This document shows positions 1-64,000 of a stretch of DNA of 64,000 nucleotides, piece by piece. The notes beneath the pieces are model-generated. The model saw only the letters and a program-made list of their open reading frames with translations, searched no databases and had not been told where the DNA came from. A program made the position numbers and the translations under genes. Position 1 is the stretch's first letter. Each line of letters opens with the position of its first letter. This DNA is from Aureispira sp. CCB-QB1 (GTDB lineage: Bacteria; Bacteroidota; Bacteroidia; Chitinophagales; Saprospiraceae): positions 1-64,000 of the forward strand of contig CAMBRK010000007.1 in NCBI GenBank assembly GCA_945870185.1, in the 5' to 3' direction.

Positions 1-145
1 GCAAAACCTGTCGAAGACGAAAGAGTCATCCGACGAAAAAGTAATGGGTTAGTACTTAGTTTTTATTTTTTTTTAAACCACGTCAAATCACAAAACAAAG
101 TGGTTCAGTTTCGACCGGAATAGGTGGTTCAGTTTGACCGGAATA
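1..145. mobile_element. Terminal remnant of an IS21-like element
   Basis: The window opens inside what looks like the outer end of an insertion sequence. Two direct copies of a 22-23 bp unit beginning GTGGTTCAGTTT and ending GACCGGAATA lie 24 bp apart. Repeated terminal units of this kind are known at IS21-family ends, and I recall very similar units in Bacteroidota IS21 elements. A short open frame at bases 2-52 that ends in TAG could be the C-terminus of a transposition protein, but it is too short to identify. The rest of the element would lie to the left of the window. The family assignment rests on the repeats alone. Confidence 0.5.
100..145. repeat. Two direct terminal repeats, 24 bp apart
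   Basis: Copy one spans 100-122 and copy two 124-145. They differ by one extra C in the first copy (GTTTCGACC versus GTTTGACC). They are read as the multiple terminal repeats of an IS21-like element, which act as transposase-binding sites in that family. Confidence 0.6.
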
Positions 146-308
146 TACACTTAGAAAAAAATTAAAAAATTCTCACTTGATTACGGATGAGAAGAGTACA
201 CAAGTAGAAATTATTCCTTTCGATTATTTATGGGAGTTGATTGTTGACATTTTAAAAGAAAAGCAAGCAAAACAATTTCAACTTTTACTTTTTATTTTAA
301 AAAAATGA
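146..308 (+). other. Gap after the IS end, with an open coding-like fragment
   Basis: A reading frame runs without a stop from the IS boundary to a TGA at 306-308, overlapping the upstream ATG at 305. Its 43 C-terminal codons look protein-like (acidic and hydrophobic mix, ending FQLLLFILKK). It has no start codon of its own, so it may be the tail of a gene cut by the insertion, or chance. No homology is recognisable. Confidence 0.2.
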
Positions 309-361
309 ACAAAGCAAGCTTTAAAATTATTTGTTACTTTTTCGACCAAATTTTTTATTTT

Positions 362-3300
362 ATGTTTATACGTTTTTCTCTTTTGGTTTTATTGATATTA
401 CATGCTACATCAGGATTCAATCAAACTTGGCAACTCATAGACTCAAAAGATGTTGAAATACGAGGTCAAAAAGACCTTGAACCGCAGTCAGGAATAGTAT
501 ATAATACCAATGACGACGAAATAAAAAACTTATTGTGGTCAGCAGAACATGAACTCAATATTGATGTCCAAAATTCACGTACAGTTATAAATGTGGGCAT
601 GCCTAATGGGGAAATGGATTCCTTCAAAATTGTACAATATGATATGATGGAATCTGAACTTGCATCTAAATATTCCGATATTCGTACTTTTTATGGTGTT
701 TCACTTAATGACAAACTTAGAAGAATTAGAATTGATTATACTAATCACGGATTTAGGGCTGTAATTTCCTCACCTGAAGATGATAAAATTTTTATTGACC
801 ATTATCAACGCAATGACAAAAATACAAGAATTGTTTATTATAAAAAGGATTACAAAAAAGTACCATCTTGGGGTTGTAATGTAACAGATCATTACGCTTT
901 GGAAAGAGATGCTTCAAGTGGTGCACGTATTGGTGACTGCCAATTGAGAAGTTATCGTTTAGCTCAAGCTACTACTGCTGAGTATAGCAATTATCACGGG
1001 GCTACCAGTTCTTCTCAGTCGGGTTTAGTATTGTCTGCGGTAGTCACTGTTATCAATCGGATTAATGAAGTTTATGAACCTGAAGTAGCCGTTAGGCTCG
1101 TTTTGATAAATAATACTAATCTAATTTTCTACTATAATGCAGCCACTGACCCTTATACTAATACTTCTAATGATTTGAATGCTAACCAAACCACATGTAC
1201 TAATATTATTGGAAATGCAAATTATGATATCGGACATTTATTTGGCACAGGTGGTGGAGGCGTAGCTCAGTTGGGCTCTGTTTGTAATTCTACAGGAAAA
1301 GCCAGGGGTCTTACTGGTTCCGGAACTCCTGTAGGAGATCCTTTCTCCATAGACTATGTCGCACATGAAATAGGTCATCAGTTTGGAGGTAATCACACTC
1401 AATTTAATAATTGTAATAGAGTCAATGCAGCAGCAATGGAACCAGGAAGTGCATCTACTATTATGGGGTATGCTGGTATTTGCAATCCTAATGTTCAAAA
1501 CAATAGTGATGCTTATTTTCACGCAAGAAGTCTTCAGGAAATTAAAACATTTTTATCTGGAAACGGGAATAGTTGTGCTCAAATTGTAAATACATTTACC
1601 AATACTACGCCTTCAGTAACAGCTCAGACTAATTACAGCATTCCTATATCCACGCCTTTCGTCCTGACCTTAAGTGCTTCTGATCCAGAAAATCATCCTT
1701 TGACATACGCATGGGAGCAAATGAATAGTTATTCTGCGAACCAAACTATGCCACCAGCATCCACGAATACTTCAGGTCCAGTTTTTAGGAGTGTGTTTGC
1801 CACTACTTCACCTTCCAGATACTTTCCTCCATTAACGAATGTTATCAACAATACCACAAATACTTGGAATGTTTTACCTGCTGTAGCTAGAACTTTAAAT
1901 TTTCGGGGTATAGCCAGGGACTTTACTGGTGTAGCCGGTTGCAATAACGAAATCAACATCACTGTTTCTACTGTTACAGCTTCGGCTGGTGCATTTACTG
2001 TAACTTCTTTTAATACAGCATCGTCCTGGATAGTAGGAGAAAATAGAACTATCACCTGGAATGTGGCCAATTCTAATGTAGCACCAGTTAATGCCGCTAA
2101 TGTAGATATCTTATTTTCTATAGATGGTGGTAATACTTTTCCCATAACACTTGCAACAGCAACACCCAATGATGGTTCGCAAGTTATTGTAGTTCCTTCC
2201 AACCTTACATCACAAGGTAGAGTAATGGTAAGAGGTACAAATCACATCTTTTATGATATGAATAACATTAATATAACAGTTACTTCGCCACCACAATCAT
2301 TTAGCTTGACATCCAATCCTAGTTCTTTTGTCATTTGCTCAGGCCAGACAATTTCCTCAACGGTACAAGTTATAGGCGCAGGAGGTTTTAACCAACCTGT
2401 AAATCTATCTGTAACCAATCTTCCATCTGGTTCAACTGCAACTTTTTCTCCCAACCCGGTTTTGCCTGGCAACTCAGCAACTCTTGAAATATCTGGATTG
2501 ATAACAAGTGGTAACTACAATTTGACTATTTCAGGAGTCAGTGGATCCTTAAGTAATAATAACAGCTTTTCTGTAACAGTCAATCCTAACCCTTCATCTC
2601 CTTCATTATTATCACCACTGAATAATGCTGTTGGAATAAGTACCACACCAAGTCTTACCTGGTCAAATATAGCTGGAGCAACATCTTACGAAATGATCTT
2701 GGCTTACGATACTCAATATGAAGAAGTAATTGCAACTTATAGTGGTATTCAAACATCATTTCAAGTATCTAATCCGATTTATAATGGTTCAGAAGTTCAC
2801 TGGAAGGTAAGATTGGGAAATAATTGTGGTTTAAGTGATTGGAACGAAAGAACATTTACTGTCGATTCATGTGTGAGTTACTTTCCACAAACATTGCCTG
2901 TAAGCATTCCTTTTGGAACATTCCCTGTAACTTCTACATTAAATATATTGGACAAAGGTGTAGTTCAAAGTGTAAAATTATTAAACCTTACAGGAAGTTA
3001 CGTTAATGGTATTCAGCCTTTGGACTTTACTCTGCAGAATCCTCAATCTGCCCAATCAATTTTTTGGGCCAATCCTTGTAATAGAGAAACATCGTACAAT
3101 ATACAGTTTGAAGACACTGCGCCATTACCTAATTGGCCTTGTCCGCCCGATAATGGAAATACTTATCAACCATCAAATCCTCTTTCTGTTTTAAACAATC
3201 AACAACAAAAAGGAATATGGACTTTGACAATAAATAGAAGCAATATGTCATCAGGTTCATTAACAAACTGGGGCGTAAAAACATGCGCAACTCAATTCTG

Positions 3301-3730
3301 TAGATTAAATGTAGATCATACGAGACAAGATGGACCCGGTTCACTAAAAGAGGCCATATCATGTGCCGGCGTTGGAGATACTATTCGTTTTTCTTCTGTT
3401 TTGAATAATGATACCATAGATCTCAAAGGTCAAAACTTAATAATCAATAAAAATTTGATCATTGAAGCACAACCTAATCAAAATATTCACTTAATATCGA
3501 GTAGTACTAATCCTGTCATAATCAACAACACTACTGGAAACGGTTTAACTATTAAAGGTATTCATATCCTTTCATTAAATGCAACCAATGGTACCACGAT
3601 TATAAACAACGGCAATTTGATATTAGAAAATGTCAAACTTTATAAAAATCCAAATAGTACATCGACAGTGATAAACCAAGGATCAGGAATTTTAAATATT
3701 TTGGGAGTATCAGAAATAATACAAGAATAG
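362..3730 (+). CDS. Secreted reprolysin-like zinc metallopeptidase with P-domain
   Basis: This is a large exported protease of about 1122 residues. The ATG at 362 is chosen over 305 because it starts a clean signal peptide (MFIRFSLLVLLILHATSG); the upstream codons encode Phe-rich sequence without a signal. The zinc site HExxHxxGxxH (HEIGHQFGGNH) begins at about residue 335, which is the M12/reprolysin signature. It is followed by Ig-like and fibronectin-like regions and a proprotein-convertase P/Homo-B-like domain around residues 840-980. The last 140 residues are a Ser/Asn/Thr-rich, beta-helix-like stretch beginning DGPGSLKEAISCAGVGDTI, a style common on secreted Bacteroidota proteins. A canonical T9SS sorting domain is not visible before the stop, so the surface export route is uncertain. 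It probably digests extracellular protein, but the substrate cannot be read from the sequence. Confidence 0.85.
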   Translation: MFIRFSLLVLLILHATSGFNQTWQLIDSKDVEIRGQKDLEPQSGIVYNTNDDEIKNLLWSAEHELNIDVQNSRTVINVGMPNGEMDSFKIVQYDMMESELASKYSDIRTFYGVSLNDKLRRIRIDYTNHGFRAVISSPEDDKIFIDHYQRNDKNTRIVYYKKDYKKVPSWGCNVTDHYALERDASSGARIGDCQLRSYRLAQATTAEYSNYHGATSSSQSGLVLSAVVTVINRINEVYEPEVAVRLVLINNTNLIFYYNAATDPYTNTSNDLNANQTTCTNIIGNANYDIGHLFGTGGGGVAQLGSVCNSTGKARGLTGSGTPVGDPFSIDYVAHEIGHQFGGNHTQFNNCNRVNAAAMEPGSASTIMGYAGICNPNVQNNSDAYFHARSLQEIKTFLSGNGNSCAQIVNTFTNTTPSVTAQTNYSIPISTPFVLTLSASDPENHPLTYAWEQMNSYSANQTMPPASTNTSGPVFRSVFATTSPSRYFPPLTNVINNTTNTWNVLPAVARTLNFRGIARDFTGVAGCNNEINITVSTVTASAGAFTVTSFNTASSWIVGENRTITWNVANSNVAPVNAANVDILFSIDGGNTFPITLATATPNDGSQVIVVPSNLTSQGRVMVRGTNHIFYDMNNINITVTSPPQSFSLTSNPSSFVICSGQTISSTVQVIGAGGFNQPVNLSVTNLPSGSTATFSPNPVLPGNSATLEISGLITSGNYNLTISGVSGSLSNNNSFSVTVNPNPSSPSLLSPLNNAVGISTTPSLTWSNIAGATSYEMILAYDTQYEEVIATYSGIQTSFQVSNPIYNGSEVHWKVRLGNNCGLSDWNERTFTVDSCVSYFPQTLPVSIPFGTFPVTSTLNILDKGVVQSVKLLNLTGSYVNGIQPLDFTLQNPQSAQSIFWANPCNRETSYNIQFEDTAPLPNWPCPPDNGNTYQPSNPLSVLNNQQQKGIWTLTINRSNMSSGSLTNWGVKTCATQFCRLNVDHTRQDGPGSLKEAISCAGVGDTIRFSSVLNNDTIDLKGQNLIINKNLIIEAQPNQNIHLISSSTNPVIINNTTGNGLTIKGIHILSLNATNGTTIINNGNLILENVKLYKNPNSTSTVINQGSGILNILGVSEIIQE

Positions 3731-3748
3731 TAATACCCATTTATGCCA

Positions 3749-4275
3749 TCAATTACAAATACTTTTTATATGCATATTTGAAGGGGCATATCCTAGCTGT
3801 GCAGATTTTTTAATATCTATACATGCTTTTTTCATATCCAATAACTTTGTATAAGTGATGGCCCTATTAAAATAAGCTTCTGCAAAATCTTTGTTTTCAT
3901 CATTAGCTTCTGTAAAATCAGCTAGTGCATTTTCGTAATTTTTCATTTCTAAATGACATGTTCTTCTTAAAACATAGATTTCTGCATTGTCTTATTCTTT
4001 CTTCAAAATATGTGTATAATCCTGAATAGCTTCCTCATACTTTTTGAGTTCAAAAGAAACTATTGCCTTACTCTTTAGCGCATTGAAATGATCGGGGTTT
4101 ACCTGAAGACAAATGTCAAAATCTGACAATGCAGCATTTTGTCATCAATCATAAGCTTGGCATATCCGCGATAGAAATACAAATCAGAATCTGTGGGAAG
4201 CTTCCTGATAGCAGACGTCTCTTCAGATATCGCTTCCTTCCACATTTCGAGTTTTAAATATGACTTGTTTGACAT
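3749..4275 (-). pseudogene. Decayed TPR-repeat protein gene
   Basis: On the minus strand three frames join into one TPR protein of about 175 codons. It starts MSNKSYLKLEMWKEAI at 4275. It shifts frame near 4137-4140, where one A appears to be missing from a run, because restoring it continues DDKNAALSDFDICLQVNPDH. It then meets an in-frame TAA at 3992-3994 before resuming NAEIYVLRRTCHLEMKNYE to a stop at 3749. The motifs (YFYRGYAKL, NPDHFNALKSKA, FAEAYFNRAITYTKL) are typical TPR helices, likely a protein-interaction module. Only the last 65 residues remain as an intact frame. The N-terminus may also be missing. Two independent lesions argue for a true pseudogene, but a sequencing indel could explain the frameshift. 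Confidence 0.75.
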
Positions 4276-4461
4276 TCGGTATTCTTAAAAATCAAAATTA
4301 TTAAGAATATGTATACTTTGCGGTTCATTGGCTTCAATGATTGATAACTGATTTTTAAAAAATTTGAACTATAGGGTACTTCTATTGTTTGGCATTGTTG
4401 CTAAAAAAGAATGTTTTTCCTTACTTTTGAGCTCTTTATTTATCTTAATTATATAAAATTC

Positions 4462-5508
4462 ATGGCTTACCCTAACGATAATAGGAATATAGACCAAGAT
4501 CCAAATGCATCCGAACGCAAAAAGGATCACATTGACCTGGCTTTCAAATCTATAGTGTCGCCTTCAGAAATTGATACTCGATTTTATTATGAGCCAATGC
4601 TATCAGGGCATCCTAAAGATTCCAATCATATTGAAAGCCAGTTTGATGGGAAATTATTAAAAGCTCCTCTTTGGGTGTCTTCCATGACAGGTGGAACCGC
4701 CAAAGCTAAAACCATAAATGAAAATCTTGCCAAAGCGTGTGGAGAATACAAATTAGGCATGGGGCTCGGCTCCTGCAGACAATTATTATTTAGTGATGAA
4801 TATTTAAAAGATTTCCAAGTCAGAAAATGGACACATCAACAACCATTATATGCAAACCTAGGTATTGCACAAATAGAAACTTTGGTAAATGATAAAAAAC
4901 TTCATTTAATCATAGAGCTTATTGATAAATTAGATGCTGACGGACTCATTATTCATGTCAATCCAATGCAGGAATGGTTACAGCCTGAAGGTGACAGATA
5001 CTACCAATCCCCCGTTGAAACCATAGAAAAAGTCCTTCATTCTATCGATATCAAAATAATTGTCAAAGAAGTTGGTCAAGGTTTTGGTCCCGAAAGTTTA
5101 GAAGCGTTATTAAGATTACCACTAATTGCCGTGGATTTTGGTGCTTCTGGTGGTACTAATTTTGCACTTTTAGAGATTTTGAGATCATCATCTCCTATGT
5201 TTGTTGAAAACTTCAAACCTTTGGTTCAACTAGGACATTCTGCCCAAGAAATGGTAGAAATAGCCAATAAAATAAATACGAAACTAGCTGCTCAACGTCA
5301 GTGTCGTCAACTGATCATATCTGGTGGAATCGCCGATTTTTTGGATGGATACTTTTTGACTGAAAAATCAGAGATTCCTGCTATCTATGCTCAGGCTTCT
5401 GGTTTTTTGAAATATGCTATGGATAGTTATGAAGTGCTACAGCAATATGTAACTGCTCAAATCAATGGACTAAGTTTATCTAAAGCTTTTTTAAAAATAA
5501 AATATTAA
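4462..5508 (+). CDS. fni: Isopentenyl-diphosphate delta-isomerase, type 2
   Basis: This enzyme of about 348 residues interconverts isopentenyl and dimethylallyl diphosphate using reduced FMN. The type 2 family is recognised from NASERKKDHIDLAF near the N-terminus, the flavin-binding SSMTGG motif, LGSCRQ, the substrate and metal region LIIHVNPMQEWLQPEGD, and the C-terminal DFGASGGTN phosphate-binding loop. The ATG at 4462 is preferred over 4411 because MAYPNDNRNIDQDPNASERK matches how the family starts, whereas the upstream extension is unrelated hydrophobic sequence. The stop is three bases from the start of the HMG-CoA reductase gene, so both are probably co-transcribed in the mevalonate route. 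Cytoplasmic. Confidence 0.93.
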   Translation: MAYPNDNRNIDQDPNASERKKDHIDLAFKSIVSPSEIDTRFYYEPMLSGHPKDSNHIESQFDGKLLKAPLWVSSMTGGTAKAKTINENLAKACGEYKLGMGLGSCRQLLFSDEYLKDFQVRKWTHQQPLYANLGIAQIETLVNDKKLHLIIELIDKLDADGLIIHVNPMQEWLQPEGDRYYQSPVETIEKVLHSIDIKIIVKEVGQGFGPESLEALLRLPLIAVDFGASGGTNFALLEILRSSSPMFVENFKPLVQLGHSAQEMVEIANKINTKLAAQRQCRQLIISGGIADFLDGYFLTEKSEIPAIYAQASGFLKYAMDSYEVLQQYVTAQINGLSLSKAFLKIKY

Positions 5509-5511
5509 TTC

Positions 5512-6837
5512 ATGAGTGGGAAAAGTGTATCAGGGTTTTCAAAATTTGATAAAATTCAAAAGCTTAGATGGATAGACGAGGCTTATGGAAATAATGAAGC
5601 GACGTTTTCTTCTAGTTTTCAATCCTTTTGGTTGGAAGACGTTCATGTACAAAAAACTATAGATGGGTTTAGTGAAAATACTGTAAGCAACTTTATCATG
5701 CCCTTTGGTTTGGCACCCAATTTCTTGATTGATGGAAATACATATTGTGTGCCGATGGTCATAGAGGAAAGTTCGGTTGTTGCTGCAGCCGCAGCAGCAG
5801 CAAAATATTGGAAAGATAGAGGTGGATTCAAAACCACAATTTTAGGTACTAGTAAAGTAGGTCAAGTTCACTTTATCTGGAAAGGGAGCAGAGATTTATT
5901 AAAAAAACTTTTTCCTGAGCTTGAAGAAAGCCTAAGAATAAACGCTGCATCGATTACAGAAAATATGAATAAGAGAGGAGGCGGAATTTCCCATATAGAG
6001 CTTTTAGATTTTACAGATCAGGAAAAATATTTATTTCAGATAAGGGCTCATTTTGAAACTTGTGATTCCATGGGTGCCAATTTTATAAACTCCGTCTTAG
6101 AAAACTTTGCAGAAAACCTTGAAAACTTCTTTTTAACACACAAAGATATACCTGATCATGACCGAGATCTAAACGTGATCATGTCTATACTTTCCAATTA
6201 TACTCCCGAATGTGTAGTGCATGCAGAGGTCTCCTGTAAAATTTCAGAACTTGGAACATTTGCCAATGGTATGATGGCAGAGCAACTAGCTGAAAAATTT
6301 CGCATGGCCGTTAGAATCGCTCACATCGACCCTTATCGAGCAGCTACACACAATAAAGGAATATATAATGGCATCGATGCGGTAGTGTTAGCCACAGGCA
6401 ATGATTTTAGAGCTATTGAAGCCGCAGGACACACCTACGCAGCAAGAGATGGACAATATAGAAGCTTGAGTTACTGTGATATTAGTGATGGAATTTTTAA
6501 ATTTTGGCTTGAAGTGCCCCTTGCATTGGGAACTATAGGCGGCCTTACTTCTTTACATCCACTTGCAAAAAATACTCTCGAAATTCTAGGCAATCCATCG
6601 GCAGAACAACTGATGAGAATTGTAGCATCGGTAGGCTTAGCTCAAAATTTTGCTGCAATAAAATCTTTGGTTACTACCGGTATACAATCTGGGCATATGA
6701 AAATGCATATGATGAACATACTCAACAGTTTACAAGCTAATGATAAAGAAATACAGTTGGCATTGCAAAATTTTGAAAACAAAACCATTTCATACTCTAG
6801 CGTGAGAGATTTTATCGAGAGTGAAAGAAATGGCTAA
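5512..6837 (+). CDS. mvaA: Hydroxymethylglutaryl-CoA reductase, class II
   Basis: This 441-residue enzyme interconverts HMG-CoA and mevalonate. The four catalytic positions of class II reductases are visible: Glu in MVIEESS (residue 85 or 86), Lys282 in THNKGI, Asp298 in NDFRAIEAAGH, and His395 in SGHMKMH. The ENTVSNFIMPFGLAPNFLIDG segment is the usual substrate-binding start. Class II enzymes include degradative ones, but the upstream IPP isomerase, with only three bases between the genes, supports an anabolic role in isoprenoid synthesis. The cofactor (NADH or NADPH) cannot be decided from the sequence. No other mevalonate genes are in the window. Confidence 0.93.
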   Translation: MSGKSVSGFSKFDKIQKLRWIDEAYGNNEATFSSSFQSFWLEDVHVQKTIDGFSENTVSNFIMPFGLAPNFLIDGNTYCVPMVIEESSVVAAAAAAAKYWKDRGGFKTTILGTSKVGQVHFIWKGSRDLLKKLFPELEESLRINAASITENMNKRGGGISHIELLDFTDQEKYLFQIRAHFETCDSMGANFINSVLENFAENLENFFLTHKDIPDHDRDLNVIMSILSNYTPECVVHAEVSCKISELGTFANGMMAEQLAEKFRMAVRIAHIDPYRAATHNKGIYNGIDAVVLATGNDFRAIEAAGHTYAARDGQYRSLSYCDISDGIFKFWLEVPLALGTIGGLTSLHPLAKNTLEILGNPSAEQLMRIVASVGLAQNFAAIKSLVTTGIQSGHMKMHMMNILNSLQANDKEIQLALQNFENKTISYSSVRDFIESERNG

Positions 6838-6898
6838 TCGTATGATAAAAGCAACATATTCATCTTTGATTACGTTAAAATAATACAACTTATGATCT

Positions 6899-7561
6899 AT
6901 GAAGTATCTTGTTACCTTACTGTTGTTTTTTATTTGGTTGCCTTTATTTAGTCAAAATAAAGATTTCAAGCTGTTTTACCCACATAAAAATGAACTAGGA
7001 ATCAATGTAACTAATGTCTTGGGAAACGTTCTTAGTCTAAATCCCAATAATGCTAGTTCACCTTATGGTATCACGTACAGAAGACACTTAGGAAGTTCTA
7101 GTTTTCGGTCTGGCTTCAATATCAATATCATCAACACTGAAGAAGATGATTTTTCTACTGGTAATTTTATTACTAGAAACCTTTACATCATGTCAGTAGA
7201 TACTAGGTTTGGGTGGGAAAAACATATGCTCCTAAGCAAGAAATTTATGTTTTCCTATGGTATTGATCTCTTATTAGGTTATGAAAAAGAAAATTCAGAA
7301 ATCCTAGACTTTAACCTTGGCAATACATCTTTTATTAGTGATCTCTATACGTTAGGAGTAGGAATCGGGCCGGTATTGAGATTCGAATTCAAAATATCTG
7401 ACAGATTATTTTTAAGCACAGAAAGTTCATTTTATGGATATCACGAAATGACAAAAGAAACACTCACTATAGGAAATAGTACATCCGACGAACCGGATAA
7501 AAGCAGGGCCAATCTAAAACTTGAACTGCCCCAATCTTTATTTTTTAATATTTCATTTTGA
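6899..7561 (+). CDS. Exported beta-barrel-like protein of unknown function
   Basis: This 220-residue protein has a signal peptide (MKYLVTLLLFFIWLPLFSQ, cut before NKDF). It continues as alternating amphipathic strands with Tyr, Phe and Gly (GITYRRHLGSSSFRSGFNINI, FMFSYGIDLLLGYE, LFLSTESSFYGYHE) and ends on aromatic NISF, the pattern of a small outer-membrane barrel. The next gene encodes a similar protein (GIKYRRYYSKRAFVVNFGADI), so the two look like a tandem duplication. No named family is recognised. Confidence 0.6.
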   Translation: MKYLVTLLLFFIWLPLFSQNKDFKLFYPHKNELGINVTNVLGNVLSLNPNNASSPYGITYRRHLGSSSFRSGFNINIINTEEDDFSTGNFITRNLYIMSVDTRFGWEKHMLLSKKFMFSYGIDLLLGYEKENSEILDFNLGNTSFISDLYTLGVGIGPVLRFEFKISDRLFLSTESSFYGYHEMTKETLTIGNSTSDEPDKSRANLKLELPQSLFFNISF

Positions 7562-7569
7562 TATGTCCT

Positions 7570-8148
7570 ATGTTGAGAATTATACTTTTTATATCCACTG
7601 TGCTTACTTCCACCGTGCTTAATGCTCAAAAGGATACTACGGTATATGCAGAGGAAGACTTGTATGAAGACGATCCATACTTTTGGTCTTACACCAAAGA
7701 AATAGGGATAAATTTCACCCCTTTTGTATCCAAGTTTGTTCCATTCAACCTTGGTGAAAACAGTGCAGGTCCTATAGGTATCAAATATAGAAGATATTAT
7801 AGTAAGCGCGCATTTGTAGTAAATTTTGGTGCTGATATTTCGTCAGAGATAATTAATAATGGCGTCCCATTTTTCTTTCTTGGTATAGGTGCTGAATCCA
7901 GAAAACCGATCACCAAGGATAAAAAAATCACCTATTCTAGTGGTTTAGAAATCTTTCTAAGCGTTGCAGATGAAGACGTAGGAACCTTAGGTATTGCAAA
8001 AAATTATGGATTACAATATCATTTTACAAAAAGAATATTTCTTTCCACTGACGCAGCACTTAGACTAGGAAGTGATTTTGAAAGTGAAGGAATCACCATT
8101 AAATTTGAGCTACCAGTGGCTTTATTTGTTAATGTGAGACTTTATTAA
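7570..8148 (+). CDS. Exported beta-barrel-like protein, paralogue of the preceding gene
   Basis: This 192-residue protein starts at ATG 7570, giving the signal peptide MLRIILFISTVLTSTVLNAQ; an in-frame TTG at 7558 overlaps the upstream stop but only adds MICP. An acidic stretch (DTTVYAEEDLYEDDPYF) precedes the barrel-like region. The core shares a pattern with the upstream protein (EIGINFTPF, GPIGIKYRRYYSKRAF, KRIFLSTDAALRLG, IKFELPVALFVNVRLY), including the same closing ELPxxLFxN element. It is probably translated together with the upstream gene, eight bases away. Function unknown. Confidence 0.6.
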   Translation: MLRIILFISTVLTSTVLNAQKDTTVYAEEDLYEDDPYFWSYTKEIGINFTPFVSKFVPFNLGENSAGPIGIKYRRYYSKRAFVVNFGADISSEIINNGVPFFFLGIGAESRKPITKDKKITYSSGLEIFLSVADEDVGTLGIAKNYGLQYHFTKRIFLSTDAALRLGSDFESEGITIKFELPVALFVNVRLY

Positions 8149-8192
8149 TGTTAAAATTCTACTAAAACTACCAGCATATGATTTTATTCTCT

Positions 8193-8200
8193 TAATTTTG
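8193..8200 (+). promoter_or_regulatory. Putative -7 box TAATTTTG before the peroxidase gene
   Basis: This is an exact match to the Bacteroidota -7 consensus TAnnTTTG, ending 24 bases before the chosen ATG. No clear -33 TTTG is seen at normal spacing. Confidence 0.35.
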
Positions 8201-8224
8201 ATCACATTTTTAAAAATTTGTCCA

Positions 8225-9397
8225 ATGAATAAACTTTCAGTTGTCTTATTGAGTATTATTATGGCTACCTTTTCTTGTAGCGATACCAAAGTAATTACAG
8301 AAGATTCGCTCTTTCCGGTTTTGCCTGAGACGCCTTATGCGTACAACTCATTGAATCTACCAGTTGGTACTTCTATAAATAACAACTCTTTCCCTGAGTT
8401 TGAAATGATAAACGGAGAGTTTGTAATCAAAGAAAATATAAAAATGGAAGTCACTCCTTGGGGAGCTACCTTAGGAAGAGTGCTGTTTTACGATAAAAAA
8501 CTGTCACTAAACAGCACAGTTGCCTGTGGCAGTTGTCATCACCAAGAAAAAGCTTTTGCAGATGGATTAAAAGTAAGTACTGGTTTTGAAGGTAGAGTCA
8601 CCGAAAGAAATAGTATGGGAATCACTAATCCTATACTTCAGAACAATCTATTTTGGGATTCAAGATCAAAGACATTACACGACCTTTCATTACAGCCCGT
8701 TCAAAATCATATAGAAATGGGTATGGAAAATCTAGACCGTTTGGTAGAAAAGCTTGATAATACCGATTACTACAGACCCCTTTTCAAAAAAGCTTTTGGT
8801 AGCGAAGAGATCACTCCTAAGAATATTTCAAGTGCCATGTCTCAGTTCGTAGCTTCTATCACATCCAACAGAGCCAAATTTGACCAAGGTCAAAGTAAAA
8901 ACTTCTCTAATTTTACTGACTTAGAGAAATTGGGTAAAGATATCTTTCACAGTGATAGAGCCCAATGTTCTTCATGTCATGGTGGCAATAACTTCAGTGC
9001 GCTTGATGGACCTTTTGATGCTTATGGCGGTGGCGGTACTTTTGGTACTAACAACAACGACCTAAGAGGTGCCACCAATATTGGATTGGATCTAGTCTAC
9101 AAAGATAACGGGCTAGGAAATGGCAAATTTAAAATCCCTGGACTTAGAAATGTAGCCCTTACAGGACCTTACATGCATGATGGTAGATTCAATACCTTGG
9201 AAGAAGTTATCAACCACTACAGTAATGGTGTAAAACCACACAAACATTTGGATGTTAAATTTACTGATGGAAAAGGTAATGTAAAACATATTAATTTTAC
9301 GACTATAGAGAAGAAAGCTTTAATTGCTTTTCTAAATACACTTACTGATACCGAAATGACAACTAACCCAAAATGGAGCAACCCATTCAAAAAATAA
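8225..9397 (+). CDS. Di-heme cytochrome c peroxidase (MauG/CcpA family) lipoprotein
   Basis: This protein of about 390 residues belongs to the family that reduces hydrogen peroxide with electrons from c-type cytochromes. Two CxxCH heme sites are present: CGSCH at residues 101-105 and CSSCH at 248-252. Family segments ATLGRVLFYDKKLS, FADGLKVSTGFEGRVTERNSMGITN, NNLFWDSRS and KIPGLRNVALTGPYMHDGRF, the last carrying the distal Met/His ligand region, are all in order. The ATG at 8225 gives a lipoprotein signal (LSIIMATFSC, lipobox Cys), placing it on the periplasmic or outer-membrane side; the upstream TTG at 8198 would spoil this signal. A strong hairpin follows the stop. A MauG-like maturation role cannot be excluded, but peroxide detoxification is the default reading. 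Confidence 0.9.
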   Translation: MNKLSVVLLSIIMATFSCSDTKVITEDSLFPVLPETPYAYNSLNLPVGTSINNNSFPEFEMINGEFVIKENIKMEVTPWGATLGRVLFYDKKLSLNSTVACGSCHHQEKAFADGLKVSTGFEGRVTERNSMGITNPILQNNLFWDSRSKTLHDLSLQPVQNHIEMGMENLDRLVEKLDNTDYYRPLFKKAFGSEEITPKNISSAMSQFVASITSNRAKFDQGQSKNFSNFTDLEKLGKDIFHSDRAQCSSCHGGNNFSALDGPFDAYGGGGTFGTNNNDLRGATNIGLDLVYKDNGLGNGKFKIPGLRNVALTGPYMHDGRFNTLEEVINHYSNGVKPHKHLDVKFTDGKGNVKHINFTTIEKKALIAFLNTLTDTEMTTNPKWSNPFKK

Positions 9398-9413
9398 TAA
9401 AAATTAAGTAGTT

Positions 9414-9454
9414 AAAAAAGCCATTCTTTCTCATGAGGAAAGAATGGCTTTTTT
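9414..9454. terminator. Bidirectional intrinsic terminator
   Basis: A perfect inverted repeat, AAAAAAGCCATTCTTTC against GAAAGAATGGCTTTTTT with a seven-base loop, lies between two convergent genes. It has a T-run on both strands and so can end transcription from either side. Confidence 0.9.
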
Positions 9455-9482
9455 ATTATGTATATTTCCAACCGATACCTAA

Positions 9483-11006
9483 CTATCTTCTTTTGTAAAT
9501 TCTGACATAATCCACTTCCATTTCATTTGGAAAAATACGATCATCTATATCACCGCCCCAATTTCCGCCAATGGCCAAATTCAATATCAAAAAATATGGT
9601 TTATCGAACGGCCATCCTTCATTGGATACATTTCTCTGTCCTTGACCTTTAGTAGTCTCAAAATACAGTTTCCCATTGACCATAAATCTGATACTGTTTC
9701 CATCCCATTCAATACCATATGTATTAAACTGATCCAAAGCATACGATAAAGTATCAAAATGAGTAATCTGCGTTCGTTTCATATGATTATACAACATGGT
9801 ATGTAATGAAACATGAACAACATTAGGATCTTTTCCCACGTGCTCCATAATATCTATTTCACCACAAAGGGGCCATGATTCCTTTCCTTTTTTTAAACTT
9901 TCTGGAAGCATCCATATCGCAGGCCAACTTCCTTTTCCCGCAGGTAACTTGGCAGAAACTTCTATTTTTCCATATTGTAAAGCAAACTTATCATATGTAG
10001 TCAACTTTGCTGATGTGTAAGCTGATTGATTGAATGTTTCCTTCAAAGCTCTAATATAAAGTTTGCTGTTTTTAACTTGTGAGTTTTGAATACTTTTGCT
10101 CTTGTAATATTGCTTTTCATTATTTCCCCATCCGTGGCCACCTTCATCAAATGACCATTTAGAATCATCGGGCAATCCTTCATAGTCAAACTCATCATGC
10201 CATATCAACTCCCATTCAAGATTTTCCTTCACTTTTTTGACCTTTTCAAAAAGTAGCTCAGGTTCATTGGTTGTTATTTGGTCAAATCGCTGAGCTATAA
10301 AAAAATCGATATCTTCAGAAGCATTAACTGTCCAAACATTCAATATTAAACCTAGATCCTTAGCTTCCTGAATCCAGTGCTTATTCTTATAAAAAACCTT
10401 AAAGTTATAGTCCATACCAGAAATGCCTTCTTTATGAAGCTGTCCAGGGGTCATGTCACCATTGAGGTATTGGGTATGAAGTTTTGGGTCCAATGATAAA
10501 AGTTCTCTCAAAATGGCTATGTCAAAAGAAATAAAGGTAATCTGGCTTTTAACTCCTAATGCATTTACTAGCTTAAACACTTCATTGGCAACTTTCTTTC
10601 CCCTTTCAGTGTCTATTTTAGACGGTTTGATTTCCAGAACGAGTTTAGTGAAATGATTACTTTTAAAACCTTCATATAAGAAATCCTTCAATTTTGGTAG
10701 AACTTCATCATTGTCCAATCTTTTTTGTGATAATTCTGCATACGATGACTTTTCGATATGTTTACCTCCAAAATCTGGATCATGATTCAGTACCAAAAAA
10801 TTATCAGCAGTCATCCAAACATCAAACTCAATTCCCGCACACTTCATATCTATTGCATACTTTAATGACGCTACTGAGTTTTCAGGAAGTTGCTTCTTCT
10901 TCCAAGCACCTCTATGGGCTATCACTGGGTTGTATACCATAGGCTGTGAAAATATTTCATTCCTAACCAACAAAAGCATTAAACTATACGAAAAAAATCT
11001 GAACAT
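9483..11006 (-). CDS. GDPD-like phosphodiesterase fused to a GH16 beta-glucanase
   Basis: This is a 507-residue exported two-domain protein. After a signal peptide (about residues 1-20), residues 25-255 form a glycerophosphodiester phosphodiesterase domain with its active-site set His31-Arg32 (AHRGAW), PENS, Glu60 and Asp62 (GIEFDVW) and His75-Asp76 (NHDPDF). Residues 265-507 form a GH16 domain (WHDEFDYEGLPDDSKW) with the catalytic signature EIDIMEH, so Glu383 is the expected nucleophile and Glu388 the acid/base. GH16 enzymes cleave beta-1,3 or mixed-linked glucans and related polymers; GDPD domains cleave glycerophosphodiesters. Both active sites look intact, so this may act on a glycan carrying glycerophosphate groups or simply combine two scavenging activities. 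AGGAGG lies only one or two bases before the ATG, too close to be a normal ribosome site. It faces the cytochrome peroxidase gene across a shared terminator. Confidence 0.9.
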   Translation of the reverse strand: MFRFFSYSLMLLLVRNEIFSQPMVYNPVIAHRGAWKKKQLPENSVASLKYAIDMKCAGIEFDVWMTADNFLVLNHDPDFGGKHIEKSSYAELSQKRLDNDEVLPKLKDFLYEGFKSNHFTKLVLEIKPSKIDTERGKKVANEVFKLVNALGVKSQITFISFDIAILRELLSLDPKLHTQYLNGDMTPGQLHKEGISGMDYNFKVFYKNKHWIQEAKDLGLILNVWTVNASEDIDFFIAQRFDQITTNEPELLFEKVKKVKENLEWELIWHDEFDYEGLPDDSKWSFDEGGHGWGNNEKQYYKSKSIQNSQVKNSKLYIRALKETFNQSAYTSAKLTTYDKFALQYGKIEVSAKLPAGKGSWPAIWMLPESLKKGKESWPLCGEIDIMEHVGKDPNVVHVSLHTMLYNHMKRTQITHFDTLSYALDQFNTYGIEWDGNSIRFMVNGKLYFETTKGQGQRNVSNEGWPFDKPYFLILNLAIGGNWGGDIDDRIFPNEMEVDYVRIYKRR

Positions 11007-11592
11007 ACCTCCTATTTATGGTCACAATGATACAACACAATTTTCAAAAAATAATTTTAAGTGTCCCTAACTTTTCAAATTAATTAATGAGTCCAATGAG
11101 CAAGGCCATTTGAGTATTGGCAAAAGACAAATTTTGAATTGCCATTTGCATAAGCAAGAACAAATAAAAAACTTTATTTTAATACCATGAATGAATCTAA
11201 TGGATTAGTCTTAAGTGACTAAATTTGAAATAATTATATAAAGCATTAAAAGAATTAAAGTCATAATTACAACTGCATTAAATACTTTAAGTGATTTATA
11301 TTCCTATTATAGGATTCGAGCCCCATCAGGAAAATAACTGCGGGATCCTAAAGATGATATTTTAACTTTTTTTGATGTTTATTATCCGCTTGGTATGCAC
11401 CGTTAGATTGTATCCTTCATATCTTATCCATTATATGTACTGCGCTACTCATATCATTTATTTTGTATCATTCAAAATTACGAAAGCATATATCAAATCA
11501 AAAATTTTTCGACAAAAGTACATATACTACACCTTAACAGATTTTTAACAGCTAAAAATGAAACTTTTTTTAATTTTTTTCCATTTTAGTCC
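11007..11592. other. Long AT-rich intergenic region
   Basis: About 585 bases lie between divergently transcribed genes. No reading frame with coding character and no strong hairpin is seen. A patch at about 11310-11450 contains tRNA-like words (GGATTCGAGCC on one strand, GTAGCGCAGT on the other) but does not fold as a tRNA. The region must carry the divergent promoters for the GDPD-GH16 gene and the DUF1573 gene. Confidence 0.5.
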
Positions 11593-11600
11593 TATATTTG
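11593..11600 (+). promoter_or_regulatory. Putative -7 box TATATTTG before the DUF1573 gene
   Basis: This is an exact TAnnTTTG match 29 bases before the ATG at 11630. It falls inside the longer frame that begins at 11558, which supports the shorter start. The upstream poly-T tract is rich in T but holds no clean -33 TTTG. Confidence 0.45.
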
Positions 11601-11629
11601 TATTCATTTTCAAACAAAGTTATCAAAAT

Positions 11630-12178
11630 ATGAAACATTTTTTATTTTCTTTATTATTTTTATCTGTAGTTAGCTTAAATGCTCAACAGAAATCAGTACC
11701 AGTGACTGGCCAACCTGTAGCTACACCTGTTCAGGCTCAACCTGTGATGAAAAAAGATCCTGCCGTTCAAAAAGCTGTATCTGAAGCAGTTGCAGAAGTT
11801 GCAGTTGCTAGGTCTAATGCAAAAATGAGTTTCGAATCGCTATCAGTAGATTACGGTACCATAGAGTATGGTTCTGAGCCACTGAGAGTTGTAAAATTTA
11901 CCAACACAGGTACGGAGCCATTAGTAATTACAAATGCTAGGGGTTCGTGCGGTTGTACAGTGCCAACATGGGACAAAAACCCTATCGCTCCAGGTCAATC
12001 ATCTACTATGGAAGTAAGATACGATACCAACAGACCAGGTCCTATCAACAAATCGATCACGATCACAACTAATGAAGGACCAGATAATCATATACTTCAA
12101 GTTATAGGCACTGTTCTTCCAAAAAAGGAAGATAAAGCTGTACCAGCTGCAGAACCAAATATCATCAAAGGTAACTAA
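11630..12178 (+). CDS. Exported DUF1573 domain protein
   Basis: This 182-residue protein has a signal peptide (MKHFLFSLLFLSVVSLNAQ) and a Pro/Val/Gln-rich linker. Residues from about 65 form a DUF1573 domain, recognised by the pattern DYGTIEYGSEPLRVVKFTNTG, NARGSCGCTVPTWDKNPIAPGQ, and MEVRYDTNRPGPINKSITITTN. This fold is Ig-like (ASPM/SPD-2/Hydin-like), common on exported Bacteroidota proteins, and its molecular role is not established. The ATG at 11630 is chosen because the upstream in-frame ATG at 11558 would put a hydrophobic Phe-rich extension before the signal and overlap a -7 box. A terminator hairpin follows. Confidence 0.85.
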   Translation: MKHFLFSLLFLSVVSLNAQQKSVPVTGQPVATPVQAQPVMKKDPAVQKAVSEAVAEVAVARSNAKMSFESLSVDYGTIEYGSEPLRVVKFTNTGTEPLVITNARGSCGCTVPTWDKNPIAPGQSSTMEVRYDTNRPGPINKSITITTNEGPDNHILQVIGTVLPKKEDKAVPAAEPNIIKGN

Positions 12179-12201
12179 GAATTATCAATAAAAGATTTGT
12201 T

Positions 12202-12237
12202 AAGCCTCTCCAAGTGTTAAAGCTTGAAGAGGCTTTT
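12202..12237 (+). terminator. Intrinsic terminator after the DUF1573 gene
   Basis: The stem AAGCCTCTCCAAG pairs with CTTGAAGAGGCTT (one C-A mismatch), followed by a short T-run. It ends the DUF1573 transcript before the YaaA-family gene. Confidence 0.75.
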
Positions 12238-12265
12238 CTGTTAATGCTTAATTAATATTGACTTT

Positions 12266-13042
12266 ATGGTGTGCATTCTATCCCCTTCCAAAACTATGGA
12301 TACTGAAGGTTCATTCATCAAAACTAACGTTACTGTACCGGAGTTGTTGGATAAAACTATACATCTTTCAAGAGTACTGTCTCAATATGACAAAAATCAA
12401 CTGTCCCAATTGATGAAATTGAGTGAAAAATTAGCATCTCAAACATATGACGAATATCAAAAACTTCAACAGAATAAGTGTAAAGGAAATAAAATGGCTT
12501 TATATTCCTATACTGGGGAAGTATACGCTGGACTGCGTGCTCATACCTTTACTTTGGAAGATTTCGAGTATTCCAATAATCATTTGCGTATATTGTCAGG
12601 TCTTTTTGGAGTGTTAAGACCCTCCGATGGAATACAGTCCTACAGACTTGAAATGGCTACAAGGCTTCAGATAAACCAAGAACATAAATCTCTATATTCA
12701 TTTTGGACTAATGATGTAACGAAATCATTAAATCACTTATTAGAAACCACAGCCAGCGCTTTTCTTGCCAATCTTGCTTCCGATGAATACTTGAAAACAG
12801 TAAATATTAAAGACGTGTCTAAACCGATAATCAAATTTGAGTTTTATGAAATAAAAAATGGAACCAGAAAATTTATCTCTTTCAATGCAAAAAGAGCTAG
12901 AGGACTTATGGCAGCTTTTATCATCAAGAACCAAGTAAAAAGTCTAGATGCTCTGAAATGTTTTGATGGAGAAGGTTACTTTTTTGATTATAAGGCTTCT
13001 AATGAACTATGCTTCACTTTCGTTAAACCAGAACGACAATAA
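12266..13042 (+). CDS. yaaA: YaaA/UPF0246 family peroxide-stress protein
   Basis: This 258-residue protein matches the YaaA (UPF0246) family in length and in its landmark segments: VCILSPSKTMD at the start, ALYSYTGEVYAGLRAHTF, HLRILSGLFGVLRPSDGIQSYRLEMATRL, and the C-terminal FISFNAKRARGLMAAFIIKN with FDGEGYFFD. In E. coli YaaA limits iron-driven DNA damage during hydrogen peroxide stress, and the fold binds DNA. The cell location should be cytoplasmic. It stands alone after a terminator. The family call is strong; the stress role is by analogy. Confidence 0.9.
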   Translation: MVCILSPSKTMDTEGSFIKTNVTVPELLDKTIHLSRVLSQYDKNQLSQLMKLSEKLASQTYDEYQKLQQNKCKGNKMALYSYTGEVYAGLRAHTFTLEDFEYSNNHLRILSGLFGVLRPSDGIQSYRLEMATRLQINQEHKSLYSFWTNDVTKSLNHLLETTASAFLANLASDEYLKTVNIKDVSKPIIKFEFYEIKNGTRKFISFNAKRARGLMAAFIIKNQVKSLDALKCFDGEGYFFDYKASNELCFTFVKPERQ

Positions 13043-13172
13043 TTGTTTATGTTTCCATAGGTAATTTTTGTATCAGAACTGTAGCTTAACCAGCTAAAAG
13101 TTCATTAAACAAATAAATTACTAAAAGTTAATACTAGATACTCACAATTCAGGCTAATACCGATCAGGTAGC

Positions 13173-13745
13173 TTAAAAATGAAAACCAGCCATTAGGGTG
13201 AACCCGTCAAATGTCGATTTTGGCTGTAAGTTGTAAGCATTTAAAATTCCATATTGGTACTCTAAATCTAGATCAAACATACCTATAGTGACACCAAGAC
13301 CTGTTACAGCACCCAATGAAGAATCATTTAATGCTCGATAACCATCAACACCTAAACCTCCTTTTGGTGAATCCATGGTAAAATTTACTGATCCTAATAT
13401 TTTACTTCTTAGTGCTAATTTTTCAGATAATCTCAAGATATTAAAACCCAAACCGCATCTCCCATTTAACATCGTCCAATCCCGTTTCCTGAAGAACTCA
13501 GGGTCAGTAGATGACCTCAAACTAGTACTTATATATTGGGCGCCAATTATAAAATACATATTTCCTTCCAAAATTCTGGCATCTGCACCGACCAACCATC
13601 CATAATGCATCTCACCATCCTTCGTAATATTCGGATCTTTAGAATAAAGGGTCGTCAAACCTGTTTGTAAGACAAGGCCAGGAGCTTGACTTGTAGCCTT
13701 AATAGAAAAGGTTAAAGCCAAAAGAAAAAAAATGAATCTACCCAT
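13173..13745 (-). CDS. Exported outer-membrane barrel-like protein
   Basis: This 190-residue protein starts with the signal peptide MGRFIFFLLALTFSIKATSQ. The mature part alternates short amphipathic strands (GWLVGADARILEGNMYFIIGAQYIS, CGLGFNILRLSEKLALRSKILGSVNF, GLGVTIGMFDLDLEYQYGI) and ends in GFHF, an aromatic terminal residue as expected for an outer-membrane barrel of about eight strands. It resembles PorT-like or OmpW-like small barrels in general pattern only; no named family is claimed. It is transcribed away from the Lgt-like gene, sharing a divergent promoter region of about 100 bases. Confidence 0.65.
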   Translation of the reverse strand: MGRFIFFLLALTFSIKATSQAPGLVLQTGLTTLYSKDPNITKDGEMHYGWLVGADARILEGNMYFIIGAQYISTSLRSSTDPEFFRKRDWTMLNGRCGLGFNILRLSEKLALRSKILGSVNFTMDSPKGGLGVDGYRALNDSSLGAVTGLGVTIGMFDLDLEYQYGILNAYNLQPKSTFDGFTLMAGFHF

Positions 13746-13816
13746 CTCTAAATTATTATATTCGTTTATATGATAACAAAAATTATGCTAGAAGTTAAAA
13801 TATGACTACTTATACC

Positions 13817-13824
13817 TACTTTTG
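13817..13824 (+). promoter_or_regulatory. Putative -7 box TACTTTTG before the Lgt-like gene
   Basis: This is an exact TAnnTTTG match 23 bases before the ATG at 13848. A -33 element is not evident. Confidence 0.4.
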
Positions 13825-13847
13825 TCACAGAAATAAACAAAATAAAA

Positions 13848-15080
13848 ATGTATCCTGATTTATCATATTTCTTTAACGATATTATTGGCACAGATGTAGA
13901 CAACTGGACATCGATATTTAAAACCTTTGGATTTATGCTGGTTATGGCATTAATTGCATGCGGCTTCCTTCTAAAGTCCGAACTCCAAAGATATGAAAAG
14001 AATGGACTTGTACTACCTATAAAGGTAATCGGAACTCATTCTGATAAAATGACCCTAGCTGACATTGCAGTCAATACTCTTTTTGCTTTATTTTTTGGAG
14101 CTAAACTTCCTCTCCTGATTTCAAATTTTGATAAATTCAAAGGCGATCCTGCTTCATTTATCTTTTCAACTCAAGGAATGTGGTGGATAGGAGTTTTAGC
14201 AGCTTTAGCTACGGCTGGATACTATCTCTGGTCCAACACTAAAGCAGACCCCGAACCTAAAACTGTAGAATTCCTTCAATATCCTTCCACTAAAACCAAT
14301 GACATCATTATCATTGCAGGACTTTCAGGAGTATTAGGAAGTAAGCTTTTCTCAATTACTGAGGATTTGTCAGGATTCTTTAGAGATCCTATAGGTTCAT
14401 TGTTTTCGGGAAGTGGACTCAATATCTACGGAGGATTAATTCTGGCTTTTATTGTTGTTTACTTTTATGTAAAAAAAATAGGCATCAAACCAGTTTACAT
14501 GATGGATATAGCAGGTATGGGTATCTTACTAGGCTATGCAGTGGGTCGTATTGGCTGCCAGTTATCAGGTGATGGAGATTGGGGTATTGTAGCAGCCGCA
14601 CAACCCGATTGGTGGATACTGCCTGATTGGTTATGGTCGTACAATTATCCCAACAATGTAAATAATGATGGAGTATTGTTAAGCCAATGTAATCCTGAAG
14701 CATTTAATACTGCTAGAGTAGCAGGTATGTCAGTAGAAGATAGCTGTCTGCAATCTTGTGGTATGCGATATTGCCATGAACTTAATCCTGGAGTATATCC
14801 AACTCCCATTTACGAAACGACATTCGGCCTCTTGGCGTGTGCAATTCTTTGGCTCAACAAACACAAGTTCAAAATACCAGGTCTCCTCTTCTTTACCTAC
14901 ATGATTCTCAATGGTGTAGAGAGATTCTTTATTGAAATCATCAGAGTAAATGAAAAATATGAAATGTTCGGACTCAATTGGAGTCAAGCCCAATACATTT
15001 CTATACTTTTTGTAATTATTGGAATTGCTGGATGGATCTTTTTACTTGGAAATCACAAAAATAAAGTGATTACAAACTAG
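13848..15080 (+). CDS. lgt: Prolipoprotein diacylglyceryl transferase-like membrane protein
   Basis: This 410-residue polytopic membrane protein is related to Lgt, which moves diacylglycerol from phosphatidylglycerol to the lipobox cysteine of prolipoproteins. Family landmarks are GSKLFSITED, SGSGLNIYGGLILAFIVVYFYVKK, the core GYAVGRIGCQLSGDGDWGI, YPTPIYETTFGLL, and GVERFFIEIIRVNEKY near the end. It is longer than typical Lgt (about 260-290 residues) because of an N-terminal membrane extension and an insert of about 70 residues after the core. The usual Asn after GRxG (GRxGNF) is Cys here. It may be a divergent working Lgt or a Bacteroidota paralogue. Its 3' end overlaps the convergent HIT gene by 11 bases. 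Confidence 0.8.
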   Translation: MYPDLSYFFNDIIGTDVDNWTSIFKTFGFMLVMALIACGFLLKSELQRYEKNGLVLPIKVIGTHSDKMTLADIAVNTLFALFFGAKLPLLISNFDKFKGDPASFIFSTQGMWWIGVLAALATAGYYLWSNTKADPEPKTVEFLQYPSTKTNDIIIIAGLSGVLGSKLFSITEDLSGFFRDPIGSLFSGSGLNIYGGLILAFIVVYFYVKKIGIKPVYMMDIAGMGILLGYAVGRIGCQLSGDGDWGIVAAAQPDWWILPDWLWSYNYPNNVNNDGVLLSQCNPEAFNTARVAGMSVEDSCLQSCGMRYCHELNPGVYPTPIYETTFGLLACAILWLNKHKFKIPGLLFFTYMILNGVERFFIEIIRVNEKYEMFGLNWSQAQYISILFVIIGIAGWIFLLGNHKNKVITN

Positions 15081-15462
15081 AACGAATAGCGTCAGCTATT
15101 GCTGACATCTCTTCTTTGGGTACTTGTAGCTTTGGTCTACTAAAATTCATGTCACTTACCTCATTCATAGGAATCAGGTGTATATGTGCATGAGGCACTT
15201 CTAAGCCTATTACTGATATTCCTACCTTAATACATGGTATAGCTCTACCCACAGCAAGAGCCACTTTTTTAGCAAAAACGATCATTTCTGACAATTCATC
15301 ATCATCCATGTCAAAGATATTATCAGTTTCCCTTTTAGGAATGACAAGAGTATGTCCTTTAGTTAAAGGAAAAACATCAAGAAAAGCTAAAAATTTTTCG
15401 TCTTCTAAAATCTTAATGGATGGTATTTCCCCAGAAACTATTTTTGAAAAAATCGTAGCCAT
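15070..15462 (-). CDS. HIT family protein (histidine triad hydrolase)
   Basis: This 130-residue cytoplasmic protein carries the histidine triad His91-x-His93-x-His95 in HAHIHLIPMN. It also has the N-terminal family pattern IFSKIVSGEIPSIKILEDEKFLAFLDVFPLTKGHTLVIPKR. HIT enzymes of the Hint class hydrolyse nucleoside phosphoramidates and related AMP conjugates; the natural substrate is not set by sequence. Its start codon immediately follows the greA stop codon, so the two form a two-gene operon. Its end overlaps the convergent Lgt-like gene. Confidence 0.92.
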   Translation of the reverse strand: MATIFSKIVSGEIPSIKILEDEKFLAFLDVFPLTKGHTLVIPKRETDNIFDMDDDELSEMIVFAKKVALAVGRAIPCIKVGISVIGLEVPHAHIHLIPMNEVSDMNFSRPKLQVPKEEMSAIADAIRSSL

Positions 15463-15933
15463 TTACAACGATATTTTAATAATTTTAAAATTTATGAGAC
15501 CGGCAGGAGTCTGTATTTGAGCAGTATCACCCACAGCTTTACCTAATAATCCATGACCAATCGGTGATGATACAGAAATCTTCTTCTCCTTAAGATTTGC
15601 TTCAGCTTCTGCGACCAATTTATAAGTTACCTCAGCTTTATTATTCATATTCATAACAGTCACATTAGTCAATACAGTAACTTTGGATGTATCTAATTGA
15701 GATTCGTCAATAATCCTGGCAGTAGCGAATACCTTCTCCATATCATTGATTTTAAGCTCAAGCATACCTTGAGCCGTTTTGGCTGCATCATATTCAGCAT
15801 TCTCCGACAAATCTCCTTTTTCTCTTGCTTCTGCAATTGCTTTTGCTACATCATCTCTTCCTCTAGTTTTTAGTAACTCCAGATCGGATTTTAATTTTTC
15901 ATATCCTTCGGGAGTCATATATGAAACTGACAT
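15463..15933 (-). CDS. greA: Transcription elongation factor GreA
   Basis: This 156-residue protein rescues backtracked RNA polymerase by stimulating transcript cleavage. The N-terminal coiled coil holds the acidic tip motif EAREKGDLSENAEYDAAK, whose Asp and Glu coordinate the catalytic magnesium in the polymerase channel. The C-terminal globular domain ends in SSPIGHGLLGKAVGDTAQIQTPAG, as in the family. The ATG at 15933 gives MSVSYMTPEGYEKLKSDL, the usual family start; a longer frame to 15969 adds unrelated residues. It is followed without a gap by a HIT gene. Confidence 0.95.
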   Translation of the reverse strand: MSVSYMTPEGYEKLKSDLELLKTRGRDDVAKAIAEAREKGDLSENAEYDAAKTAQGMLELKINDMEKVFATARIIDESQLDTSKVTVLTNVTVMNMNNKAEVTYKLVAEAEANLKEKKISVSSPIGHGLLGKAVGDTAQIQTPAGLINFKIIKISL

Positions 15934-15965
15934 TGTATAAAATTTTAAGTTTGATAAAATAAAAA

Positions 15966-16003
15966 ACAAACGTTTTCACTTTAAGTAAAGTGAAAACGTT
16001 TGT
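15966..16003 (-). terminator. Intrinsic terminator after the PorV-like operon
   Basis: A perfect 17-18 bp stem (ACAAACGTTTTCACTTTA against its complement, tiny loop) is followed on the minus strand by a T-run. It separates the three-gene operon that ends at 16057 from greA. Confidence 0.9.
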
Positions 16004-16056
16004 TGAAAATTAATGCTTGTATAAGTATTAAACTATCATCAAAGGAAAAAAGTTCC

Positions 16057-17109
16057 TTAAAATGCAAATCTTACTGTAATATTGTGTGAACCCTTAAATG
16101 GATTCGAAGCTCTATAAGCATAATCGATGCCTAAATTATTGGCTCCGCCTTTTGTAATAGGAACTTCCACAGAAGCACCTGCTGACAATCCAGTATATAA
16201 TCCCTGAGTCTCTATATCCGATGAACCAATATCATATTTATAAGCACCTCTTATAACAAATCGATTTTGGAAAGAAAACTCTGCACCTGCACCAATCTGA
16301 TCTTTTGAAAAAGCATTAGAAGTAAAGTTTGCTAAACCTCTGATAAAATTGTCCTGACCTACATAAAAGTCATAAGAAACTCCCAAATTCAGCATAGAAG
16401 GTAGCTCGAAACTAGCAGCTCTTGAATCATATGACAACTCATAAATAACACCCCCATCAGGCTTTGGATTGTTTCTTCTTTGTGAAAGACCTTCTCCCCC
16501 GAATGACATAGGCGTACCTACATTTCTCAAGGAAATGCCTAATTTAAAGTTATCTTTTTCACCAGATACATATTGAACCCCTGCATCTATGGCAACTCCA
16601 GAAGCATTTACGTCCTGAATACTTTCAGAAACAAATCTTACTAAAGCACCTACAGAGATTTTATTGGCATAAGTCAGTGAATAACCTACACCCAACTGAA
16701 AGAAACTGGGTGAAAAAGTACCACCTGTACCATTAGGTTGATCAGTGGTGGTAACTGGTATTTGTCCAAAATCCAATGAAGCAAACTCTACGCCTAATGC
16801 ACCAGACTTACCCATTTTAAATCCTATCGCCCCAGCATTTAAGTTCATACCAGATCCACTAAAAAGTCTATTATTGGAAATACCTATCTCCATCTTTTTA
16901 ATACGACTTAGTCCTGCGATATTGATACGCATGGCCTCTACACCTACCGCAGATGAAGTACTCATAGAATGCAATCCAGCACTTCGACCCCAAGGGTTCA
17001 TCAGCAACTCTGCTGCACCAGCTTGTCCTTGACGATCGGGATTACCTGAGAACCCACTCGTAGTAAATATTGCAATTAAGATTATAATGGAGTAAAATTT
17101 AATATTCAT
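16057..17109 (-). CDS. PorV/PorQ-family outer-membrane protein
   Basis: This 350-residue protein has a signal peptide (MNIKFYSIIILIAIFTTSGFS). The mature protein begins GQAGAAELLMNPWGRSAGLHSMSTSSAVGVEAMRINIAGLSRI, which is the PorV/PorQ-type start of a FadL-like barrel, and ends on aromatic VRFAF. PorV-type proteins bring T9SS cargo to the SprA translocon or to the surface attachment complex. This gene is the last of a three-gene operon behind a TonB receptor and a giant T9SS-type protein, suggesting a dedicated partner for that protein. It may not be the general PorV of the cell. Confidence 0.8.
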   Translation of the reverse strand: MNIKFYSIIILIAIFTTSGFSGNPDRQGQAGAAELLMNPWGRSAGLHSMSTSSAVGVEAMRINIAGLSRIKKMEIGISNNRLFSGSGMNLNAGAIGFKMGKSGALGVEFASLDFGQIPVTTTDQPNGTGGTFSPSFFQLGVGYSLTYANKISVGALVRFVSESIQDVNASGVAIDAGVQYVSGEKDNFKLGISLRNVGTPMSFGGEGLSQRRNNPKPDGGVIYELSYDSRAASFELPSMLNLGVSYDFYVGQDNFIRGLANFTSNAFSKDQIGAGAEFSFQNRFVIRGAYKYDIGSSDIETQGLYTGLSAGASVEVPITKGGANNLGIDYAYRASNPFKGSHNITVRFAF

Positions 17110-17186
17110 ATTGTTACTTTTTACTTAATGATAAAAGGGTTTGAGAAGCAAACAGGTTGGTCTGCTTCTCAAACGATATTATATAA

Positions 17187-20100
17187 TTATAAACCACTAG
17201 GGTCAAATGTACGACCAATACCAAACCACTTTATAGTTCGCTCTTCACCGTACTCTGGCGCTGCTATATGGATCAAATATACTCCACTAGCTACAGGAAT
17301 CTCTCTAAAGTTTTTCATATCCCATTCCAAGTCTGGAAAAACTTGGCCTGTAGAAGTTGGCCTACTATTACCTGCTAAAATGGCACCACGTTCATCCCTA
17401 TTATATTGTCTTACAAATGATCCATCTATACTATAGATTGTCACTACTGCTTTTGCAGGAAGATTTGTGATCTTGATGATATTAGTAAACTGAGATGTTT
17501 CGTACGATGAATATGCATAATAAGGATTAGGAACAACATTAACATTAGATAAGGCTCCTACATACTCTTCTTGAGTTGCTAATTGCTTAGATTCTACATC
17601 TTTGAATTCAAACTCATATATAGGCTTATCTCCGCTGGTCAAACATGCTCTTTCTGCAGCCAAATCATATCTTCGGGACTCTCCATAAGGATTGTTTACT
17701 CTAACTTTTACTGTAAGATCATTGGGTATCAATCCTTGCTCAAGTGGCAACATTCTTATAGGCAATGGAACACTTGTCCATGTTACTGATGATAAAACTC
17801 TATGCTTATTATTTAATGACGGACTCGCGCCACTCGCAGAGTACTTAAGTCTATCATAAAACCCTTTACCTTCGTCATACTCACTTCTGGTTACATATAT
17901 GTTGTGCTGTCCACCCAAGATCCATGCTCTAGGATCAGTTTGTCCTAAGATTTCTCCATTATTAGGATTTCTTAAAACAAAATCTTCAATCACAGCTTCA
18001 GATGATGGGTTAAAGATCAAGTCGCCTCCAATCGGATTTTTGCCTTGCATTACTTCTGCATTATCGCCAGAATACCAACTATTTTCACCAAAGAAAATAT
18101 TAAGACGCTTTCCAGTTTCAACATCTATGGCGTAACCTGGGAAGTAACTCATCCCTACAGTACCATCATTCAAAGGCTTTCCATTTTGATCTATAGATGG
18201 TGTATTTCTTAAGTCAAAGTTTCTAGCACCTCCTATTGTGGTTGCTCCTACAGCAGTTATTAATTCATTTGCTGTTGTCTCTACGACCACACATTTGCTC
18301 CACTTAGACTTATCATTAGTGAAGACTATGTCTACATTATTGAGATCTCTATATTTTAAGGAATTAATATTAGATGATGTCGAAAAAATCATCACCTCTC
18401 TTGGAGAAGGACTTACATAAAAAGGTAAGTCAGTATCTGGTAAAAATCTGGTAGATAATATGGGTACGAAGAAACCATTATCTAGTCTGGAAAGCGCAGA
18501 ATTTGGATCTTGATTTACATTATTTGAAATAAAACCATTTCCTACAAAATCATAAAACCTTGTAGCTGTAGCATTAGGATTATAATTACCTCCATCTCTC
18601 AATGCATTATACCATATTTCGCCATTAGGATTTTTATATGCTAAGTTTATGCCTACACCTCCGTTTTTACCAGTCCTAGTTACTCCCGGATCATCTTCAT
18701 TACCTACTGTAACGGAAAAGCCGAGGTTACCTATAATATATTCTTTGATTTCAGTAAGTGGTCTATTATTCAACATGACTTTGTTGTTAGTAACATCTGT
18801 CAATCTCCAAGTGGCATTATTATCAAAAGAACAAAGACTTCCTTGACTATTAGCTTGGAAATTACCTACAATCTCGAGTCTATATTTTCCATTTTTTACT
18901 TTAAGTGGGTCTACCACTTTAGCATCGATAGGTCCAGCTCCAGTTTTATAAAGTATTTTACCATCAAATGTTTTATTGATAATCAGGTCATACATAGAAG
19001 GATCCATATCTAATACTTTACCCGGGTTACCTTCTCCTTGTATCCTAGTTACGGCAGGCCCATCTCCATAATTTACTTGAAGATCTTCGTAAACAATAGG
19101 TCTAGGAACTAAAGTATACACTTTAACGTTTCCTCTACCTTCTAGATAAGGTCTCTTTTGGCCTTCACCTTCTACGATATCAAATGACTTCCAATTGTTG
19201 TGTGCATAAGCCAATACCATAAAATGATATTGCTTATGATTGATAAGTCTCTTATCTGATAATGCAAATTGATCATCTATTACTCTAAATGATTTTCGAA
19301 TTCCATTATCAGTTCCTGTTACCTCCTTGGTAGGTGTCCACACTATGGGCCCGTTTGGAATGATAGGGTTAGCCTGACCTACCCAACTATATACTTCTCT
19401 TACACCATTCTTTAAGTCAACTTTTGCAATTTCTCTAGCTTTGGAAATATCACCTAATTCTTGTCCGGTAATACTAGCATTAGCTAATTGGAAAATTCTA
19501 TAACCTTCAAACTTATACTTATTATTATCTACCATTGGAGCTTGAAGGTCCACTTCTTCATAACTTTCATTAAAATTGTTTGATGTCTGCTCGTTTGAAA
19601 GCATTACAATAAGCTCTCTATCCAATTCTACAGGAGTAAGATCGGGAGCATCAGGGCCATCTGTGATATCAAAACAATTGTCAAAAAGTGCCTGCGCAAT
19701 ATCATCTGCAAATCTTAATCTGGTAATATCTGGACATGGGTGAGGTACATCAGGTACAAACACAACTCCCATAATCAATTCATTCTCAGCACCAGGTTGT
19801 AATAAAAGTGGGCCTGTGGCTTGTAGCGTACGTCTATCTCCTAAAGGTAATTTTTCTGTACACATTGACCATGCACCATCCCTAGTGTCGCTAGGGTCAC
19901 TTACAAAGGCATATCTAATAGAATCTGTGCTTCCAGGATTATATCCTGTACCTCCATAAGTAAACGGAGTACCGTCAGCCCAAAAACCCCGGATATAGTT
20001 GTAAAATCCATCCTCACGTCCTCTTTGCGGATCCGTTGTAGGCGGTGGTGGACTACCTATACCTCCATTTTCAGCGTAGGTAAAAGAGGTCATACCAAGT

Positions 20101-21314
20101 TCTATGGTCGTGTCTACAGCTCCAGTAAATGGTTCTGGTTCCAAAAGTATTTTTTTACCGTTAGCATCTAAAATGATATCACCTTTGGCATCACGCTTCC
20201 ATACTCTGGGTCCTAAAGGGCCTCTAAAATAGTCCATACCTAATATTGGAATAACTTCGCCATAAGTGTTTGTTCCACCACAAGCTGCACCGTTAAAACC
20301 ATCTATAGCATCCTCATTGTAAACATAAGCCAATGACCTAGAAGTATCACAACCTATATAGTCGTCTTGATAACAACCTAAATCTGGGTCTATCCACATA
20401 GAAAAATAACAATCTACCAAGTCTTCATTCGCTTTGTTGATCAATTTATATCTATAAAACGTCATGTCATTGATCTCATCATTGGTTGCATAAGCAAAAG
20501 ATTGTACTTGTACTTCCATCTGAATAGATGCAGGTCCTGAAAGAGTTTGTGCCCCTCCATTGTCATTATATATCCAGAATATCATATCGTCAGGTATCAA
20601 CTCTCTGGCTTCGTAAATATCTTCTGGCTCACAACGTCTGATATCAATCGTTGGAAAATCACCCAAACATGGTTCGTAAACACCGTTTTCATTTTGATCC
20701 CAAAAATTTCCTAGCGGTTGGTCAGGTAAATTGAAGCTAAACTTTTTTCTCCAATCTTGATTACCTTGTCCAGGCCAGAAAAGTACATCTTCTGGTATGG
20801 AGTCACAATCGAGTTCTTCTCCAATTTCTAGCCACTTTAATACTCTATTGACATGGGCCTTTACATTGGTCCCTTTTACTGCAAAAAATCTATCCCAATT
20901 GTCACAAACGGTTTTCTCTGTGGCTCCATTAAGATCCAATGGTCCAGAGAAAAAATCAAAACCTACAGCTCTGTACGTAACTGCTGATAGTTTAATGTTT
21001 TTAGACTTATCTACTCCACCTATCCATACACCTCCTGCATATAGTGCAGATACGGGTAATTGTCCAGGTGCAGGCTTTGGTACAATATACTGAGCTTCAT
21101 ACCAAACATCTCCACCTGTAAGTAATCTTGCTCTTACATTGTTTATTTGTAACTCTGTCTGCTTTGTAGGTCGAACACAGACTGCTCTCCAAGCTGTATT
21201 TTGAGACCCTGACGAAACTACGCCATCAATATGGTCTGGTTTTCTTGCACTCAGGTCACTTGGGATTATAAGGGCAAAAACACAAAGAATTATAAAAAAT
21301 CTACTTATATTCAT
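17187..21314 (-). CDS. Giant exported protein with T9SS sorting-domain-like C-terminus
   Basis: This 1375-residue protein has a signal peptide (MNISRFFIILCVFALIIPSDLSA). The body is a long beta-rich surface-type sequence with many Asn, Gly and Asp residues, several calcium-loop-like stretches (DQNENGVYEP, DPDLGCYQDD) and about fifteen cysteines in its N-terminal half. The last 100 residues (NVNVVPNPYYAYSSYE, VVTIYSIDGSFVRQ, IPVASGVYLIHIAAP) have the PNP, VxIYxxxG and GxYLI pattern of a type A sorting domain, though the extra tail IKWFGIGRTFDPSGL is atypical. No enzyme family is recognised. It sits 27 bases behind a TonB receptor gene and 77 bases ahead of a PorV-like gene, so it is probably the surface-exposed partner of that receptor. 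Confidence 0.75.
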   Translation of the reverse strand: MNISRFFIILCVFALIIPSDLSARKPDHIDGVVSSGSQNTAWRAVCVRPTKQTELQINNVRARLLTGGDVWYEAQYIVPKPAPGQLPVSALYAGGVWIGGVDKSKNIKLSAVTYRAVGFDFFSGPLDLNGATEKTVCDNWDRFFAVKGTNVKAHVNRVLKWLEIGEELDCDSIPEDVLFWPGQGNQDWRKKFSFNLPDQPLGNFWDQNENGVYEPCLGDFPTIDIRRCEPEDIYEARELIPDDMIFWIYNDNGGAQTLSGPASIQMEVQVQSFAYATNDEINDMTFYRYKLINKANEDLVDCYFSMWIDPDLGCYQDDYIGCDTSRSLAYVYNEDAIDGFNGAACGGTNTYGEVIPILGMDYFRGPLGPRVWKRDAKGDIILDANGKKILLEPEPFTGAVDTTIELGMTSFTYAENGGIGSPPPPTTDPQRGREDGFYNYIRGFWADGTPFTYGGTGYNPGSTDSIRYAFVSDPSDTRDGAWSMCTEKLPLGDRRTLQATGPLLLQPGAENELIMGVVFVPDVPHPCPDITRLRFADDIAQALFDNCFDITDGPDAPDLTPVELDRELIVMLSNEQTSNNFNESYEEVDLQAPMVDNNKYKFEGYRIFQLANASITGQELGDISKAREIAKVDLKNGVREVYSWVGQANPIIPNGPIVWTPTKEVTGTDNGIRKSFRVIDDQFALSDKRLINHKQYHFMVLAYAHNNWKSFDIVEGEGQKRPYLEGRGNVKVYTLVPRPIVYEDLQVNYGDGPAVTRIQGEGNPGKVLDMDPSMYDLIINKTFDGKILYKTGAGPIDAKVVDPLKVKNGKYRLEIVGNFQANSQGSLCSFDNNATWRLTDVTNNKVMLNNRPLTEIKEYIIGNLGFSVTVGNEDDPGVTRTGKNGGVGINLAYKNPNGEIWYNALRDGGNYNPNATATRFYDFVGNGFISNNVNQDPNSALSRLDNGFFVPILSTRFLPDTDLPFYVSPSPREVMIFSTSSNINSLKYRDLNNVDIVFTNDKSKWSKCVVVETTANELITAVGATTIGGARNFDLRNTPSIDQNGKPLNDGTVGMSYFPGYAIDVETGKRLNIFFGENSWYSGDNAEVMQGKNPIGGDLIFNPSSEAVIEDFVLRNPNNGEILGQTDPRAWILGGQHNIYVTRSEYDEGKGFYDRLKYSASGASPSLNNKHRVLSSVTWTSVPLPIRMLPLEQGLIPNDLTVKVRVNNPYGESRRYDLAAERACLTSGDKPIYEFEFKDVESKQLATQEEYVGALSNVNVVPNPYYAYSSYETSQFTNIIKITNLPAKAVVTIYSIDGSFVRQYNRDERGAILAGNSRPTSTGQVFPDLEWDMKNFREIPVASGVYLIHIAAPEYGEERTIKWFGIGRTFDPSGL

Positions 21315-21341
21315 CTCATTTATATTAATATTGTGAATAAA

Positions 21342-24300
21342 TTAAAAATCTAAAATAGCACCTACATACATTCTTCTAGGTAGCGTAAAGTTACCTGGTG
21401 CTAAAAGTCTCCAAGAATAAGCCTGTAAAAATGCATCTACATCTCTACCTGTGTCCACAACACCTCTGATTCTGTCTTGCCCAAAACTAGATTGTAAAAA
21501 TCCGTCATTATCTGGGTCTCCAGAGAATTTATATAGATCGATAATATTTTGAGTGTTAAAGAGGTTTTGTACTCTGAAGTAAACATTAAACATGATCTTT
21601 TTCTTGGTTTCGCTGCTTATAGTAATCGGTATTCTCTTTTGAATATTAAGGTCTGTTGTGAAGTTCCAAGGTAATCTAGCTCCATTTATAGATCCTGCAA
21701 ATCCAGCTCCACCAAATGCAGTAGGTACTTGATTTCTAGTATATGGTTGGCCCGATACTAAGAAGGATGTAATATTTACTCCAAAATCTTCTAATATATT
21801 TACGCCTCCGATTCTTGGACCATTATATGACTTACCTGAACCATATCTATAATCTACCACTGCTGTAATTCTATGACGCTCGTCAAAAGAAAGTGGAATT
21901 AGATTTCTGATTGGACCTCTGTTGTTAATTCCATTTGATGAGTTTGCGTCACTACCTGATCCATCCGCAAACTGTAATGTATAGGTTGCATTGATTTCTA
22001 AGTTATTGGTTCTACGTCTGTCTAAACTGAAAGAAAAACCTTTTACAGTACCAAAATCTAGATTATCAAATATTTTATAACTATTCAAAGGAGCAGCAAC
22101 ATTGGCCAATACTCTTTGTTGGATCAAGTCTTTCATTTCTTTATAATAAGCAGAAACTTTTACTGCCATCACATCCGAGACTTTTTGTTGGAATCCTACC
22201 TCATAATCTACCGTCCTCACAGGTCTTAAATTGGGGTTATCCATTGCAGCGCCACCTGGGTTGATTCTAGATATATCGTCCCAGAAATAAAAGTCAAGTG
22301 CTGAAGAAAAAGCATTGGATGGAGGTCTTTGGTACAAAACATCGTAGTGCGCAAAGAATCCTGCATCTTCAGAAATAGGGAACGAAAATGCTAGACGAGG
22401 CATAAAATTGATTTGTGGTTTGTAATCCACAAATGAATAACTGGAATTATATTCTCTACCTAACTCATCCTTTCCTGATGCTTGTATGTCTAATAGTCTA
22501 GTTTGTTTACCTTCTGTATCAAGTCCCGCGTATGAAGGATAGACTAGTCCACCTTGATAGATTACATTACCACCTGACACTGCTGTTCCATTAGGCAAAA
22601 ACCACTGATCTCCTTTTCTGAAAGCTCTGATATTTTGATTTTCTTCGTCTGTAACATATACATTATAATCATCACCAACAGATTCGGGTTTTTCGAGCCC
22701 TCTACGAGCAAAATAATCTTTAGCTGTTTCTATTTCATATAGTGCAAATGGGTCTCTCATAACCTTAGTATTGGCGTCAAAATAATCCATTCTCACACCA
22801 AGACGGAAGATAATGTCCTTGTATGAAAACTTATCTTGTAAAAATACTGAGCCATAAATAGGTTGCTGTGGAGCTACAACGAAAGACCTTCTACCATTGG
22901 CGTCTCTACTTGTAAAAAAGTCATCAAAACGTACATCAGACCCTAACTTGTTTCCAAGGTAATCATAACCACTGTAATTCAACAGGCCTTGTCTATTGAT
23001 GAGTTCAGATGCAGAAAACATATCTAAGCTCAATTGACTAGGATCTAAATCCCATACATTGACATATTCATTATCTGTTTGTTTAGTTATGTCTCGTACT
23101 GCGCGATAAAACCTATCATCTTGTTGCAAATTAAGAAAAGTTTGATAGATAGGAAATTCACCAAAAGTAGGATTGTCTTCAAAACCTAATACATTGGTTG
23201 TATCGAGACCATTTATATGTCTGTTAGCCTGTAATTCTGCTACGTTCCATAAATCAAATGGAGCAATACTCCAATTTCTATTGATACTCTGCTCATACAT
23301 AAATCCGAGTTGGATATTGTGTCTTCCTTTTTCAGAACTTCCTGGGAATAAGTCAAATCCTGTGGATAAGTTTAAAGAGATCAAATCGTTTTCACTTTTT
23401 GCAAAGCTATTATATACTTGACCCACATTTGCAAATAAGTTATTCCATGCACTATTGATATTTTGATTCAAAAGACCATTTACATTGACTCCGTTAATGG
23501 CATTGTATGACCCTAATACAGGATTTATTTTATCATTTAAGGTATACTCTCCTACATTTTCTCTGAAACCCAAGTGACCAAAGAAATAAGATTGCCCATT
23601 AATAGTCCTAGGCTCATCAAAAAAACCATCTACTCGATCCCAAACTCTAGCAGTCTTACCAAAATATCCATAATCAAAAAGTCTGTCTTCGTGTCTGAAG
23701 TCTTCATTTCTTGCATTGTTTTTTTGATATCCCATCACAAGTGTGTAAGAAAAGTTCTTAATACCTCCTGATGATGCGTCGTCACCTTCAGCTCCACTTT
23801 GTTTTCCCAACTTATGAGTCAATCTGAAATTTCCTCTATAAGTATTGGAATATTGAAAAGGATTATTGATCCAGTTCAGCATAGCCCAAGAAGATCCGGA
23901 ACCATTTACTCCTGAAGAACCAGGTGTAAATCTATTGACTCTATCATTATAGTTACCAGAAAGCTGAATATCAATATTTTTTCCCAACTTGATATCAATT
24001 CTACCTGTAAGGTCAAGGTCTATATTTTCGTCATTTGGTCGTGCTTTTAAAGGTGCTCCCAGGTCTGATGTTCCTAAAGTCTCCAAAGATGGAAATTGAG
24101 TCCCACCTATGGAGTAAGTTGGATTTTCCTGCAAAGATAAAATGACACTTTCAGGTGCTCTCCATACGCCCAAAGCAGAAGGACTAGCGTCGGCCACGTT
24201 TCTGTATTGCCCAGAAAAACGATATCCCAATATAGACTGCTTTTTGCTGTTTCTAAAGATGGGTCCAGCAACGTTACCACTGATTAAGTTATACCCAAAT

Positions 24301-25019
24301 CCATCAACCGACCGCTCTAACTCAAAACTACCTGAGTGTTTGTCTGATGGACCTCTAGACGTCAAAGAGATTACTCCACCTGTTACATCTCCGTATCTAG
24401 CTTCGATACCACCTATGACAACTTGAAGTTGTTCGATCTCGGATTGAGGTATTAGATTACCTGTTACCCTTACACCGTCAAGAAAATAAACTGTTTCATT
24501 AGATCTAGATCCTCTCACAGAGATGTCTCCACCATCTCTTGATGAGATACCCGCTGTAGTAGCCGCAATGGCGTTAACCTGCTTGGTAGGTAGAGCTCTG
24601 ATGTTTTCTTGGGTAATGGTTTTGCCCTGAGTCGTGTTATCTTGATCTATCAACGGCACTTTGTAAGCCTTGATCTCTACACCAAGATCTAATAATATAG
24701 CGTCATCGGAAATATCAAAATTTACTCGATTCGTTTTACCGGCATTGATTACAATACCTGTTTGTCTTTGGGGAGCATATCCCACATAACTGGCTTCCAT
24801 GTCATAAGTACCGGCCTGAATGTCTGTAAAAAAATAATTTCCATCCAAATCGGTAGATGAACCGGAAATAAGTACACCATTTCTGTAGAGTTCCACAGAT
24901 CCGAAGGCAATCGCCTCACCGGATTTGGCATCTCTCACTTTACCTTCTATCGTGGTCTGGGCTACTATTCCCGATACCGCCACTAGAAGGATTCCAAATA
25001 AAAGTAATAATCTATTCAT
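21342..25019 (-). CDS. TonB-dependent receptor with carboxypeptidase-regulatory-like domain
   Basis: This 1225-residue outer-membrane receptor starts with a signal peptide (MNRLLLLFGILLVAVSGIVAQ). It continues with a carboxypeptidase-regulatory-like domain (TTIEGKVRDAKSGEAIAFGSVELYRNG), a plug domain (residues about 125-240, DISVRGSRSNETVYFLDGVRVTGNLIP and ARYGDVTGGVISLTSRG) and a long barrel closing with RRMYVGAILDF. It is the first gene of a three-gene operon with a giant T9SS-type protein and a PorV-like barrel. That arrangement differs from a SusC/SusD pair because no SusD lipoprotein is present. The substrate is unknown, and no sugar-degrading enzyme is adjacent. Confidence 0.9.
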   Translation of the reverse strand: MNRLLLLFGILLVAVSGIVAQTTIEGKVRDAKSGEAIAFGSVELYRNGVLISGSSTDLDGNYFFTDIQAGTYDMEASYVGYAPQRQTGIVINAGKTNRVNFDISDDAILLDLGVEIKAYKVPLIDQDNTTQGKTITQENIRALPTKQVNAIAATTAGISSRDGGDISVRGSRSNETVYFLDGVRVTGNLIPQSEIEQLQVVIGGIEARYGDVTGGVISLTSRGPSDKHSGSFELERSVDGFGYNLISGNVAGPIFRNSKKQSILGYRFSGQYRNVADASPSALGVWRAPESVILSLQENPTYSIGGTQFPSLETLGTSDLGAPLKARPNDENIDLDLTGRIDIKLGKNIDIQLSGNYNDRVNRFTPGSSGVNGSGSSWAMLNWINNPFQYSNTYRGNFRLTHKLGKQSGAEGDDASSGGIKNFSYTLVMGYQKNNARNEDFRHEDRLFDYGYFGKTARVWDRVDGFFDEPRTINGQSYFFGHLGFRENVGEYTLNDKINPVLGSYNAINGVNVNGLLNQNINSAWNNLFANVGQVYNSFAKSENDLISLNLSTGFDLFPGSSEKGRHNIQLGFMYEQSINRNWSIAPFDLWNVAELQANRHINGLDTTNVLGFEDNPTFGEFPIYQTFLNLQQDDRFYRAVRDITKQTDNEYVNVWDLDPSQLSLDMFSASELINRQGLLNYSGYDYLGNKLGSDVRFDDFFTSRDANGRRSFVVAPQQPIYGSVFLQDKFSYKDIIFRLGVRMDYFDANTKVMRDPFALYEIETAKDYFARRGLEKPESVGDDYNVYVTDEENQNIRAFRKGDQWFLPNGTAVSGGNVIYQGGLVYPSYAGLDTEGKQTRLLDIQASGKDELGREYNSSYSFVDYKPQINFMPRLAFSFPISEDAGFFAHYDVLYQRPPSNAFSSALDFYFWDDISRINPGGAAMDNPNLRPVRTVDYEVGFQQKVSDVMAVKVSAYYKEMKDLIQQRVLANVAAPLNSYKIFDNLDFGTVKGFSFSLDRRRTNNLEINATYTLQFADGSGSDANSSNGINNRGPIRNLIPLSFDERHRITAVVDYRYGSGKSYNGPRIGGVNILEDFGVNITSFLVSGQPYTRNQVPTAFGGAGFAGSINGARLPWNFTTDLNIQKRIPITISSETKKKIMFNVYFRVQNLFNTQNIIDLYKFSGDPDNDGFLQSSFGQDRIRGVVDTGRDVDAFLQAYSWRLLAPGNFTLPRRMYVGAILDF

Positions 25020-25168
25020 ACTCTGAATTTTTGATTATGTTAATAAATCCTTAAAAAGTCCGCAATGTTAAGCAATATTGAAACGAAAAACAAAATTTTC
25101 TAAGCAATAATCTTCAAAATTGTATCCGCCGATACATTTCAGCTGTTTTTATTCCCCATCAAAAAGTA

Positions 25169-26113
25169 TCATTTTGAAATACCTTTTAGGATTTTATCCA
25201 AAAGCACTTGGGCGATAAGCTCTAGAGATTCGTGTGTCCAACCTGCAATGTGTGGTGTTACTATGACTTGTTTCATACGGTATAATGTACCATACATTTC
25301 TTTCTCCGCGGTAGAAAATGACTCTGGCTTTTCATTTTCGAAAACATCAAGGCAAGCGCCCGAAATTTTACCTGTTCCTAAACCCTGAATCAAAGCTTTG
25401 GTATCTACAACTTGACCCCTCGATGTGTTGCTTATGATCACTTTGTCTTTACATCGTGATATAAAATTTTCATCAACCAGATATCTCGTTTCTTCTGTTA
25501 ATGGAAGATGCAATGATATAATATCTGATTGACTCAAAACAGTATCTAAATCTGTCTTATGTACAAAACGCAGTGAACTTGGGAAACGCTTCTTGTACTT
25601 GTCGTAACAAATGACGTTGAGTCGCCAAGGAGACAGTTTTTCCGCAAAAGCTACTCCTGTATGCCCCATTCCAATGATTCCAACAGTTTTACCTCTGAGT
25701 TCAGTTCCTCGATTTAGTTCTCTATTCCAAGTGAATTGCCTTACCTCTTGATCTGCAATCAGTATATTATTCATCAAGCATAATAACATAGCCATTTCGT
25801 GTTCTGCGACTGCATTACTATTGCCTTCTGGTGAATTAAAAACTTTAATCTTCTTTTTTTTAGCATATTGTACATCAATAATTTCAAGTCCAGAGCCCAA
25901 TCTTCCAATAAATAAAAGCTTTTTTCCTTTATCTATCCTAGCTTTATTCATGATGATTTTGCTGTTTATGATCAAGCCATCATATTGATCCAAGATCTGA
26001 TCTAACACACCGTTATCCACAGACGTATCATAAGTGACCTTAAAGCCAGCTGCATCTAATCCTTTTATTAGTATTGGATGCACTTTATCTGTTATTAATA
26101 CTTTCTTAGACAT
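25169..26113 (-). CDS. D-2-hydroxyacid dehydrogenase (phosphoglycerate dehydrogenase-like)
   Basis: This cytoplasmic NAD-dependent oxidoreductase of about 314 residues belongs to the D-isomer-specific 2-hydroxyacid dehydrogenases. The nucleotide-binding motif GKTVGIIGMGHTGVAFAEKL is near residue 145. The catalytic triad is visible as Arg in NTSRGQVVDTKAL, Glu in DVFENEKPE and His in TPHIAGWTHES. The N-terminal region (VLITDKVHPILIKGLDAAGFKV) resembles SerA-type enzymes, but it lacks the C-terminal ACT domain found in many of them. Substrate could be 3-phosphoglycerate or another hydroxyacid. ATG 26113 is preferred to TTG 26116. It is divergent from carB. Confidence 0.88.
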   Translation of the reverse strand: MSKKVLITDKVHPILIKGLDAAGFKVTYDTSVDNGVLDQILDQYDGLIINSKIIMNKARIDKGKKLLFIGRLGSGLEIIDVQYAKKKKIKVFNSPEGNSNAVAEHEMAMLLCLMNNILIADQEVRQFTWNRELNRGTELRGKTVGIIGMGHTGVAFAEKLSPWRLNVICYDKYKKRFPSSLRFVHKTDLDTVLSQSDIISLHLPLTEETRYLVDENFISRCKDKVIISNTSRGQVVDTKALIQGLGTGKISGACLDVFENEKPESFSTAEKEMYGTLYRMKQVIVTPHIAGWTHESLELIAQVLLDKILKGISK

Positions 26114-26244
26114 CAATGAAATTTATTATGATGATTTAACTTTTATATGACCAGCAAAAATTGCACCACTTCGATTGATTGAACATTAAAATAAATTAGT
26201 TTAAAAATAATTTCATAAGCATTTCAAGCTTAGCCAAAAAACAT

Positions 26245-26252
26245 TACCTTTG
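26245..26252 (+). promoter_or_regulatory. Putative -7 box TACCTTTG before carB
   Basis: This is an exact TAnnTTTG match 27 bases before the carB ATG at 26280. It overlaps the longer frame that begins at 26250, which supports the shorter start. Confidence 0.45.
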
Positions 26253-26279
26253 TGCCCCGATCACACAATAAATCGGGAA

Positions 26280-29096
26280 ATGCCAAAAGACTCATCCATC
26301 AAGTCCGTACTTATCATAGGTAGCGGACCCATCATTATAGGCCAAGCATGCGAATTTGACTATTCTGGAACTCAAGCCTCCAGATCTCTGAGAGAAGAAG
26401 GAATAGAAGTTACGCTAATCAACTCTAACCCTGCTACCATTATGACAGACAATGTCACTGCCGACAATATATATATGTGGCCACTGACTGTCGAAAGTAT
26501 TATCAAAATACTAGAATTACATAAAATAGATGCCGTACTTCCTACTATGGGTGGTCAGACAGCTCTCAATCTAGCTATAGAAGCTGAGAAAATGGGCGTT
26601 TGGGAACGATATGGTGTAAAAATGATCGGTGTAGATGTTGCAGCTATCGAACTAGCAGAAAATCGTGAAGCATTCAAACAACACGTGATCAGCATAGGGA
26701 TGAAAGTTGCAGACTCAGCCATTGCCAACTCGTTTTTGGAAGGTAAAGAGGCTGCTCAGCTGATTGGGTTCCCCTTGGTGATACGACCTTCATACACTCT
26801 TGGTGGCACTGGTGGAGGATTTGTGATGAAGGAAGAAGAATTTGATGAAGCGCTTAGACGAGGTCTAGAAGCATCACCAACTCATGAAGTTTTGGTTGAA
26901 AAAGCTGTACTTGGCTGGAAAGAATATGAATTAGAGTTATTAAGAGATAAAAATGATAATGTTGTCATCATATGTACTGTAGAAAACCTTGACCCTATGG
27001 GAATCCATACAGGAGATAGTATCACAGTAGCCCCGGCCATGACACTTTCCGATACAGCGTTCCAGCAGATGAGAGACGATGCTATATTGATGATGAGGTC
27101 TATGGGAAATTTTGCTGGTGGCTGTAATGTACAGTTTGCCCTTAATCCAGAAACTGAAGAATTGATCGCAGTAGAAATCAACCCTCGGGTATCCAGATCT
27201 TCGGCTTTGGCTAGTAAGGCTACAGGATATCCCATCGCAAAAATAGCGGCAAAATTGGCCATAGGATATACATTGGATGAGCTTAAAAATCAAATCACTA
27301 AAACTACATCAGCCTATTTTGAACCTGCACTAGATTATGTTATTGTAAAAATGCCTCGGTGGAATTTTGAGAAATTTTATGGCGCAGATACTACTCTGGG
27401 TTTGCAAATGAAATCTGTAGGCGAAGTGATGGCTATTGGTAGAAACTTCTTGGAAGCCTTGCAAAAAGCGTGTCAAAGTCAAGAAAACAATCGAGCTGGA
27501 TTGGGTGCCGATATGAAGGAATGGATACAGACTGAAGATATTTTAGCCAGATTAGAAAAAGTAAGTGATGACCGTATCTTCAGAGTAAAAGACGCCCTAA
27601 GGCTAGGAGTACCTGAAAAAACAGTACATAAACTCACCAAAATTGACCCTTGGTACATCAAACAAATCAAAAGATTGGTGAAGTACGAAGAAAAGTTGAT
27701 GAAATTTAATGTGGCTGAAGATATTCCAGCTGATTTTCTGATGGAATTAAAACAAGTAGGTTATTCTGATGCTCAGATAGCTTGGGTACTTAGAATCAAA
27801 GAAGACGAAGTAACAAGACATCGCAAAAAACTAGGAATCAGACGTGTCTACAAAATGGTAGATACATGCGCAGCAGAATTTGAAGCCAAAACCCCATATT
27901 ACTATTCCACTTTTGATAGTGAAAACGAAAGTATACCTTCAGATAAGAAAAAAATAGTAGTCTTGGGTTCCGGACCCAACAGAATAGGACAAGGTATAGA
28001 ATTTGATTACTGCTGTGTGCACGGACTACTAGCCATCAAAGAAGCAGGTTATGAAGCAATTATGGTCAACTGTAACCCTGAGACGGTATCTACAGACTTT
28101 GACATTGCGGATAAACTGTATTTCGAACCAGTATTTTGGGAGCATTTGGAAGAAATTCTGGAACTAGAACAACCAGAAGGTGTCATCGTACAGTTGGGTG
28201 GTCAGACAGCATTAAAATTAGCTGAAAAATTACATCAAAAAGGTTATAAAATCATAGGCACAGATTTTAACAACATGGATATAGCTGAAGATCGTGGTCG
28301 GTTTTCTGATATGCTCAAAGAACTAGAGATACCATATCCTGAGTATGGCGTCGCTCATGATGTGGACGAAGCTATCGAAGTGGCTAAACGAATTTCTTAT
28401 CCTGTATTAGTGAGACCTTCTTATGTCTTAGGTGGCCAAAGAATGCGTATTGTCATCAATGATCAAGAACTCGAAAATCATGTATTAAACATATTTAAGC
28501 ATATGCCTGATAATAAGGTATTGATTGACCAATTTTTAGAAAGAGCCAAAGAAGCAGAAATCGATGCCATCTGTGATGGAGAAGATGTACATATCATGGG
28601 CATTATGGAACATATCGAACCTGCGGGAATTCACTCGGGAGATAGTTCTGCGGTATTACCCACTTATTCCTTAAGTCCTGACGTAGTAGGTCAGATGGTA
28701 GAGTATGCTAAAAGACTGGCTTTTGCATTAAATATCAAAGGCCTTATCAACATTCAGTTTGCTATCAGAAAAGATAAAGTATACGTTATTGAAGCCAATC
28801 CAAGGGCGTCAAGAACAACACCATTTATTGCAAAAGCGTATCAAGTACCCTTCCTGAAAATGGCAACACAGGTGATGTTAGGTACTCATAAGATTAGTGA
28901 TTTTGTTATTGACAAAAAGCTTACTGGATATGCTATCAAAGTCCCCGTTTTCTCTTTCAATAAATTTCCAGGCGTAGATAAGAACTTAGGACCTGAAATG
29001 AAATCCACTGGTGAAATGATATACTACATCAAAGATATTTATGATCCATATTTCAGAGAATTGGACAGAAATAGATCCATGTTTTTGAGTAGGTAA
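26280..29096 (+). CDS. carB: Carbamoyl-phosphate synthase large subunit, short form
   Basis: This 938-residue enzyme makes carbamoyl phosphate for pyrimidine and arginine synthesis from bicarbonate, ATP and the ammonia delivered by CarA. Both ATP-grasp halves are intact. The first has [23 protein letters not shown] and [12 protein letters not shown]; the second has [22 protein letters not shown] and [14 protein letters not shown]. The sequence ends soon after the second half, with [13 protein letters not shown], so the C-terminal methylglyoxal-synthase-like regulatory domain of the 1073-residue E. coli enzyme is missing. I believe shortened CarB of about 950 residues is normal in many Bacteroidota, so this is probably not a truncation. 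Feedback control by UMP or ornithine through that domain should therefore be absent. CarA is not in the window. Start ATG 26280 follows a -7 box. Confidence 0.95.
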
Positions 29097-29113
29097 AATC
29101 ATTTTACTTTTTT
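29093..29113 (+). terminator. Weak terminator overlapping the carB stop codon
   Basis: GTAAAAT and ATTTTAC form a small AT-rich hairpin that includes the stop codon, followed by a run of T. The stem is weak, so this is tentative. Confidence 0.35.
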
Positions 29114-29226
29114 ATTTGATCAGAAAATAATGACTCAATTACTATCCATTTGTCGCACAAAGGACAAACTCACCACATATTTTATAAAGGTTTGTCTTTG
29201 ATTTCAATAATTACACACAAAACATA

Positions 29227-29234
29227 TACCTTTG
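29227..29234 (+). promoter_or_regulatory. Putative -7 box TACCTTTG before the DUF4249-like gene
   Basis: This is an exact TAnnTTTG match, 68 bases before the ATG. A TTTG lies at 29197-29200, slightly farther than the usual spacing to serve as the -33 element. Confidence 0.4.
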
Positions 29235-29302
29235 TGTCCAGTTTTTAAGTTATGATAGACTAACCTTATCATATTTCACAAGAAATTAGTAACGACATAT
29301 TC

Positions 29303-30325
29303 ATGAAATCGAATCTTTTTACCTATCTAATATTTTCCATCTTCTTTTTAGCTTCATGTTCTAATGAGTTTGAACTCACAGAAAAAGGTGAAGATGTGCC
29401 CATAGTATATGGAGTAATCTCCGCTCAAGACACCGCAATTTATATAAGAGTAGAAAAGTCATTTGTTAGTGAATCTGTCGGTGGAAAAGAACTGGCATTA
29501 GACCCCAAAAATTTATACTACGACAATATTCAAGTAGTACTAAGACATGAAAAAACTAGCAAGGACTTTACACTTGTACGTGTAGATGGAAATAATGAAG
29601 GATATAAAAGAGTACCAACAGGTGTTTTTGCCAGTAGCCCAAATTATCTTTACAAAATCAAAAGAAATGATATCAATCTTATCCCAATGGATGATTATAA
29701 ATTGATAGTCAAAAAATCTGATGGTCAAATATTGACTGAAGCATCTACACCTATACTCCGAGCTATGACTGATGCCAAGCAAGATGTTAATCCAAAAGCA
29801 TCTGCAACATTGGCTTTTGGTTATACAGCAGATTTCAAAGTCGAATTTTTTCCCGATGTAAATTCAGTAATTCATGACATCATCTTGACTATGCATTATA
29901 GAGAAATAGATGCTAAAGGCATAGAATTAAGAAAAACGGTAGATTGGGTTGCGGGTAAAAATACAAGTAACAAAGTTGGTGTTGGTAACTACAGTCACAG
30001 TTTCAAAGGTATCAACTTCTACCAGTTTTTAGGCTCTGCCATACCAGCAAATGACCCAGCAAAACCTGTAACGCGTAGATTCGATAATATCACATTAAAA
30101 ATTGTGTCGGGTGGTCAGCCTATAAAAAATTATATCAGTATTGGTCAAATCAATCTTGGTATAACTTCAAGCGGTGAAATCCCAGTGTATTCTAATCTAA
30201 GTAATGGGGCAAGAGGTTTGTTTTCTTCAAAAGCTACTTTTCAGAGAGACGGGATGGCTATCACCAATACTACCATGGATTCCATAAGAAATGGAATATA
30301 CACTCGTCAACTTAATTTTAAGTAA
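29303..30325 (+). CDS. DUF4249-like surface or periplasmic lipoprotein
   Basis: This 340-residue protein begins with a lipoprotein signal (LIFSIFFLASC, then SNEFELTEKGEDVPIVYGVISAQDTAIYIRVEKSF). The opening PIVYGVISAQD plus a beta-rich body (YYDNIQVVLRHEK, YKLIVKKSDGQILTEASTPIL, DFKVEFFPDVNSVIHDIILTMHYRE) is the pattern of DUF4249 proteins, which usually accompany TonB receptors in Bacteroidota. Here no receptor is adjacent: carB is upstream and dnaK downstream. Function unknown; family call tentative. Confidence 0.6.
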   Translation: MKSNLFTYLIFSIFFLASCSNEFELTEKGEDVPIVYGVISAQDTAIYIRVEKSFVSESVGGKELALDPKNLYYDNIQVVLRHEKTSKDFTLVRVDGNNEGYKRVPTGVFASSPNYLYKIKRNDINLIPMDDYKLIVKKSDGQILTEASTPILRAMTDAKQDVNPKASATLAFGYTADFKVEFFPDVNSVIHDIILTMHYREIDAKGIELRKTVDWVAGKNTSNKVGVGNYSHSFKGINFYQFLGSAIPANDPAKPVTRRFDNITLKIVSGGQPIKNYISIGQINLGITSSGEIPVYSNLSNGARGLFSSKATFQRDGMAITNTTMDSIRNGIYTRQLNFK

Positions 30326-30490
30326 ACTATGACGAAGTGTCAGTAGTTTCCGACTTTATTACTGATTTCTAATCAATTTTGGCAGTTTTATCGATCCAAT
30401 TTACTCAAAAATTTGATTGGCACATCTATTGAATATCATATTGTGTTTGACATAATTTTATTATTAAAAAATTAAATACAATCTAATATA

Positions 30491-32413
30491 ATGGGCAAAA
30501 TAATAGGCATAGACTTAGGAACTACCAACTCTTGTGTTGCAGTAATGGAAGGTAACGAACCTGTAGTAATAGCCAATGAAGAAGGCAAAAGAACTACTCC
30601 ATCAATTGTAGCATTTTTGGATAATGGTGAAAGAAAAATCGGTGATCCGGCCAAAAGACAAGCCATCACTAATCCTACAAGAACCATAGCATCTATCAAA
30701 AGATTTATGGGAAATAGATTTAGCGAAGTTGGTCAGGAGGTTGGTCGTGTTGCATACAAAGCTGTAAAAGGCGACAATGATACGGTAAGAATAGATATAG
30801 ATGGCAGATTATACACACCACAAGAAATTTCTGCTATGGTACTTCAGAAAATGAAGAAAACAGCTGAGGATTTTTTAGGTCAAGAAGTAACTGATGCTGT
30901 CATCACTGTACCTGCGTACTTTAACGACTCACAGAGACAAGCAACAAAAGAAGCTGGTGAGATCGCTGGATTGAAAGTACAAAGAATCATCAATGAACCT
31001 ACTGCAGCAGCATTGGCTTATGGTTTGGACAAAAAGCAGCAGGATTCTACCATTGCTGTATTTGATTTGGGTGGCGGTACTTTTGACGTTTCTATCTTAG
31101 AGTTAGGTGATGGTGTATTTGAAGTAAAATCAACTAATGGAGACACTCACTTAGGTGGTGATGATTTCGACCAAGTAATCATAGACTGGCTGGCTGATGA
31201 GTTTAAAGCACAAGAAAATGTAGACTTAAGAAAAGACCCGATGTCTTTGCAGAGAATCAAAGATGCAGCCGAAAAAGCTAAAATCGAATTGTCTTCATCT
31301 GCAGAAACAGAGATCAATCTTCCATATGTGACAGCTGTAGATGGTGTACCAAAACACTTGGTAATGAAACTTTCTAGAGCTAAATTTGAGCAATTGGCTG
31401 ATTCATTGATCAAAAGAACCTTAAAGCCATGTGAAGATGCGCTTAAAGATGCTGGACTTTCTAAAAGCAATATCGATGAGGTAATTTTAGTAGGTGGGTC
31501 TACCAGAATCCCAGCAATCCTACAAGCAGTAGAAGATTTCTTTGGCAAAAAACCAAACAGATCTGTCAATCCTGACGAAGTAGTAGCATTAGGTGCTTCT
31601 ATCCAAGGTGGCGTATTGAGTGGAGATGTCAAAGATGTATTACTTCTGGATGTGACACCACTTTCATTGGGTATCGAGACTATGGGGAATGTTTTTGACG
31701 TCGTCATAGAGTCTAACAGCACCATTCCAACCAAAAAGACCAAAACATACTCTACTGCTGCAGACAATCAGCCAAGTGTAGAAATTCATATCTTACAAGG
31801 TGAAAGACCGATGGCTCGTGACAATAGAAGTGTAGGTAGGTTTATCCTAGACGGCATACCACCGGCACCACGAGGAGTACCTCAAGTAGAAGTTACCTTT
31901 GACATGGATGCCAATGGTATCTTAAAAGTATCAGCTAAAGATAAAGGTACTGGTAAAGAGCAAAATATCAGAATAGAAGCATCTACTGGGCTTTCTCAGG
32001 AAGAAATAGCAAAAATGAAAGCAGAAGCTGCTGCCAATGCAGATACTGACAAACAAGCTAAAGAAAGAGCAGAAAAGCTCAATACGGCAGACAGTCTGAT
32101 CTTCCAAACAGAAAAGCAAATGAAAGAAATCGGTGACAAAATACCTGCTGACAAAAAAGCAGCCATAGAAAGCGCATTGACCGATCTTAAGGAAGCTCAC
32201 AAAATGCAAGATATAGCTGCAATAGATAAAGCATCTGAAGCCATGAACAATGCATGGCAAGCAGCATCACAAGATATCTATCAGGCACAACAAAATGCCG
32301 GTGGTCCAGAAGGTGGAGCACAAGATTTTGCTGGAAATGCTGGAACAGGTTCTACAGGCGCCACTGATGATGTGACCGATGTAGAATTTGAAGAGGTTGG
32401 TGACAAAAAATAA
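30491..32413 (+). CDS. dnaK: Molecular chaperone DnaK (Hsp70)
   Basis: This 640-residue ATP-driven chaperone binds and refolds exposed hydrophobic segments, working with DnaJ and GrpE. The Hsp70 signatures are all present: [17 protein letters not shown] at the N-terminus, [38 protein letters not shown], the linker region [21 protein letters not shown] and the substrate-binding beta domain. The C-terminal end [15 protein letters not shown] matches the usual acidic tail. Neither dnaJ nor grpE is beside it, and no CIRCE-like inverted repeat is seen in the 165 bases upstream. A strong terminator follows. Confidence 0.97.
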
Positions 32414-32464
32414 CAAGTTTAAAATTTTATAGTATAAGGTTTTTAGATAGTAATAAGTTGGAAG

Positions 32465-32498
32465 AGCCGCATTGTGTGTTAGCAATGTGGCTTTTTTT
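32465..32498 (+). terminator. Intrinsic terminator after dnaK
   Basis: AGCCGCATTG pairs with CAATGTGGCT (one G-T pair), followed by seven T. It ends the dnaK transcript. Confidence 0.85.
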
Positions 32499-32530
32499 AT
32501 TGGTTGAGATAGTTATCAAGGTAAATTTTT

Positions 32531-32555
32531 ACCACCAAGGCGCTAAGGCACAAAA
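32531..32555. repeat. Dispersed-type intergenic motif (ACCAAGGCGCTAAGGCAC)
   Basis: A short GC-richer island in an AT-rich gap carries the word family CACNAAGGCGCTAAGGCACAAA. I recall related words scattered between genes in many bacterial genomes. Only one copy is present here, so its repeat nature rests on memory of other genomes. Confidence 0.3.
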
Positions 32556-32673
32556 GTTTAAACATCAAGATAGACACCACATGGTAGCATCAATTTAAAT
32601 TTTATTAAAGACGAGCCACTGAACTGTATGACATAAAAATATGTTACCTCTTAACTTAAAATATTAATTAGTG

Positions 32674-33192
32674 ATGGTTGGTTTTCTTTTAATGGTAATG
32701 ATGAATGTATGGGTTCAAAGCACGACTACTACTAGTGTTGCTGCCCATGATTTTCATCTGAGCAGATCAGAAATAAATTATGAAACTAAGTCGGGAGAAC
32801 TGCAGATATCTGCACACATATTTATAGATGACCTAGAAGATGCTATAGCTTTATCGGGACAAAAAGGTCTGTACTTGTGTACGGATAGAGAACACCCTGA
32901 TGGAGAAAAAGCTATGGAAAAATACATCAATTCCAGATTGACCTTGAAAGTAAAAGATAAGAAGGTACATTTAGTACTTTTGGGAAAAGAAACATCCAAA
33001 GACAAAATGGCCGTATGGTGCTATCTGGAAGTCACGGGTATTAAAAATTTGAGGGAACTCATGATTGACAACAAAATATTGACCGAACTATTTAATGATC
33101 AGAAAAACATCGTTGACTTTACCGTAGATAAAAAGAAAAAACATTTTAGCATCTTTGATGCCAAAAAAACGGAAGAGCTATATACTTGGTAA
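32674..33192 (+). CDS. DUF6702-like exported protein
   Basis: This 172-residue protein has a short hydrophobic N-terminus (MVGFLLMVMMNVWVQ) that is probably a signal peptide. The core (AAHDFHLSRSEINYETKSGELQISAHIFIDDLEDAI) closely follows the DUF6702 pattern of HxFHxSxxEIxY and hydrophobic strand followed by IFIDDLExA. A second strand set follows (LTLKVKDKKVHLVLLGKE, VWCYLEVTGIKNLRELMI). It is likely a beta-sandwich protein in the periplasm. The family is uncharacterised. An upstream in-frame GTG at 32671 would add only one residue. In its plus-strand context it follows the dnaK terminator. Confidence 0.65.
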   Translation: MVGFLLMVMMNVWVQSTTTTSVAAHDFHLSRSEINYETKSGELQISAHIFIDDLEDAIALSGQKGLYLCTDREHPDGEKAMEKYINSRLTLKVKDKKVHLVLLGKETSKDKMAVWCYLEVTGIKNLRELMIDNKILTELFNDQKNIVDFTVDKKKKHFSIFDAKKTEELYTW

Positions 33193-33200
33193 CTCGAGAC

Positions 33201-33437
33201 CTATTTTATATCCTTTTTAGGTACTGGATCTGGGCCGTGACCTGCCCAGGGATGACATCTACCGATGCGCTTTACACCCAAATAAATACCCTTGATCGGT
33301 CCCCATTCATTTATGGCTTCTATCATATACTGTGAGCATGTAGGCTGATATCTACAGTTGGAGCCCAGCATAGGAGATAAGAATATCTGATAAAACCTGA
33401 CGGGCAATATGAAGATCTTATTGATGTATTTTATCAT
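33201..33437 (-). CDS. yidD: Membrane protein insertion efficiency factor YidD
   Basis: This 78-residue peripheral membrane protein starts [42 protein letters not shown]. Its YidD landmarks (YQ, CRxxPTCSxY, the YxxxAI helix, [12 protein letters not shown] at the end) are all present. YidD assists YidC in inserting membrane proteins. The ATG at 33437 matches the family start; the longer frame to 33581 adds unrelated sequence. It lies downstream of parC in the same direction, 186 bases away. It is not in the classical rnpA-yidD-yidC cluster. Confidence 0.92.
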
Positions 33438-33623
33438 AAAAGCATCATGGTTATAAACCACAAAACTAAGAAATCTAACGCGAAAACTGTAAAATTCCCA
33501 TAAAAATGTAATGGATATGGATATGATTGACTTTGTAGCACATTCTTGAAATAGTTCAATGGCCTTGAAAAATACGCACATTCATACTTATAAATATTCA
33601 TACTTTTCAAAGTATCTCCTACC

Positions 33624-36338
33624 CTAAAAATCAAATTCTATCGTATCTCCTGGCTTTAATTTCGGCTTATTGTCATCGTCCCTATTTTCTGTAGTGGCAG
33701 GCTTGCTGGTCTCTGATGGTAATTTCAGATCAATAGGCGTTGGCTTTATTGTTTCTGCATCACTATCTACTTCAACATTTGAACTTACCGCAATATCTTC
33801 TACCACTTCTTCCTGAGCAGAAAGCATTTCCACCTTGGTTAGCTTAGTATCCACCAGTTTATTGCCCAAGGCTTTCCAACCTTTTACGTCAATAAATTCT
33901 TCCAGAAGGACTTCTTTTTCTTCCTTGACCTTGCCTACATTGTAAATATACTTGACTAGTGGATTCTTTTTGAGTGATGCAAAATATAGTTTTGTACCTG
34001 CGGTCTCTGGCAAAAATATGAATTTCTGATCCATGGTGCTGGTCTCAATCTTAAATCTTTTGACCATTGTCCATCCTTTTTCACCTTCAAAATAGACAGC
34101 TGATATCACGCTTTGTTCCGTAAAGTTACCGATTTCCACGAGGTTATTGACATCAAATTTTTTATTGAGATCTAGCTCGTTGACTTCATAGGAGCCATCT
34201 TTGTAGATACTCAATAGTTTGCTGCCTGTGTCAAATGCCCCAAGATATTTACCACGTTCGTCTTGATTGAGTTTGCCGCTGACTTCGTCCATGTAGATTT
34301 GCATCGCACCCAATGACGATTTGCCCACAGAAACCTGTGTCACTTTACGCACCGGGTACTTGGTTACTACATTGCCTTGTGATGCTCTGCCTTTGATAGC
34401 CAAATCAGCAAAATCAAAGTCAAAAACCTTCTTCTTGGCTGTAGAACTTTGAGTAAGTTGCACATTTACGATTTCTGACTCTCCGTTGGGGTTTGCGGTA
34501 AAATAAAGAATTTTTGAACCTTTGGTACCTTGAGTCAAGTCATATTCCTTATCACGAGTGATAGCGGTGACACTAAATCTTTTGGCCATAGCTTTTCCTG
34601 ACTGACCATCCAGATAGATGAGATTATACGTCGTCCGATCGTCTGATTTGAGCCAAACCGCTGTATGGATGATGTCTTTACCTACAAAAACTTTGTCGGC
34701 AATCCGCACTACCTTGAACTTGCCATCCCGTGTAAAAGCTATGATGTCTGCTATGTCCGAACAATCACACACAAACTCATCTTTCTTCATACCCATACCG
34801 ACAAATCCTTCCGCTTTGTTTACATAAAGCTTGGCATTATTAGCTACTACTTCTTTGATTTCTATGGAGTCAAAATTAGTGATTTCTGTTTTTCGCTCTC
34901 TGCCTTTACCGTACTTTTCGAGTAATCTTTCAAAATAGGCTATGGTAAATGCTGTAAGGTGCTCTAGGTCGTACTTTACTTGTTCGAGATCAGCTAGAAG
35001 TTGGGCCATCATTTCGTCAGCCTTAAACTTATTGTACTTGGAGATACGTTTGATCTTGATCTCGGTCAACTTGAGGATATCATCTTCTGTGATATCGCGC
35101 ATCAACATCAACCTGCTGTCTCCAGCTTTTAAAAGATCTGAAGGTGTAGCAACGTACTTTTTGAGTCCTAAATCGATTGCAGTGATGACTTCTTCAAAAC
35201 TTTCGCACTCTTCTATATCCCGATAGATACGGTTTTCAATAAATATTTTTTCGAGACTAGCATGGTGCCATTTTTCTTCGAGTTCGTCTTTTTTGATCTC
35301 GAGCTCTCGGCGTAGCAAGTCCTGTGTCTGAAAAGTGGAAATTTTCAGGATCTCAGATACAGACAAGAACATAGGTTTATTGTCTACAATGACACAGGCA
35401 TTTGGCGAATAAGAAACTTCACAATCTGTAAACGCATACAGCGCATCTATAGTAATGTCCGGTGATACTCCTGGCATCAATTCCAGCTGAATCTCTACAT
35501 CTTTGGCTGTATTGTCATGGACTTTTTTGATTTTAATTTGTCCTTTATCATTGGCTTTTAGGATAGATTCGATCAGCGTATTGGTGGTCACGCCAAAAGG
35601 AAGCTCTACAATATTGAGCGTACTTTTGTCAAATTGTTGAATTTTGGCTCTGATCTTGACCCTTCCTCCTCGATGTCCATCTTGATATTCAGTTACATCT
35701 ACCATACCACCGGTCATGAAGTCGGGAAATATCGTTGGCTTTTTGCCTTCCAGTATTTTGATAGAAGCTTTGATGAGTTCTATAAAATTATGTGGCAATA
35801 TCTTAGTAGATAATCCTACAGCGATACCTTCTACACCCTGAGACAAGACCAAAGGAAATTTTACCGGTAAGGTTATCGGCTCCTTTTTGCGGCCATCATA
35901 GGTAAGTTGCCAGTCTGTAGTCTGTGGATTAAAAAGTACTTCGAGCGCAAACTTAGTCAGCCTGGCTTCGATATATCTAGGTGCTGCAGCAGAGTCTCCG
36001 GTACGTACATCGCCCCAGTTTCCCTGACAATCTATGAGTAAATCTTTCTGGCCCATATTGACCAAAGCATCCCCAATAGCAGCGTCCCCGTGCGGGTGAT
36101 ATTGCATGGTTTGACCTATGATGTTGGCTACTTTGTGAAAGCGGCCATCATCCATTTCTTTCATGGCATGTAGGATACGACGCTGCACGGGTTTGAGTCC
36201 ATCATCTATGTCGGGCACTGCTCTTTCTAGGATGACATAAGATGCGTAATCCAGAAAATATTCTTTGTACATACCATTGAGGGTGATTAAATCCTCGCTG
36301 TTGTGCGTATTGTCATTATGAAGATTGTGAAGATCCAT
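33624..36338 (-). CDS. parC: DNA topoisomerase IV subunit A
   Basis: This 904-residue type IIA topoisomerase subunit performs DNA breakage and rejoining for chromosome decatenation with ParE. The catalytic tyrosine is Tyr122 in SAAAPRYIEARLTK. The quinolone-pocket segment reads YHPHGDAAIGDALVNMGQ, so the position of E. coli ParC Ser80 is Ala86 and Glu84 is Asp90, as I recall being usual for Bacteroidota ParC. The C-terminal half is a beta-pinwheel-like domain, and the tail (DDDNKPKLKPGDTIEFDF) is acidic and low in complexity. ParE is not in the window. ParC rather than GyrA is preferred from the N-terminus (NGMYKEYFLDYASYVILERAVPDIDDGLKPVQRRIL); the GyrA-box was not verified. Confidence 0.92.
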   Translation of the reverse strand: MDLHNLHNDNTHNSEDLITLNGMYKEYFLDYASYVILERAVPDIDDGLKPVQRRILHAMKEMDDGRFHKVANIIGQTMQYHPHGDAAIGDALVNMGQKDLLIDCQGNWGDVRTGDSAAAPRYIEARLTKFALEVLFNPQTTDWQLTYDGRKKEPITLPVKFPLVLSQGVEGIAVGLSTKILPHNFIELIKASIKILEGKKPTIFPDFMTGGMVDVTEYQDGHRGGRVKIRAKIQQFDKSTLNIVELPFGVTTNTLIESILKANDKGQIKIKKVHDNTAKDVEIQLELMPGVSPDITIDALYAFTDCEVSYSPNACVIVDNKPMFLSVSEILKISTFQTQDLLRRELEIKKDELEEKWHHASLEKIFIENRIYRDIEECESFEEVITAIDLGLKKYVATPSDLLKAGDSRLMLMRDITEDDILKLTEIKIKRISKYNKFKADEMMAQLLADLEQVKYDLEHLTAFTIAYFERLLEKYGKGRERKTEITNFDSIEIKEVVANNAKLYVNKAEGFVGMGMKKDEFVCDCSDIADIIAFTRDGKFKVVRIADKVFVGKDIIHTAVWLKSDDRTTYNLIYLDGQSGKAMAKRFSVTAITRDKEYDLTQGTKGSKILYFTANPNGESEIVNVQLTQSSTAKKKVFDFDFADLAIKGRASQGNVVTKYPVRKVTQVSVGKSSLGAMQIYMDEVSGKLNQDERGKYLGAFDTGSKLLSIYKDGSYEVNELDLNKKFDVNNLVEIGNFTEQSVISAVYFEGEKGWTMVKRFKIETSTMDQKFIFLPETAGTKLYFASLKKNPLVKYIYNVGKVKEEKEVLLEEFIDVKGWKALGNKLVDTKLTKVEMLSAQEEVVEDIAVSSNVEVDSDAETIKPTPIDLKLPSETSKPATTENRDDDNKPKLKPGDTIEFDF

Positions 36339-36664
36339 CTATAGATATAAATACGATTAAGCGGCAAATATATGAAATTTTATTATAATATAATGAAATT
36401 TGGTTCGCCTTGGTACAAGAAATATAAAATGATTACCTCAAGATATTTGTTTGATAGGAAAATGAAAAGTTTGCACGGCTGTTAGTCGTGTTATATCATG
36501 CTGAAATATGGCGCTGAGATTTGACTACATTGCTGTGGCTGTACCATAAATATTGGTTGAATGATTCGGTTTATATATCTTTGCATGATAACAGTACTGG
36601 ATACTAAAAAAATGATCTCGTTAAAAATATTATTATTTCATTCAAACCTTTAAACCAATCATCT
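36339..36664. other. Intergenic region between divergent parC and VOC genes
   Basis: No coding frame with convincing character is seen. It should carry the parC promoter on the minus strand and, at 36576-36583, a TAnnTTTG match on the plus strand. Confidence 0.5.
36576..36583 (+). promoter_or_regulatory. Putative -7 box TATCTTTG before the VOC gene
   Basis: This is an exact TAnnTTTG match, 82 bases before the chosen TTG start. It probably drives the VOC gene and perhaps the GH13 gene behind it. Confidence 0.35.
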
Positions 36665-37015
36665 TTGCTCACAGAAATCCACCCTAAACTTCCCATGAGG
36701 GATACTCGTATAACCAAAGCCTTTTACCTTGATCAGTTGAAGTTTGACCATGTCACGGATTATGGTGATTACCTTATTTTGGAGAAAGACAAGATTGAGC
36801 TCCATTTTTTTCTGTTTAAAGATTTGGACCCAAAAGAAAATTATGGACAGATTTATATACGGACTGATGATATCACATCTCTATACCAATCATTTGTGGA
36901 TCACAATGTAAATATTCATCCCAATGGGCATTTACAAACCAAACCTTGGGGACAAATGGAATTTTCTTTATTGGACCCTGATCATAATTTGCTGACCTTT
37001 GGTCAAAGTGTTTAA
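36665..37015 (+). CDS. VOC / glyoxalase-bleomycin-resistance fold protein
   Basis: This 116-residue protein has the paired beta-alpha-beta pattern of the vicinal-oxygen-chelate fold: LTEIHPKLPMRDTRITKAFYLDQLKFDHVTDYGDYLILEKDKIELHFF, then IYIRTDDITSLYQSFVDHNV and MEFSLLDPDHNLLTFGQ. The closest relatives by pattern are bleomycin-binding-like proteins; metal ligands and substrate are not clear. The TTG at 36665 is the likely start because PKLPMRDxxxTKxFY is where the family begins and no in-frame ATG precedes it. An ATG at 36695 would cut the first strand. Confidence 0.75.
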   Translation: MLTEIHPKLPMRDTRITKAFYLDQLKFDHVTDYGDYLILEKDKIELHFFLFKDLDPKENYGQIYIRTDDITSLYQSFVDHNVNIHPNGHLQTKPWGQMEFSLLDPDHNLLTFGQSV

Positions 37016-37084
37016 TATATGAGATAGATCAACATTTTAATTCTGAAATTTTAATTTATCTTGTGCCATATTATAAATCCGATC

Positions 37085-38743
37085 ATGTCTAAATATCTTA
37101 CACTATTTACTTTTTGTCTGGTTCTATCCAGTTGTCTCAGTGGAAAAAAAGCATCTAATGGCACCACAGCACCCCATTTTACTTGGGATAACGCCAATGT
37201 CTACTTTTTGCTTACCGATCGCTTTTACAATGCCGACAAAAGCAATGATTTTCAACATCCGATACCACCTGCACCTTACCGAGGATATATGGGTGGCGAT
37301 ATCAAGGGTATCACTGCCAAAATCAATGAAGGATATTTTGATAAATTGGGTATAGATGCGATCTGGATGACACCATTATTGCAAAATATAGAAGGTTATG
37401 TGGATGAAGGTACAGGTATATCTTATGGATTTCATGGCTATTGGACCAAAGACTGGACTAAAATAGATGCTCGGTTGGGCACTGAAGATGACGTACGTGA
37501 AATGGTAAAAGCAGCCCATAAAAAAGGTATTCGAATCTTGATGGATGCTGTGATCAATCATACCGGCCCAGTCACACCTACGGATCCTCAATGGTCCAAT
37601 GATTGGGTGCGAACAGAACCTAACTGTACTTACAAAGATTATAAAACCACTATTGAATGTACATTAGTCAAAAATCTTCCTGACATAAAAACGGAAAGTA
37701 AAAAAGAAGTGGGCATTCCGGCGGCCTTAGCAGAAAAATGGAAAAAAGAAGACAGATATGATCAGGAAGTCAAAGAATTGGATGCTTTTTTTAAACGCAC
37801 AGGGTATCCCAGGCTTGCATATTATTATATCATCAAATGGCTGACAGACTTAATCCGGGAGTTTGGTATCGATGGTTTTAGGGTAGATACAGTAAAGCAT
37901 ACTGAAGAAAATGTGTGGAAAGACCTGGAAATAGAATCTAGTAAAGCTTTTGAAGATTGGAAAAAACAAAACCCAAAAGATAAAATGGACGATCAACCAT
38001 TTTTAATGGTGGGCGAAGTGTATAATTATTACATAGGTGCTGGTCGATGGTTTGATTTTGGAGACCAGAAAGTAGATTATTTTGACAACGGTTTTCATTC
38101 ATTGATCAATTTTGACTTTAAATATGACGCCAATAAAACTTATAGCGAACTTTTTAATAAGTATGCCCATACTTTGGGTAAAGACCTTCAGGGTAAGTCT
38201 GTGATGAACTATATTTCGTCGCATGATGATGGTGGTCCTTTTGATAAAGAAAGAAAAAGAACCTACGAGTCTGCCACCAAATTGCTACTTACTCCGGGAC
38301 AATCACAAATATATTATGGCGATGAATCTGCCAGAAGTCTTTCCGTTGCTGCTAATGGTGATGCAACATTAAGATCATTTATGAATTGGGATGAACATTA
38401 TCAGGAATCCAATAAAACACTGATCAAACACTGGCAAAAATTGGGACAATTTAGAAAAAATCATCCTGCTGTAGGCGCTGGACAAAACATAGATTATGGT
38501 CAAAATGTGTATGGACGAACATATAAAAAGGATAAGTACACGGACCAGGTGGTGATAGCCGTAGATCAGAAAAAAGGACCTAAAATCATTCAAACCGGAA
38601 CTCATTTTGCAGAAGGCCAGTTTGTCATGGATCGATATTCTGAAACATCTGCTGAGGTAAAAAATGGAAAAGTAGTGATCAATAGCCCTCACGACATTGT
38701 GCTGCTTGAAAGCATTTCTAATAAACTTCTAAGTAATAAATAA
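37085..38743 (+). CDS. GH13 alpha-amylase-family lipoprotein
   Basis: This exported glycoside hydrolase of about 552 residues starts with a lipoprotein signal (YLTLFTFCLVLSSC). The GH13 barrel has the expected regions: DAVINHTG, GFRVDTVKHTE with nucleophile Asp268, FLMVGEVYN with acid/base Glu311, and ISSHDD with Asp381 as transition-state stabiliser. A short beta domain closes the protein. It probably degrades alpha-glucans at the cell surface or in the periplasm. ATG 37085 is preferred to TTG 37061, which would disturb the signal. It lies between a VOC gene and a gene of unclear function. Confidence 0.9.
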   Translation: MSKYLTLFTFCLVLSSCLSGKKASNGTTAPHFTWDNANVYFLLTDRFYNADKSNDFQHPIPPAPYRGYMGGDIKGITAKINEGYFDKLGIDAIWMTPLLQNIEGYVDEGTGISYGFHGYWTKDWTKIDARLGTEDDVREMVKAAHKKGIRILMDAVINHTGPVTPTDPQWSNDWVRTEPNCTYKDYKTTIECTLVKNLPDIKTESKKEVGIPAALAEKWKKEDRYDQEVKELDAFFKRTGYPRLAYYYIIKWLTDLIREFGIDGFRVDTVKHTEENVWKDLEIESSKAFEDWKKQNPKDKMDDQPFLMVGEVYNYYIGAGRWFDFGDQKVDYFDNGFHSLINFDFKYDANKTYSELFNKYAHTLGKDLQGKSVMNYISSHDDGGPFDKERKRTYESATKLLLTPGQSQIYYGDESARSLSVAANGDATLRSFMNWDEHYQESNKTLIKHWQKLGQFRKNHPAVGAGQNIDYGQNVYGRTYKKDKYTDQVVIAVDQKKGPKIIQTGTHFAEGQFVMDRYSETSAEVKNGKVVINSPHDIVLLESISNKLLSNK

Positions 38744-38788
38744 TGTATTAACCCAAAAATTGGTTTGATATTTGCAGTCAGAAGATAA

Positions 38789-40492
38789 ATGATTGAAGTG
38801 ATGACAGAACACCATCCCAAAGAGCGCACCCAAGCTCAAATATCACGGGCAGCTATTCAGCGACTCTATGTATCCATGAGACATTTATTTTTAAGAGGCG
38901 GATACAAGCCATTGGGCGTCTCTGGCGAATCCATGATACAGGCCATGCTTTCTCTAAAACCAGAAATATACGGATCTATCGCTGACGAAGAAAAAGTAGA
39001 ATTGGATGGACTCTTGTATATATTTCAGCGCTTACCCAATGGGATAGAACAATGTAGATATATCAAATTGATTTCCAGAGAAGGATATGATCACTCTCAC
39101 TTTGAGAAACATATACCACCAAGGCGTAAGAGAGATTGTTACCGGGTAGACGATGAGCAAATGTTTATAGAAATGACTCGTGGAGGTAGTGACATCTATG
39201 ACATCCTGACCCATCTTACCTTCATGTACATAGAAGCTGAAAAAATACGCAAAAATAGCATGGACAGTAAAGGAAGAAAAAATCGTTCCTGGCTCATGCT
39301 TGAAAACTTGATAGCACAAATCAATGCAGGAGAAGAGATTAATGTAGAAATCGGTTTTACTTATCTCAATACTATACTAGGCAGAACATACAATGAGATC
39401 GAAAAAGCCTACTCCAGATTTGAAAAGTCTAAAGAAGTCAATAATCTTTTTGAAATAACCTATTGGTTGGGCCGACTGAGCATGGATGAATTTCTTACCC
39501 AAACGGATAGAGAAATTACCTTTAGTCCGGCATTGAGAGATAGTTTGGGACATCATATTTATGGCGAAAAATGGGCCAATAAGATCAAACAGATGCTTTG
39601 GGACCATAATCTTTATCAAAGGCCTATCCACATTATATCTGCAAATCTGCATAGCGTCATGAATTGTCTATACGCCAAAGCCGCACTAAGCAAAAAGGTG
39701 AAATATGAAAATCTAGAGCAATTTGCCGAAATTCTCAGTATGAGCGAAAACTCAGAATTAAGAGATGTTGTCCAGAAATACGCGCTTCAAAACGGAATGT
39801 TGGAAATTTCTGACACTAGTGGAACCAATATAGGCGTTCAGATTTTTGATACCTTTAAGCTTGATGCAAAAAACACTGCCGACGAACTTCATTTCAAAAA
39901 GAAAACTGAAGACTCAAGTCCAGTAATCATAGTCATGGATTATGCTTTTGGCGAGCAAGCCTACGAAACCATGGATGAGTTGCTCAAACCCTATATCTAC
40001 GAAGGAAATAGACATCCGATGAATGTCATTTCTATAAATATCATGGGTAAAGCAGGTATACTCGAAGGTGACAAAGGAGACATCATGATACCCACTTCTC
40101 ATGTTTTCGAAGGTACAGCAGATAACTATCCCTTCCAAAATGCGCTATCTAGAGATCACTTTAAAGAAAGTGGATTGGGTGTGTATGAAGGTACTATGAT
40201 TAGTGTCTTGGGTACTTCACTACAAAATAAAGATATCCTAAATTACTTTCTAAAATCATCATGGAAAGCTGTAGGACTCGAAATGGAAGGAGCACACTAT
40301 CAAAAAGCCATACAGGCTGCTTCATTGATTCGGCACAATATCAAGCCTGAAGTAGTCTTGCGATATGCCTATTATGCGTCGGATAATCCACTGGAAACCG
40401 GCAGTACGCTAGCATCAGGTAGTCTCGGACTAGATGGTGTCAAGCCGACCTATCTGATCACGCTGGAAATGCTCAAAGCTTGTATTCTATAA
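38789..40492 (+). CDS. DUF6909-like protein with nucleosidase-like C-terminus
   Basis: This 567-residue cytoplasmic-looking protein has no signal peptide. The N-terminal part (AAIQRLYVSMRHLFLRGGYKPLGVSGESMIQAML, then RGGSDIYDILTHLTFMYIEAEKIRKNS) is helical, and I associate it tentatively with DUF6909. The C-terminal 200 residues look like the MTA/SAH nucleosidase and purine nucleoside phosphorylase fold: VIIVMDYAFGEQAYE, GKAGILEGDKGDIMIPTSHVFEG, the MEGA motif in VGLEMEGAHYQKA (residues 495-507), and Asp532 in YYASDNP at the position of the catalytic Asp. A nucleotide-related role is an inference; the substrate is unknown. Confidence 0.6.
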   Translation: MIEVMTEHHPKERTQAQISRAAIQRLYVSMRHLFLRGGYKPLGVSGESMIQAMLSLKPEIYGSIADEEKVELDGLLYIFQRLPNGIEQCRYIKLISREGYDHSHFEKHIPPRRKRDCYRVDDEQMFIEMTRGGSDIYDILTHLTFMYIEAEKIRKNSMDSKGRKNRSWLMLENLIAQINAGEEINVEIGFTYLNTILGRTYNEIEKAYSRFEKSKEVNNLFEITYWLGRLSMDEFLTQTDREITFSPALRDSLGHHIYGEKWANKIKQMLWDHNLYQRPIHIISANLHSVMNCLYAKAALSKKVKYENLEQFAEILSMSENSELRDVVQKYALQNGMLEISDTSGTNIGVQIFDTFKLDAKNTADELHFKKKTEDSSPVIIVMDYAFGEQAYETMDELLKPYIYEGNRHPMNVISINIMGKAGILEGDKGDIMIPTSHVFEGTADNYPFQNALSRDHFKESGLGVYEGTMISVLGTSLQNKDILNYFLKSSWKAVGLEMEGAHYQKAIQAASLIRHNIKPEVVLRYAYYASDNPLETGSTLASGSLGLDGVKPTYLITLEMLKACIL

Positions 40493-40531
40493 TTCATTTC
40501 GATATTTTAAATCATTATTAAATCCTTGTTT

Positions 40532-41275
40532 ATGAAATCAAATTTTTTAATTGCTGTTTTGTTTATTTTATTTGGAAGTCTTACATATGCTCAGGACATA
40601 GTTGTAGATAAGTCCAAAATGATGCCTTCAGATTCTTCAATGACTACGCCTTGTTGTGCCAATTGCTATAGTAATATTGTCTCCGTTGGTGGAAAGTACT
40701 ATTTCAATACCTTGGGTAATACCCGGACACTTTTGGGGGATAATGGCTTTCTGATGGACCAGGAGGCTTTTGAATATCAACTCAGATTGTACAACTTGCC
40801 TAAAATTTTCTATTTTCAACAGTTGGGTACCTTGACCAACACCAACTATGCCTCTGTAACCGGTATAGGTCTGAAAGAAGATTTTAGATGGAATGTATTT
40901 AAAAACTCAAAACATTTTGTACTTGCTCCTTATGTAGAGTTTGGTGGTGGGTACTACCGTATGAATATCGTCAAAGGTGTAGGCCCTAATTCTATAACAT
41001 CAGTTTTGAACTCCTCTGTAGAAAATTACTTTGTAGATAATTTTGTATTATCTGGAGATGTAGGTTTGGATTTAGGATTTGGTTTTGATATAGAAGACAA
41101 AAGACTCAGTATTATTTTTAATGGTGGATATATAGCCAACGTACCTTCTGAGTGGAGATTGGCAGGTTCGCTGGCATTCAGAGAAAAAATAAATTTAGCA
41201 AGTCCATATGCAGGAGTGACCGTACGTCTGGATATGAACTGCAGCAAATCTTGCGAAAAAGGATGTTGTAAGTAA
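40532..41275 (+). CDS. Exported barrel-like protein with cysteine-rich ends
   Basis: This 247-residue protein starts with the signal peptide MKSNFLIAVLFILFGSLTYAQ. The mature part begins with a cysteine cluster (TTPCCANCYSNI), continues with strand-rich sequence (VGGKYYFNTLG, FVLAPYVEFGGGYYRMNI, LSGDVGLDLGFGFDI) and ends CSKSCEKGCCK. The two Cys clusters lie outside the barrel-like core, so they may bind a metal or form disulfides. The family is not recognised. The ATG at 40532 is preferred to TTG 40526. A strong terminator follows. Confidence 0.65.
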   Translation: MKSNFLIAVLFILFGSLTYAQDIVVDKSKMMPSDSSMTTPCCANCYSNIVSVGGKYYFNTLGNTRTLLGDNGFLMDQEAFEYQLRLYNLPKIFYFQQLGTLTNTNYASVTGIGLKEDFRWNVFKNSKHFVLAPYVEFGGGYYRMNIVKGVGPNSITSVLNSSVENYFVDNFVLSGDVGLDLGFGFDIEDKRLSIIFNGGYIANVPSEWRLAGSLAFREKINLASPYAGVTVRLDMNCSKSCEKGCCK

Positions 41276-41298
41276 GCATACTTATTTTCAAAAAACAG

Positions 41299-41345
41299 AA
41301 AAAAGGAAAGCACCATTTAGATCCATGTTGGTGTTTTCCTTTTTT
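41299..41345 (+). terminator. Intrinsic terminator after the Cys-rich exported protein
   Basis: AAAAAGGAAAGCACCA pairs with TGGTGTTTTCCTTTTT, with a T-run on one side and an A-run on the other. It is a strong rho-independent hairpin. Confidence 0.88.
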
Positions 41346-41450
41346 ATTATGATAAGCTAACCTATGGAATTGCATTATATTAAAGCTATCTGACCGCGAC
41401 AAAAAACTCAAAAAATCCCATCACAAAGCATTAGTTTAAAAACTTTGATT

Positions 41451-41458
41451 TATCTTTG
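41451..41458 (+). promoter_or_regulatory. Putative -7 box TATCTTTG before the LRR gene
   Basis: This is an exact TAnnTTTG match, leaving an untranslated leader of about 80 bases before the ATG at 41547. Confidence 0.4.
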
Positions 41459-41546
41459 TCATCAATCAAGCGGAAAGGTATTGTTCTGATTAGAAAAAGG
41501 CGCTCCATTTGATTCTTTTTTTGAAAACTTATAAAATCAAACGGAT

Positions 41547-44405
41547 ATGAAAAATGTAATCGTCCTTCTTCTTTTAGCTTTTGGTGTTAATGGATATGGT
41601 CAGATTATCACCTTTCCTGATCCCAATTTTAAAAATGCATTGGTGAATACAAAGTGTGTGGATACAGATATGGATTTTGTAGGAGATATTGATGCTGATT
41701 TGAATAATGATGGGGAGATTGATGTTAGTGAAGCAAAGTTGGTTAAAAACCTTGACATAAGAAATGGAGCTATTAAAAACATTGAAGAGATTAATAATTT
41801 CACAGAGTTAGAAAGGCTAAATTGTAGTGGTAATCAACTATCCAAATTGAATTTAGAGAATGTTATTAAATTGTATTTTTTGGATTGTAGTTATAATCAG
41901 CTACCAAAGTTGGAAATTCAAAAATTATCTGGGCTAAACTATTTAAATTGCGAAGCAAATCAATTAACTTCCTTGACTTTAAATAATTTATTTGATCTAC
42001 AAAGTTTATATTGTGGAGGCAACCAATTTACTCAACTAGATTTACAATATTTATTTCATATTCAAGTATTAGACTGTAGTAATAATCAATTACAAGAACT
42101 AAGTTTCAATAATAATAATATGTATTTACTCGAATTGAATTGTAGTGGTAATAAGATAAAGCAACTTGATTTAAAATATGTTAATAATTTATATATACTG
42201 TATTGTTCTGATAATCAGCTTTTGCAGTTAGATTTACAAAACCTGACAAAATTAATTTATTTTGAATGTAGTGTTAATCAATTATCACAATTGAATCTAA
42301 AGGAGTTGTATAAATTATCGACATTAGATTGTTCTTCTAATAAACTGAAAACACTAGATGTACAAAATTTGAAAGATTTAAATCATTTATCTTGTTCATC
42401 CAACCAGCTATCAAAACTCGATTTACAAAATCAGGATAAATTAATCTCCTTAAAATGCTCATCAAATCAATTGACTCATTTGGATTTACAAAATCTAAAT
42501 AATTTAAAAACCTTGGAATGCTCATCGAATCAATTGTCTCAACTAGACATTAACAATTTAAATTTATTAACCTATTTGGATTGTTCTGATAATCTATTGA
42601 CCGAACTTAACGTTAAAAATTTAACTTTATTATTAAAATTGCTTTGTTCTAACAATCAGCTTACAAAATTAGAAGTAAAAAACTTGACGAAATTAAGATG
42701 GCTAACGAGTGGTAACAATCTGTTGACTCAACTAGACGTAAACAATTTAACCTTATTATCTTACTTGGAGTGTTCTAATAATCAATTAACGCAACTAGAT
42801 GTAAAAAATATAACTTCATTATCTAGCTTATTTTGTTCTAATAATCAATTAATGGAGTTAGATGTACAAAATTTGAATAATCTGTCACATTTTAATTGCG
42901 ATTCTAATCAATTGAGATATTTACTGTTGAAGGGACCAAGATATTATTTTACTGTTCTAAAATTCCAAAATAATTCAACCCTAAAATATATATGCTGCAG
43001 TGATAATCAATTGCAATTAATTCAAAATAAACTTCAGGAATATGGTTATACAAATTGTGAAGTAAATTCCTATTGTTCCTTCACTACAGTTGGAAAATCT
43101 TATACAATTTTAGGAAATAATACCTTTGATGGAAATATCAATGGATGCGATGATCAAGATATAAAACTACAATATTATAAATATAAAATCACAGACGGAA
43201 GTTTTTCAGGATCTTTAATTTCAAACTCCACAGGAAATTACCAAATTTCAGTCCAAACTGGAACCCACACCATCACTCCAATATTTGAAAATCCAGACTA
43301 CTTCGAAGTCACACCATCATCAATCACAGTCACTTTCCCATCCACCTCCGACACCATCACCCAAAACTTCTGTATCATTCCTAAAGGCACCTTCCGACAA
43401 ACCAACATCACGGTCATCCCACTCTCACCACCTGCCCGACCAGGATTCGATGCATCATATAAAATCGTATGGGAAAATGTAGGCAATCAAATAGAAAGTG
43501 GTACGCTCAATTTTACTTATGATGAGACATTATTAGATTATATCTCAGCTACTCAGACAGCAGATCAAGTAGCTGCCGGCATTGTCAAGTGGAATTTCAA
43601 CAATCTACTGCCATTCGAAAAAAGAGAAATCACGGTCACACTCAAAGTCAACAGACCCACAGATACGCCGGCCGTCAATGCAGGAGATAAGCTATATCTC
43701 ACCGCATCGATCCTGGACAATATCTTCACGCTAGAAAATACCGTCGTTGGCTCATACGATCCTAATGACAAAACGTGTCTCCAAGGCGATCGTGTAAAAC
43801 CCGACATGGTAGGCAAGTACGTAGACTATCTCATCCGCTTCGAAAATACGGGCAACTACGCCGCTGAAAATGTCGTAGTCAAAGACATCATCGATACCAA
43901 AAGATTTAATGTGTCTACGTTACAAATCACCGATGCCAGCCATGAAGTTTATACCCGTATCGAAGGCAACAAAGTAGAGTTCATCTTTGAAAATATCCAA
44001 CTACCCTTCGACGATGCCAACAATGATGGCTACATCGCTTTCAAGATCAAGACATTGCGTACGCTTGTTCTTGGCGACTCACTCAAAAACTTAGCAGACA
44101 TTTATTTTGATTATAATTTCCCTATCCGAACGAATGAAGCACAAACTACGATCGCATTGCCAAGTTTTATTCAAGATATCATCACTGATGTAAATATATA
44201 TCCTAATCCGGTCAGAGATATTTTATACTTGGAGTCTGACGAAAACTGGAATAAAGCTGAAATCTATGATATTGCTGGAAGGATATTGCGCTCTATAAGT
44301 TTGGAAAGCAAATCTTTAGATGTAAGTGGATTAGAAAGTGGAACTTATTTGGTGAGATTGAAGGATGGAGAGAAAATAGGTATGTTTAAGTTTGTGAAGA
44401 TTTGA
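41547..44405 (+). CDS. Leucine-rich-repeat T9SS surface protein
   Basis: This 952-residue protein starts with a signal peptide (MKNVIVLLLLAFGVNGYGQ) and a short leader (DADLNNDGEIDVSEAKLV). About 18 LRR units follow, each about 21 residues with the pattern LxxLxCSxNQLxxLDxxN, spanning residues about 82-490. After the repeats come immunoglobulin-like regions, a DUF7619-like segment (VVGSYDPNDKTCLQGDRV, DYLIRFENTGNYAAENVVVKD) and a type A sorting domain (NVYPNPVxD-like NIYPNPVRDILYLES, AEIYDIAGRIL, GTYLVRLKDG). The protein should be exported by T9SS and anchored on the surface for adhesion or recognition. Codon use shifts from very AT-rich in the LRR part to richer in C and G after about 43,270, as if modules were joined. 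Confidence 0.88.
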   Translation: MKNVIVLLLLAFGVNGYGQIITFPDPNFKNALVNTKCVDTDMDFVGDIDADLNNDGEIDVSEAKLVKNLDIRNGAIKNIEEINNFTELERLNCSGNQLSKLNLENVIKLYFLDCSYNQLPKLEIQKLSGLNYLNCEANQLTSLTLNNLFDLQSLYCGGNQFTQLDLQYLFHIQVLDCSNNQLQELSFNNNNMYLLELNCSGNKIKQLDLKYVNNLYILYCSDNQLLQLDLQNLTKLIYFECSVNQLSQLNLKELYKLSTLDCSSNKLKTLDVQNLKDLNHLSCSSNQLSKLDLQNQDKLISLKCSSNQLTHLDLQNLNNLKTLECSSNQLSQLDINNLNLLTYLDCSDNLLTELNVKNLTLLLKLLCSNNQLTKLEVKNLTKLRWLTSGNNLLTQLDVNNLTLLSYLECSNNQLTQLDVKNITSLSSLFCSNNQLMELDVQNLNNLSHFNCDSNQLRYLLLKGPRYYFTVLKFQNNSTLKYICCSDNQLQLIQNKLQEYGYTNCEVNSYCSFTTVGKSYTILGNNTFDGNINGCDDQDIKLQYYKYKITDGSFSGSLISNSTGNYQISVQTGTHTITPIFENPDYFEVTPSSITVTFPSTSDTITQNFCIIPKGTFRQTNITVIPLSPPARPGFDASYKIVWENVGNQIESGTLNFTYDETLLDYISATQTADQVAAGIVKWNFNNLLPFEKREITVTLKVNRPTDTPAVNAGDKLYLTASILDNIFTLENTVVGSYDPNDKTCLQGDRVKPDMVGKYVDYLIRFENTGNYAAENVVVKDIIDTKRFNVSTLQITDASHEVYTRIEGNKVEFIFENIQLPFDDANNDGYIAFKIKTLRTLVLGDSLKNLADIYFDYNFPIRTNEAQTTIALPSFIQDIITDVNIYPNPVRDILYLESDENWNKAEIYDIAGRILRSISLESKSLDVSGLESGTYLVRLKDGEKIGMFKFVKI
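41790..43020 (+). repeat. Tandem 63-bp LRR-coding repeats
   Basis: About 18 diverged in-frame repeats of about 63 bases encode LxxLxCSxNQLxxLD. The Cys at position six of each unit is almost invariant. Some neighbouring copies are very similar, as expected from unequal crossing-over. Confidence 0.85.
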
Positions 44406-44523
44406 TTATTGCGGTTTAAAGTTTAATCGTTTAATGTTAAATTATGCTATATGATGAAAATCATTATTTTTATTTTTAATTAGATTTTGTCTAAATAAAT
44501 TAGGAAAACAATTTTACTGCCTA

Positions 44524-44531
44524 TACTTTTG
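44524..44531 (+). promoter_or_regulatory. Putative -7 box TACTTTTG before the FecA-like receptor
   Basis: This is an exact TAnnTTTG match, 27 bases before the ATG at 44559. It lies inside the longer frame from 44529, favouring the shorter start. Confidence 0.4.
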
Positions 44532-44558
44532 TGTTTAATTAGATTAATTCCAAATAGT

Positions 44559-46844
44559 ATGAGCCGTTTGTTACTTTCCTTTTTGATGTTTGTTTGTATA
44601 AAATCCAATGGTTTGGGTAATTTGGGAGTCCATGATGTTGATAGATTTAGTAATGTCAACCCAAGTGATACGACCCACCTTTTTAATGAAGATTCACTTC
44701 GTCTCCTTCAAATAGAACCCATCCATATTATCGGAGAAAAGTCAAAATCTATGGTTGGATCAGGCCAGTATATCAGCATCCGAAAAATTGGCATCCTTAA
44801 CCAACCCAATATAAACAGTGTGCTGCGCACCATCCCCGGCATCAATATCAGAGATGAGGAAGGATTTGGGCTCAGACCCAATATAGGAATGCGTGGCACA
44901 TCAGTCAATAGATGCACCAAAATCACCCTCATGGAGGACGGCATCTTGATCGCTCCTGCGACATATGCAGATCCTTCCGCGTATTATTTTCCCACTTTTG
45001 CCAGAATGCATGGTGTGGAGGTACTTAAAGGAAGTAGCCAGATCAAAAACGGTCCATATACTATCGGAGGTGCTATAAATTTACTTTCCACCCCGATACC
45101 AGATGCTTTCAAAGGATTTGCCCAAGTAACTTATGGTAGTTTTGGGACCAATCAACAAAGAATATGGGTAGGTGACAGCCGCGAAAATTTTGATTATGTT
45201 TTTGAAGTCAATCGATTGGCCAGTGATGGTTTTAAACAATTGGATAATGCAGGAAATACAGGTTTTGATAGAAAAGATATCATGGGCAAATTGCGCTGGC
45301 ATTCTAAAGAAGGGGCACATGTTCCACAGTCAATCACTCTAAAATTTGTCCAATCTAGCGAAGTCGGAAATGAAAGTTATCTAGGATTGAGCTATGATGA
45401 CTTCAATATAAATCCTTACAGAAGATATGCCGCAACCCAAAAGGACATTTTGGACATGAAACATCAGCATATTTCACTTCAACATACCATCATTCCATTT
45501 AAAAACTTTGCTGTAAATACTACCGCATATTATACCCATACTTTCAGAGATTGGGCCAGAGTCAATACCATCGGAGGCCAAAGTCTAAATAATATTCTGT
45601 CCAGCCCCGGGATACATCAAACGCCATACCAGATCATGGTGGGCCAAGAAGACGGAAACGTTGATTATCAAAGTGCTGCCAGAACCTTTTTTTCACAGGG
45701 AATTCAGTCTTATGGCCAATTCTATTTTAATACCGGAAGTATCGAACATAAAATGCAGCTCGGAGTACGTCACCACATAGATCAGGCCGACCGCTATGCA
45801 ACTAGATCTGTGTATACTATGACTTCAGGAAAAATGATTTTGACCAATGCAGGCATCCTCGGAAATCAAGAAAACCAAATCCGAAATGCCACAAGCACAG
45901 CAACCTATTTTAGCTATGACTTATCCTACAAAAACCTTAAAGTGAGTCCAGGAATCCGTTATGAAAACATCCACTTCAACATCCAAAACTATGGAAATGC
46001 TGATAATGGACGTACAGGCCAAAACCTAAGATCAGCAGAAAACAAAATTTCTATTGTGCTTCCAGGTATAGGTTTTCATTACGATATCAGTAATCAAATG
46101 AGTGTTTTCGGTGGTATTCACCAAGGATTTTCTCCTCCGGGCATGCCCTCTACTTCGTCATCGGCTCGACAAGCTGATGTAGAAACTGCCATCAATTATG
46201 AGTTAGGGTATAAATATATAAATGAACGTCTGAATGTAAATCTTACTGGATTTTATAGTGACTATGACAATATATTGGGTTCAGACAATGTCTCAGGTGG
46301 TGGCGCAGGTACAGGAGATATATTTAATGCTGGTAATGCGGTAATTAAAGGATTGGAACTCAGTATGGATTACCAAATAAAAATAGAAGAAAGTAATCTA
46401 CCCATACAACTTGCATATACCTATACCGACGCAAGATTTAAGGAAACTTTTGTCAATGCTGGTGGGGATTGGGGTAGTGGTACTATAATGACGCAGGACA
46501 TGATCCCTTTTATCACACCACACTTATGGTCCGGTAGTTTGGGCTTTGACCATAAAAAATTCAATGTTATACTTTCAGCCCGCTATGTAGGTGCGACTCG
46601 TACCAAACCAGGTCAAAATATATTAATTCTACCTGATGATACCGTACTTTACAATGATGCGAACGCCATAGGTAGTTTTATGATCTTGGACTTATCAGCC
46701 AACTATATGACAACTAAACATACAACCTTATTTACTACCTTAAATAATATCACCAACGATAAGAGCATCGTAGCCAATCTGCCTAATGGATATAGACCCA
46801 ATATGCCGTTTGCCTTTAATGGAGGAGTTAAGGTGAAATTTTAA
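44559..46844 (+). CDS. TonB-dependent receptor, FecA-like
   Basis: This outer-membrane receptor of about 761 residues starts with a signal peptide (MSRLLLSFLMFVCIKSNG). The plug domain is clear (SVLRTIPGINIRDEEGFGLRPNIGMRGTSVNRCTKITLMEDGILIAPATYADPSAYYFP, then VEVLKGSSQIKNGPYTIGGAINLLS), followed by a 22-strand-type barrel ending in GGVKVKF. The plug most resembles FecA-type ferric-citrate receptors. No carboxypeptidase-like leader is present, unlike the other TonB receptors here. No iron-uptake partner genes adjoin it, so the ligand is uncertain. Confidence 0.85.
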   Translation: MSRLLLSFLMFVCIKSNGLGNLGVHDVDRFSNVNPSDTTHLFNEDSLRLLQIEPIHIIGEKSKSMVGSGQYISIRKIGILNQPNINSVLRTIPGINIRDEEGFGLRPNIGMRGTSVNRCTKITLMEDGILIAPATYADPSAYYFPTFARMHGVEVLKGSSQIKNGPYTIGGAINLLSTPIPDAFKGFAQVTYGSFGTNQQRIWVGDSRENFDYVFEVNRLASDGFKQLDNAGNTGFDRKDIMGKLRWHSKEGAHVPQSITLKFVQSSEVGNESYLGLSYDDFNINPYRRYAATQKDILDMKHQHISLQHTIIPFKNFAVNTTAYYTHTFRDWARVNTIGGQSLNNILSSPGIHQTPYQIMVGQEDGNVDYQSAARTFFSQGIQSYGQFYFNTGSIEHKMQLGVRHHIDQADRYATRSVYTMTSGKMILTNAGILGNQENQIRNATSTATYFSYDLSYKNLKVSPGIRYENIHFNIQNYGNADNGRTGQNLRSAENKISIVLPGIGFHYDISNQMSVFGGIHQGFSPPGMPSTSSSARQADVETAINYELGYKYINERLNVNLTGFYSDYDNILGSDNVSGGGAGTGDIFNAGNAVIKGLELSMDYQIKIEESNLPIQLAYTYTDARFKETFVNAGGDWGSGTIMTQDMIPFITPHLWSGSLGFDHKKFNVILSARYVGATRTKPGQNILILPDDTVLYNDANAIGSFMILDLSANYMTTKHTTLFTTLNNITNDKSIVANLPNGYRPNMPFAFNGGVKVKF

Positions 46845-47027
46845 GAAAGTATCTTTAGGTTTTAATTTTTAATAACTAAAAACAACATTTTATAGCCCTT
46901 TGTCACCTCAAATTTTTTATAGCTTGTTTTGGGTATCGATTATTGATTTATCGATTTTATACTAAAATAATTTCCAACCGTCACCCTTTTCTTTTAATAT
47001 TGTGCCTTTAAATAAAATGTGACCTAT

Positions 47028-47789
47028 ATGAAACTCATCTCTTGGAATGTAAATGGTATCAGGGCCGTGGTAGGAAAAACCTTTTTGCAGCAGTTTGCCG
47101 AAATGGATGCTGATATATTTTGCTTACAAGAGACTAAGGCTCAGGATGATCAGGTAGCAGAAGCTTTGTCTTCATTGAATGGATATCATATACATAGCAA
47201 CTCCGCAGAGAAAAAAGGATATTCCGGAGTGGCAATTATCTCTAAGATAGAACCCATTTCAGTCACTCGGGATATGGGCATAGCTGAACACGACAATGAA
47301 GGCAGAGTCATTTGTGCTGAATTTGAAAATTTTTATATGGTCAATGTTTATGTACCTAATAGTGGCGAAGGACTCAAAAGATTAGATTATAGGTCTGAGT
47401 GGGACGAAGATTTTTCACAATATTTAGCTGGTCTTCGATGCAAAAAAAATGTTGTAGTCACAGGAGATTTTAACGTAGCACATCAAGCCATTGACTTGGC
47501 AAGACCCAAAGAAAATTACAATAAAACATCAGGCTACACCCAAGTAGAAATAGATGGCATGGACAAAATATTGTCCAAAGGTTTTACAGATTCGTATAGA
47601 CATTTACATCCGGAAAAAATTCAATACTCTTTTTGGAGCGCACGTTTTGGTGCTCGTGCCAAAAACCTAGGTTGGCGTATTGATTACTTTTTGGTGGACG
47701 AAAGGATGAAAAACAAGATATCCAATGCGTTTATCCTTGATCAGGAATCGGGATCAGACCATTGTCCTATTGGTTTGGTGTTGGGGTAG
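47028..47789 (+). CDS. xth: Exodeoxyribonuclease III
   Basis: This 253-residue DNA repair enzyme cleaves AP sites and trims 3' ends. The family signatures are WNVNGIRAVVGK, LQETKAQ with the metal-binding Glu, VVTGDFNVAHQAIDLARPKEN with Asp and Asn, DYFLVDERM, and SGSDHCPIGL with the catalytic Asp-His pair. The start is ATG 47028 rather than GTG 47019, because MKLISWNVNG matches the family start. The gene stands alone between the receptor and the efflux operon. Confidence 0.95.
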   Translation: MKLISWNVNGIRAVVGKTFLQQFAEMDADIFCLQETKAQDDQVAEALSSLNGYHIHSNSAEKKGYSGVAIISKIEPISVTRDMGIAEHDNEGRVICAEFENFYMVNVYVPNSGEGLKRLDYRSEWDEDFSQYLAGLRCKKNVVVTGDFNVAHQAIDLARPKENYNKTSGYTQVEIDGMDKILSKGFTDSYRHLHPEKIQYSFWSARFGARAKNLGWRIDYFLVDERMKNKISNAFILDQESGSDHCPIGLVLG

Positions 47790-47936
47790 TCTGTCGTTAA
47801 TTCAATTTATTAGGAAGCCTACAATGATTCCTAAAAGCTAAATTATTTCACTTTTTTAGTTGACTTTCAGTATTTCCAATACTTCGATCGTCATTTTCGT
47901 CGAAAAAAATGATACATTAATCTATACATCGATCAT

Positions 47937-47957
47937 TTACTAAACAGTGTTTATTAA
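47937..47957. promoter_or_regulatory. Candidate operator of the TetR regulator
   Basis: A near-perfect palindrome with TAAACA-G-TGTTTA at its core and matching TTA/TAA arms (one mismatched pair) lies directly in front of, and overlaps the first bases of, the -7 box of the TetR gene. Such a site would let the regulator block its own promoter and the efflux genes behind it. Confidence 0.45.
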
Positions 47958-47962
47958 CTTTG
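47955..47962 (+). promoter_or_regulatory. Putative -7 box TAACTTTG of the tetR-efflux operon
   Basis: This is an exact TAnnTTTG match 23 bases before the TetR gene ATG at 47986, overlapping the candidate operator. No clear -33 TTTG lies at the usual distance. Confidence 0.45.
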
Positions 47963-47985
47963 CGTTGTTATTTAAAATAAACAAT

Positions 47986-48600
47986 ATGGGGCTTACAGAG
48001 CGTAAAGAGCGGGAAAAGATAGAATTGAAAAATTTAATTCTAGATGCTGCACGAAAAATTTTGTTGGCGCAAGGTCAGGATGGTTTATCCATAAGAAAAA
48101 TAGCCGATGAAATAGAATATAGTCCTGCGACTATCTACCTTTATTTTCCTGATAAAGATGCTATTTTGCACGAATTGATGGAGATGGGGTTTGGGGTGAT
48201 GAATGAATATATGAAAACTGCCTATGCTGAGATTGATCCAGTCAAAAGAATACATAACATCGGTCATGCTTATATCAGATTTGGTTTAGAAAACAAGGAT
48301 TGGTACGAACTTATGTTCAATTCAGACAAACCTATGAAGCATATCGAAAAATGTTGTGAAGACTGGGATCAAGGTATGGCCATGTTTGCTTTTTTGACTC
48401 AAACGTGTAAAGATGCCATTATAAAATTGGAAATAAAAAATGTTGAAAAAGACATTTTAGCCTTACATCTTTGGAGCAGTGTACATGGTTTGGTCAATCT
48501 GTACCTAACGGAAAGACTGGAGATAGTAAAAAGAAATAAAAGTTCTGAACTAGTTACTAAAACTTTGGATGCTATTATTCATACCGTTTTTAGAAAATAG
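47986..48600 (+). CDS. TetR/AcrR family transcriptional regulator
   Basis: This 204-residue DNA-binding regulator has the TetR N-terminal domain (KIELKNLILDAARKILLAQGQDGLSIRKIADEIEYSPATIYLYFPDKDAILHELM), where the helix-turn-helix is DGLSIRKIADEIEYSPATIYLYF. The C-terminal part is helical and would bind an inducer or drug. It is followed within 50 bases by a full tripartite RND efflux set, which it most likely represses, and it is preceded by a palindromic operator candidate. ATG 47986 is preferred to the upstream GTG at 47947, which lies before the -7 box. Confidence 0.9.
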   Translation: MGLTERKEREKIELKNLILDAARKILLAQGQDGLSIRKIADEIEYSPATIYLYFPDKDAILHELMEMGFGVMNEYMKTAYAEIDPVKRIHNIGHAYIRFGLENKDWYELMFNSDKPMKHIEKCCEDWDQGMAMFAFLTQTCKDAIIKLEIKNVEKDILALHLWSSVHGLVNLYLTERLEIVKRNKSSELVTKTLDAIIHTVFRK

Positions 48601-48647
48601 TTTTTATCTAAAAATAATCCGACATCAATTATAAAAAACAACTTGTT

Positions 48648-49970
48648 ATGTCCACAAACATTAAAATATTAATACTTACTTTGTTGGTAAATATTGCCAG
48701 AGCTCAGGACTTTTCACCATTGGTCAGTATAGCATGGGAAAATAACCATGAGCTAAAAGCCAAAAACTTCCACCTAGAAAGCGCTACCAAATCCTTGCTA
48801 GAAGCTAAAGCTATGTACGGCCCTGATGTAAAATTTGGTATTCAATATACCTTGGCGGCAGGTGGAAGAAGCATTGCCTTTCCCGTAGGAGATTTGCTCA
48901 ATCCAGTTTATAGCACGTTAAACCAACTGACCTTATCCAATGCTTTTCCCCAAATAGAAAACGTCAACGAACAGTTTTTGCCCAATAATTTTTATGATGC
49001 CAGATTTAGAGTGACTCAGGCGATATACTACCCTGATTTGGCCATCAACAAAAAACTCAAAATGGAAATGTTGGAACAAAAAAACCTGGAAATCAAAGCT
49101 TTCAAGCGTTTGGTTAGTAAGCAAACTATGCAAGCCTATATCCAATATGCCATGACTCAAAACGCCATAGAAATATATTTGTCAGCCGACACCCTTCTTA
49201 ATGAAGCCAAACGCACCACTCAAAGTATGATCAAAAATGGCATAGCTTTACCCACTGCAATGTCGCGATTAGAAAATCAATCCGCAGAACTTTTATCCCA
49301 AAAAACTGAAGCCTTATCTAATCAAAAAAATGCTGAAAATGTACTCAGATTTGTTTTAGGAATAAATGAAACAGGCAGCATTCCTAGCTTGGTCGGATTC
49401 AATCGTGTTCCTACCTTAGTTCTAGACAATATTGCGGACAGAGAAGAACTTTTACAACTTAAACAAGCTACCATAATGCAATCTCTGGCAGTTCAAAGAG
49501 AAGAAAAACATTACTTACCCAAAATAGGTGCACAATTGGATGCAGGAAGTCAGGATTTTGATTTTGGATGGGAGCCTTATGCTTTACTCGGAATCAATGT
49601 GGATATGAATATATATGATAGTAAAAAGCATCACCATAGAAAACAAGCCGCTAAAGCTGAAATTATGGCCACTGAAGCCATGTATTTACAAGCCGAAAAC
49701 CAAATAAAACTTCAACAAAACGTAGCCAAAGAAAATCTCAATACTGCGATCAAACAAGCCAATATCTTTGAAACCAGAATCAAGGCAACACAGAAAATTT
49801 ATGATGAAGTATTTGCCAAATACAAAGAAGGAACCGCCGGATACATAGAGTTGGTAGATGCACAAACGCAATATACTCAAATAAAAATGCAACATCTCTT
49901 AGCTAAAAATAATGCCTGGATCAAGTGGTCAGAATATATTTATGCAGCAGCCATTTTTCCTATTCAATAA
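48648..49970 (+). CDS. Outer-membrane efflux channel (TolC/OEP family)
   Basis: This 440-residue protein starts with the signal peptide MSTNIKILILTLLVNIARAQ. It has two OEP-type repeats with long helical coiled-coil segments (residues about 20-220 and 230-430), with the family-like ending AKYKEGTAGYIELVDAQTQYTQIKMQ. It should form the outer-membrane channel of the tripartite pump encoded with the following adaptor and RND transporter. It starts 47 bases after the TetR gene, and its stop lies about 20 bases before the adaptor. Confidence 0.88.
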   Translation: MSTNIKILILTLLVNIARAQDFSPLVSIAWENNHELKAKNFHLESATKSLLEAKAMYGPDVKFGIQYTLAAGGRSIAFPVGDLLNPVYSTLNQLTLSNAFPQIENVNEQFLPNNFYDARFRVTQAIYYPDLAINKKLKMEMLEQKNLEIKAFKRLVSKQTMQAYIQYAMTQNAIEIYLSADTLLNEAKRTTQSMIKNGIALPTAMSRLENQSAELLSQKTEALSNQKNAENVLRFVLGINETGSIPSLVGFNRVPTLVLDNIADREELLQLKQATIMQSLAVQREEKHYLPKIGAQLDAGSQDFDFGWEPYALLGINVDMNIYDSKKHHHRKQAAKAEIMATEAMYLQAENQIKLQQNVAKENLNTAIKQANIFETRIKATQKIYDEVFAKYKEGTAGYIELVDAQTQYTQIKMQHLLAKNNAWIKWSEYIYAAAIFPIQ

Positions 49971-49990
49971 TTAAATACAATCTTATCACA

Positions 49991-51025
49991 ATGAAAATAT
50001 TAAATATCTCAATAGCTATTTTGGGTCTATGTTTTTTTGCTTGTAAACAAGATCAAGACGCCACGTCCACCACACCCAAAATAGCTACAAATTTTGTAAA
50101 AATACACACTATTGATACCATCCAAGAGTCTGATATCATCAAAGTACTAGGTATCGTCATGAGTGAAGCTGAAGCAAGACCATCATTTAAAACAGGCGGT
50201 ATAATCAAAAAAACTTATGTTAAAGAAGGAGATATTGTCTCCAAAGGTCAACTTTTGGCTACATTAGAAATGCAAGAAATCAATGCCCAGGTTCAGCAAG
50301 CAGAAGAAGGACTTCAAAAAACGCTCAGAGACAAAAATAGAGTCGGAAATCTTTATAAAGACAGTGTTGCTACATTAGAACAATTTCAAAATATAACTAC
50401 GGCTTATGAAGTAGCTAAAAGAACTTCAGAAATTGCCCAATTCAACAAGCAACACTCAGAAGTTAGGGCTCCGATCTCAGGAAAAATCATCAAACAAATT
50501 ATGTATAATGGTGAAATTACTGGTCCGGGCAATCCCATATATGCCATACTTGGAGTTGGAAAGAGTGACTGGGTCATACAAGCAGGTCTTACGGATAGAG
50601 ATTGGGCTAGAGTAGATAAAAATGACAAAGTCAATATCAGACTCGATGCTTATCCAGGTCAAAATTTTTCAGGAGTAATTTCAGAAAAATCATCAGTTGG
50701 TGGCAGTGCTAGCGGTACATTTGATGTAGCAATCAAATTCTTAAGCCAACCTGCAAATCTAGCTGCCGGATTGATCACAAATCTGTCCATCACATCAGAA
50801 AAGAAGGAAAATTTTATGGTCATACCTATCGAAGCCTTGACAAAATCTAATGGTCAATCGGCATATGTTTTTACCGCCATAAATGGTAAAGCCAAGCAAA
50901 TCAAAATTACAATAGCTAAGTTATTAGGTGATAAAGTGGCAGTATCCTCGGGTCTTGATGGCATTACCAACGTGATCACCACAGGAGCTATGTATCTGGA
51001 AGAAGGAGACTCCATCGAATATTGA
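49991..51025 (+). CDS. RND periplasmic adaptor (membrane fusion protein)
   Basis: This 344-residue lipoprotein begins MKILNISIAILGLCFFAC, giving a lipobox Cys. A biotinyl-lipoyl-like hairpin region is visible around ASFKTGGIIKKTYVKEGDIVSKGQLLATLEMQEINAQVQQAEEG. A beta-barrel region follows (VIQAGLTDRDWARVDKNDKVNIRLDAYPGQNFSG, VGGSASGTFDVAIKF, LITNLSITSEKK). It links the inner-membrane RND pump with the outer-membrane channel. The start is ATG 49991, because the longer frame from 49925 overlaps the upstream gene and lacks a signal. Confidence 0.9.
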   Translation: MKILNISIAILGLCFFACKQDQDATSTTPKIATNFVKIHTIDTIQESDIIKVLGIVMSEAEARPSFKTGGIIKKTYVKEGDIVSKGQLLATLEMQEINAQVQQAEEGLQKTLRDKNRVGNLYKDSVATLEQFQNITTAYEVAKRTSEIAQFNKQHSEVRAPISGKIIKQIMYNGEITGPGNPIYAILGVGKSDWVIQAGLTDRDWARVDKNDKVNIRLDAYPGQNFSGVISEKSSVGGSASGTFDVAIKFLSQPANLAAGLITNLSITSEKKENFMVIPIEALTKSNGQSAYVFTAINGKAKQIKITIAKLLGDKVAVSSGLDGITNVITTGAMYLEEGDSIEY

Positions 51026-51139
51026 ACTGTTAGATAACAAATCATTCCATCACCCGATCACTGATCAAACGAACTTGGACCGCTAAAAGTGGTGTTACAA
51101 ATCATAAGATTACGGATCACAAAATCACAAAATATTCAT

Positions 51140-54100
51140 ATGGGTTTCAATAAATTTTTTGTAAAAAATTGGCAGTTTACTTTGGTCATTTTTACAGCCG
51201 TCATGGTCTTGGGTGTTAATGCATTATTCAATATGCCTAGAGCAGAAGACCCTCCATTTGGTGCACCAATATTTTCTATAGTGGTTGTCTATCCCGGTAC
51301 CAATCCCGCAGATATGGAAAAGCTTGTAGCCGACCCGATAGAAGAAGAGTTGTATCAATTGGCTGACATTAAAAAAATCAACACCACAATTAATGACGGT
51401 CTTGTAGTCATGCTGGCTGAGTTTAATTTCGGTGTCGATGTAGAATCCAAAAACAACGATGTCATCAGAGAAATCAATAAAATACGACCCGAATTACCAG
51501 AAGGTATCATCCGTTTTGATATCAAAAAGGCGGCATCGAGTGACGTCGTCATCTTACAATCTGCTTTGGTTTCTGATACTGCCTCTATGGAGCTGATGAA
51601 AGATCTTGCACAAAATCTCGAAAAAGATATAGAACGTATTAAGGATATCAAATGGGCAGAAATTCAAGCCTCACCTGAAAAGGTGATACACCTAGACTTG
51701 GATCTAGACAGAATGGCAACTATGAAACTAGGCCTAAATCAAGTTATAGGGCTGATCCAAGCTAACAATATCAACATACCTGGTGGTGATATAGATTTAG
51801 GTCAAAAAAAGTATAACATCAAAACCACCTCTGAATACAAGACCGTTGATGACATCAGATCTACCATAGTGCAGGTGACTCCTCAGGGCAAGACAGTCAC
51901 TTTGGGCCAGATAGCTACCATTTACTATACCGAAGAGACATCTGACCACATCGCAAGGCACAATAGCCGCAGAGCCATTTGGATCAACTCAGCTATGAAG
52001 GACAAAAAAAATATCATCACTGTTCGCAAAGAGTTAGAAACAGTTCTTTCAGCATTCAAAGAGAAATTGCCAAAAGGAATCACTTTAGAAAACGCTTTTG
52101 ATCAGGAAAAAGGAGTAAGATATCGATTGTCTGGCCTAGGAAGAGATTTTGCCATAGCCATATTCTTGGTATTATTGACCTTGTTGCCATTAGGTACAAG
52201 AGCATCTATAGTGGTGATGATTTCTATTCCATTGTCATTGAGCATTGGACTGTTTATGTTGGATTTACTTGGATATACACTCAATCAATTGAGTATAGTT
52301 GGTATGGTTGTTGCCTTGGGGTTGCTAGTAGATGATAGCATCGTAGTGGTAGAAAACATAGAGCGATATATGCGCAAAGGTATCTCTGCACGTGAAGCAG
52401 CTGTGTCAGCTACCAATCACATTATGGTGGCCATATTGGGATGTACGGCTACATTATTACTGGCTTTTTTACCGTTAGCCAATCTTCCCGAAGGCTCAGG
52501 TGACTTTATCCGTTCATTGCCTATGGCTGTCATGTTGACGGTATTGGCATCACTTTTTGTATCCGTTACGATTATTCCATTTTTATCTTCCATCCTACTC
52601 AAGCCGCATGAAAATGCTGCCAGTGGTGATGGAAATTTTTTCTTTAATGCATTCAAAAAATACGTAAATAATCCTTATCAAAGACTACTGGAGTGGTGTA
52701 TGTCTCATAAACTGGCTACCTTAGTTTTTGCAGCTTCTATCTTTGTGTTGTCTTTAACGCTGATACCTATATTGGGTTTTAGTTTGTTTCCAGAATCAGA
52801 AAAACCCATTATCACCATCGATATCGAAACCGAACCTGGATCTAATCTTACCCACACAGACAAAGTTGTCCGTAAAGTAGAGCAAAAGCTTTTGACCTTT
52901 ACAGAAATAGATCACATCAGTGCCAATGCTGGCAAGGGTAACCCAAGAATATACTACAATGAGTTTCAACGTCAGAACTCTGCCAATTTCGGTCAAATTA
53001 TTGTCTATCTCAACGAAAAAACTAAAGTGCCGGATATCATCAGATTTGCAGACAAAGTCAGAAGTGCTCTTGCCAGTTTTCCAGGTGTAAAAATCGAAGT
53101 CAAAAGGTTTCAGCAAGGTCCACCAATATCCGCTCCTATCGAAATGAGGATCATGGGCAATAATCTGGATACTTTAGACATCCTAAGTACTAAAGTGGAA
53201 AAGCTAATGAAAGAAAAGTCAGGATCCATGTATGTGCGCAACGACTTAAAATATGTAAAATCAGATATCGTCGTGGATGTAGATAGAGAGAAAGCAGGCC
53301 TTTACGGAATCAGTAGTGCAGAGATAGCTAAGACTGTAAGGCTTGCTATAGTAGGACTACAAATAGGTGAAATCAGCAATTCAGAAGGCGATGAATTCAA
53401 AATGAAGATTTCTCTAGCTCAAAATACTGAAAATGCCCTTCAAATGTTTGATAAGGTTTTTGTCACATCTATGAGCGGTTCACTTATACCTTTAAAAAGC
53501 ATGGCGTCGATTTCATTAAGACCATCAGCATCTATCATCAGACATTTCAATAAAGAAAGATATGCACTAGTCAGTTGTTTTGTACAAAATGGGGTTAATG
53601 TAAGCAAACTCACAGACGAGATATTAAACGATATTAGTAATGAAGTGACCATGCCTGCAGGATATAGAGTGGTCGCTGCTGGAGAGCGTGAGTCGCAACA
53701 AGAGTCTTTCGGAGGACTCGGTACCATCATTATCCTTACTGTATTTGGTTTACTGGCCATACTAATACTGGAGTTCCGTACCTTCAAGTCGACTATTATT
53801 GTCCTAAGTGTTATTCCTATGGGTATCATCGGGGCATTAGTAGCTTTGTACATAGCAGGTGAGTCTATGTCATTTGTAGCCACAGTAGGTATTATAGCAT
53901 TGGTAGGTATAGAAATTAAAAACTCTATCCTGATGGTAGACTACACAAATGGGCTTAGAGAAGAAGGAGTAGGACTTTATGAAGCGGTAATGGATGGTGC
54001 CGAAACCAGATTTTTACCTATTTTACTGACTTCAATGACAGCCATAGGTGGCTTGACACCATTAGTTCTCGAAAGCTCACCTCTCATCAGCCCATTAGCC

Positions 54101-54196
54101 ATAGTTTTGATAGGTGGACTGATCAGCAGCACTTTACTGAGTAGACTAGTAACACCCGTTTTGTATTATTTGATACCGCCTGAAGTAAAAAAGTAG
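51140..54196 (+). CDS. RND efflux transporter, AcrB/HAE-like
   Basis: This 1018-residue inner-membrane proton antiporter has the family start (FVKNWQFTLVIFTAVMVLGVNALFNMPRAEDPPFGAPIFSIVVVYPGTNPADMEKLVADPIEEEL). It has the proton-relay pair in GLLVDDSIVVVENIERYMRKG and the matching Lys in LVGIEIKNSILMVDYTNG. Twelve transmembrane helices and two large periplasmic loops are expected. With the adjoining OEP and adaptor it forms a tripartite pump exporting drugs, bile-like compounds or metals; the substrate is not determined by sequence. The start is ATG 51140, because the longer frame from 51089 adds no family residues. Confidence 0.93.
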   Translation: MGFNKFFVKNWQFTLVIFTAVMVLGVNALFNMPRAEDPPFGAPIFSIVVVYPGTNPADMEKLVADPIEEELYQLADIKKINTTINDGLVVMLAEFNFGVDVESKNNDVIREINKIRPELPEGIIRFDIKKAASSDVVILQSALVSDTASMELMKDLAQNLEKDIERIKDIKWAEIQASPEKVIHLDLDLDRMATMKLGLNQVIGLIQANNINIPGGDIDLGQKKYNIKTTSEYKTVDDIRSTIVQVTPQGKTVTLGQIATIYYTEETSDHIARHNSRRAIWINSAMKDKKNIITVRKELETVLSAFKEKLPKGITLENAFDQEKGVRYRLSGLGRDFAIAIFLVLLTLLPLGTRASIVVMISIPLSLSIGLFMLDLLGYTLNQLSIVGMVVALGLLVDDSIVVVENIERYMRKGISAREAAVSATNHIMVAILGCTATLLLAFLPLANLPEGSGDFIRSLPMAVMLTVLASLFVSVTIIPFLSSILLKPHENAASGDGNFFFNAFKKYVNNPYQRLLEWCMSHKLATLVFAASIFVLSLTLIPILGFSLFPESEKPIITIDIETEPGSNLTHTDKVVRKVEQKLLTFTEIDHISANAGKGNPRIYYNEFQRQNSANFGQIIVYLNEKTKVPDIIRFADKVRSALASFPGVKIEVKRFQQGPPISAPIEMRIMGNNLDTLDILSTKVEKLMKEKSGSMYVRNDLKYVKSDIVVDVDREKAGLYGISSAEIAKTVRLAIVGLQIGEISNSEGDEFKMKISLAQNTENALQMFDKVFVTSMSGSLIPLKSMASISLRPSASIIRHFNKERYALVSCFVQNGVNVSKLTDEILNDISNEVTMPAGYRVVAAGERESQQESFGGLGTIIILTVFGLLAILILEFRTFKSTIIVLSVIPMGIIGALVALYIAGESMSFVATVGIIALVGIEIKNSILMVDYTNGLREEGVGLYEAVMDGAETRFLPILLTSMTAIGGLTPLVLESSPLISPLAIVLIGGLISSTLLSRLVTPVLYYLIPPEVKK

Positions 54197-54302
54197 TTTT
54201 TTAAGACTTAAGGATACTTTTGCAACAAAAAACACGTTTATCAGAATATTGTATATATTTGTCGTTTTATTATCTTTTATTAATCTATTAAATTAAATAT
54301 TT

Positions 54303-54713
54303 ATGAAGCAGTCCATTTTAGTTGCAGTCGGTATGTTTTTAATACTTTTTACCTCACAAAATATAGCAGCACAATCACCCGAAGCCAAGCTCAAAATGGC
54401 TGAAAAAGAAATCAAGGTAGCAGAAAAAGAGCTCGAAAAAGCTGAAAAAGCAGTAACTGTAGCAGAAAAAAAACTCGAAAAAGCCGATGCTGACTACGAT
54501 GAAGGCAAAAAAGCCAATGCACGCACCGCCATGCTCAATGCTGAAAAAGCACTAGCTATGGCTAATAAAAATAGGGATAAAGCCCAAAAAGCAGTTGAAA
54601 AAGCCACAGAAAAAGCTGATAAAGCAGCGGTAAAACTAGAAGAGATGGAAGCCAAAATGAAGGCCAAAGAGGAAAAAGAAAATGAAGAAGAAGAAGGCGG
54701 AATCTTTATTTAG
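54303..54713 (+). CDS. Lys/Glu/Ala-rich exported coiled-coil protein
   Basis: This 136-residue protein has a signal peptide (MKQSILVAVGMFLILFTSQNIAAQ). Nearly all of the remainder is a long, repetitive, charged alpha-helix (MAEKEIKVAEKELEKAEKA, VAEKKLEKADADYDEGKKA, KAQKAVEKATEKADKAAVK) ending in an acidic tail (EKENEEEEGGIFI). The repeats of about 7 and 14 residues are typical of a coiled coil. A damaged gene of similar style follows. Function unknown; a periplasmic structural or cell-envelope-tethering role is possible. Confidence 0.75.
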   Translation: MKQSILVAVGMFLILFTSQNIAAQSPEAKLKMAEKEIKVAEKELEKAEKAVTVAEKKLEKADADYDEGKKANARTAMLNAEKALAMANKNRDKAQKAVEKATEKADKAAVKLEEMEAKMKAKEEKENEEEEGGIFI

Positions 54714-54839
54714 AACGGTGTGGTTTTGGTTGAAAACTCATTAATTTTTTGTTAAAATTTAATTTAGGTGTTATCTTTTACAATTTTACACGTCTATAAA
54801 ACTGTAAATACATTTCATTACAAACAAAAAATATTCAAC

Positions 54840-55144
54840 ATGAAATATTCAATTTTTATTTTTAGCATGTTTTTTTAAGCTTTTCAGCCACAACCAATGC
54901 TCAAGGCAAAGGTAAAGAAAAGATTGAAGCACAAAAAACACAAAACGAAGCCGAAAAAGAAGTTATAAAAGGTCAAAACGAAGCAAAGATAGAAGCAAGC
55001 AAAGGTCAAAAGGATGCTGAAAAAGCAACTATAAAAGGTTAAAAGGAAGCTGATAAAGCAGCCCGAAAAGCCAAAAAAAGCGAAAAAGTTAAACCTTCTG
55101 ATAAAAAGGAAAAGGAATCACTTGATGAAAGCAGTAGTTCGTAA
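54840..55144 (+). pseudogene. Decayed Lys/Glu/Ala-rich exported protein gene
   Basis: The frame begins with a signal peptide (MKYSIFIFSMFF) and stops at TAA 54876-54878. Shifting by two bases restores FSATTNAQGKGKEKIEAQKTQNEAEKEV and later lysine-rich repeats (IKGQNEAKIEASKGQKDAEKATIKG). A second TAA interrupts at 55039-55041 before the tail KEADKAARKAKK to the stop at 55144. Two lesions suggest real decay; the first lies in a run of T, where a read error would also be possible. It resembles the intact gene upstream in composition only. Confidence 0.7.
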
Positions 55145-55171
55145 TATTTATCGAATAGAAAAATTTTAGAC

Positions 55172-55210
55172 AAAGCGGAAGAATAAAAATTTATTTCTTC
55201 CGCTTTTTTT
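55172..55210 (+). terminator. Intrinsic terminator before the UvrD gene
   Basis: AAAGCGGAAGAA pairs with TTCTTCCGCTTT, followed by a run of T. Confidence 0.85.
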
Positions 55211-55288
55211 ATGCTATGAAACATAAAATGAAAAACTTTAATATCTTTATATACTTTTTTAAGTAAAATTCCTGACCTTTGCACTCAT

Positions 55289-57550
55289 ATGCAAGAAGTA
55301 GGTTATTCTTATTTAGACGAGCTCAATGATATCCAAAGGCAGGCCGCATCGTGTATCGAAGGCCCTGTAATGGTAATTGCCGGACCTGGGTCAGGTAAAA
55401 CACGAGTGCTTACTTATCGGATAGCTCATATGATTCATTCTGGAGTATTACCAGGCCAGATACTCGCGCTTACATTTACCAATAAAGCAGCGAGAGAAAT
55501 GAAAGACAGGATAGAGCGCGTAGTAGGGCCGAAAGCACAGCGAGTTTGGGCAGGTACTTTTCACTCGCTTTTTGCTCGCATTCTTCGGGTAGAAGCCCAT
55601 CGAATAGGATATCCTAATGATTTTACTATATACGATACTGACGATACTAAGAGTGTCATCAGCGAGATCATCACACAAATGAATCTAGACAAAAAAGTAT
55701 ATGCTTCTGGCGTAGTCAGAGGGAGAATATCTGCAGCCAAAAGTAATCTCATCACTCCCAAAGCCTACGTGGCCAATGATGAGCTTATGGCCTATGATCG
55801 TATGAACAGAAGGCCGCTTATTCATGTCATCTATGAAAAATATGCAGCTAAATGCATGAGAGCTGGAGCTATGGATTTTGACGATTTACTTTTGCAAATG
55901 TTCCGACTTTTGTATCAAAACCCCGATAATATCCGTGAAAAATACCAAAGACAGTTTCAATATCTTATGGTAGATGAGTTTCAGGATACAAACTACCTCC
56001 AATACGAAATTTTAAAATTACTTTCTGTTTATCCGGGCAGCAATCACAATATCTGTATCGTAGGTGATGATGCTCAAAGTATCTATTCATTCCGAGGAGC
56101 GACCATAGAAAATATATTGCAATTCGAAAATGATTTTTCTGAACTTCGTACCTTTAAACTAGAGCAAAACTATAGGTCTACACAGTTTATTGTGGGTGCA
56201 GCCAATGAAGTCATTAACCATAATAAGAGGCAGATTCAGAAAAAAATCTGGACCGACAGGGATTTGGGACACAAAATCAAATTGGTCAAAACCATGACCG
56301 AAACGGAAGAAGGAAAAAGAGTAGCAGATACGATCATTGAGCAAAAAAACAGATTTAATCTTGCCAATAAAGAAATAGCTATCCTGTATCGGACCAATGG
56401 TCAGTCCAGGATTTTCGAAGAGCAACTACGCAAATACGGTATCACTTACCGCGTTTATGGTGGTTTGTCATTTTATTCTCGTAAGGAGATTAAAGATTTG
56501 ATTGCATACATGCGTATCACAATCAATGATAAAGATGATGAAGCCCTAAAAAGAGTTATCAACTATCCGCGTCGCGGTATCGGTGAGAGTACTATTGAGC
56601 AAATATCCCAACTAGCAGACGATAATGACATGAGTATGTGGGAAGTATTGACCAAGATTGAGTTTAACAACCGTTCCCGTAAAAGTATTGGTGAGTTTGT
56701 ACAATTAGTCCTTGCCTTCAAATCCAAATTAGCTAAGTCCAATGCTTATGAACTTTCTGATTACATATATAGAAATAGTGGCATCGAAAAACTACTCAAA
56801 GAAGATAAATCTCCTGAAGGTTTGGGAAGGATTGAAAATATTGTTTCGTTATTGGATGGTATTCAAGAGTTTGTGCAGGATGACGAAATTCAGGTAGGCG
56901 AAGAAGGGTCTACAGATAGAAGTCTTTCTGCTTATTTGCAAACCATTTCGCTCATGACAGATGCGGACCAAAAAGAAGAAAATCCTGATAATGTCACGCT
57001 AATGTCTGTGCACTCAGCAAAAGGACTAGAGTTTAAGTCTGTTTTTGTAGTAGGTCTAGAAGAAAATCTTTTTCCTAGCTATATGGCTCTACAAGATTCT
57101 AATGACGTGGACGAAGAGCGACGACTATTTTATGTAGCTATCACAAGAGCAGAAGAGCATCTTTGTCTCACATTTGCGCACAGCAGGTATCAATATGGCC
57201 AAATGAGATACAATGATCCAAGCAGATTTTTAGAAGAAATTTCCGAAAATAATCTGGATTCTATTATATCGATCACCAAAAAACCAGAATTTCCAGAACC
57301 TAAGATTTTGGGCAATTTCAAACCGCTAGGTTCTAAAAAACCTATGATATCTGTAAATCCTGACGATTTCGTCGCAGCCAATCCCAACGATATCAAGCCA
57401 GGCATGGAGGTCATTCACCTCAAATTTGGTCAGGGCAAGGTACTTGCTGTAGATGACCGTCTGGTAGCCACCATTTTATTTGATGGATTAAATGACACGC
57501 CAGAAAAACGAATCATGCTTCAGTTTGCTAAGTTGCAGATTGTGGAGTAG
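55289..57550 (+). CDS. UvrD/PcrA-family DNA helicase
   Basis: This 753-residue superfamily 1 helicase unwinds DNA in repair and replication-restart pathways. Motifs in order are the Q motif (LNDIQRQAASCIEGP), Walker A (VIAGPGSGKTRVLTYRI), Walker B with DEFQDTN, motif III (GDDAQSIYSFRGA), motif IV (LEQNYRSTQFIVGAAN), motif V (VTLMSVHSAKGLEFKSVFVVGLEENLFPS) and motif VI (YVAITRAEEHLCLTFAHSR). The C-terminus (GMEVIHLKFGQGKVLAVDDR) has the RNA-polymerase-binding Tudor-like fold of PcrA. Length is typical of PcrA/UvrD. The gene faces a convergent T9SS gene with only four bases between their ends. Confidence 0.93.
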   Translation: MQEVGYSYLDELNDIQRQAASCIEGPVMVIAGPGSGKTRVLTYRIAHMIHSGVLPGQILALTFTNKAAREMKDRIERVVGPKAQRVWAGTFHSLFARILRVEAHRIGYPNDFTIYDTDDTKSVISEIITQMNLDKKVYASGVVRGRISAAKSNLITPKAYVANDELMAYDRMNRRPLIHVIYEKYAAKCMRAGAMDFDDLLLQMFRLLYQNPDNIREKYQRQFQYLMVDEFQDTNYLQYEILKLLSVYPGSNHNICIVGDDAQSIYSFRGATIENILQFENDFSELRTFKLEQNYRSTQFIVGAANEVINHNKRQIQKKIWTDRDLGHKIKLVKTMTETEEGKRVADTIIEQKNRFNLANKEIAILYRTNGQSRIFEEQLRKYGITYRVYGGLSFYSRKEIKDLIAYMRITINDKDDEALKRVINYPRRGIGESTIEQISQLADDNDMSMWEVLTKIEFNNRSRKSIGEFVQLVLAFKSKLAKSNAYELSDYIYRNSGIEKLLKEDKSPEGLGRIENIVSLLDGIQEFVQDDEIQVGEEGSTDRSLSAYLQTISLMTDADQKEENPDNVTLMSVHSAKGLEFKSVFVVGLEENLFPSYMALQDSNDVDEERRLFYVAITRAEEHLCLTFAHSRYQYGQMRYNDPSRFLEEISENNLDSIISITKKPEFPEPKILGNFKPLGSKKPMISVNPDDFVAANPNDIKPGMEVIHLKFGQGKVLAVDDRLVATILFDGLNDTPEKRIMLQFAKLQIVE

Positions 57551-57554
57551 GTTT

Positions 57555-58973
57555 CTACCCTTTCGAAAACAATAGAGAACTTTTCCCTTGACCTATATAA
57601 TCTACAGTAACGATATACATACCATTTTCCAATAGTTCGATCGGCAATGACGTAACTTGTTCGATATTTTCCATCATAATGAAACATGTCTTACCTGTGA
57701 TATCACTGACAGTCACCCGATAAGGCAACATTTCACCAAAAGCCAAGATCAAAAAGTCTGAAGCCGGATTGGGATACATTCTAAAAATACCATCTACTAT
57801 TTCATAGCTAGATGTCGTTTCATCCATCCCATCACAATTTTCATCTATTTCGTTATTGGGTATCTCTTCGGCATCAGGATTTATGCCGGCATTATTGTCG
57901 TCACAATCATCTACTTGCAAAAATCCATCTTGATCTAAGTCATCGTCCAAAGTTTCAGGATTGCAATCATCATCAATTCCATTGTAAACCAACTCTATTT
58001 GAAGATTATTGATATTAGGATTATTGTCGTTACAGTCATTTTCAAAACAATCTCTCGTATCTAATGTGTAATGAATTAAAGATTGATGTGTAATAGTTAT
58101 CGAATCTGCAAGTTCTAAATTAAGAAAGTACATTGAATCAAATATATTTTGTGATCCATAAGCATCAGGATAAACAATATTTCTATCCATGAATACTAAT
58201 ACCGAAAAATCGGTTTGATTTGTAATTAATAAAGTATCACATTTATTGATACCTAATTTTTGATCTAAACCAAAATTATCCTCGGTCAATTCTATTTGTA
58301 TAATTGATCCTATTTGATTTCTTGAACCATCCCTATCATGATCAAAACCATATAATTTATCACATCCACAATCTAAAATATTTGTCGAAAAAATAGCTTG
58401 ATTCAACTCATTAAGCGTACATAGGTTAAGACTGAAACCCGTTTCGCTTATTGGTACTCCAAAGATTAAACCAGAAGCCAGACCACCAACACCTTCGAAC
58501 CATATTTCACCTCCGTTGGGAAATGCCAAGTCTTTGGTTAGGGTCATTTTATATATTGAATCTTGTCCAGGTCCTAATATTCTTTCTTTATTGAGAACAA
58601 ATAGAGTATCAACTTTAACTCCGGTAAGCACATAAGGATTTTCAAATAAAAACATATCACCTACTGAAAGACTAAAATCCATGATTACTCTTTCTGTTGA
58701 GAAGTTTTGATCTAGCAAAAATAACTTCCCATCTTCCGACCTCAGAAATCTGCTTCCAAAACTATTTTGAAGTTTGTAATACGTTATACCATTTATTAAA
58801 CTATCACTTATTACCTCTGATTCAACAATAGAACTACTGAAGTTTCCCGAAAAATCTCCTATAGAATATTTAAAAGCTTGCTTCCAGCCAACAAAAGGAA
58901 ACTTATAATACTGTGATAAACCTGAAAATGAAAAAATACAAGTTAAAGTAAAAATGAATAACAATCTTTTCAT
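57555..58973 (-). CDS. MopE-like metal-binding T9SS surface protein
   Basis: This 472-residue protein has a signal peptide (MKRLLFIFTLTCIFSFSGLSQ). An unassigned beta-rich region fills residues 25-300. Calcium/metal-binding repeats of MopE type follow at about 300-385 (DCFENDCNDNNPNIN, YNGIDDDCNPETLDDDLDQDGFLQVDDCDDNNAGINPDAEEIPNNEIDENCDG). A type A sorting domain ends the protein (RMYPNPASDFLILAFGEMLPYRVTVSDITGK, LENGMYIVTVDYIGQGKSSLLFSKG). The sorting-domain DNA is nearly identical to that of the next gene upstream. It is secreted and probably surface-bound, but its function is unknown. Confidence 0.8.
   Translation of the reverse strand: MKRLLFIFTLTCIFSFSGLSQYYKFPFVGWKQAFKYSIGDFSGNFSSSIVESEVISDSLINGITYYKLQNSFGSRFLRSEDGKLFLLDQNFSTERVIMDFSLSVGDMFLFENPYVLTGVKVDTLFVLNKERILGPGQDSIYKMTLTKDLAFPNGGEIWFEGVGGLASGLIFGVPISETGFSLNLCTLNELNQAIFSTNILDCGCDKLYGFDHDRDGSRNQIGSIIQIELTEDNFGLDQKLGINKCDTLLITNQTDFSVLVFMDRNIVYPDAYGSQNIFDSMYFLNLELADSITITHQSLIHYTLDTRDCFENDCNDNNPNINNLQIELVYNGIDDDCNPETLDDDLDQDGFLQVDDCDDNNAGINPDAEEIPNNEIDENCDGMDETTSSYEIVDGIFRMYPNPASDFLILAFGEMLPYRVTVSDITGKTCFIMMENIEQVTSLPIELLENGMYIVTVDYIGQGKSSLLFSKG
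57585..57774 (-). repeat. Sorting-domain DNA block, copy A
   Basis: These 190 bases encode most of the T9SS sorting domain of the MopE-like gene. They align without gaps to 59128-59317, with long identical runs, the longest covering more than 50 bases. Confidence 0.9.
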
Positions 58974-59091
58974 AAAATTTCTTTATTGTATAGACTCCTC
59001 CAAATAGTATTTCGCTGCTTCAAAGTCTAATAATTATTTTCTATGCGAAAAACCCAACCTTTTTCAAATTATCTACAAGGAAATCCTTTCA

Positions 59092-60891
59092 CTATTTTTG
59101 CAATTTCACAAACCTCCTTGAGCTAGTCCCTTGACCTATATAATCTACAGTAACGATAAACATACCATCTTCTAATAGGTGTATCGGCAATAACGTCACT
59201 TGATTTATATTTTCAGACATACTAAAATGCATCTTACCTGTGATATCACTGACAGTCACCCGATAAGGCAACATTTCACCAAAAGTCAAGATCAAAAAGT
59301 CTGATGCCGGATTGGGAGAGATGGTCCAATGGTTTTCAACTATTATCTCAGAAGAAGATGTATTGTCTGGTACAAAGCCAATGGCATCCAAGGCTGGTTT
59401 GATCTCAGGATTTTTCATAAACATCTTCCACAATAGTTCAGTTCTATGATTTTGAATCATGGCCAAAATAGGTCCTTGGTCAATAGCCAAATAAGAGTCC
59501 GCTACCCAGTTTTGATTTCCATTGAACGCATCATAGAATCCATTAGGTCCAAATAATCTTTCGCCTTCATCAAAATAAAAACAGCGTAGCGCAGCCATAC
59601 TTTCTTTTGGTGTGTAAGGCATGGAAGACAAAGCGGCTGTAGGCGCAATGGTGCCATTGTCCCTGCTTCCGGGCTCATGGGCGAGATATCCAAAAGGATT
59701 GTCAGATGCCGTCAGTCCCCAACAATTTTCACTATACTTTTTATGCTTGAGGGGATTAAAGATACACCATCCACGATTTATTAGCGTGTGATTTCTATTG
59801 TTGTCAAAATAGTTGGTATACTTATCTTTGATACCTCTTGGGTCAAAGCCCAAAAATGAATAATGTGCAAAAAACAAAGGACCACCATAGGCAGGACCCA
59901 CAAAAAGCTTGTGTCCAAACCAGGTATTGCCATTTTTATAATTATTGGCCGCAGCCCATCCGGAATGATAATAACTAGCGGGTATAGCATGCGTAGGTGA
60001 TGCAATAGCTAGCAAATAAACAATCAGAGCTTCGTTGTATCCTCTTAAGGGAAAATTCATCTGCCAGCCAAAATTTGGGGACCAATGCCAATACAAAACA
60101 CCTGAATTGTTTTTGGTATACCAATCCCATTCGACATCTTCATACAGTTTAGTAATGATCTGTCTGATAGCCTTTTCAGTATTACTGTCCCCATCAAAAA
60201 ACTGACGTGCTGCCAATAGCCCTTGCATCATAAAAGCGGTCTCTACCAAATCTCCTCCGTTATCAAACTGACTGAAGGGCACTACTTTTCCTGTGCGTCC
60301 ATTCATCCAATGAGGAAAAACCCCATGAAATTTTTCAGCAAACTGAAGGAAACTAATGATTTTTACGATTCTGTTGGCTCCTTCAGTACGGGAGATATAT
60401 CCATTTTCTATCCCTACCAAAATCCCCATTATACCAAAACCTGATCCTCCTGTAGTGACAATATCACCGCTTTTGTTTCTTTCTCGCGCCATGCCTGATA
60501 TGGGATGCGCTTCATCCCAAAAATACCTGAAAGTATATCGCTGTACCATATCCATCAACTGCTCATCGGACATTTTGTACTCTGACGCCTTCATGGTGTC
60601 CGATACAGCCAATGACTGATTGAGTCCGGATAAAGCTTCGACATAATAGTAAAAGGTATCTAATCTATTCACGGGACTAAAATCCATAAACGTTGATGTC
60701 GTCACGGTCTTTACCGGAGAAAACACCTTATTGTCTGATGATCGCATGATTTTGAAATACTCTGCATTGGATAGATTTTGAACATCCCATTTGAGCTCAG
60801 TATGCCGTTCATAGGTTTCAGATTGGATGATACGAATATTTTGTCCTGTCAATAAGAAAGGAACAAACAAAAAAATCAAAAATCTAATCAT
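59092..60891 (-). CDS. GH144-like glucanase (glucoamylase-family) with T9SS sorting domain
   Basis: This 599-residue secreted enzyme has a signal peptide (MIRFLIFLFVPFLLTGQ), then a fibronectin-like segment (HTELKWDVQNLSNAEYFKIMRSSDN). The catalytic region (about residues 105-505) carries the glucoamylase-family pattern (YTFRYFWDEAHPISGMARERNKSGDIVTTGGSGFGIMGILVGIENGYI, VFPHWMNGRTGKVVPFSQFDNGGDLVETAFMMQGLLAARQFF, GGPLFFAHYSFLGFDPRG). This family includes GH144 endo-beta-1,2-glucanases. The C-terminus is a type A sorting domain (NPASDFLILTFGEMLPYRVTVSDITGK). Next to a SusC/SusD pair, it is the surface or secreted enzyme of a sugar utilisation locus, possibly for beta-1,2-glucan. Exact linkage is unproven. 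Confidence 0.85.
   Translation of the reverse strand: MIRFLIFLFVPFLLTGQNIRIIQSETYERHTELKWDVQNLSNAEYFKIMRSSDNKVFSPVKTVTTSTFMDFSPVNRLDTFYYYVEALSGLNQSLAVSDTMKASEYKMSDEQLMDMVQRYTFRYFWDEAHPISGMARERNKSGDIVTTGGSGFGIMGILVGIENGYISRTEGANRIVKIISFLQFAEKFHGVFPHWMNGRTGKVVPFSQFDNGGDLVETAFMMQGLLAARQFFDGDSNTEKAIRQIITKLYEDVEWDWYTKNNSGVLYWHWSPNFGWQMNFPLRGYNEALIVYLLAIASPTHAIPASYYHSGWAAANNYKNGNTWFGHKLFVGPAYGGPLFFAHYSFLGFDPRGIKDKYTNYFDNNRNHTLINRGWCIFNPLKHKKYSENCWGLTASDNPFGYLAHEPGSRDNGTIAPTAALSSMPYTPKESMAALRCFYFDEGERLFGPNGFYDAFNGNQNWVADSYLAIDQGPILAMIQNHRTELLWKMFMKNPEIKPALDAIGFVPDNTSSSEIIVENHWTISPNPASDFLILTFGEMLPYRVTVSDITGKMHFSMSENINQVTLLPIHLLEDGMFIVTVDYIGQGTSSRRFVKLQK
59128..59317 (-). repeat. Sorting-domain DNA block, copy B
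   Basis: This is the partner of 57585-57774, coding most of the T9SS sorting domain of the GH144-like gene. The match is far higher than in the rest of the two genes. Confidence 0.9.
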
Positions 60892-60933
60892 GAAACTATT
60901 AGTAATTAGTTATTGAAAATGAATCATTAGAAA

Positions 60934-62403
60934 TCAATATCCCGGATTCTGACTCAAGCTGCCACCACCTAAATCGATTTCTGTTTGTGGTAATGGAAAA
61001 AGTTCATGTTTATTGGCCACGAATGGTTTTCCAACTTTAGTCATCACCTCATTCTGAATGCCCCATCTTTGAAGGTCGAACCATCGGTGTTGCTCCATAG
61101 CTAACTCTGACCTTCTTTCTCGTCTGATAGCGGTGCGCAAAGCATCTTTATTGGTAATCGTAAGATCCTTCAGGATAAAAGTATTGGTACCTCGAGCTCT
61201 CTTTCGGGTCATATTGACATATTCGAGAGCTTTGGTCGCATTGCCCAACTCATTGGCTGCCTCTGCTGCAAGTAAAATAATGTCTGCATAACGAAGCAAT
61301 CTAATATTTCCTGGTCCATTGTCTTGCAAACCAGGATGCTTGCCTACCCAAGCTTTTTGATTAAATCTCTCATCTAATATCTCAGGATTATCCTGCACAA
61401 TAGTAGAACCATCAGGTAATACTTCGCCTACATAAATGATGGTGGCCTGCCTGCGTGGATCACCAGGTTCATAGTTGGCAATAAGATCATCGCTTGGCCT
61501 GTTAAATCCCCATCCTAGATTAGGCACGCCGCGCACACCTTGTACCATATTGAATGGGGTAGCTCCAGAACCCACTATAGAAGCTTGTAATGCCACAGAA
61601 CCTATTTCAAATATACTTTCAGGTCCATTTTCTCCAGCTTGTGTAAATATCTGATTGTAGTTTGGCATTAAGCTATATTCACCACTACTAATGATTTCCT
61701 CACACAAGGTCAGTGCTTTATCATATTTTTTGTCAAGCATATATAATTTTGCCAGAATTCCTTTGGCGGCACCTTTAGTTGCTCTTCCGAGATCCTCAGC
61801 TTTGTACTTACTTTTTTCAGGTAAAGCTGCGATCGCGTCTGTTAAGTCCTTTTCGATTTGCGCATAGATCTCTGTCCTTGTATTTCGCTTTGTTGTAAAA
61901 TATTGGTCATCTGTTAGTTGTGTCAAAACTAATGGAACATCCCCAAACCATTGTACCATTCTGAAATAATTGAAAGCCCGGAGAAATTTCGCCTCTCCAA
62001 TGAGTCTTTCTTTGAGTGCATCTGGCATATTAATGTCAGGTATTCGATTGATGGCAATATTTGCTCTTGAGATAGTCTGATAGTGTCCCCTCCAGATAGT
62101 AGAAAAAGTCTGATTAGTGGCATCAAACTGAAAGTCATCCACTTCTTTGAGATAAGGACCATCATTTTCGGTACTGCCTTTATCTGCATCATCACTTACT
62201 ATATCTGTTGCACCTAGATAAGGTAGGCCGCAGTATTCCCAAGAACGAAAATTAGCATAGATAGCATTCGTTGCCCAAACGGCGTGTTCTTCATTCTCAA
62301 AAAACGTCTCTGCAGTAAGATTACCCTTAGGGTTTCTGTTTAAAAAATCATCAGAGCAAGATGAAAAAACTAAGACGATAATTACAATAAATATATTTTT
62401 CAT
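60934..62403 (-). CDS. susD: SusD/RagB-family outer-membrane lipoprotein
   Basis: This 489-residue lipoprotein has a lipobox (VLVFSSC) and then the SusD start (SDDFLNRNPKGNLTAETFFENEEHAVWATNAIYANFRSW). Its tetratricopeptide-like helices and the RagB/SusD ending (RTAIRRERRSELAMEQHRWFDLQRWGIQNEVM, ELFPLPQTEIDLGGGSLSQNPGY) are clear. It binds glycan at the cell surface and covers the neighbouring SusC transporter, 28 bases upstream. The GH144-like gene follows, forming a small utilisation locus. Confidence 0.92.
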   Translation of the reverse strand: MKNIFIVIIVLVFSSCSDDFLNRNPKGNLTAETFFENEEHAVWATNAIYANFRSWEYCGLPYLGATDIVSDDADKGSTENDGPYLKEVDDFQFDATNQTFSTIWRGHYQTISRANIAINRIPDINMPDALKERLIGEAKFLRAFNYFRMVQWFGDVPLVLTQLTDDQYFTTKRNTRTEIYAQIEKDLTDAIAALPEKSKYKAEDLGRATKGAAKGILAKLYMLDKKYDKALTLCEEIISSGEYSLMPNYNQIFTQAGENGPESIFEIGSVALQASIVGSGATPFNMVQGVRGVPNLGWGFNRPSDDLIANYEPGDPRRQATIIYVGEVLPDGSTIVQDNPEILDERFNQKAWVGKHPGLQDNGPGNIRLLRYADIILLAAEAANELGNATKALEYVNMTRKRARGTNTFILKDLTITNKDALRTAIRRERRSELAMEQHRWFDLQRWGIQNEVMTKVGKPFVANKHELFPLPQTEIDLGGGSLSQNPGY

Positions 62404-62431
62404 TTCTTAAATTTTATACTGTTACAAATAA

Positions 62432-64000
62432 TTAAAACTTAGTCTCTAATCCAACCTGAAAAGACTTTGCTATTGGATAAGACCCATTGTCAAAACCCAC
62501 CTTGAAAGGACTGCCACTATTAGGAAACTCCGGATTATAACCTGTAAACGTTTGTCTGGTCCAAAGGTTGGTTCCTGATACAAAAATACGGAAGGATTCA
62601 ACTTTCACCTTAGAAACCAATGAAGTAGGAAGGGTATATCCTAGGCTCAAAGTCCTCAATCTGAAAAAAGAACCATCCTGCAAAAACCGATCACTTGGCC
62701 GATAATTATGGCCTCCATTAGTGACTCTTGGCTCAGAGCCTGATGGGTTATCTGCTGTCCATGCATCTGCGACTCGTTTCTCCCAATTGTACACAGCAAA
62801 TCTTGAAGTTTCTTTTTCATTAAAAACCAAATTGCCGTGTACACCAAAAAAATCAGCATTAAAATCAAGTCCTTTATATCCAGCGCCAAAATTTACTGCA
62901 TATGTTATTTTAGGGATTGGGCTACCCAGATACACTCTATCTTCTGCATCAATTACTCCATCATTGTTGGTGTCGACATATTTAATATCACCCGGTTTTT
63001 CATTGCCAAATTTTGGGCTGGATGCTATTTCTTCTACATTTTGGAATACTCCAGATACTTGATAGCCATAAAATGCACCAAGTGGTAAACCCACAGTGGT
63101 ACGTGTAGCAGGCTCTCCGTTGATAAAAGCGTCAAAAATTTCATTTTTTCCTTGTGCCAATGCTTTAACCTCATTATTTACCGTAGAAAAATTAGCACCG
63201 ATGTTGTAATCAAAAACACCTGTCTGCCTCCAATTAAGACCCAACTCGATCCCGCTATTGAGTACTTCAGCTGTATTAACAAAAGGATTTGTCTGCGAGC
63301 CAACAAATGCAGGTATTGGTACATCAGCTATAATATCATAAGAATATCTTCTGTACCAGTCCATCTCAAGACTAAGGCGTTCATTAAGAAAACCTGCTTC
63401 CATACCGATGTCAGCTTGGCTTGAAACTTCCCATTTTAAATTAGGGTTAGCAACCGATAATGGGGTTGCTCCCTGATTGACACTTTCACTTGGGCCGAAT
63501 ACCGCATTCAATCCACTATTGATAATGGCTGATGTAGGATACCGATTGGTCAAAGCTTGATTACCTAGAATACCATAACTGACCCTCAACTTCAATCTAT
63601 CAAAGGTGTTCAGGTTTTGAATAAATGCTTCATTGCCCAAATTCCAACCAACACTGGCCGATGGAAAATATCCTGTACGATTATCGGGTGTAAATCTGCT
63701 GGAACGGTCCACTCTCATTGAAGCAGTAAATAGATATTTATTTTTTAACGAATAATTGGTTCGGAATAATAAGGATACCATGGCTTCGTCACTTGCACCA
63801 CCAAAGTTAGTCATGGTAGTATCATTGCCTGAAGAAAGAAAAATCACATCATCTGACGTACCAGGAAAACTCTCCCTACCTGCTCCAAAAAACTCATTTT
63901 TACGTTCCTCAGCGGTAAACCCTACCAAAACACCTAAAGTCTGTTCTTTCCATTCTTTAAAATAATTCAGCGTCTGTTCCCATATCCAATTTCTCCCATT
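62432..64000 (-). CDS. susC: SusC/RagA-family TonB-dependent transporter, partial
   Basis: The frame stays open to the right edge of the window, so only the C-terminal 522 residues are present; the signal, carboxypeptidase-like leader and plug lie beyond 64000. The visible part is a barrel of the SusC type (YSLKNKYLFTASMRVDRSSRFTPDNRTGYFPSASVGWNLGNEAFI, LKLRVSYGILGNQALTNRYPTSA, PKITYAVNFGAGYKGLDFNADFFGVHGN, FRLRTLSLGYTLPTSLVSK) ending SFQVGLETKF. It pairs with the SusD gene downstream and imports the glycan bound there. Confidence 0.92.
   Translation of the reverse strand, partial: NGRNWIWEQTLNYFKEWKEQTLGVLVGFTAEERKNEFFGAGRESFPGTSDDVIFLSSGNDTTMTNFGGASDEAMVSLLFRTNYSLKNKYLFTASMRVDRSSRFTPDNRTGYFPSASVGWNLGNEAFIQNLNTFDRLKLRVSYGILGNQALTNRYPTSAIINSGLNAVFGPSESVNQGATPLSVANPNLKWEVSSQADIGMEAGFLNERLSLEMDWYRRYSYDIIADVPIPAFVGSQTNPFVNTAEVLNSGIELGLNWRQTGVFDYNIGANFSTVNNEVKALAQGKNEIFDAFINGEPATRTTVGLPLGAFYGYQVSGVFQNVEEIASSPKFGNEKPGDIKYVDTNNDGVIDAEDRVYLGSPIPKITYAVNFGAGYKGLDFNADFFGVHGNLVFNEKETSRFAVYNWEKRVADAWTADNPSGSEPRVTNGGHNYRPSDRFLQDGSFFRLRTLSLGYTLPTSLVSKVKVESFRIFVSGTNLWTRQTFTGYNPEFPNSGSPFKVGFDNGSYPIAKSFQVGLETKF

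Follow-up and report, generated by a model that had tools for sequence, protein, structure and literature searches.

A conserved gene cassette of Bacteroidota encoding a TonB-dependent receptor, a giant protein with a predicted T9SS-type C-terminus and a PorV/PorQ-family barrel

The operon and its surroundings

The DNA analyzed here (the window) is a 64,000-nucleotide stretch from Aureispira sp. CCB-QB1 (contig CAMBRK010000007.1, positions 1 to 64,000). It carries a three-gene operon for a TonB-dependent receptor (TB), a giant exported protein presumed to be a T9SS cargo (CG), and an outer-membrane barrel of the PorV/PorQ family (PV). According to the ORF calls, all three genes lie on the minus strand, with 27 bases between TB and CG and 77 bases between CG and PV. 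The tight one-strand order with a terminator behind it, as given in a preliminary description of this DNA, is exact to the base. The operon and its downstream context contain the following features.

21342..25019, minus strand: TB, TonB-dependent receptor of 1225 aa, operon gene 1 (ORF and Pfam matches)
24714..24953, minus strand: CarboxypepD_reg-like N-terminal extension of TB, residues 23-102 (59.3 bits, cut-off 32.3)
24372..24632, minus strand: Plug domain of TB, residues 130-216 (32.0 bits, cut-off 23.9)
17187..21314, minus strand: CG, exported protein of 1375 aa, presumed T9SS cargo, gene 2 (ORF, family searches, structure models)
19671..21170, minus strand: predicted super-beta-sandwich N-terminal domain of CG, residues ~49-548 (structure match 9ju0)
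17214..17567, minus strand: predicted T9SS CTD fold of CG, residues 1250-1367 (nearest to the PorZ and PorU CTDs)
17190..17213, minus strand: C-terminal tail of CG past the usual CTD end, residues 1368-1375 (alignment of PV-linked CGs)
17139..17174, minus strand: intercistronic hairpin between CG and PV (15 pairs, RNA fold z -8.95)
16057..17109, minus strand: PV, PorV/PorQ-family outer-membrane barrel of 350 aa, gene 3 (ORF, NF033709, tree)
15965..16004, minus strand: terminator-like hairpin at the operon end, just past PV (18-pair stem, T-rich tail)
15463..15969, minus strand: greA, conserved downstream neighbor, context (GreA_GreB 83.1 bits, GreA_GreB_N 94 bits)
15070..15462, minus strand: HIT-domain gene, conserved downstream neighbor, context (HIT 76.3 bits)

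Terminator-like sites number 14 in the region 15000-26500, compared with 5.9 (sd 2.8) in shuffles. The hairpin between CG and PV, which does not appear in the preliminary description, suggests that PV may have an expression level of its own. Hairpins with z<=-3 were found between CG and PV in 18 of the 27 loci from the window's class that have a gap of 40-130 nt. Outside the class they occur in 18 of 42 CG-PV gaps and in 19 of 44 TB-CG gaps, and there intercistronic hairpins are not peculiar to the CG-PV gap.

Among the 55 class loci having both CG and PV, greA lies behind PV in 49 and the HIT-domain gene lies downstream of PV in 40. A functional tie to these genes was considered and dropped because the sampled genomes lacking PV retain greA (11 of 11, with an adjoining HIT-like gene in 10 of 11) and because the terminator separates PV from greA, which is probably outside the TB-CG-PV system.

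Properties of the three proteins

The family profile of TB matched the colicin I receptor (2hdf) with an E-value of 7.5e-12 over positions 122-258. The window TB had no listed match to the beta-barrel family PF00593 at E<=1; among relatives, L118 reached 90.3 bits (cut-off 27) and L151 had no listed match. The SusC/RagA model TIGR04056 had no match to the window TB at E<=1 and gave 66.2 and 68.9 bits in two relatives, compared with a cut-off of 368.25. The genes flanking TB are CG, which has no Pfam family at E<=1, and a 2-hydroxyacid dehydrogenase; neither is SusD-family, and the receptor indeed lacks a SusD partner, as was first described.

The N-terminal half of CG is predicted to have the fold of the N-terminal domain in (alpha/alpha)6 glycoside hydrolases and phosphorylases, based on the match of 9ju0 to residues 26-525 of the model (Z 18.6, rmsd 3.0, 248 aligned; model pLDDT 78.7). 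The (alpha/alpha)6 catalytic barrel was not found in the CG models, in which the segment following this domain consists largely of beta structure and has few short helices. For the function of CG, the Pfam, NCBIfam, and sequence searches gave nothing firm except the CTD. Neighboring genes were discarded as a clue to the substrate because the ten proteins examined were of mixed types (GWxTD, YbbR-like, multihaem cytochrome with TPR, ABC solute-binding, and PIG-L). The window genome has a second, lone copy of CG with an ordinary CTD end.

The modeled C-terminus of CG bears out, as a prediction, the earlier description of a T9SS-like giant protein. In structure comparisons of model residues 691-809, the putative CTD matched those of PorZ (5m11; Z 11.2, rmsd 2.3, 89 aligned) and PorU (6za2_B; Z 9.0), and the VIA-align rows for the C-terminal model cover mainly the CTD. 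The CTDs of mirolase, RemA, and RgpB scored Z 7.7-7.1, and unrelated immunoglobulin-like domains scored Z 7 to 8.8; the former matches are therefore not distinctive, and in these models only PorZ, perhaps PorU, rises above the immunoglobulin-like background. By sequence, residues 1255-1362 scored 30.4 bits with the PorZ model, far under its whole-protein cut-off of 260. The type A CTD model TIGR04183 gave 10.2 bits for the window CG, and its best scores on five other CGs were 21.8 and 21.6 bits, all below the cut-off of 23.

The window CG ends 13 residues beyond Lys1362, a position that is invariant in 127 trios, and the same spacing after the lysine is found in 139 of 152 PV-linked CGs. The fixed 8-residue tail is present in 144 of the 152 PV-linked CGs and absent from 8, compared with its presence in 22 of 46 CGs without PV. 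The tail was scored by alignment; a regular expression used earlier had found no tail in 31 of 108 PV-linked CGs. One of the 22 tailed CGs without an adjoining PV (L033) is a broken ORF end. We also considered the tail as an OMP-like C-terminal beta-signal and rejected this because the hydrophobic spacing, judged by eye, is unsuited.

PV passed the PorV/PorQ family model NF033709 (120.7 bits, cut-off 90) and failed the equivalog models for PorV (NF033710; 49.6 bits, cut-off 250) and PorQ (NF033711; 64.8 bits, cut-off 220), as well as the PorP/SprF model TIGR03519 (22.3 bits, cut-off 90.55). It also fell below the cut-off of Pfam PF11751 (21 bits, cut-off 22.3), had no match to BamG at E<=1, and matched the PorV structure 6h3i_F with an E-value of 6.2e-05. 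The identification of a PorV/PorQ-like barrel made in the preliminary description is thus upheld, and PV is distinct from each of the genome's own PorV, PorQ, and PorVQ2. The main porV (G000:C34) and sprA (G000:C2:78079-85503; TIGR04189, 1919 bits), for which a search had been proposed, were both located elsewhere in the genome.

In the tree, the PVs of tailed trios form one clade of 120 (support 0.927), and those of untailed trios form a separate clade of 12 (support 0.984). The PVs of tailed CGs stand apart from PorV and from PorQ, the latter being a clade of its own (support 1.0), with the PorV and PorQ labels assigned according to resemblance to the three corresponding proteins of the window genome. 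The match between the tail and the PV clade is one split in the tree and not many independent events. In a sister set of five loci, a PV-like barrel is followed by a lipoprotein NHL propeller (lipobox judged by eye). Two of these loci have neither TB nor CG within the 16-17 kb read, which suggests that such barrels may hold partners that are not CTDs. At the three sister loci with a TB, a CG-like protein is encoded upstream in the same gene run.

Conservation and linkage across the phylum

Among the matches listed for 392 genomes of the phylum, both CG and PV were found in 190, CG only in 6, PV only in 2, and neither in 194, with mostly two CG candidates and mostly five PV candidates scored per genome. 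This count used 127 CG rows and 149 PV rows and omitted the rows of the window genome, the CG rows of G045, one row of G041, and C-terminus-only rows. From the 59 PV rows without a listed CG, 22 (in 20 regions) were inspected: CG lies directly upstream of PV in 20 of them, with TB also before it in 18, the two exceptions to the presence of CG being L140 and L145.

For 178 CG genes, enough sequence was available on either side to read the neighbors: 134 have TB upstream and PV downstream, 38 have neither, 3 have TB only, and 3 have PV only. The count leaves out duplicates as well as ORFs that are shorter than 300 aa or lack a closed 3' end (202 rows kept), and a last filter removed CGs with less than 1.3 kb on the partnerless side. 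Some of the regions were picked largely by PV matches, which raised the PV-positive share; others were picked by CG matches, one set precisely for having no listed PV, and the sampled genomes are related and not independent. The recurrence of the gene order at 134 CG genes is far beyond chance, and the order is kept while the flanking genes vary. The receptor and the barrel stay with CG across the phylum, which answers the co-occurrence check proposed earlier.

The preliminary description had also held that homologs of the giant protein without the receptor or the barrel gene would refute a joint complex. Such CGs do occur, yet 7 of nine genomes with a lone, tandem, or PV-less fetched CG have a trio-type PV elsewhere (4 in a complete TB-CG-PV trio, 2 beside a contig-end CG, and 1 on a contig too short to tell); therefore, most of the partnerless CGs tested are extra copies. 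Some partnerless CGs sit in tandem arrays. The earlier idea of a three-way surface complex is supported in part.

Within the class of the window genome, PV was found in 303 of 396 genomes, mostly once per genome among the matches listed, with mostly five candidates scored per genome. SprA is present in 161 of the 162 PV-positive class genomes compared. Eight families have no PV in any sampled genome among the matches listed; they account for 29 of the 35 genomes without a listed PV in a set of 197 compared. In other classes, up to three complete trios per genome occur among the regions fetched.

Tree distances for the 127 trios gave pairwise correlations of 0.89, 0.85, and 0.84, and 24 within-genome paralog pairs gave 0.96, 0.92, and 0.90. 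When partners were swapped within genomes, the observed correlation was never reached in 1000 tries for any pair. TB, CG, and PV are co-inherited as a cassette, and congruent trees are expected for any stable operon, with contact or with none.

A proposed surface unit and its alternatives

Our preferred reading, to which we assign a probability of roughly one half (0.52), is that the cassette encodes a conserved outer-membrane unit in which the T9SS exports CG, PV holds it uncleaved, and CG is the surface partner of TB. CG would be exported by Sec and then by the T9SS translocon SprA, directed by its C-terminal CTD. PV, as a PorV/PorQ-family barrel turned dedicated partner, would take the CTD together with the fixed 8-residue tail and retain CG uncleaved on the surface, as PorQ does PorZ and SprF does SprB; the binding of extracellular BamH by the barrel BamG is a further precedent. 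The super-beta-sandwich of CG would cover the neighboring TB and serve as its surface binding partner, in a role like that of SusD for SusC or BtuG for BtuB, delivered by the T9SS and not as a lipoprotein; TB would perform TonB-driven import, and our guess is that the ligand is a glycan or glycoconjugate. Against this reading stand the single copy per genome found in most of the class, which most nutrient-uptake systems do not share, and the published statement that PorV recognizes all type A CTDs (excerpt of PMC12618676). We found no published account of a TB-CG-PV unit in the open-access literature searched.

SusCD/RagAB and BtuB-BtuG are TonB receptors with surface lipoprotein partners encoded alongside. 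The trio resembles them in that a TonB receptor adjoins the gene of a presumed extracellular partner, and a lipoprotein propeller is in fact encoded at its sister loci; it differs in that the partner is a presumed T9SS cargo, the window TB misses the SusC/RagA model, and a PorV-type barrel completes the set. Type B CTDs use cognate PorP/SprF shuttles, and orphan cargos can rely on one whose gene lies at another locus (excerpts of PMC12618676 and PMC9143113). Like SprB-SprF and the other type B pairs, the trio has a dedicated barrel encoded beside its own presumed T9SS cargo. In contrast to them, the CG CTD is predicted to be nearest to type A-like CTDs, PV belongs to the PorV/PorQ and not the PorP/SprF family, and a TonB receptor is added.

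If the preferred reading is true, Bacteroidota have a second way of giving TonB receptors surface partners, and barrels of the PorV family hold specific cargos instead of comprising one general shuttle plus PorQ. It would then become testable how a T9SS decides whether a cargo is released, covalently attached, or displayed on a barrel, with the tail as a candidate signal. More tentatively, and at somewhat less than even odds, the trio may represent a phylum-wide third type of TonB-receptor complex, with T9SS-delivered lids and its own PorV-family barrel reading the 8-residue tail, ancestral-looking in the class and lost in whole families. T9SS secretion and TonB uptake would in that case be joined in one machine, and the rule of one PorV for every type A CTD would break. 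If the families lacking PV include the usual model species, this would explain how the unit escaped notice.

A different role, which we regard as unlikely, would make CG and PV a complex of the PorZ/PorQ kind that serves assembly or attachment at the surface, handling LPS or secreted proteins, for example; TB would then act in envelope assembly or sensing and not in import. PorQ anchors PorZ in the T9SS attachment complex of P. gingivalis (excerpt of PMC5562754), and the two members of that complex whose CTDs stay uncleaved are PorZ and PorU (excerpt of PMC11285876). The predicted CG CTD matches exactly these two best, PorZ first, and PorQ-PorZ likewise consists of a PorV/PorQ-family barrel that holds a single secreted protein whose CTD is kept. 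The single PV match listed in nearly all of the 303 positive class genomes looks housekeeping-like, PV is usually beside greA, and a structural FadL-family barrel is described for the phylum's BAM complex (excerpt of PMC12578637). However, the modeled N-half of CG resembles glycoside-hydrolase super-beta-sandwiches and has no propeller of the PorZ kind among the matches listed, the genome already possesses a separate PorQ, and the multiple trios among the regions fetched from other classes fit substrate diversity. The trio also differs from PorQ-PorZ in that PV fails the PorQ model and a TonB receptor belongs to the unit.

Less probable still is a PV that serves as a scaffold for TB and a surface partner in the style of BamG-BamH, with the general PorV exporting CG and docking occurring later. 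BamG, a FadL-family barrel, binds the extracellular BamH via its loops in the BAM complex of Bacteroidota, and the excerpts of the two reports (PMC12611786, PMC12578637) do not mention a T9SS cargo. The combination of a barrel with an extracellular protein is the one proposed for PV and CG. In favor of a scaffold, sister loci join TB and a PV-like barrel to a lipoprotein NHL propeller, and lone CG paralogs with ordinary CTD ends, such as the second copy in the window genome, must use another shuttle. Against this, the three TB-containing sister loci still have the CG-like protein upstream, and the CTD tail tracks the PV clade. The trio differs from BamG-BamH in that the window PV lacks a BamG match. 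Finally, it is improbable that the three genes are merely co-transcribed and that CG, secreted like any other protein, interacts with neither PV nor TB: 38 of the 178 CGs adjoin neither partner, some of them in tandem arrays, but across the phylum sample the linkage is mostly all-or-none, with the order kept amid differing flanks, and swapping partners within genomes reduces the agreement of the trees.

The operon and the predicted folds of its large product

The three genes encode a TonB receptor (TB), a large exported protein (CG) and a PorV-like barrel (PV):

21342-25019, minus strand: TB, TonB receptor, open reading frame with a CarboxypepD_reg extension and a Plug domain
17187-21314, minus strand: CG, 1375 aa, open reading frame
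16057-17109, minus strand: PV, PorV-like barrel, open reading frame

Gaps of 27 bases (TB-CG) and 77 bases (CG-PV) separate the genes, a terminator-like hairpin lies 3' of PV, the last gene of the operon, and all three products carry, by eye, an export-type hydrophobic leader at the N-terminus. PV scored above the cut-off of the PorV/PorQ family and below those of PorV and PorQ themselves, and its nearest solved relative is PorV in the SprA complex. The genome has one SprA, and its PorV, PorQ, and PorVQ2 are encoded at loci other than this operon.

No Pfam family matched CG at E ≤ 1, and a sequence model search found its C-terminal end similar to that of PorZ. CG was modeled as residues 560-1375 (pLDDT 80.2, pTM 0.77) and 24-740 (pLDDT 78.7, pTM 0.73). 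Compared with solved structures, residues 1250-1367 matched the T9SS C-terminal domain (CTD) of PorZ (Z 11.2, rmsd 2.3, 89 aligned, 25% identity) and that of PorU (Z 9.0), the CTDs of mirolase, RemA, and RgpB following at Z 7.7-7.1 and unrelated immunoglobulin-like domains reaching Z 8.8. PorZ and PorU are the two proteins described as having non-cleaved CTDs (PMC11285876). Residues 49-548 matched the N-terminal super-beta-sandwich of dextran dextrinase, cellodextrin phosphorylase, cyclic glucan synthase, glucodextranase, and GH116 enzymes (best 42 matches, Z 18.6 to about 16, 228-273 aligned, 6-11% identity); the catalytic (alpha/alpha)6 barrel is absent behind it in the models. The predicted N-terminal fold points to carbohydrates, although a fold does not prove function.

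A second CG of the same genome (locus L002, G000:C7:89419-93273), 68 kb from the first and 52% identical to it, has an ordinary CTD end without the tail of eight further residues (TIGR04183 22.3 bits, cut-off 23) and neither PV nor TB within the 1.5 kb searched on each side. A hairpin at 17139-17174, between CG and PV, varies in sequence among the ten loci folded from the host's class; where the CG-PV gap measured 40-130 nt, 18 of 27 class loci had a hairpin at z ≤ -3, as did one of seven TB-CG gaps. Such a hairpin may give PV and CG different levels.

Spread and co-inheritance of the trio

A genome-collection scan yielded 58 CG loci, the nearest named being Saprospiraceae and Chitinophagales assemblies. 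They span Saprospiraceae, Chitinophagales, Flavobacteriales, Crocinitomicaceae, Bacteroidales, and Marinilabiliales (by assembly labels, some apparently wrong), and most keep the order TB-CG-PV, contig permitting. Across 392 genomes of the phylum, at thresholds of 1e-10 and 1e-30, CG was present in 196 and PV in 192: both in 190, CG alone in six, PV alone in two and neither in 194. Among the matches listed, the same-strand neighbor was PV for 90 of 127 CGs and CG for 90 of 149 PVs. Of the 59 PVs without a listed CG, 22 were followed up in twenty regions: CG lay immediately upstream in 20 of the 22 (exceptions L140 and L145), preceded by TB in 18, the further failures being L149 (no TB match) and one set in L146 (region end). 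Over all fetched loci, of the 178 CG genes with enough flanking sequence on either side, 134 had TB and PV, 38 neither, three TB only and three PV only. PVs of the trio kind were seldom found without CG, and CG occurs also singly and in tandem arrays, an asymmetry that is informative.

The three genes have diverged together. Over 127 complete trios from 105 genomes (median gaps of 33 bases for TB-CG and 39 for CG-PV), tree distances agreed with r of 0.89, 0.85, and 0.84, rising to 0.96, 0.92, and 0.90 over 24 within-genome paralogue pairs; swapping partners between same-genome paralogues reduced the agreement in 1000 of 1000 tries for every pair. This shows that the trios are cassettes duplicating and diverging as units, although tree agreement alone does not imply contact.

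A further search covered nine genomes in which the fetched CG stood alone, lay in a tandem array or lacked PV. It found a trio-type PV at another locus in seven of them (E 1e-121 to 1e-146) and only weak PV-family matches in the other two. The seven loci comprise four full trios (L230, L233, L234, and L235), two with CG next to PV at a contig end (L229 and L232) and one contig too short to tell (L231).

Several variants were seen. L165, L166, L167, L169, and L172 each have three or four CG-like genes in tandem, with neither PV nor TB in the stretch read. In L145 (3278-8248, minus strand), L188 (14283-19232), and L210 (5954-10120), TB and PV flank a gene of roughly 204-273 aa in place of CG. 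On the same strand 3' of PV, L118 and L120 have a gene for a multihaem cytochrome and TPR protein, and genes of like length come after PV at several further loci; a GWxTD-domain protein follows PV in L136, L101, and L129, from other classes.

The CG tail, the barrel tree and sister loci

One lysine is invariant in the C-terminal alignment of the trio CGs (127/127), and we take it to be the conserved lysine that PMC11285876 describes in the final CTD strand of known T9SS cargos. About eight residues further are present in 120 of the 127, the final residue being F, L or Y in 108. Among 152 PV-linked CGs, the end falls at lysine +13 exactly in 139, at +14 to 16 in five and at +5 in eight. The 46 CGs without PV divide into 22 tailed (the one in L033 being a broken reading-frame end), 23 with the ordinary end and one unreadable; those tailed lie mostly in genomes having PV elsewhere (exceptions L035 and L042, of the nine genomes searched further).

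A tree that also included PorV, PorQ, PorVQ2, and further members of the family placed the PVs of tailed trios in a single clade of 120 (support 0.927) and those of untailed CGs in a second clade of 12 (0.984), adjoined by an NHL-linked group of five (0.92). All 137 share an ancestor (1.0) outside which lie PorQ (six, clade support 1.0), PorVQ2 (one), and PorV (13). Tail and PV clade are therefore associated, but through just one split.

In the sister loci, a PV-like barrel stands beside an NHL-repeat lipoprotein. At L260, L261, and L273, from other classes, an NHL-repeat protein (Pfam) with a lipobox (by eye) comes after relatives of TB and PV, and a CG-like protein lies upstream in the same gene run; L266 and L267, from the host's class, have PV and the NHL protein with neither TB nor CG in the 16-17 kb read. 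These loci hint that barrel and receptor belong together with exchangeable surface partners, and that PV-like barrels can occur without TB or CG. The barrel-NHL arrangement is listed under L260, L261, L273, and L277-L279 and under L266, L267, L280, and L281, with a related TB and a CG-like protein in three of five loci.

A candidate outer-membrane unit

TonB receptors in this phylum generally have surface partners. We propose that the T9SS would deliver CG to an outer-membrane unit, in which PV would retain it and TB would employ it as its surface partner; we give this whole reading a probability of about 0.52. The TB-CG pairing is slightly favored by linkage, the partner-specific trees and the general receptor habit. 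The CG-PV pairing is probable, judged from linkage, the CTD fold, the tail, the PV clade and two precedents: PorZ anchored by PorQ (PMC5562754), and PorP/SprF cognate shuttles of type B cargos, which serve orphan cargos too (PMC12618676). In one library of open-access papers, judged by titles, openings of abstracts and selected passages, we found no description of a TonB receptor, a T9SS cargo and a PorV-family barrel as a single operon, which is weak evidence of novelty because the search took in neither most subscription papers nor preprints.

The strongest rival to such a unit is an assembly complex resembling that of PorZ, which is favored by the single-copy distribution of PV in the class. 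PV was found at E ≤ 1e-50 in 303 of 396 class genomes, with a single match per genome, except for six genomes with two, among the matches listed. Over 197 class genomes, SprA and PV were both present in 161, PV without SprA in one, SprA without PV in 30 and neither in five. Of 35 PV-negative genomes, 29 belong to eight families (f2, f3, f4, f5, f8, f9, f11, and f12), with no PV-positive genome among the matches listed. The simplest history would be a single ancestral class locus, later lost in some families. In 11 of 11 genomes sampled without PV, greA is kept, with no PV match in the 1.5 kb upstream. It lies behind PV in 49 of 55 class loci with CG and PV (47 of 51 where at least 700 bases are present), is the immediate next same-strand gene in 48 of the 55, and is then followed by a HIT-domain gene in 40 (both genes named by Pfam).

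PorV/PorQ-family matches number 17, 16, and 13 in three genomes of other classes (G132, G030, and G172), compared with 4-5 in six genomes of the host's class, and several of these genes in the three genomes lie immediately 3' of CG-like genes.
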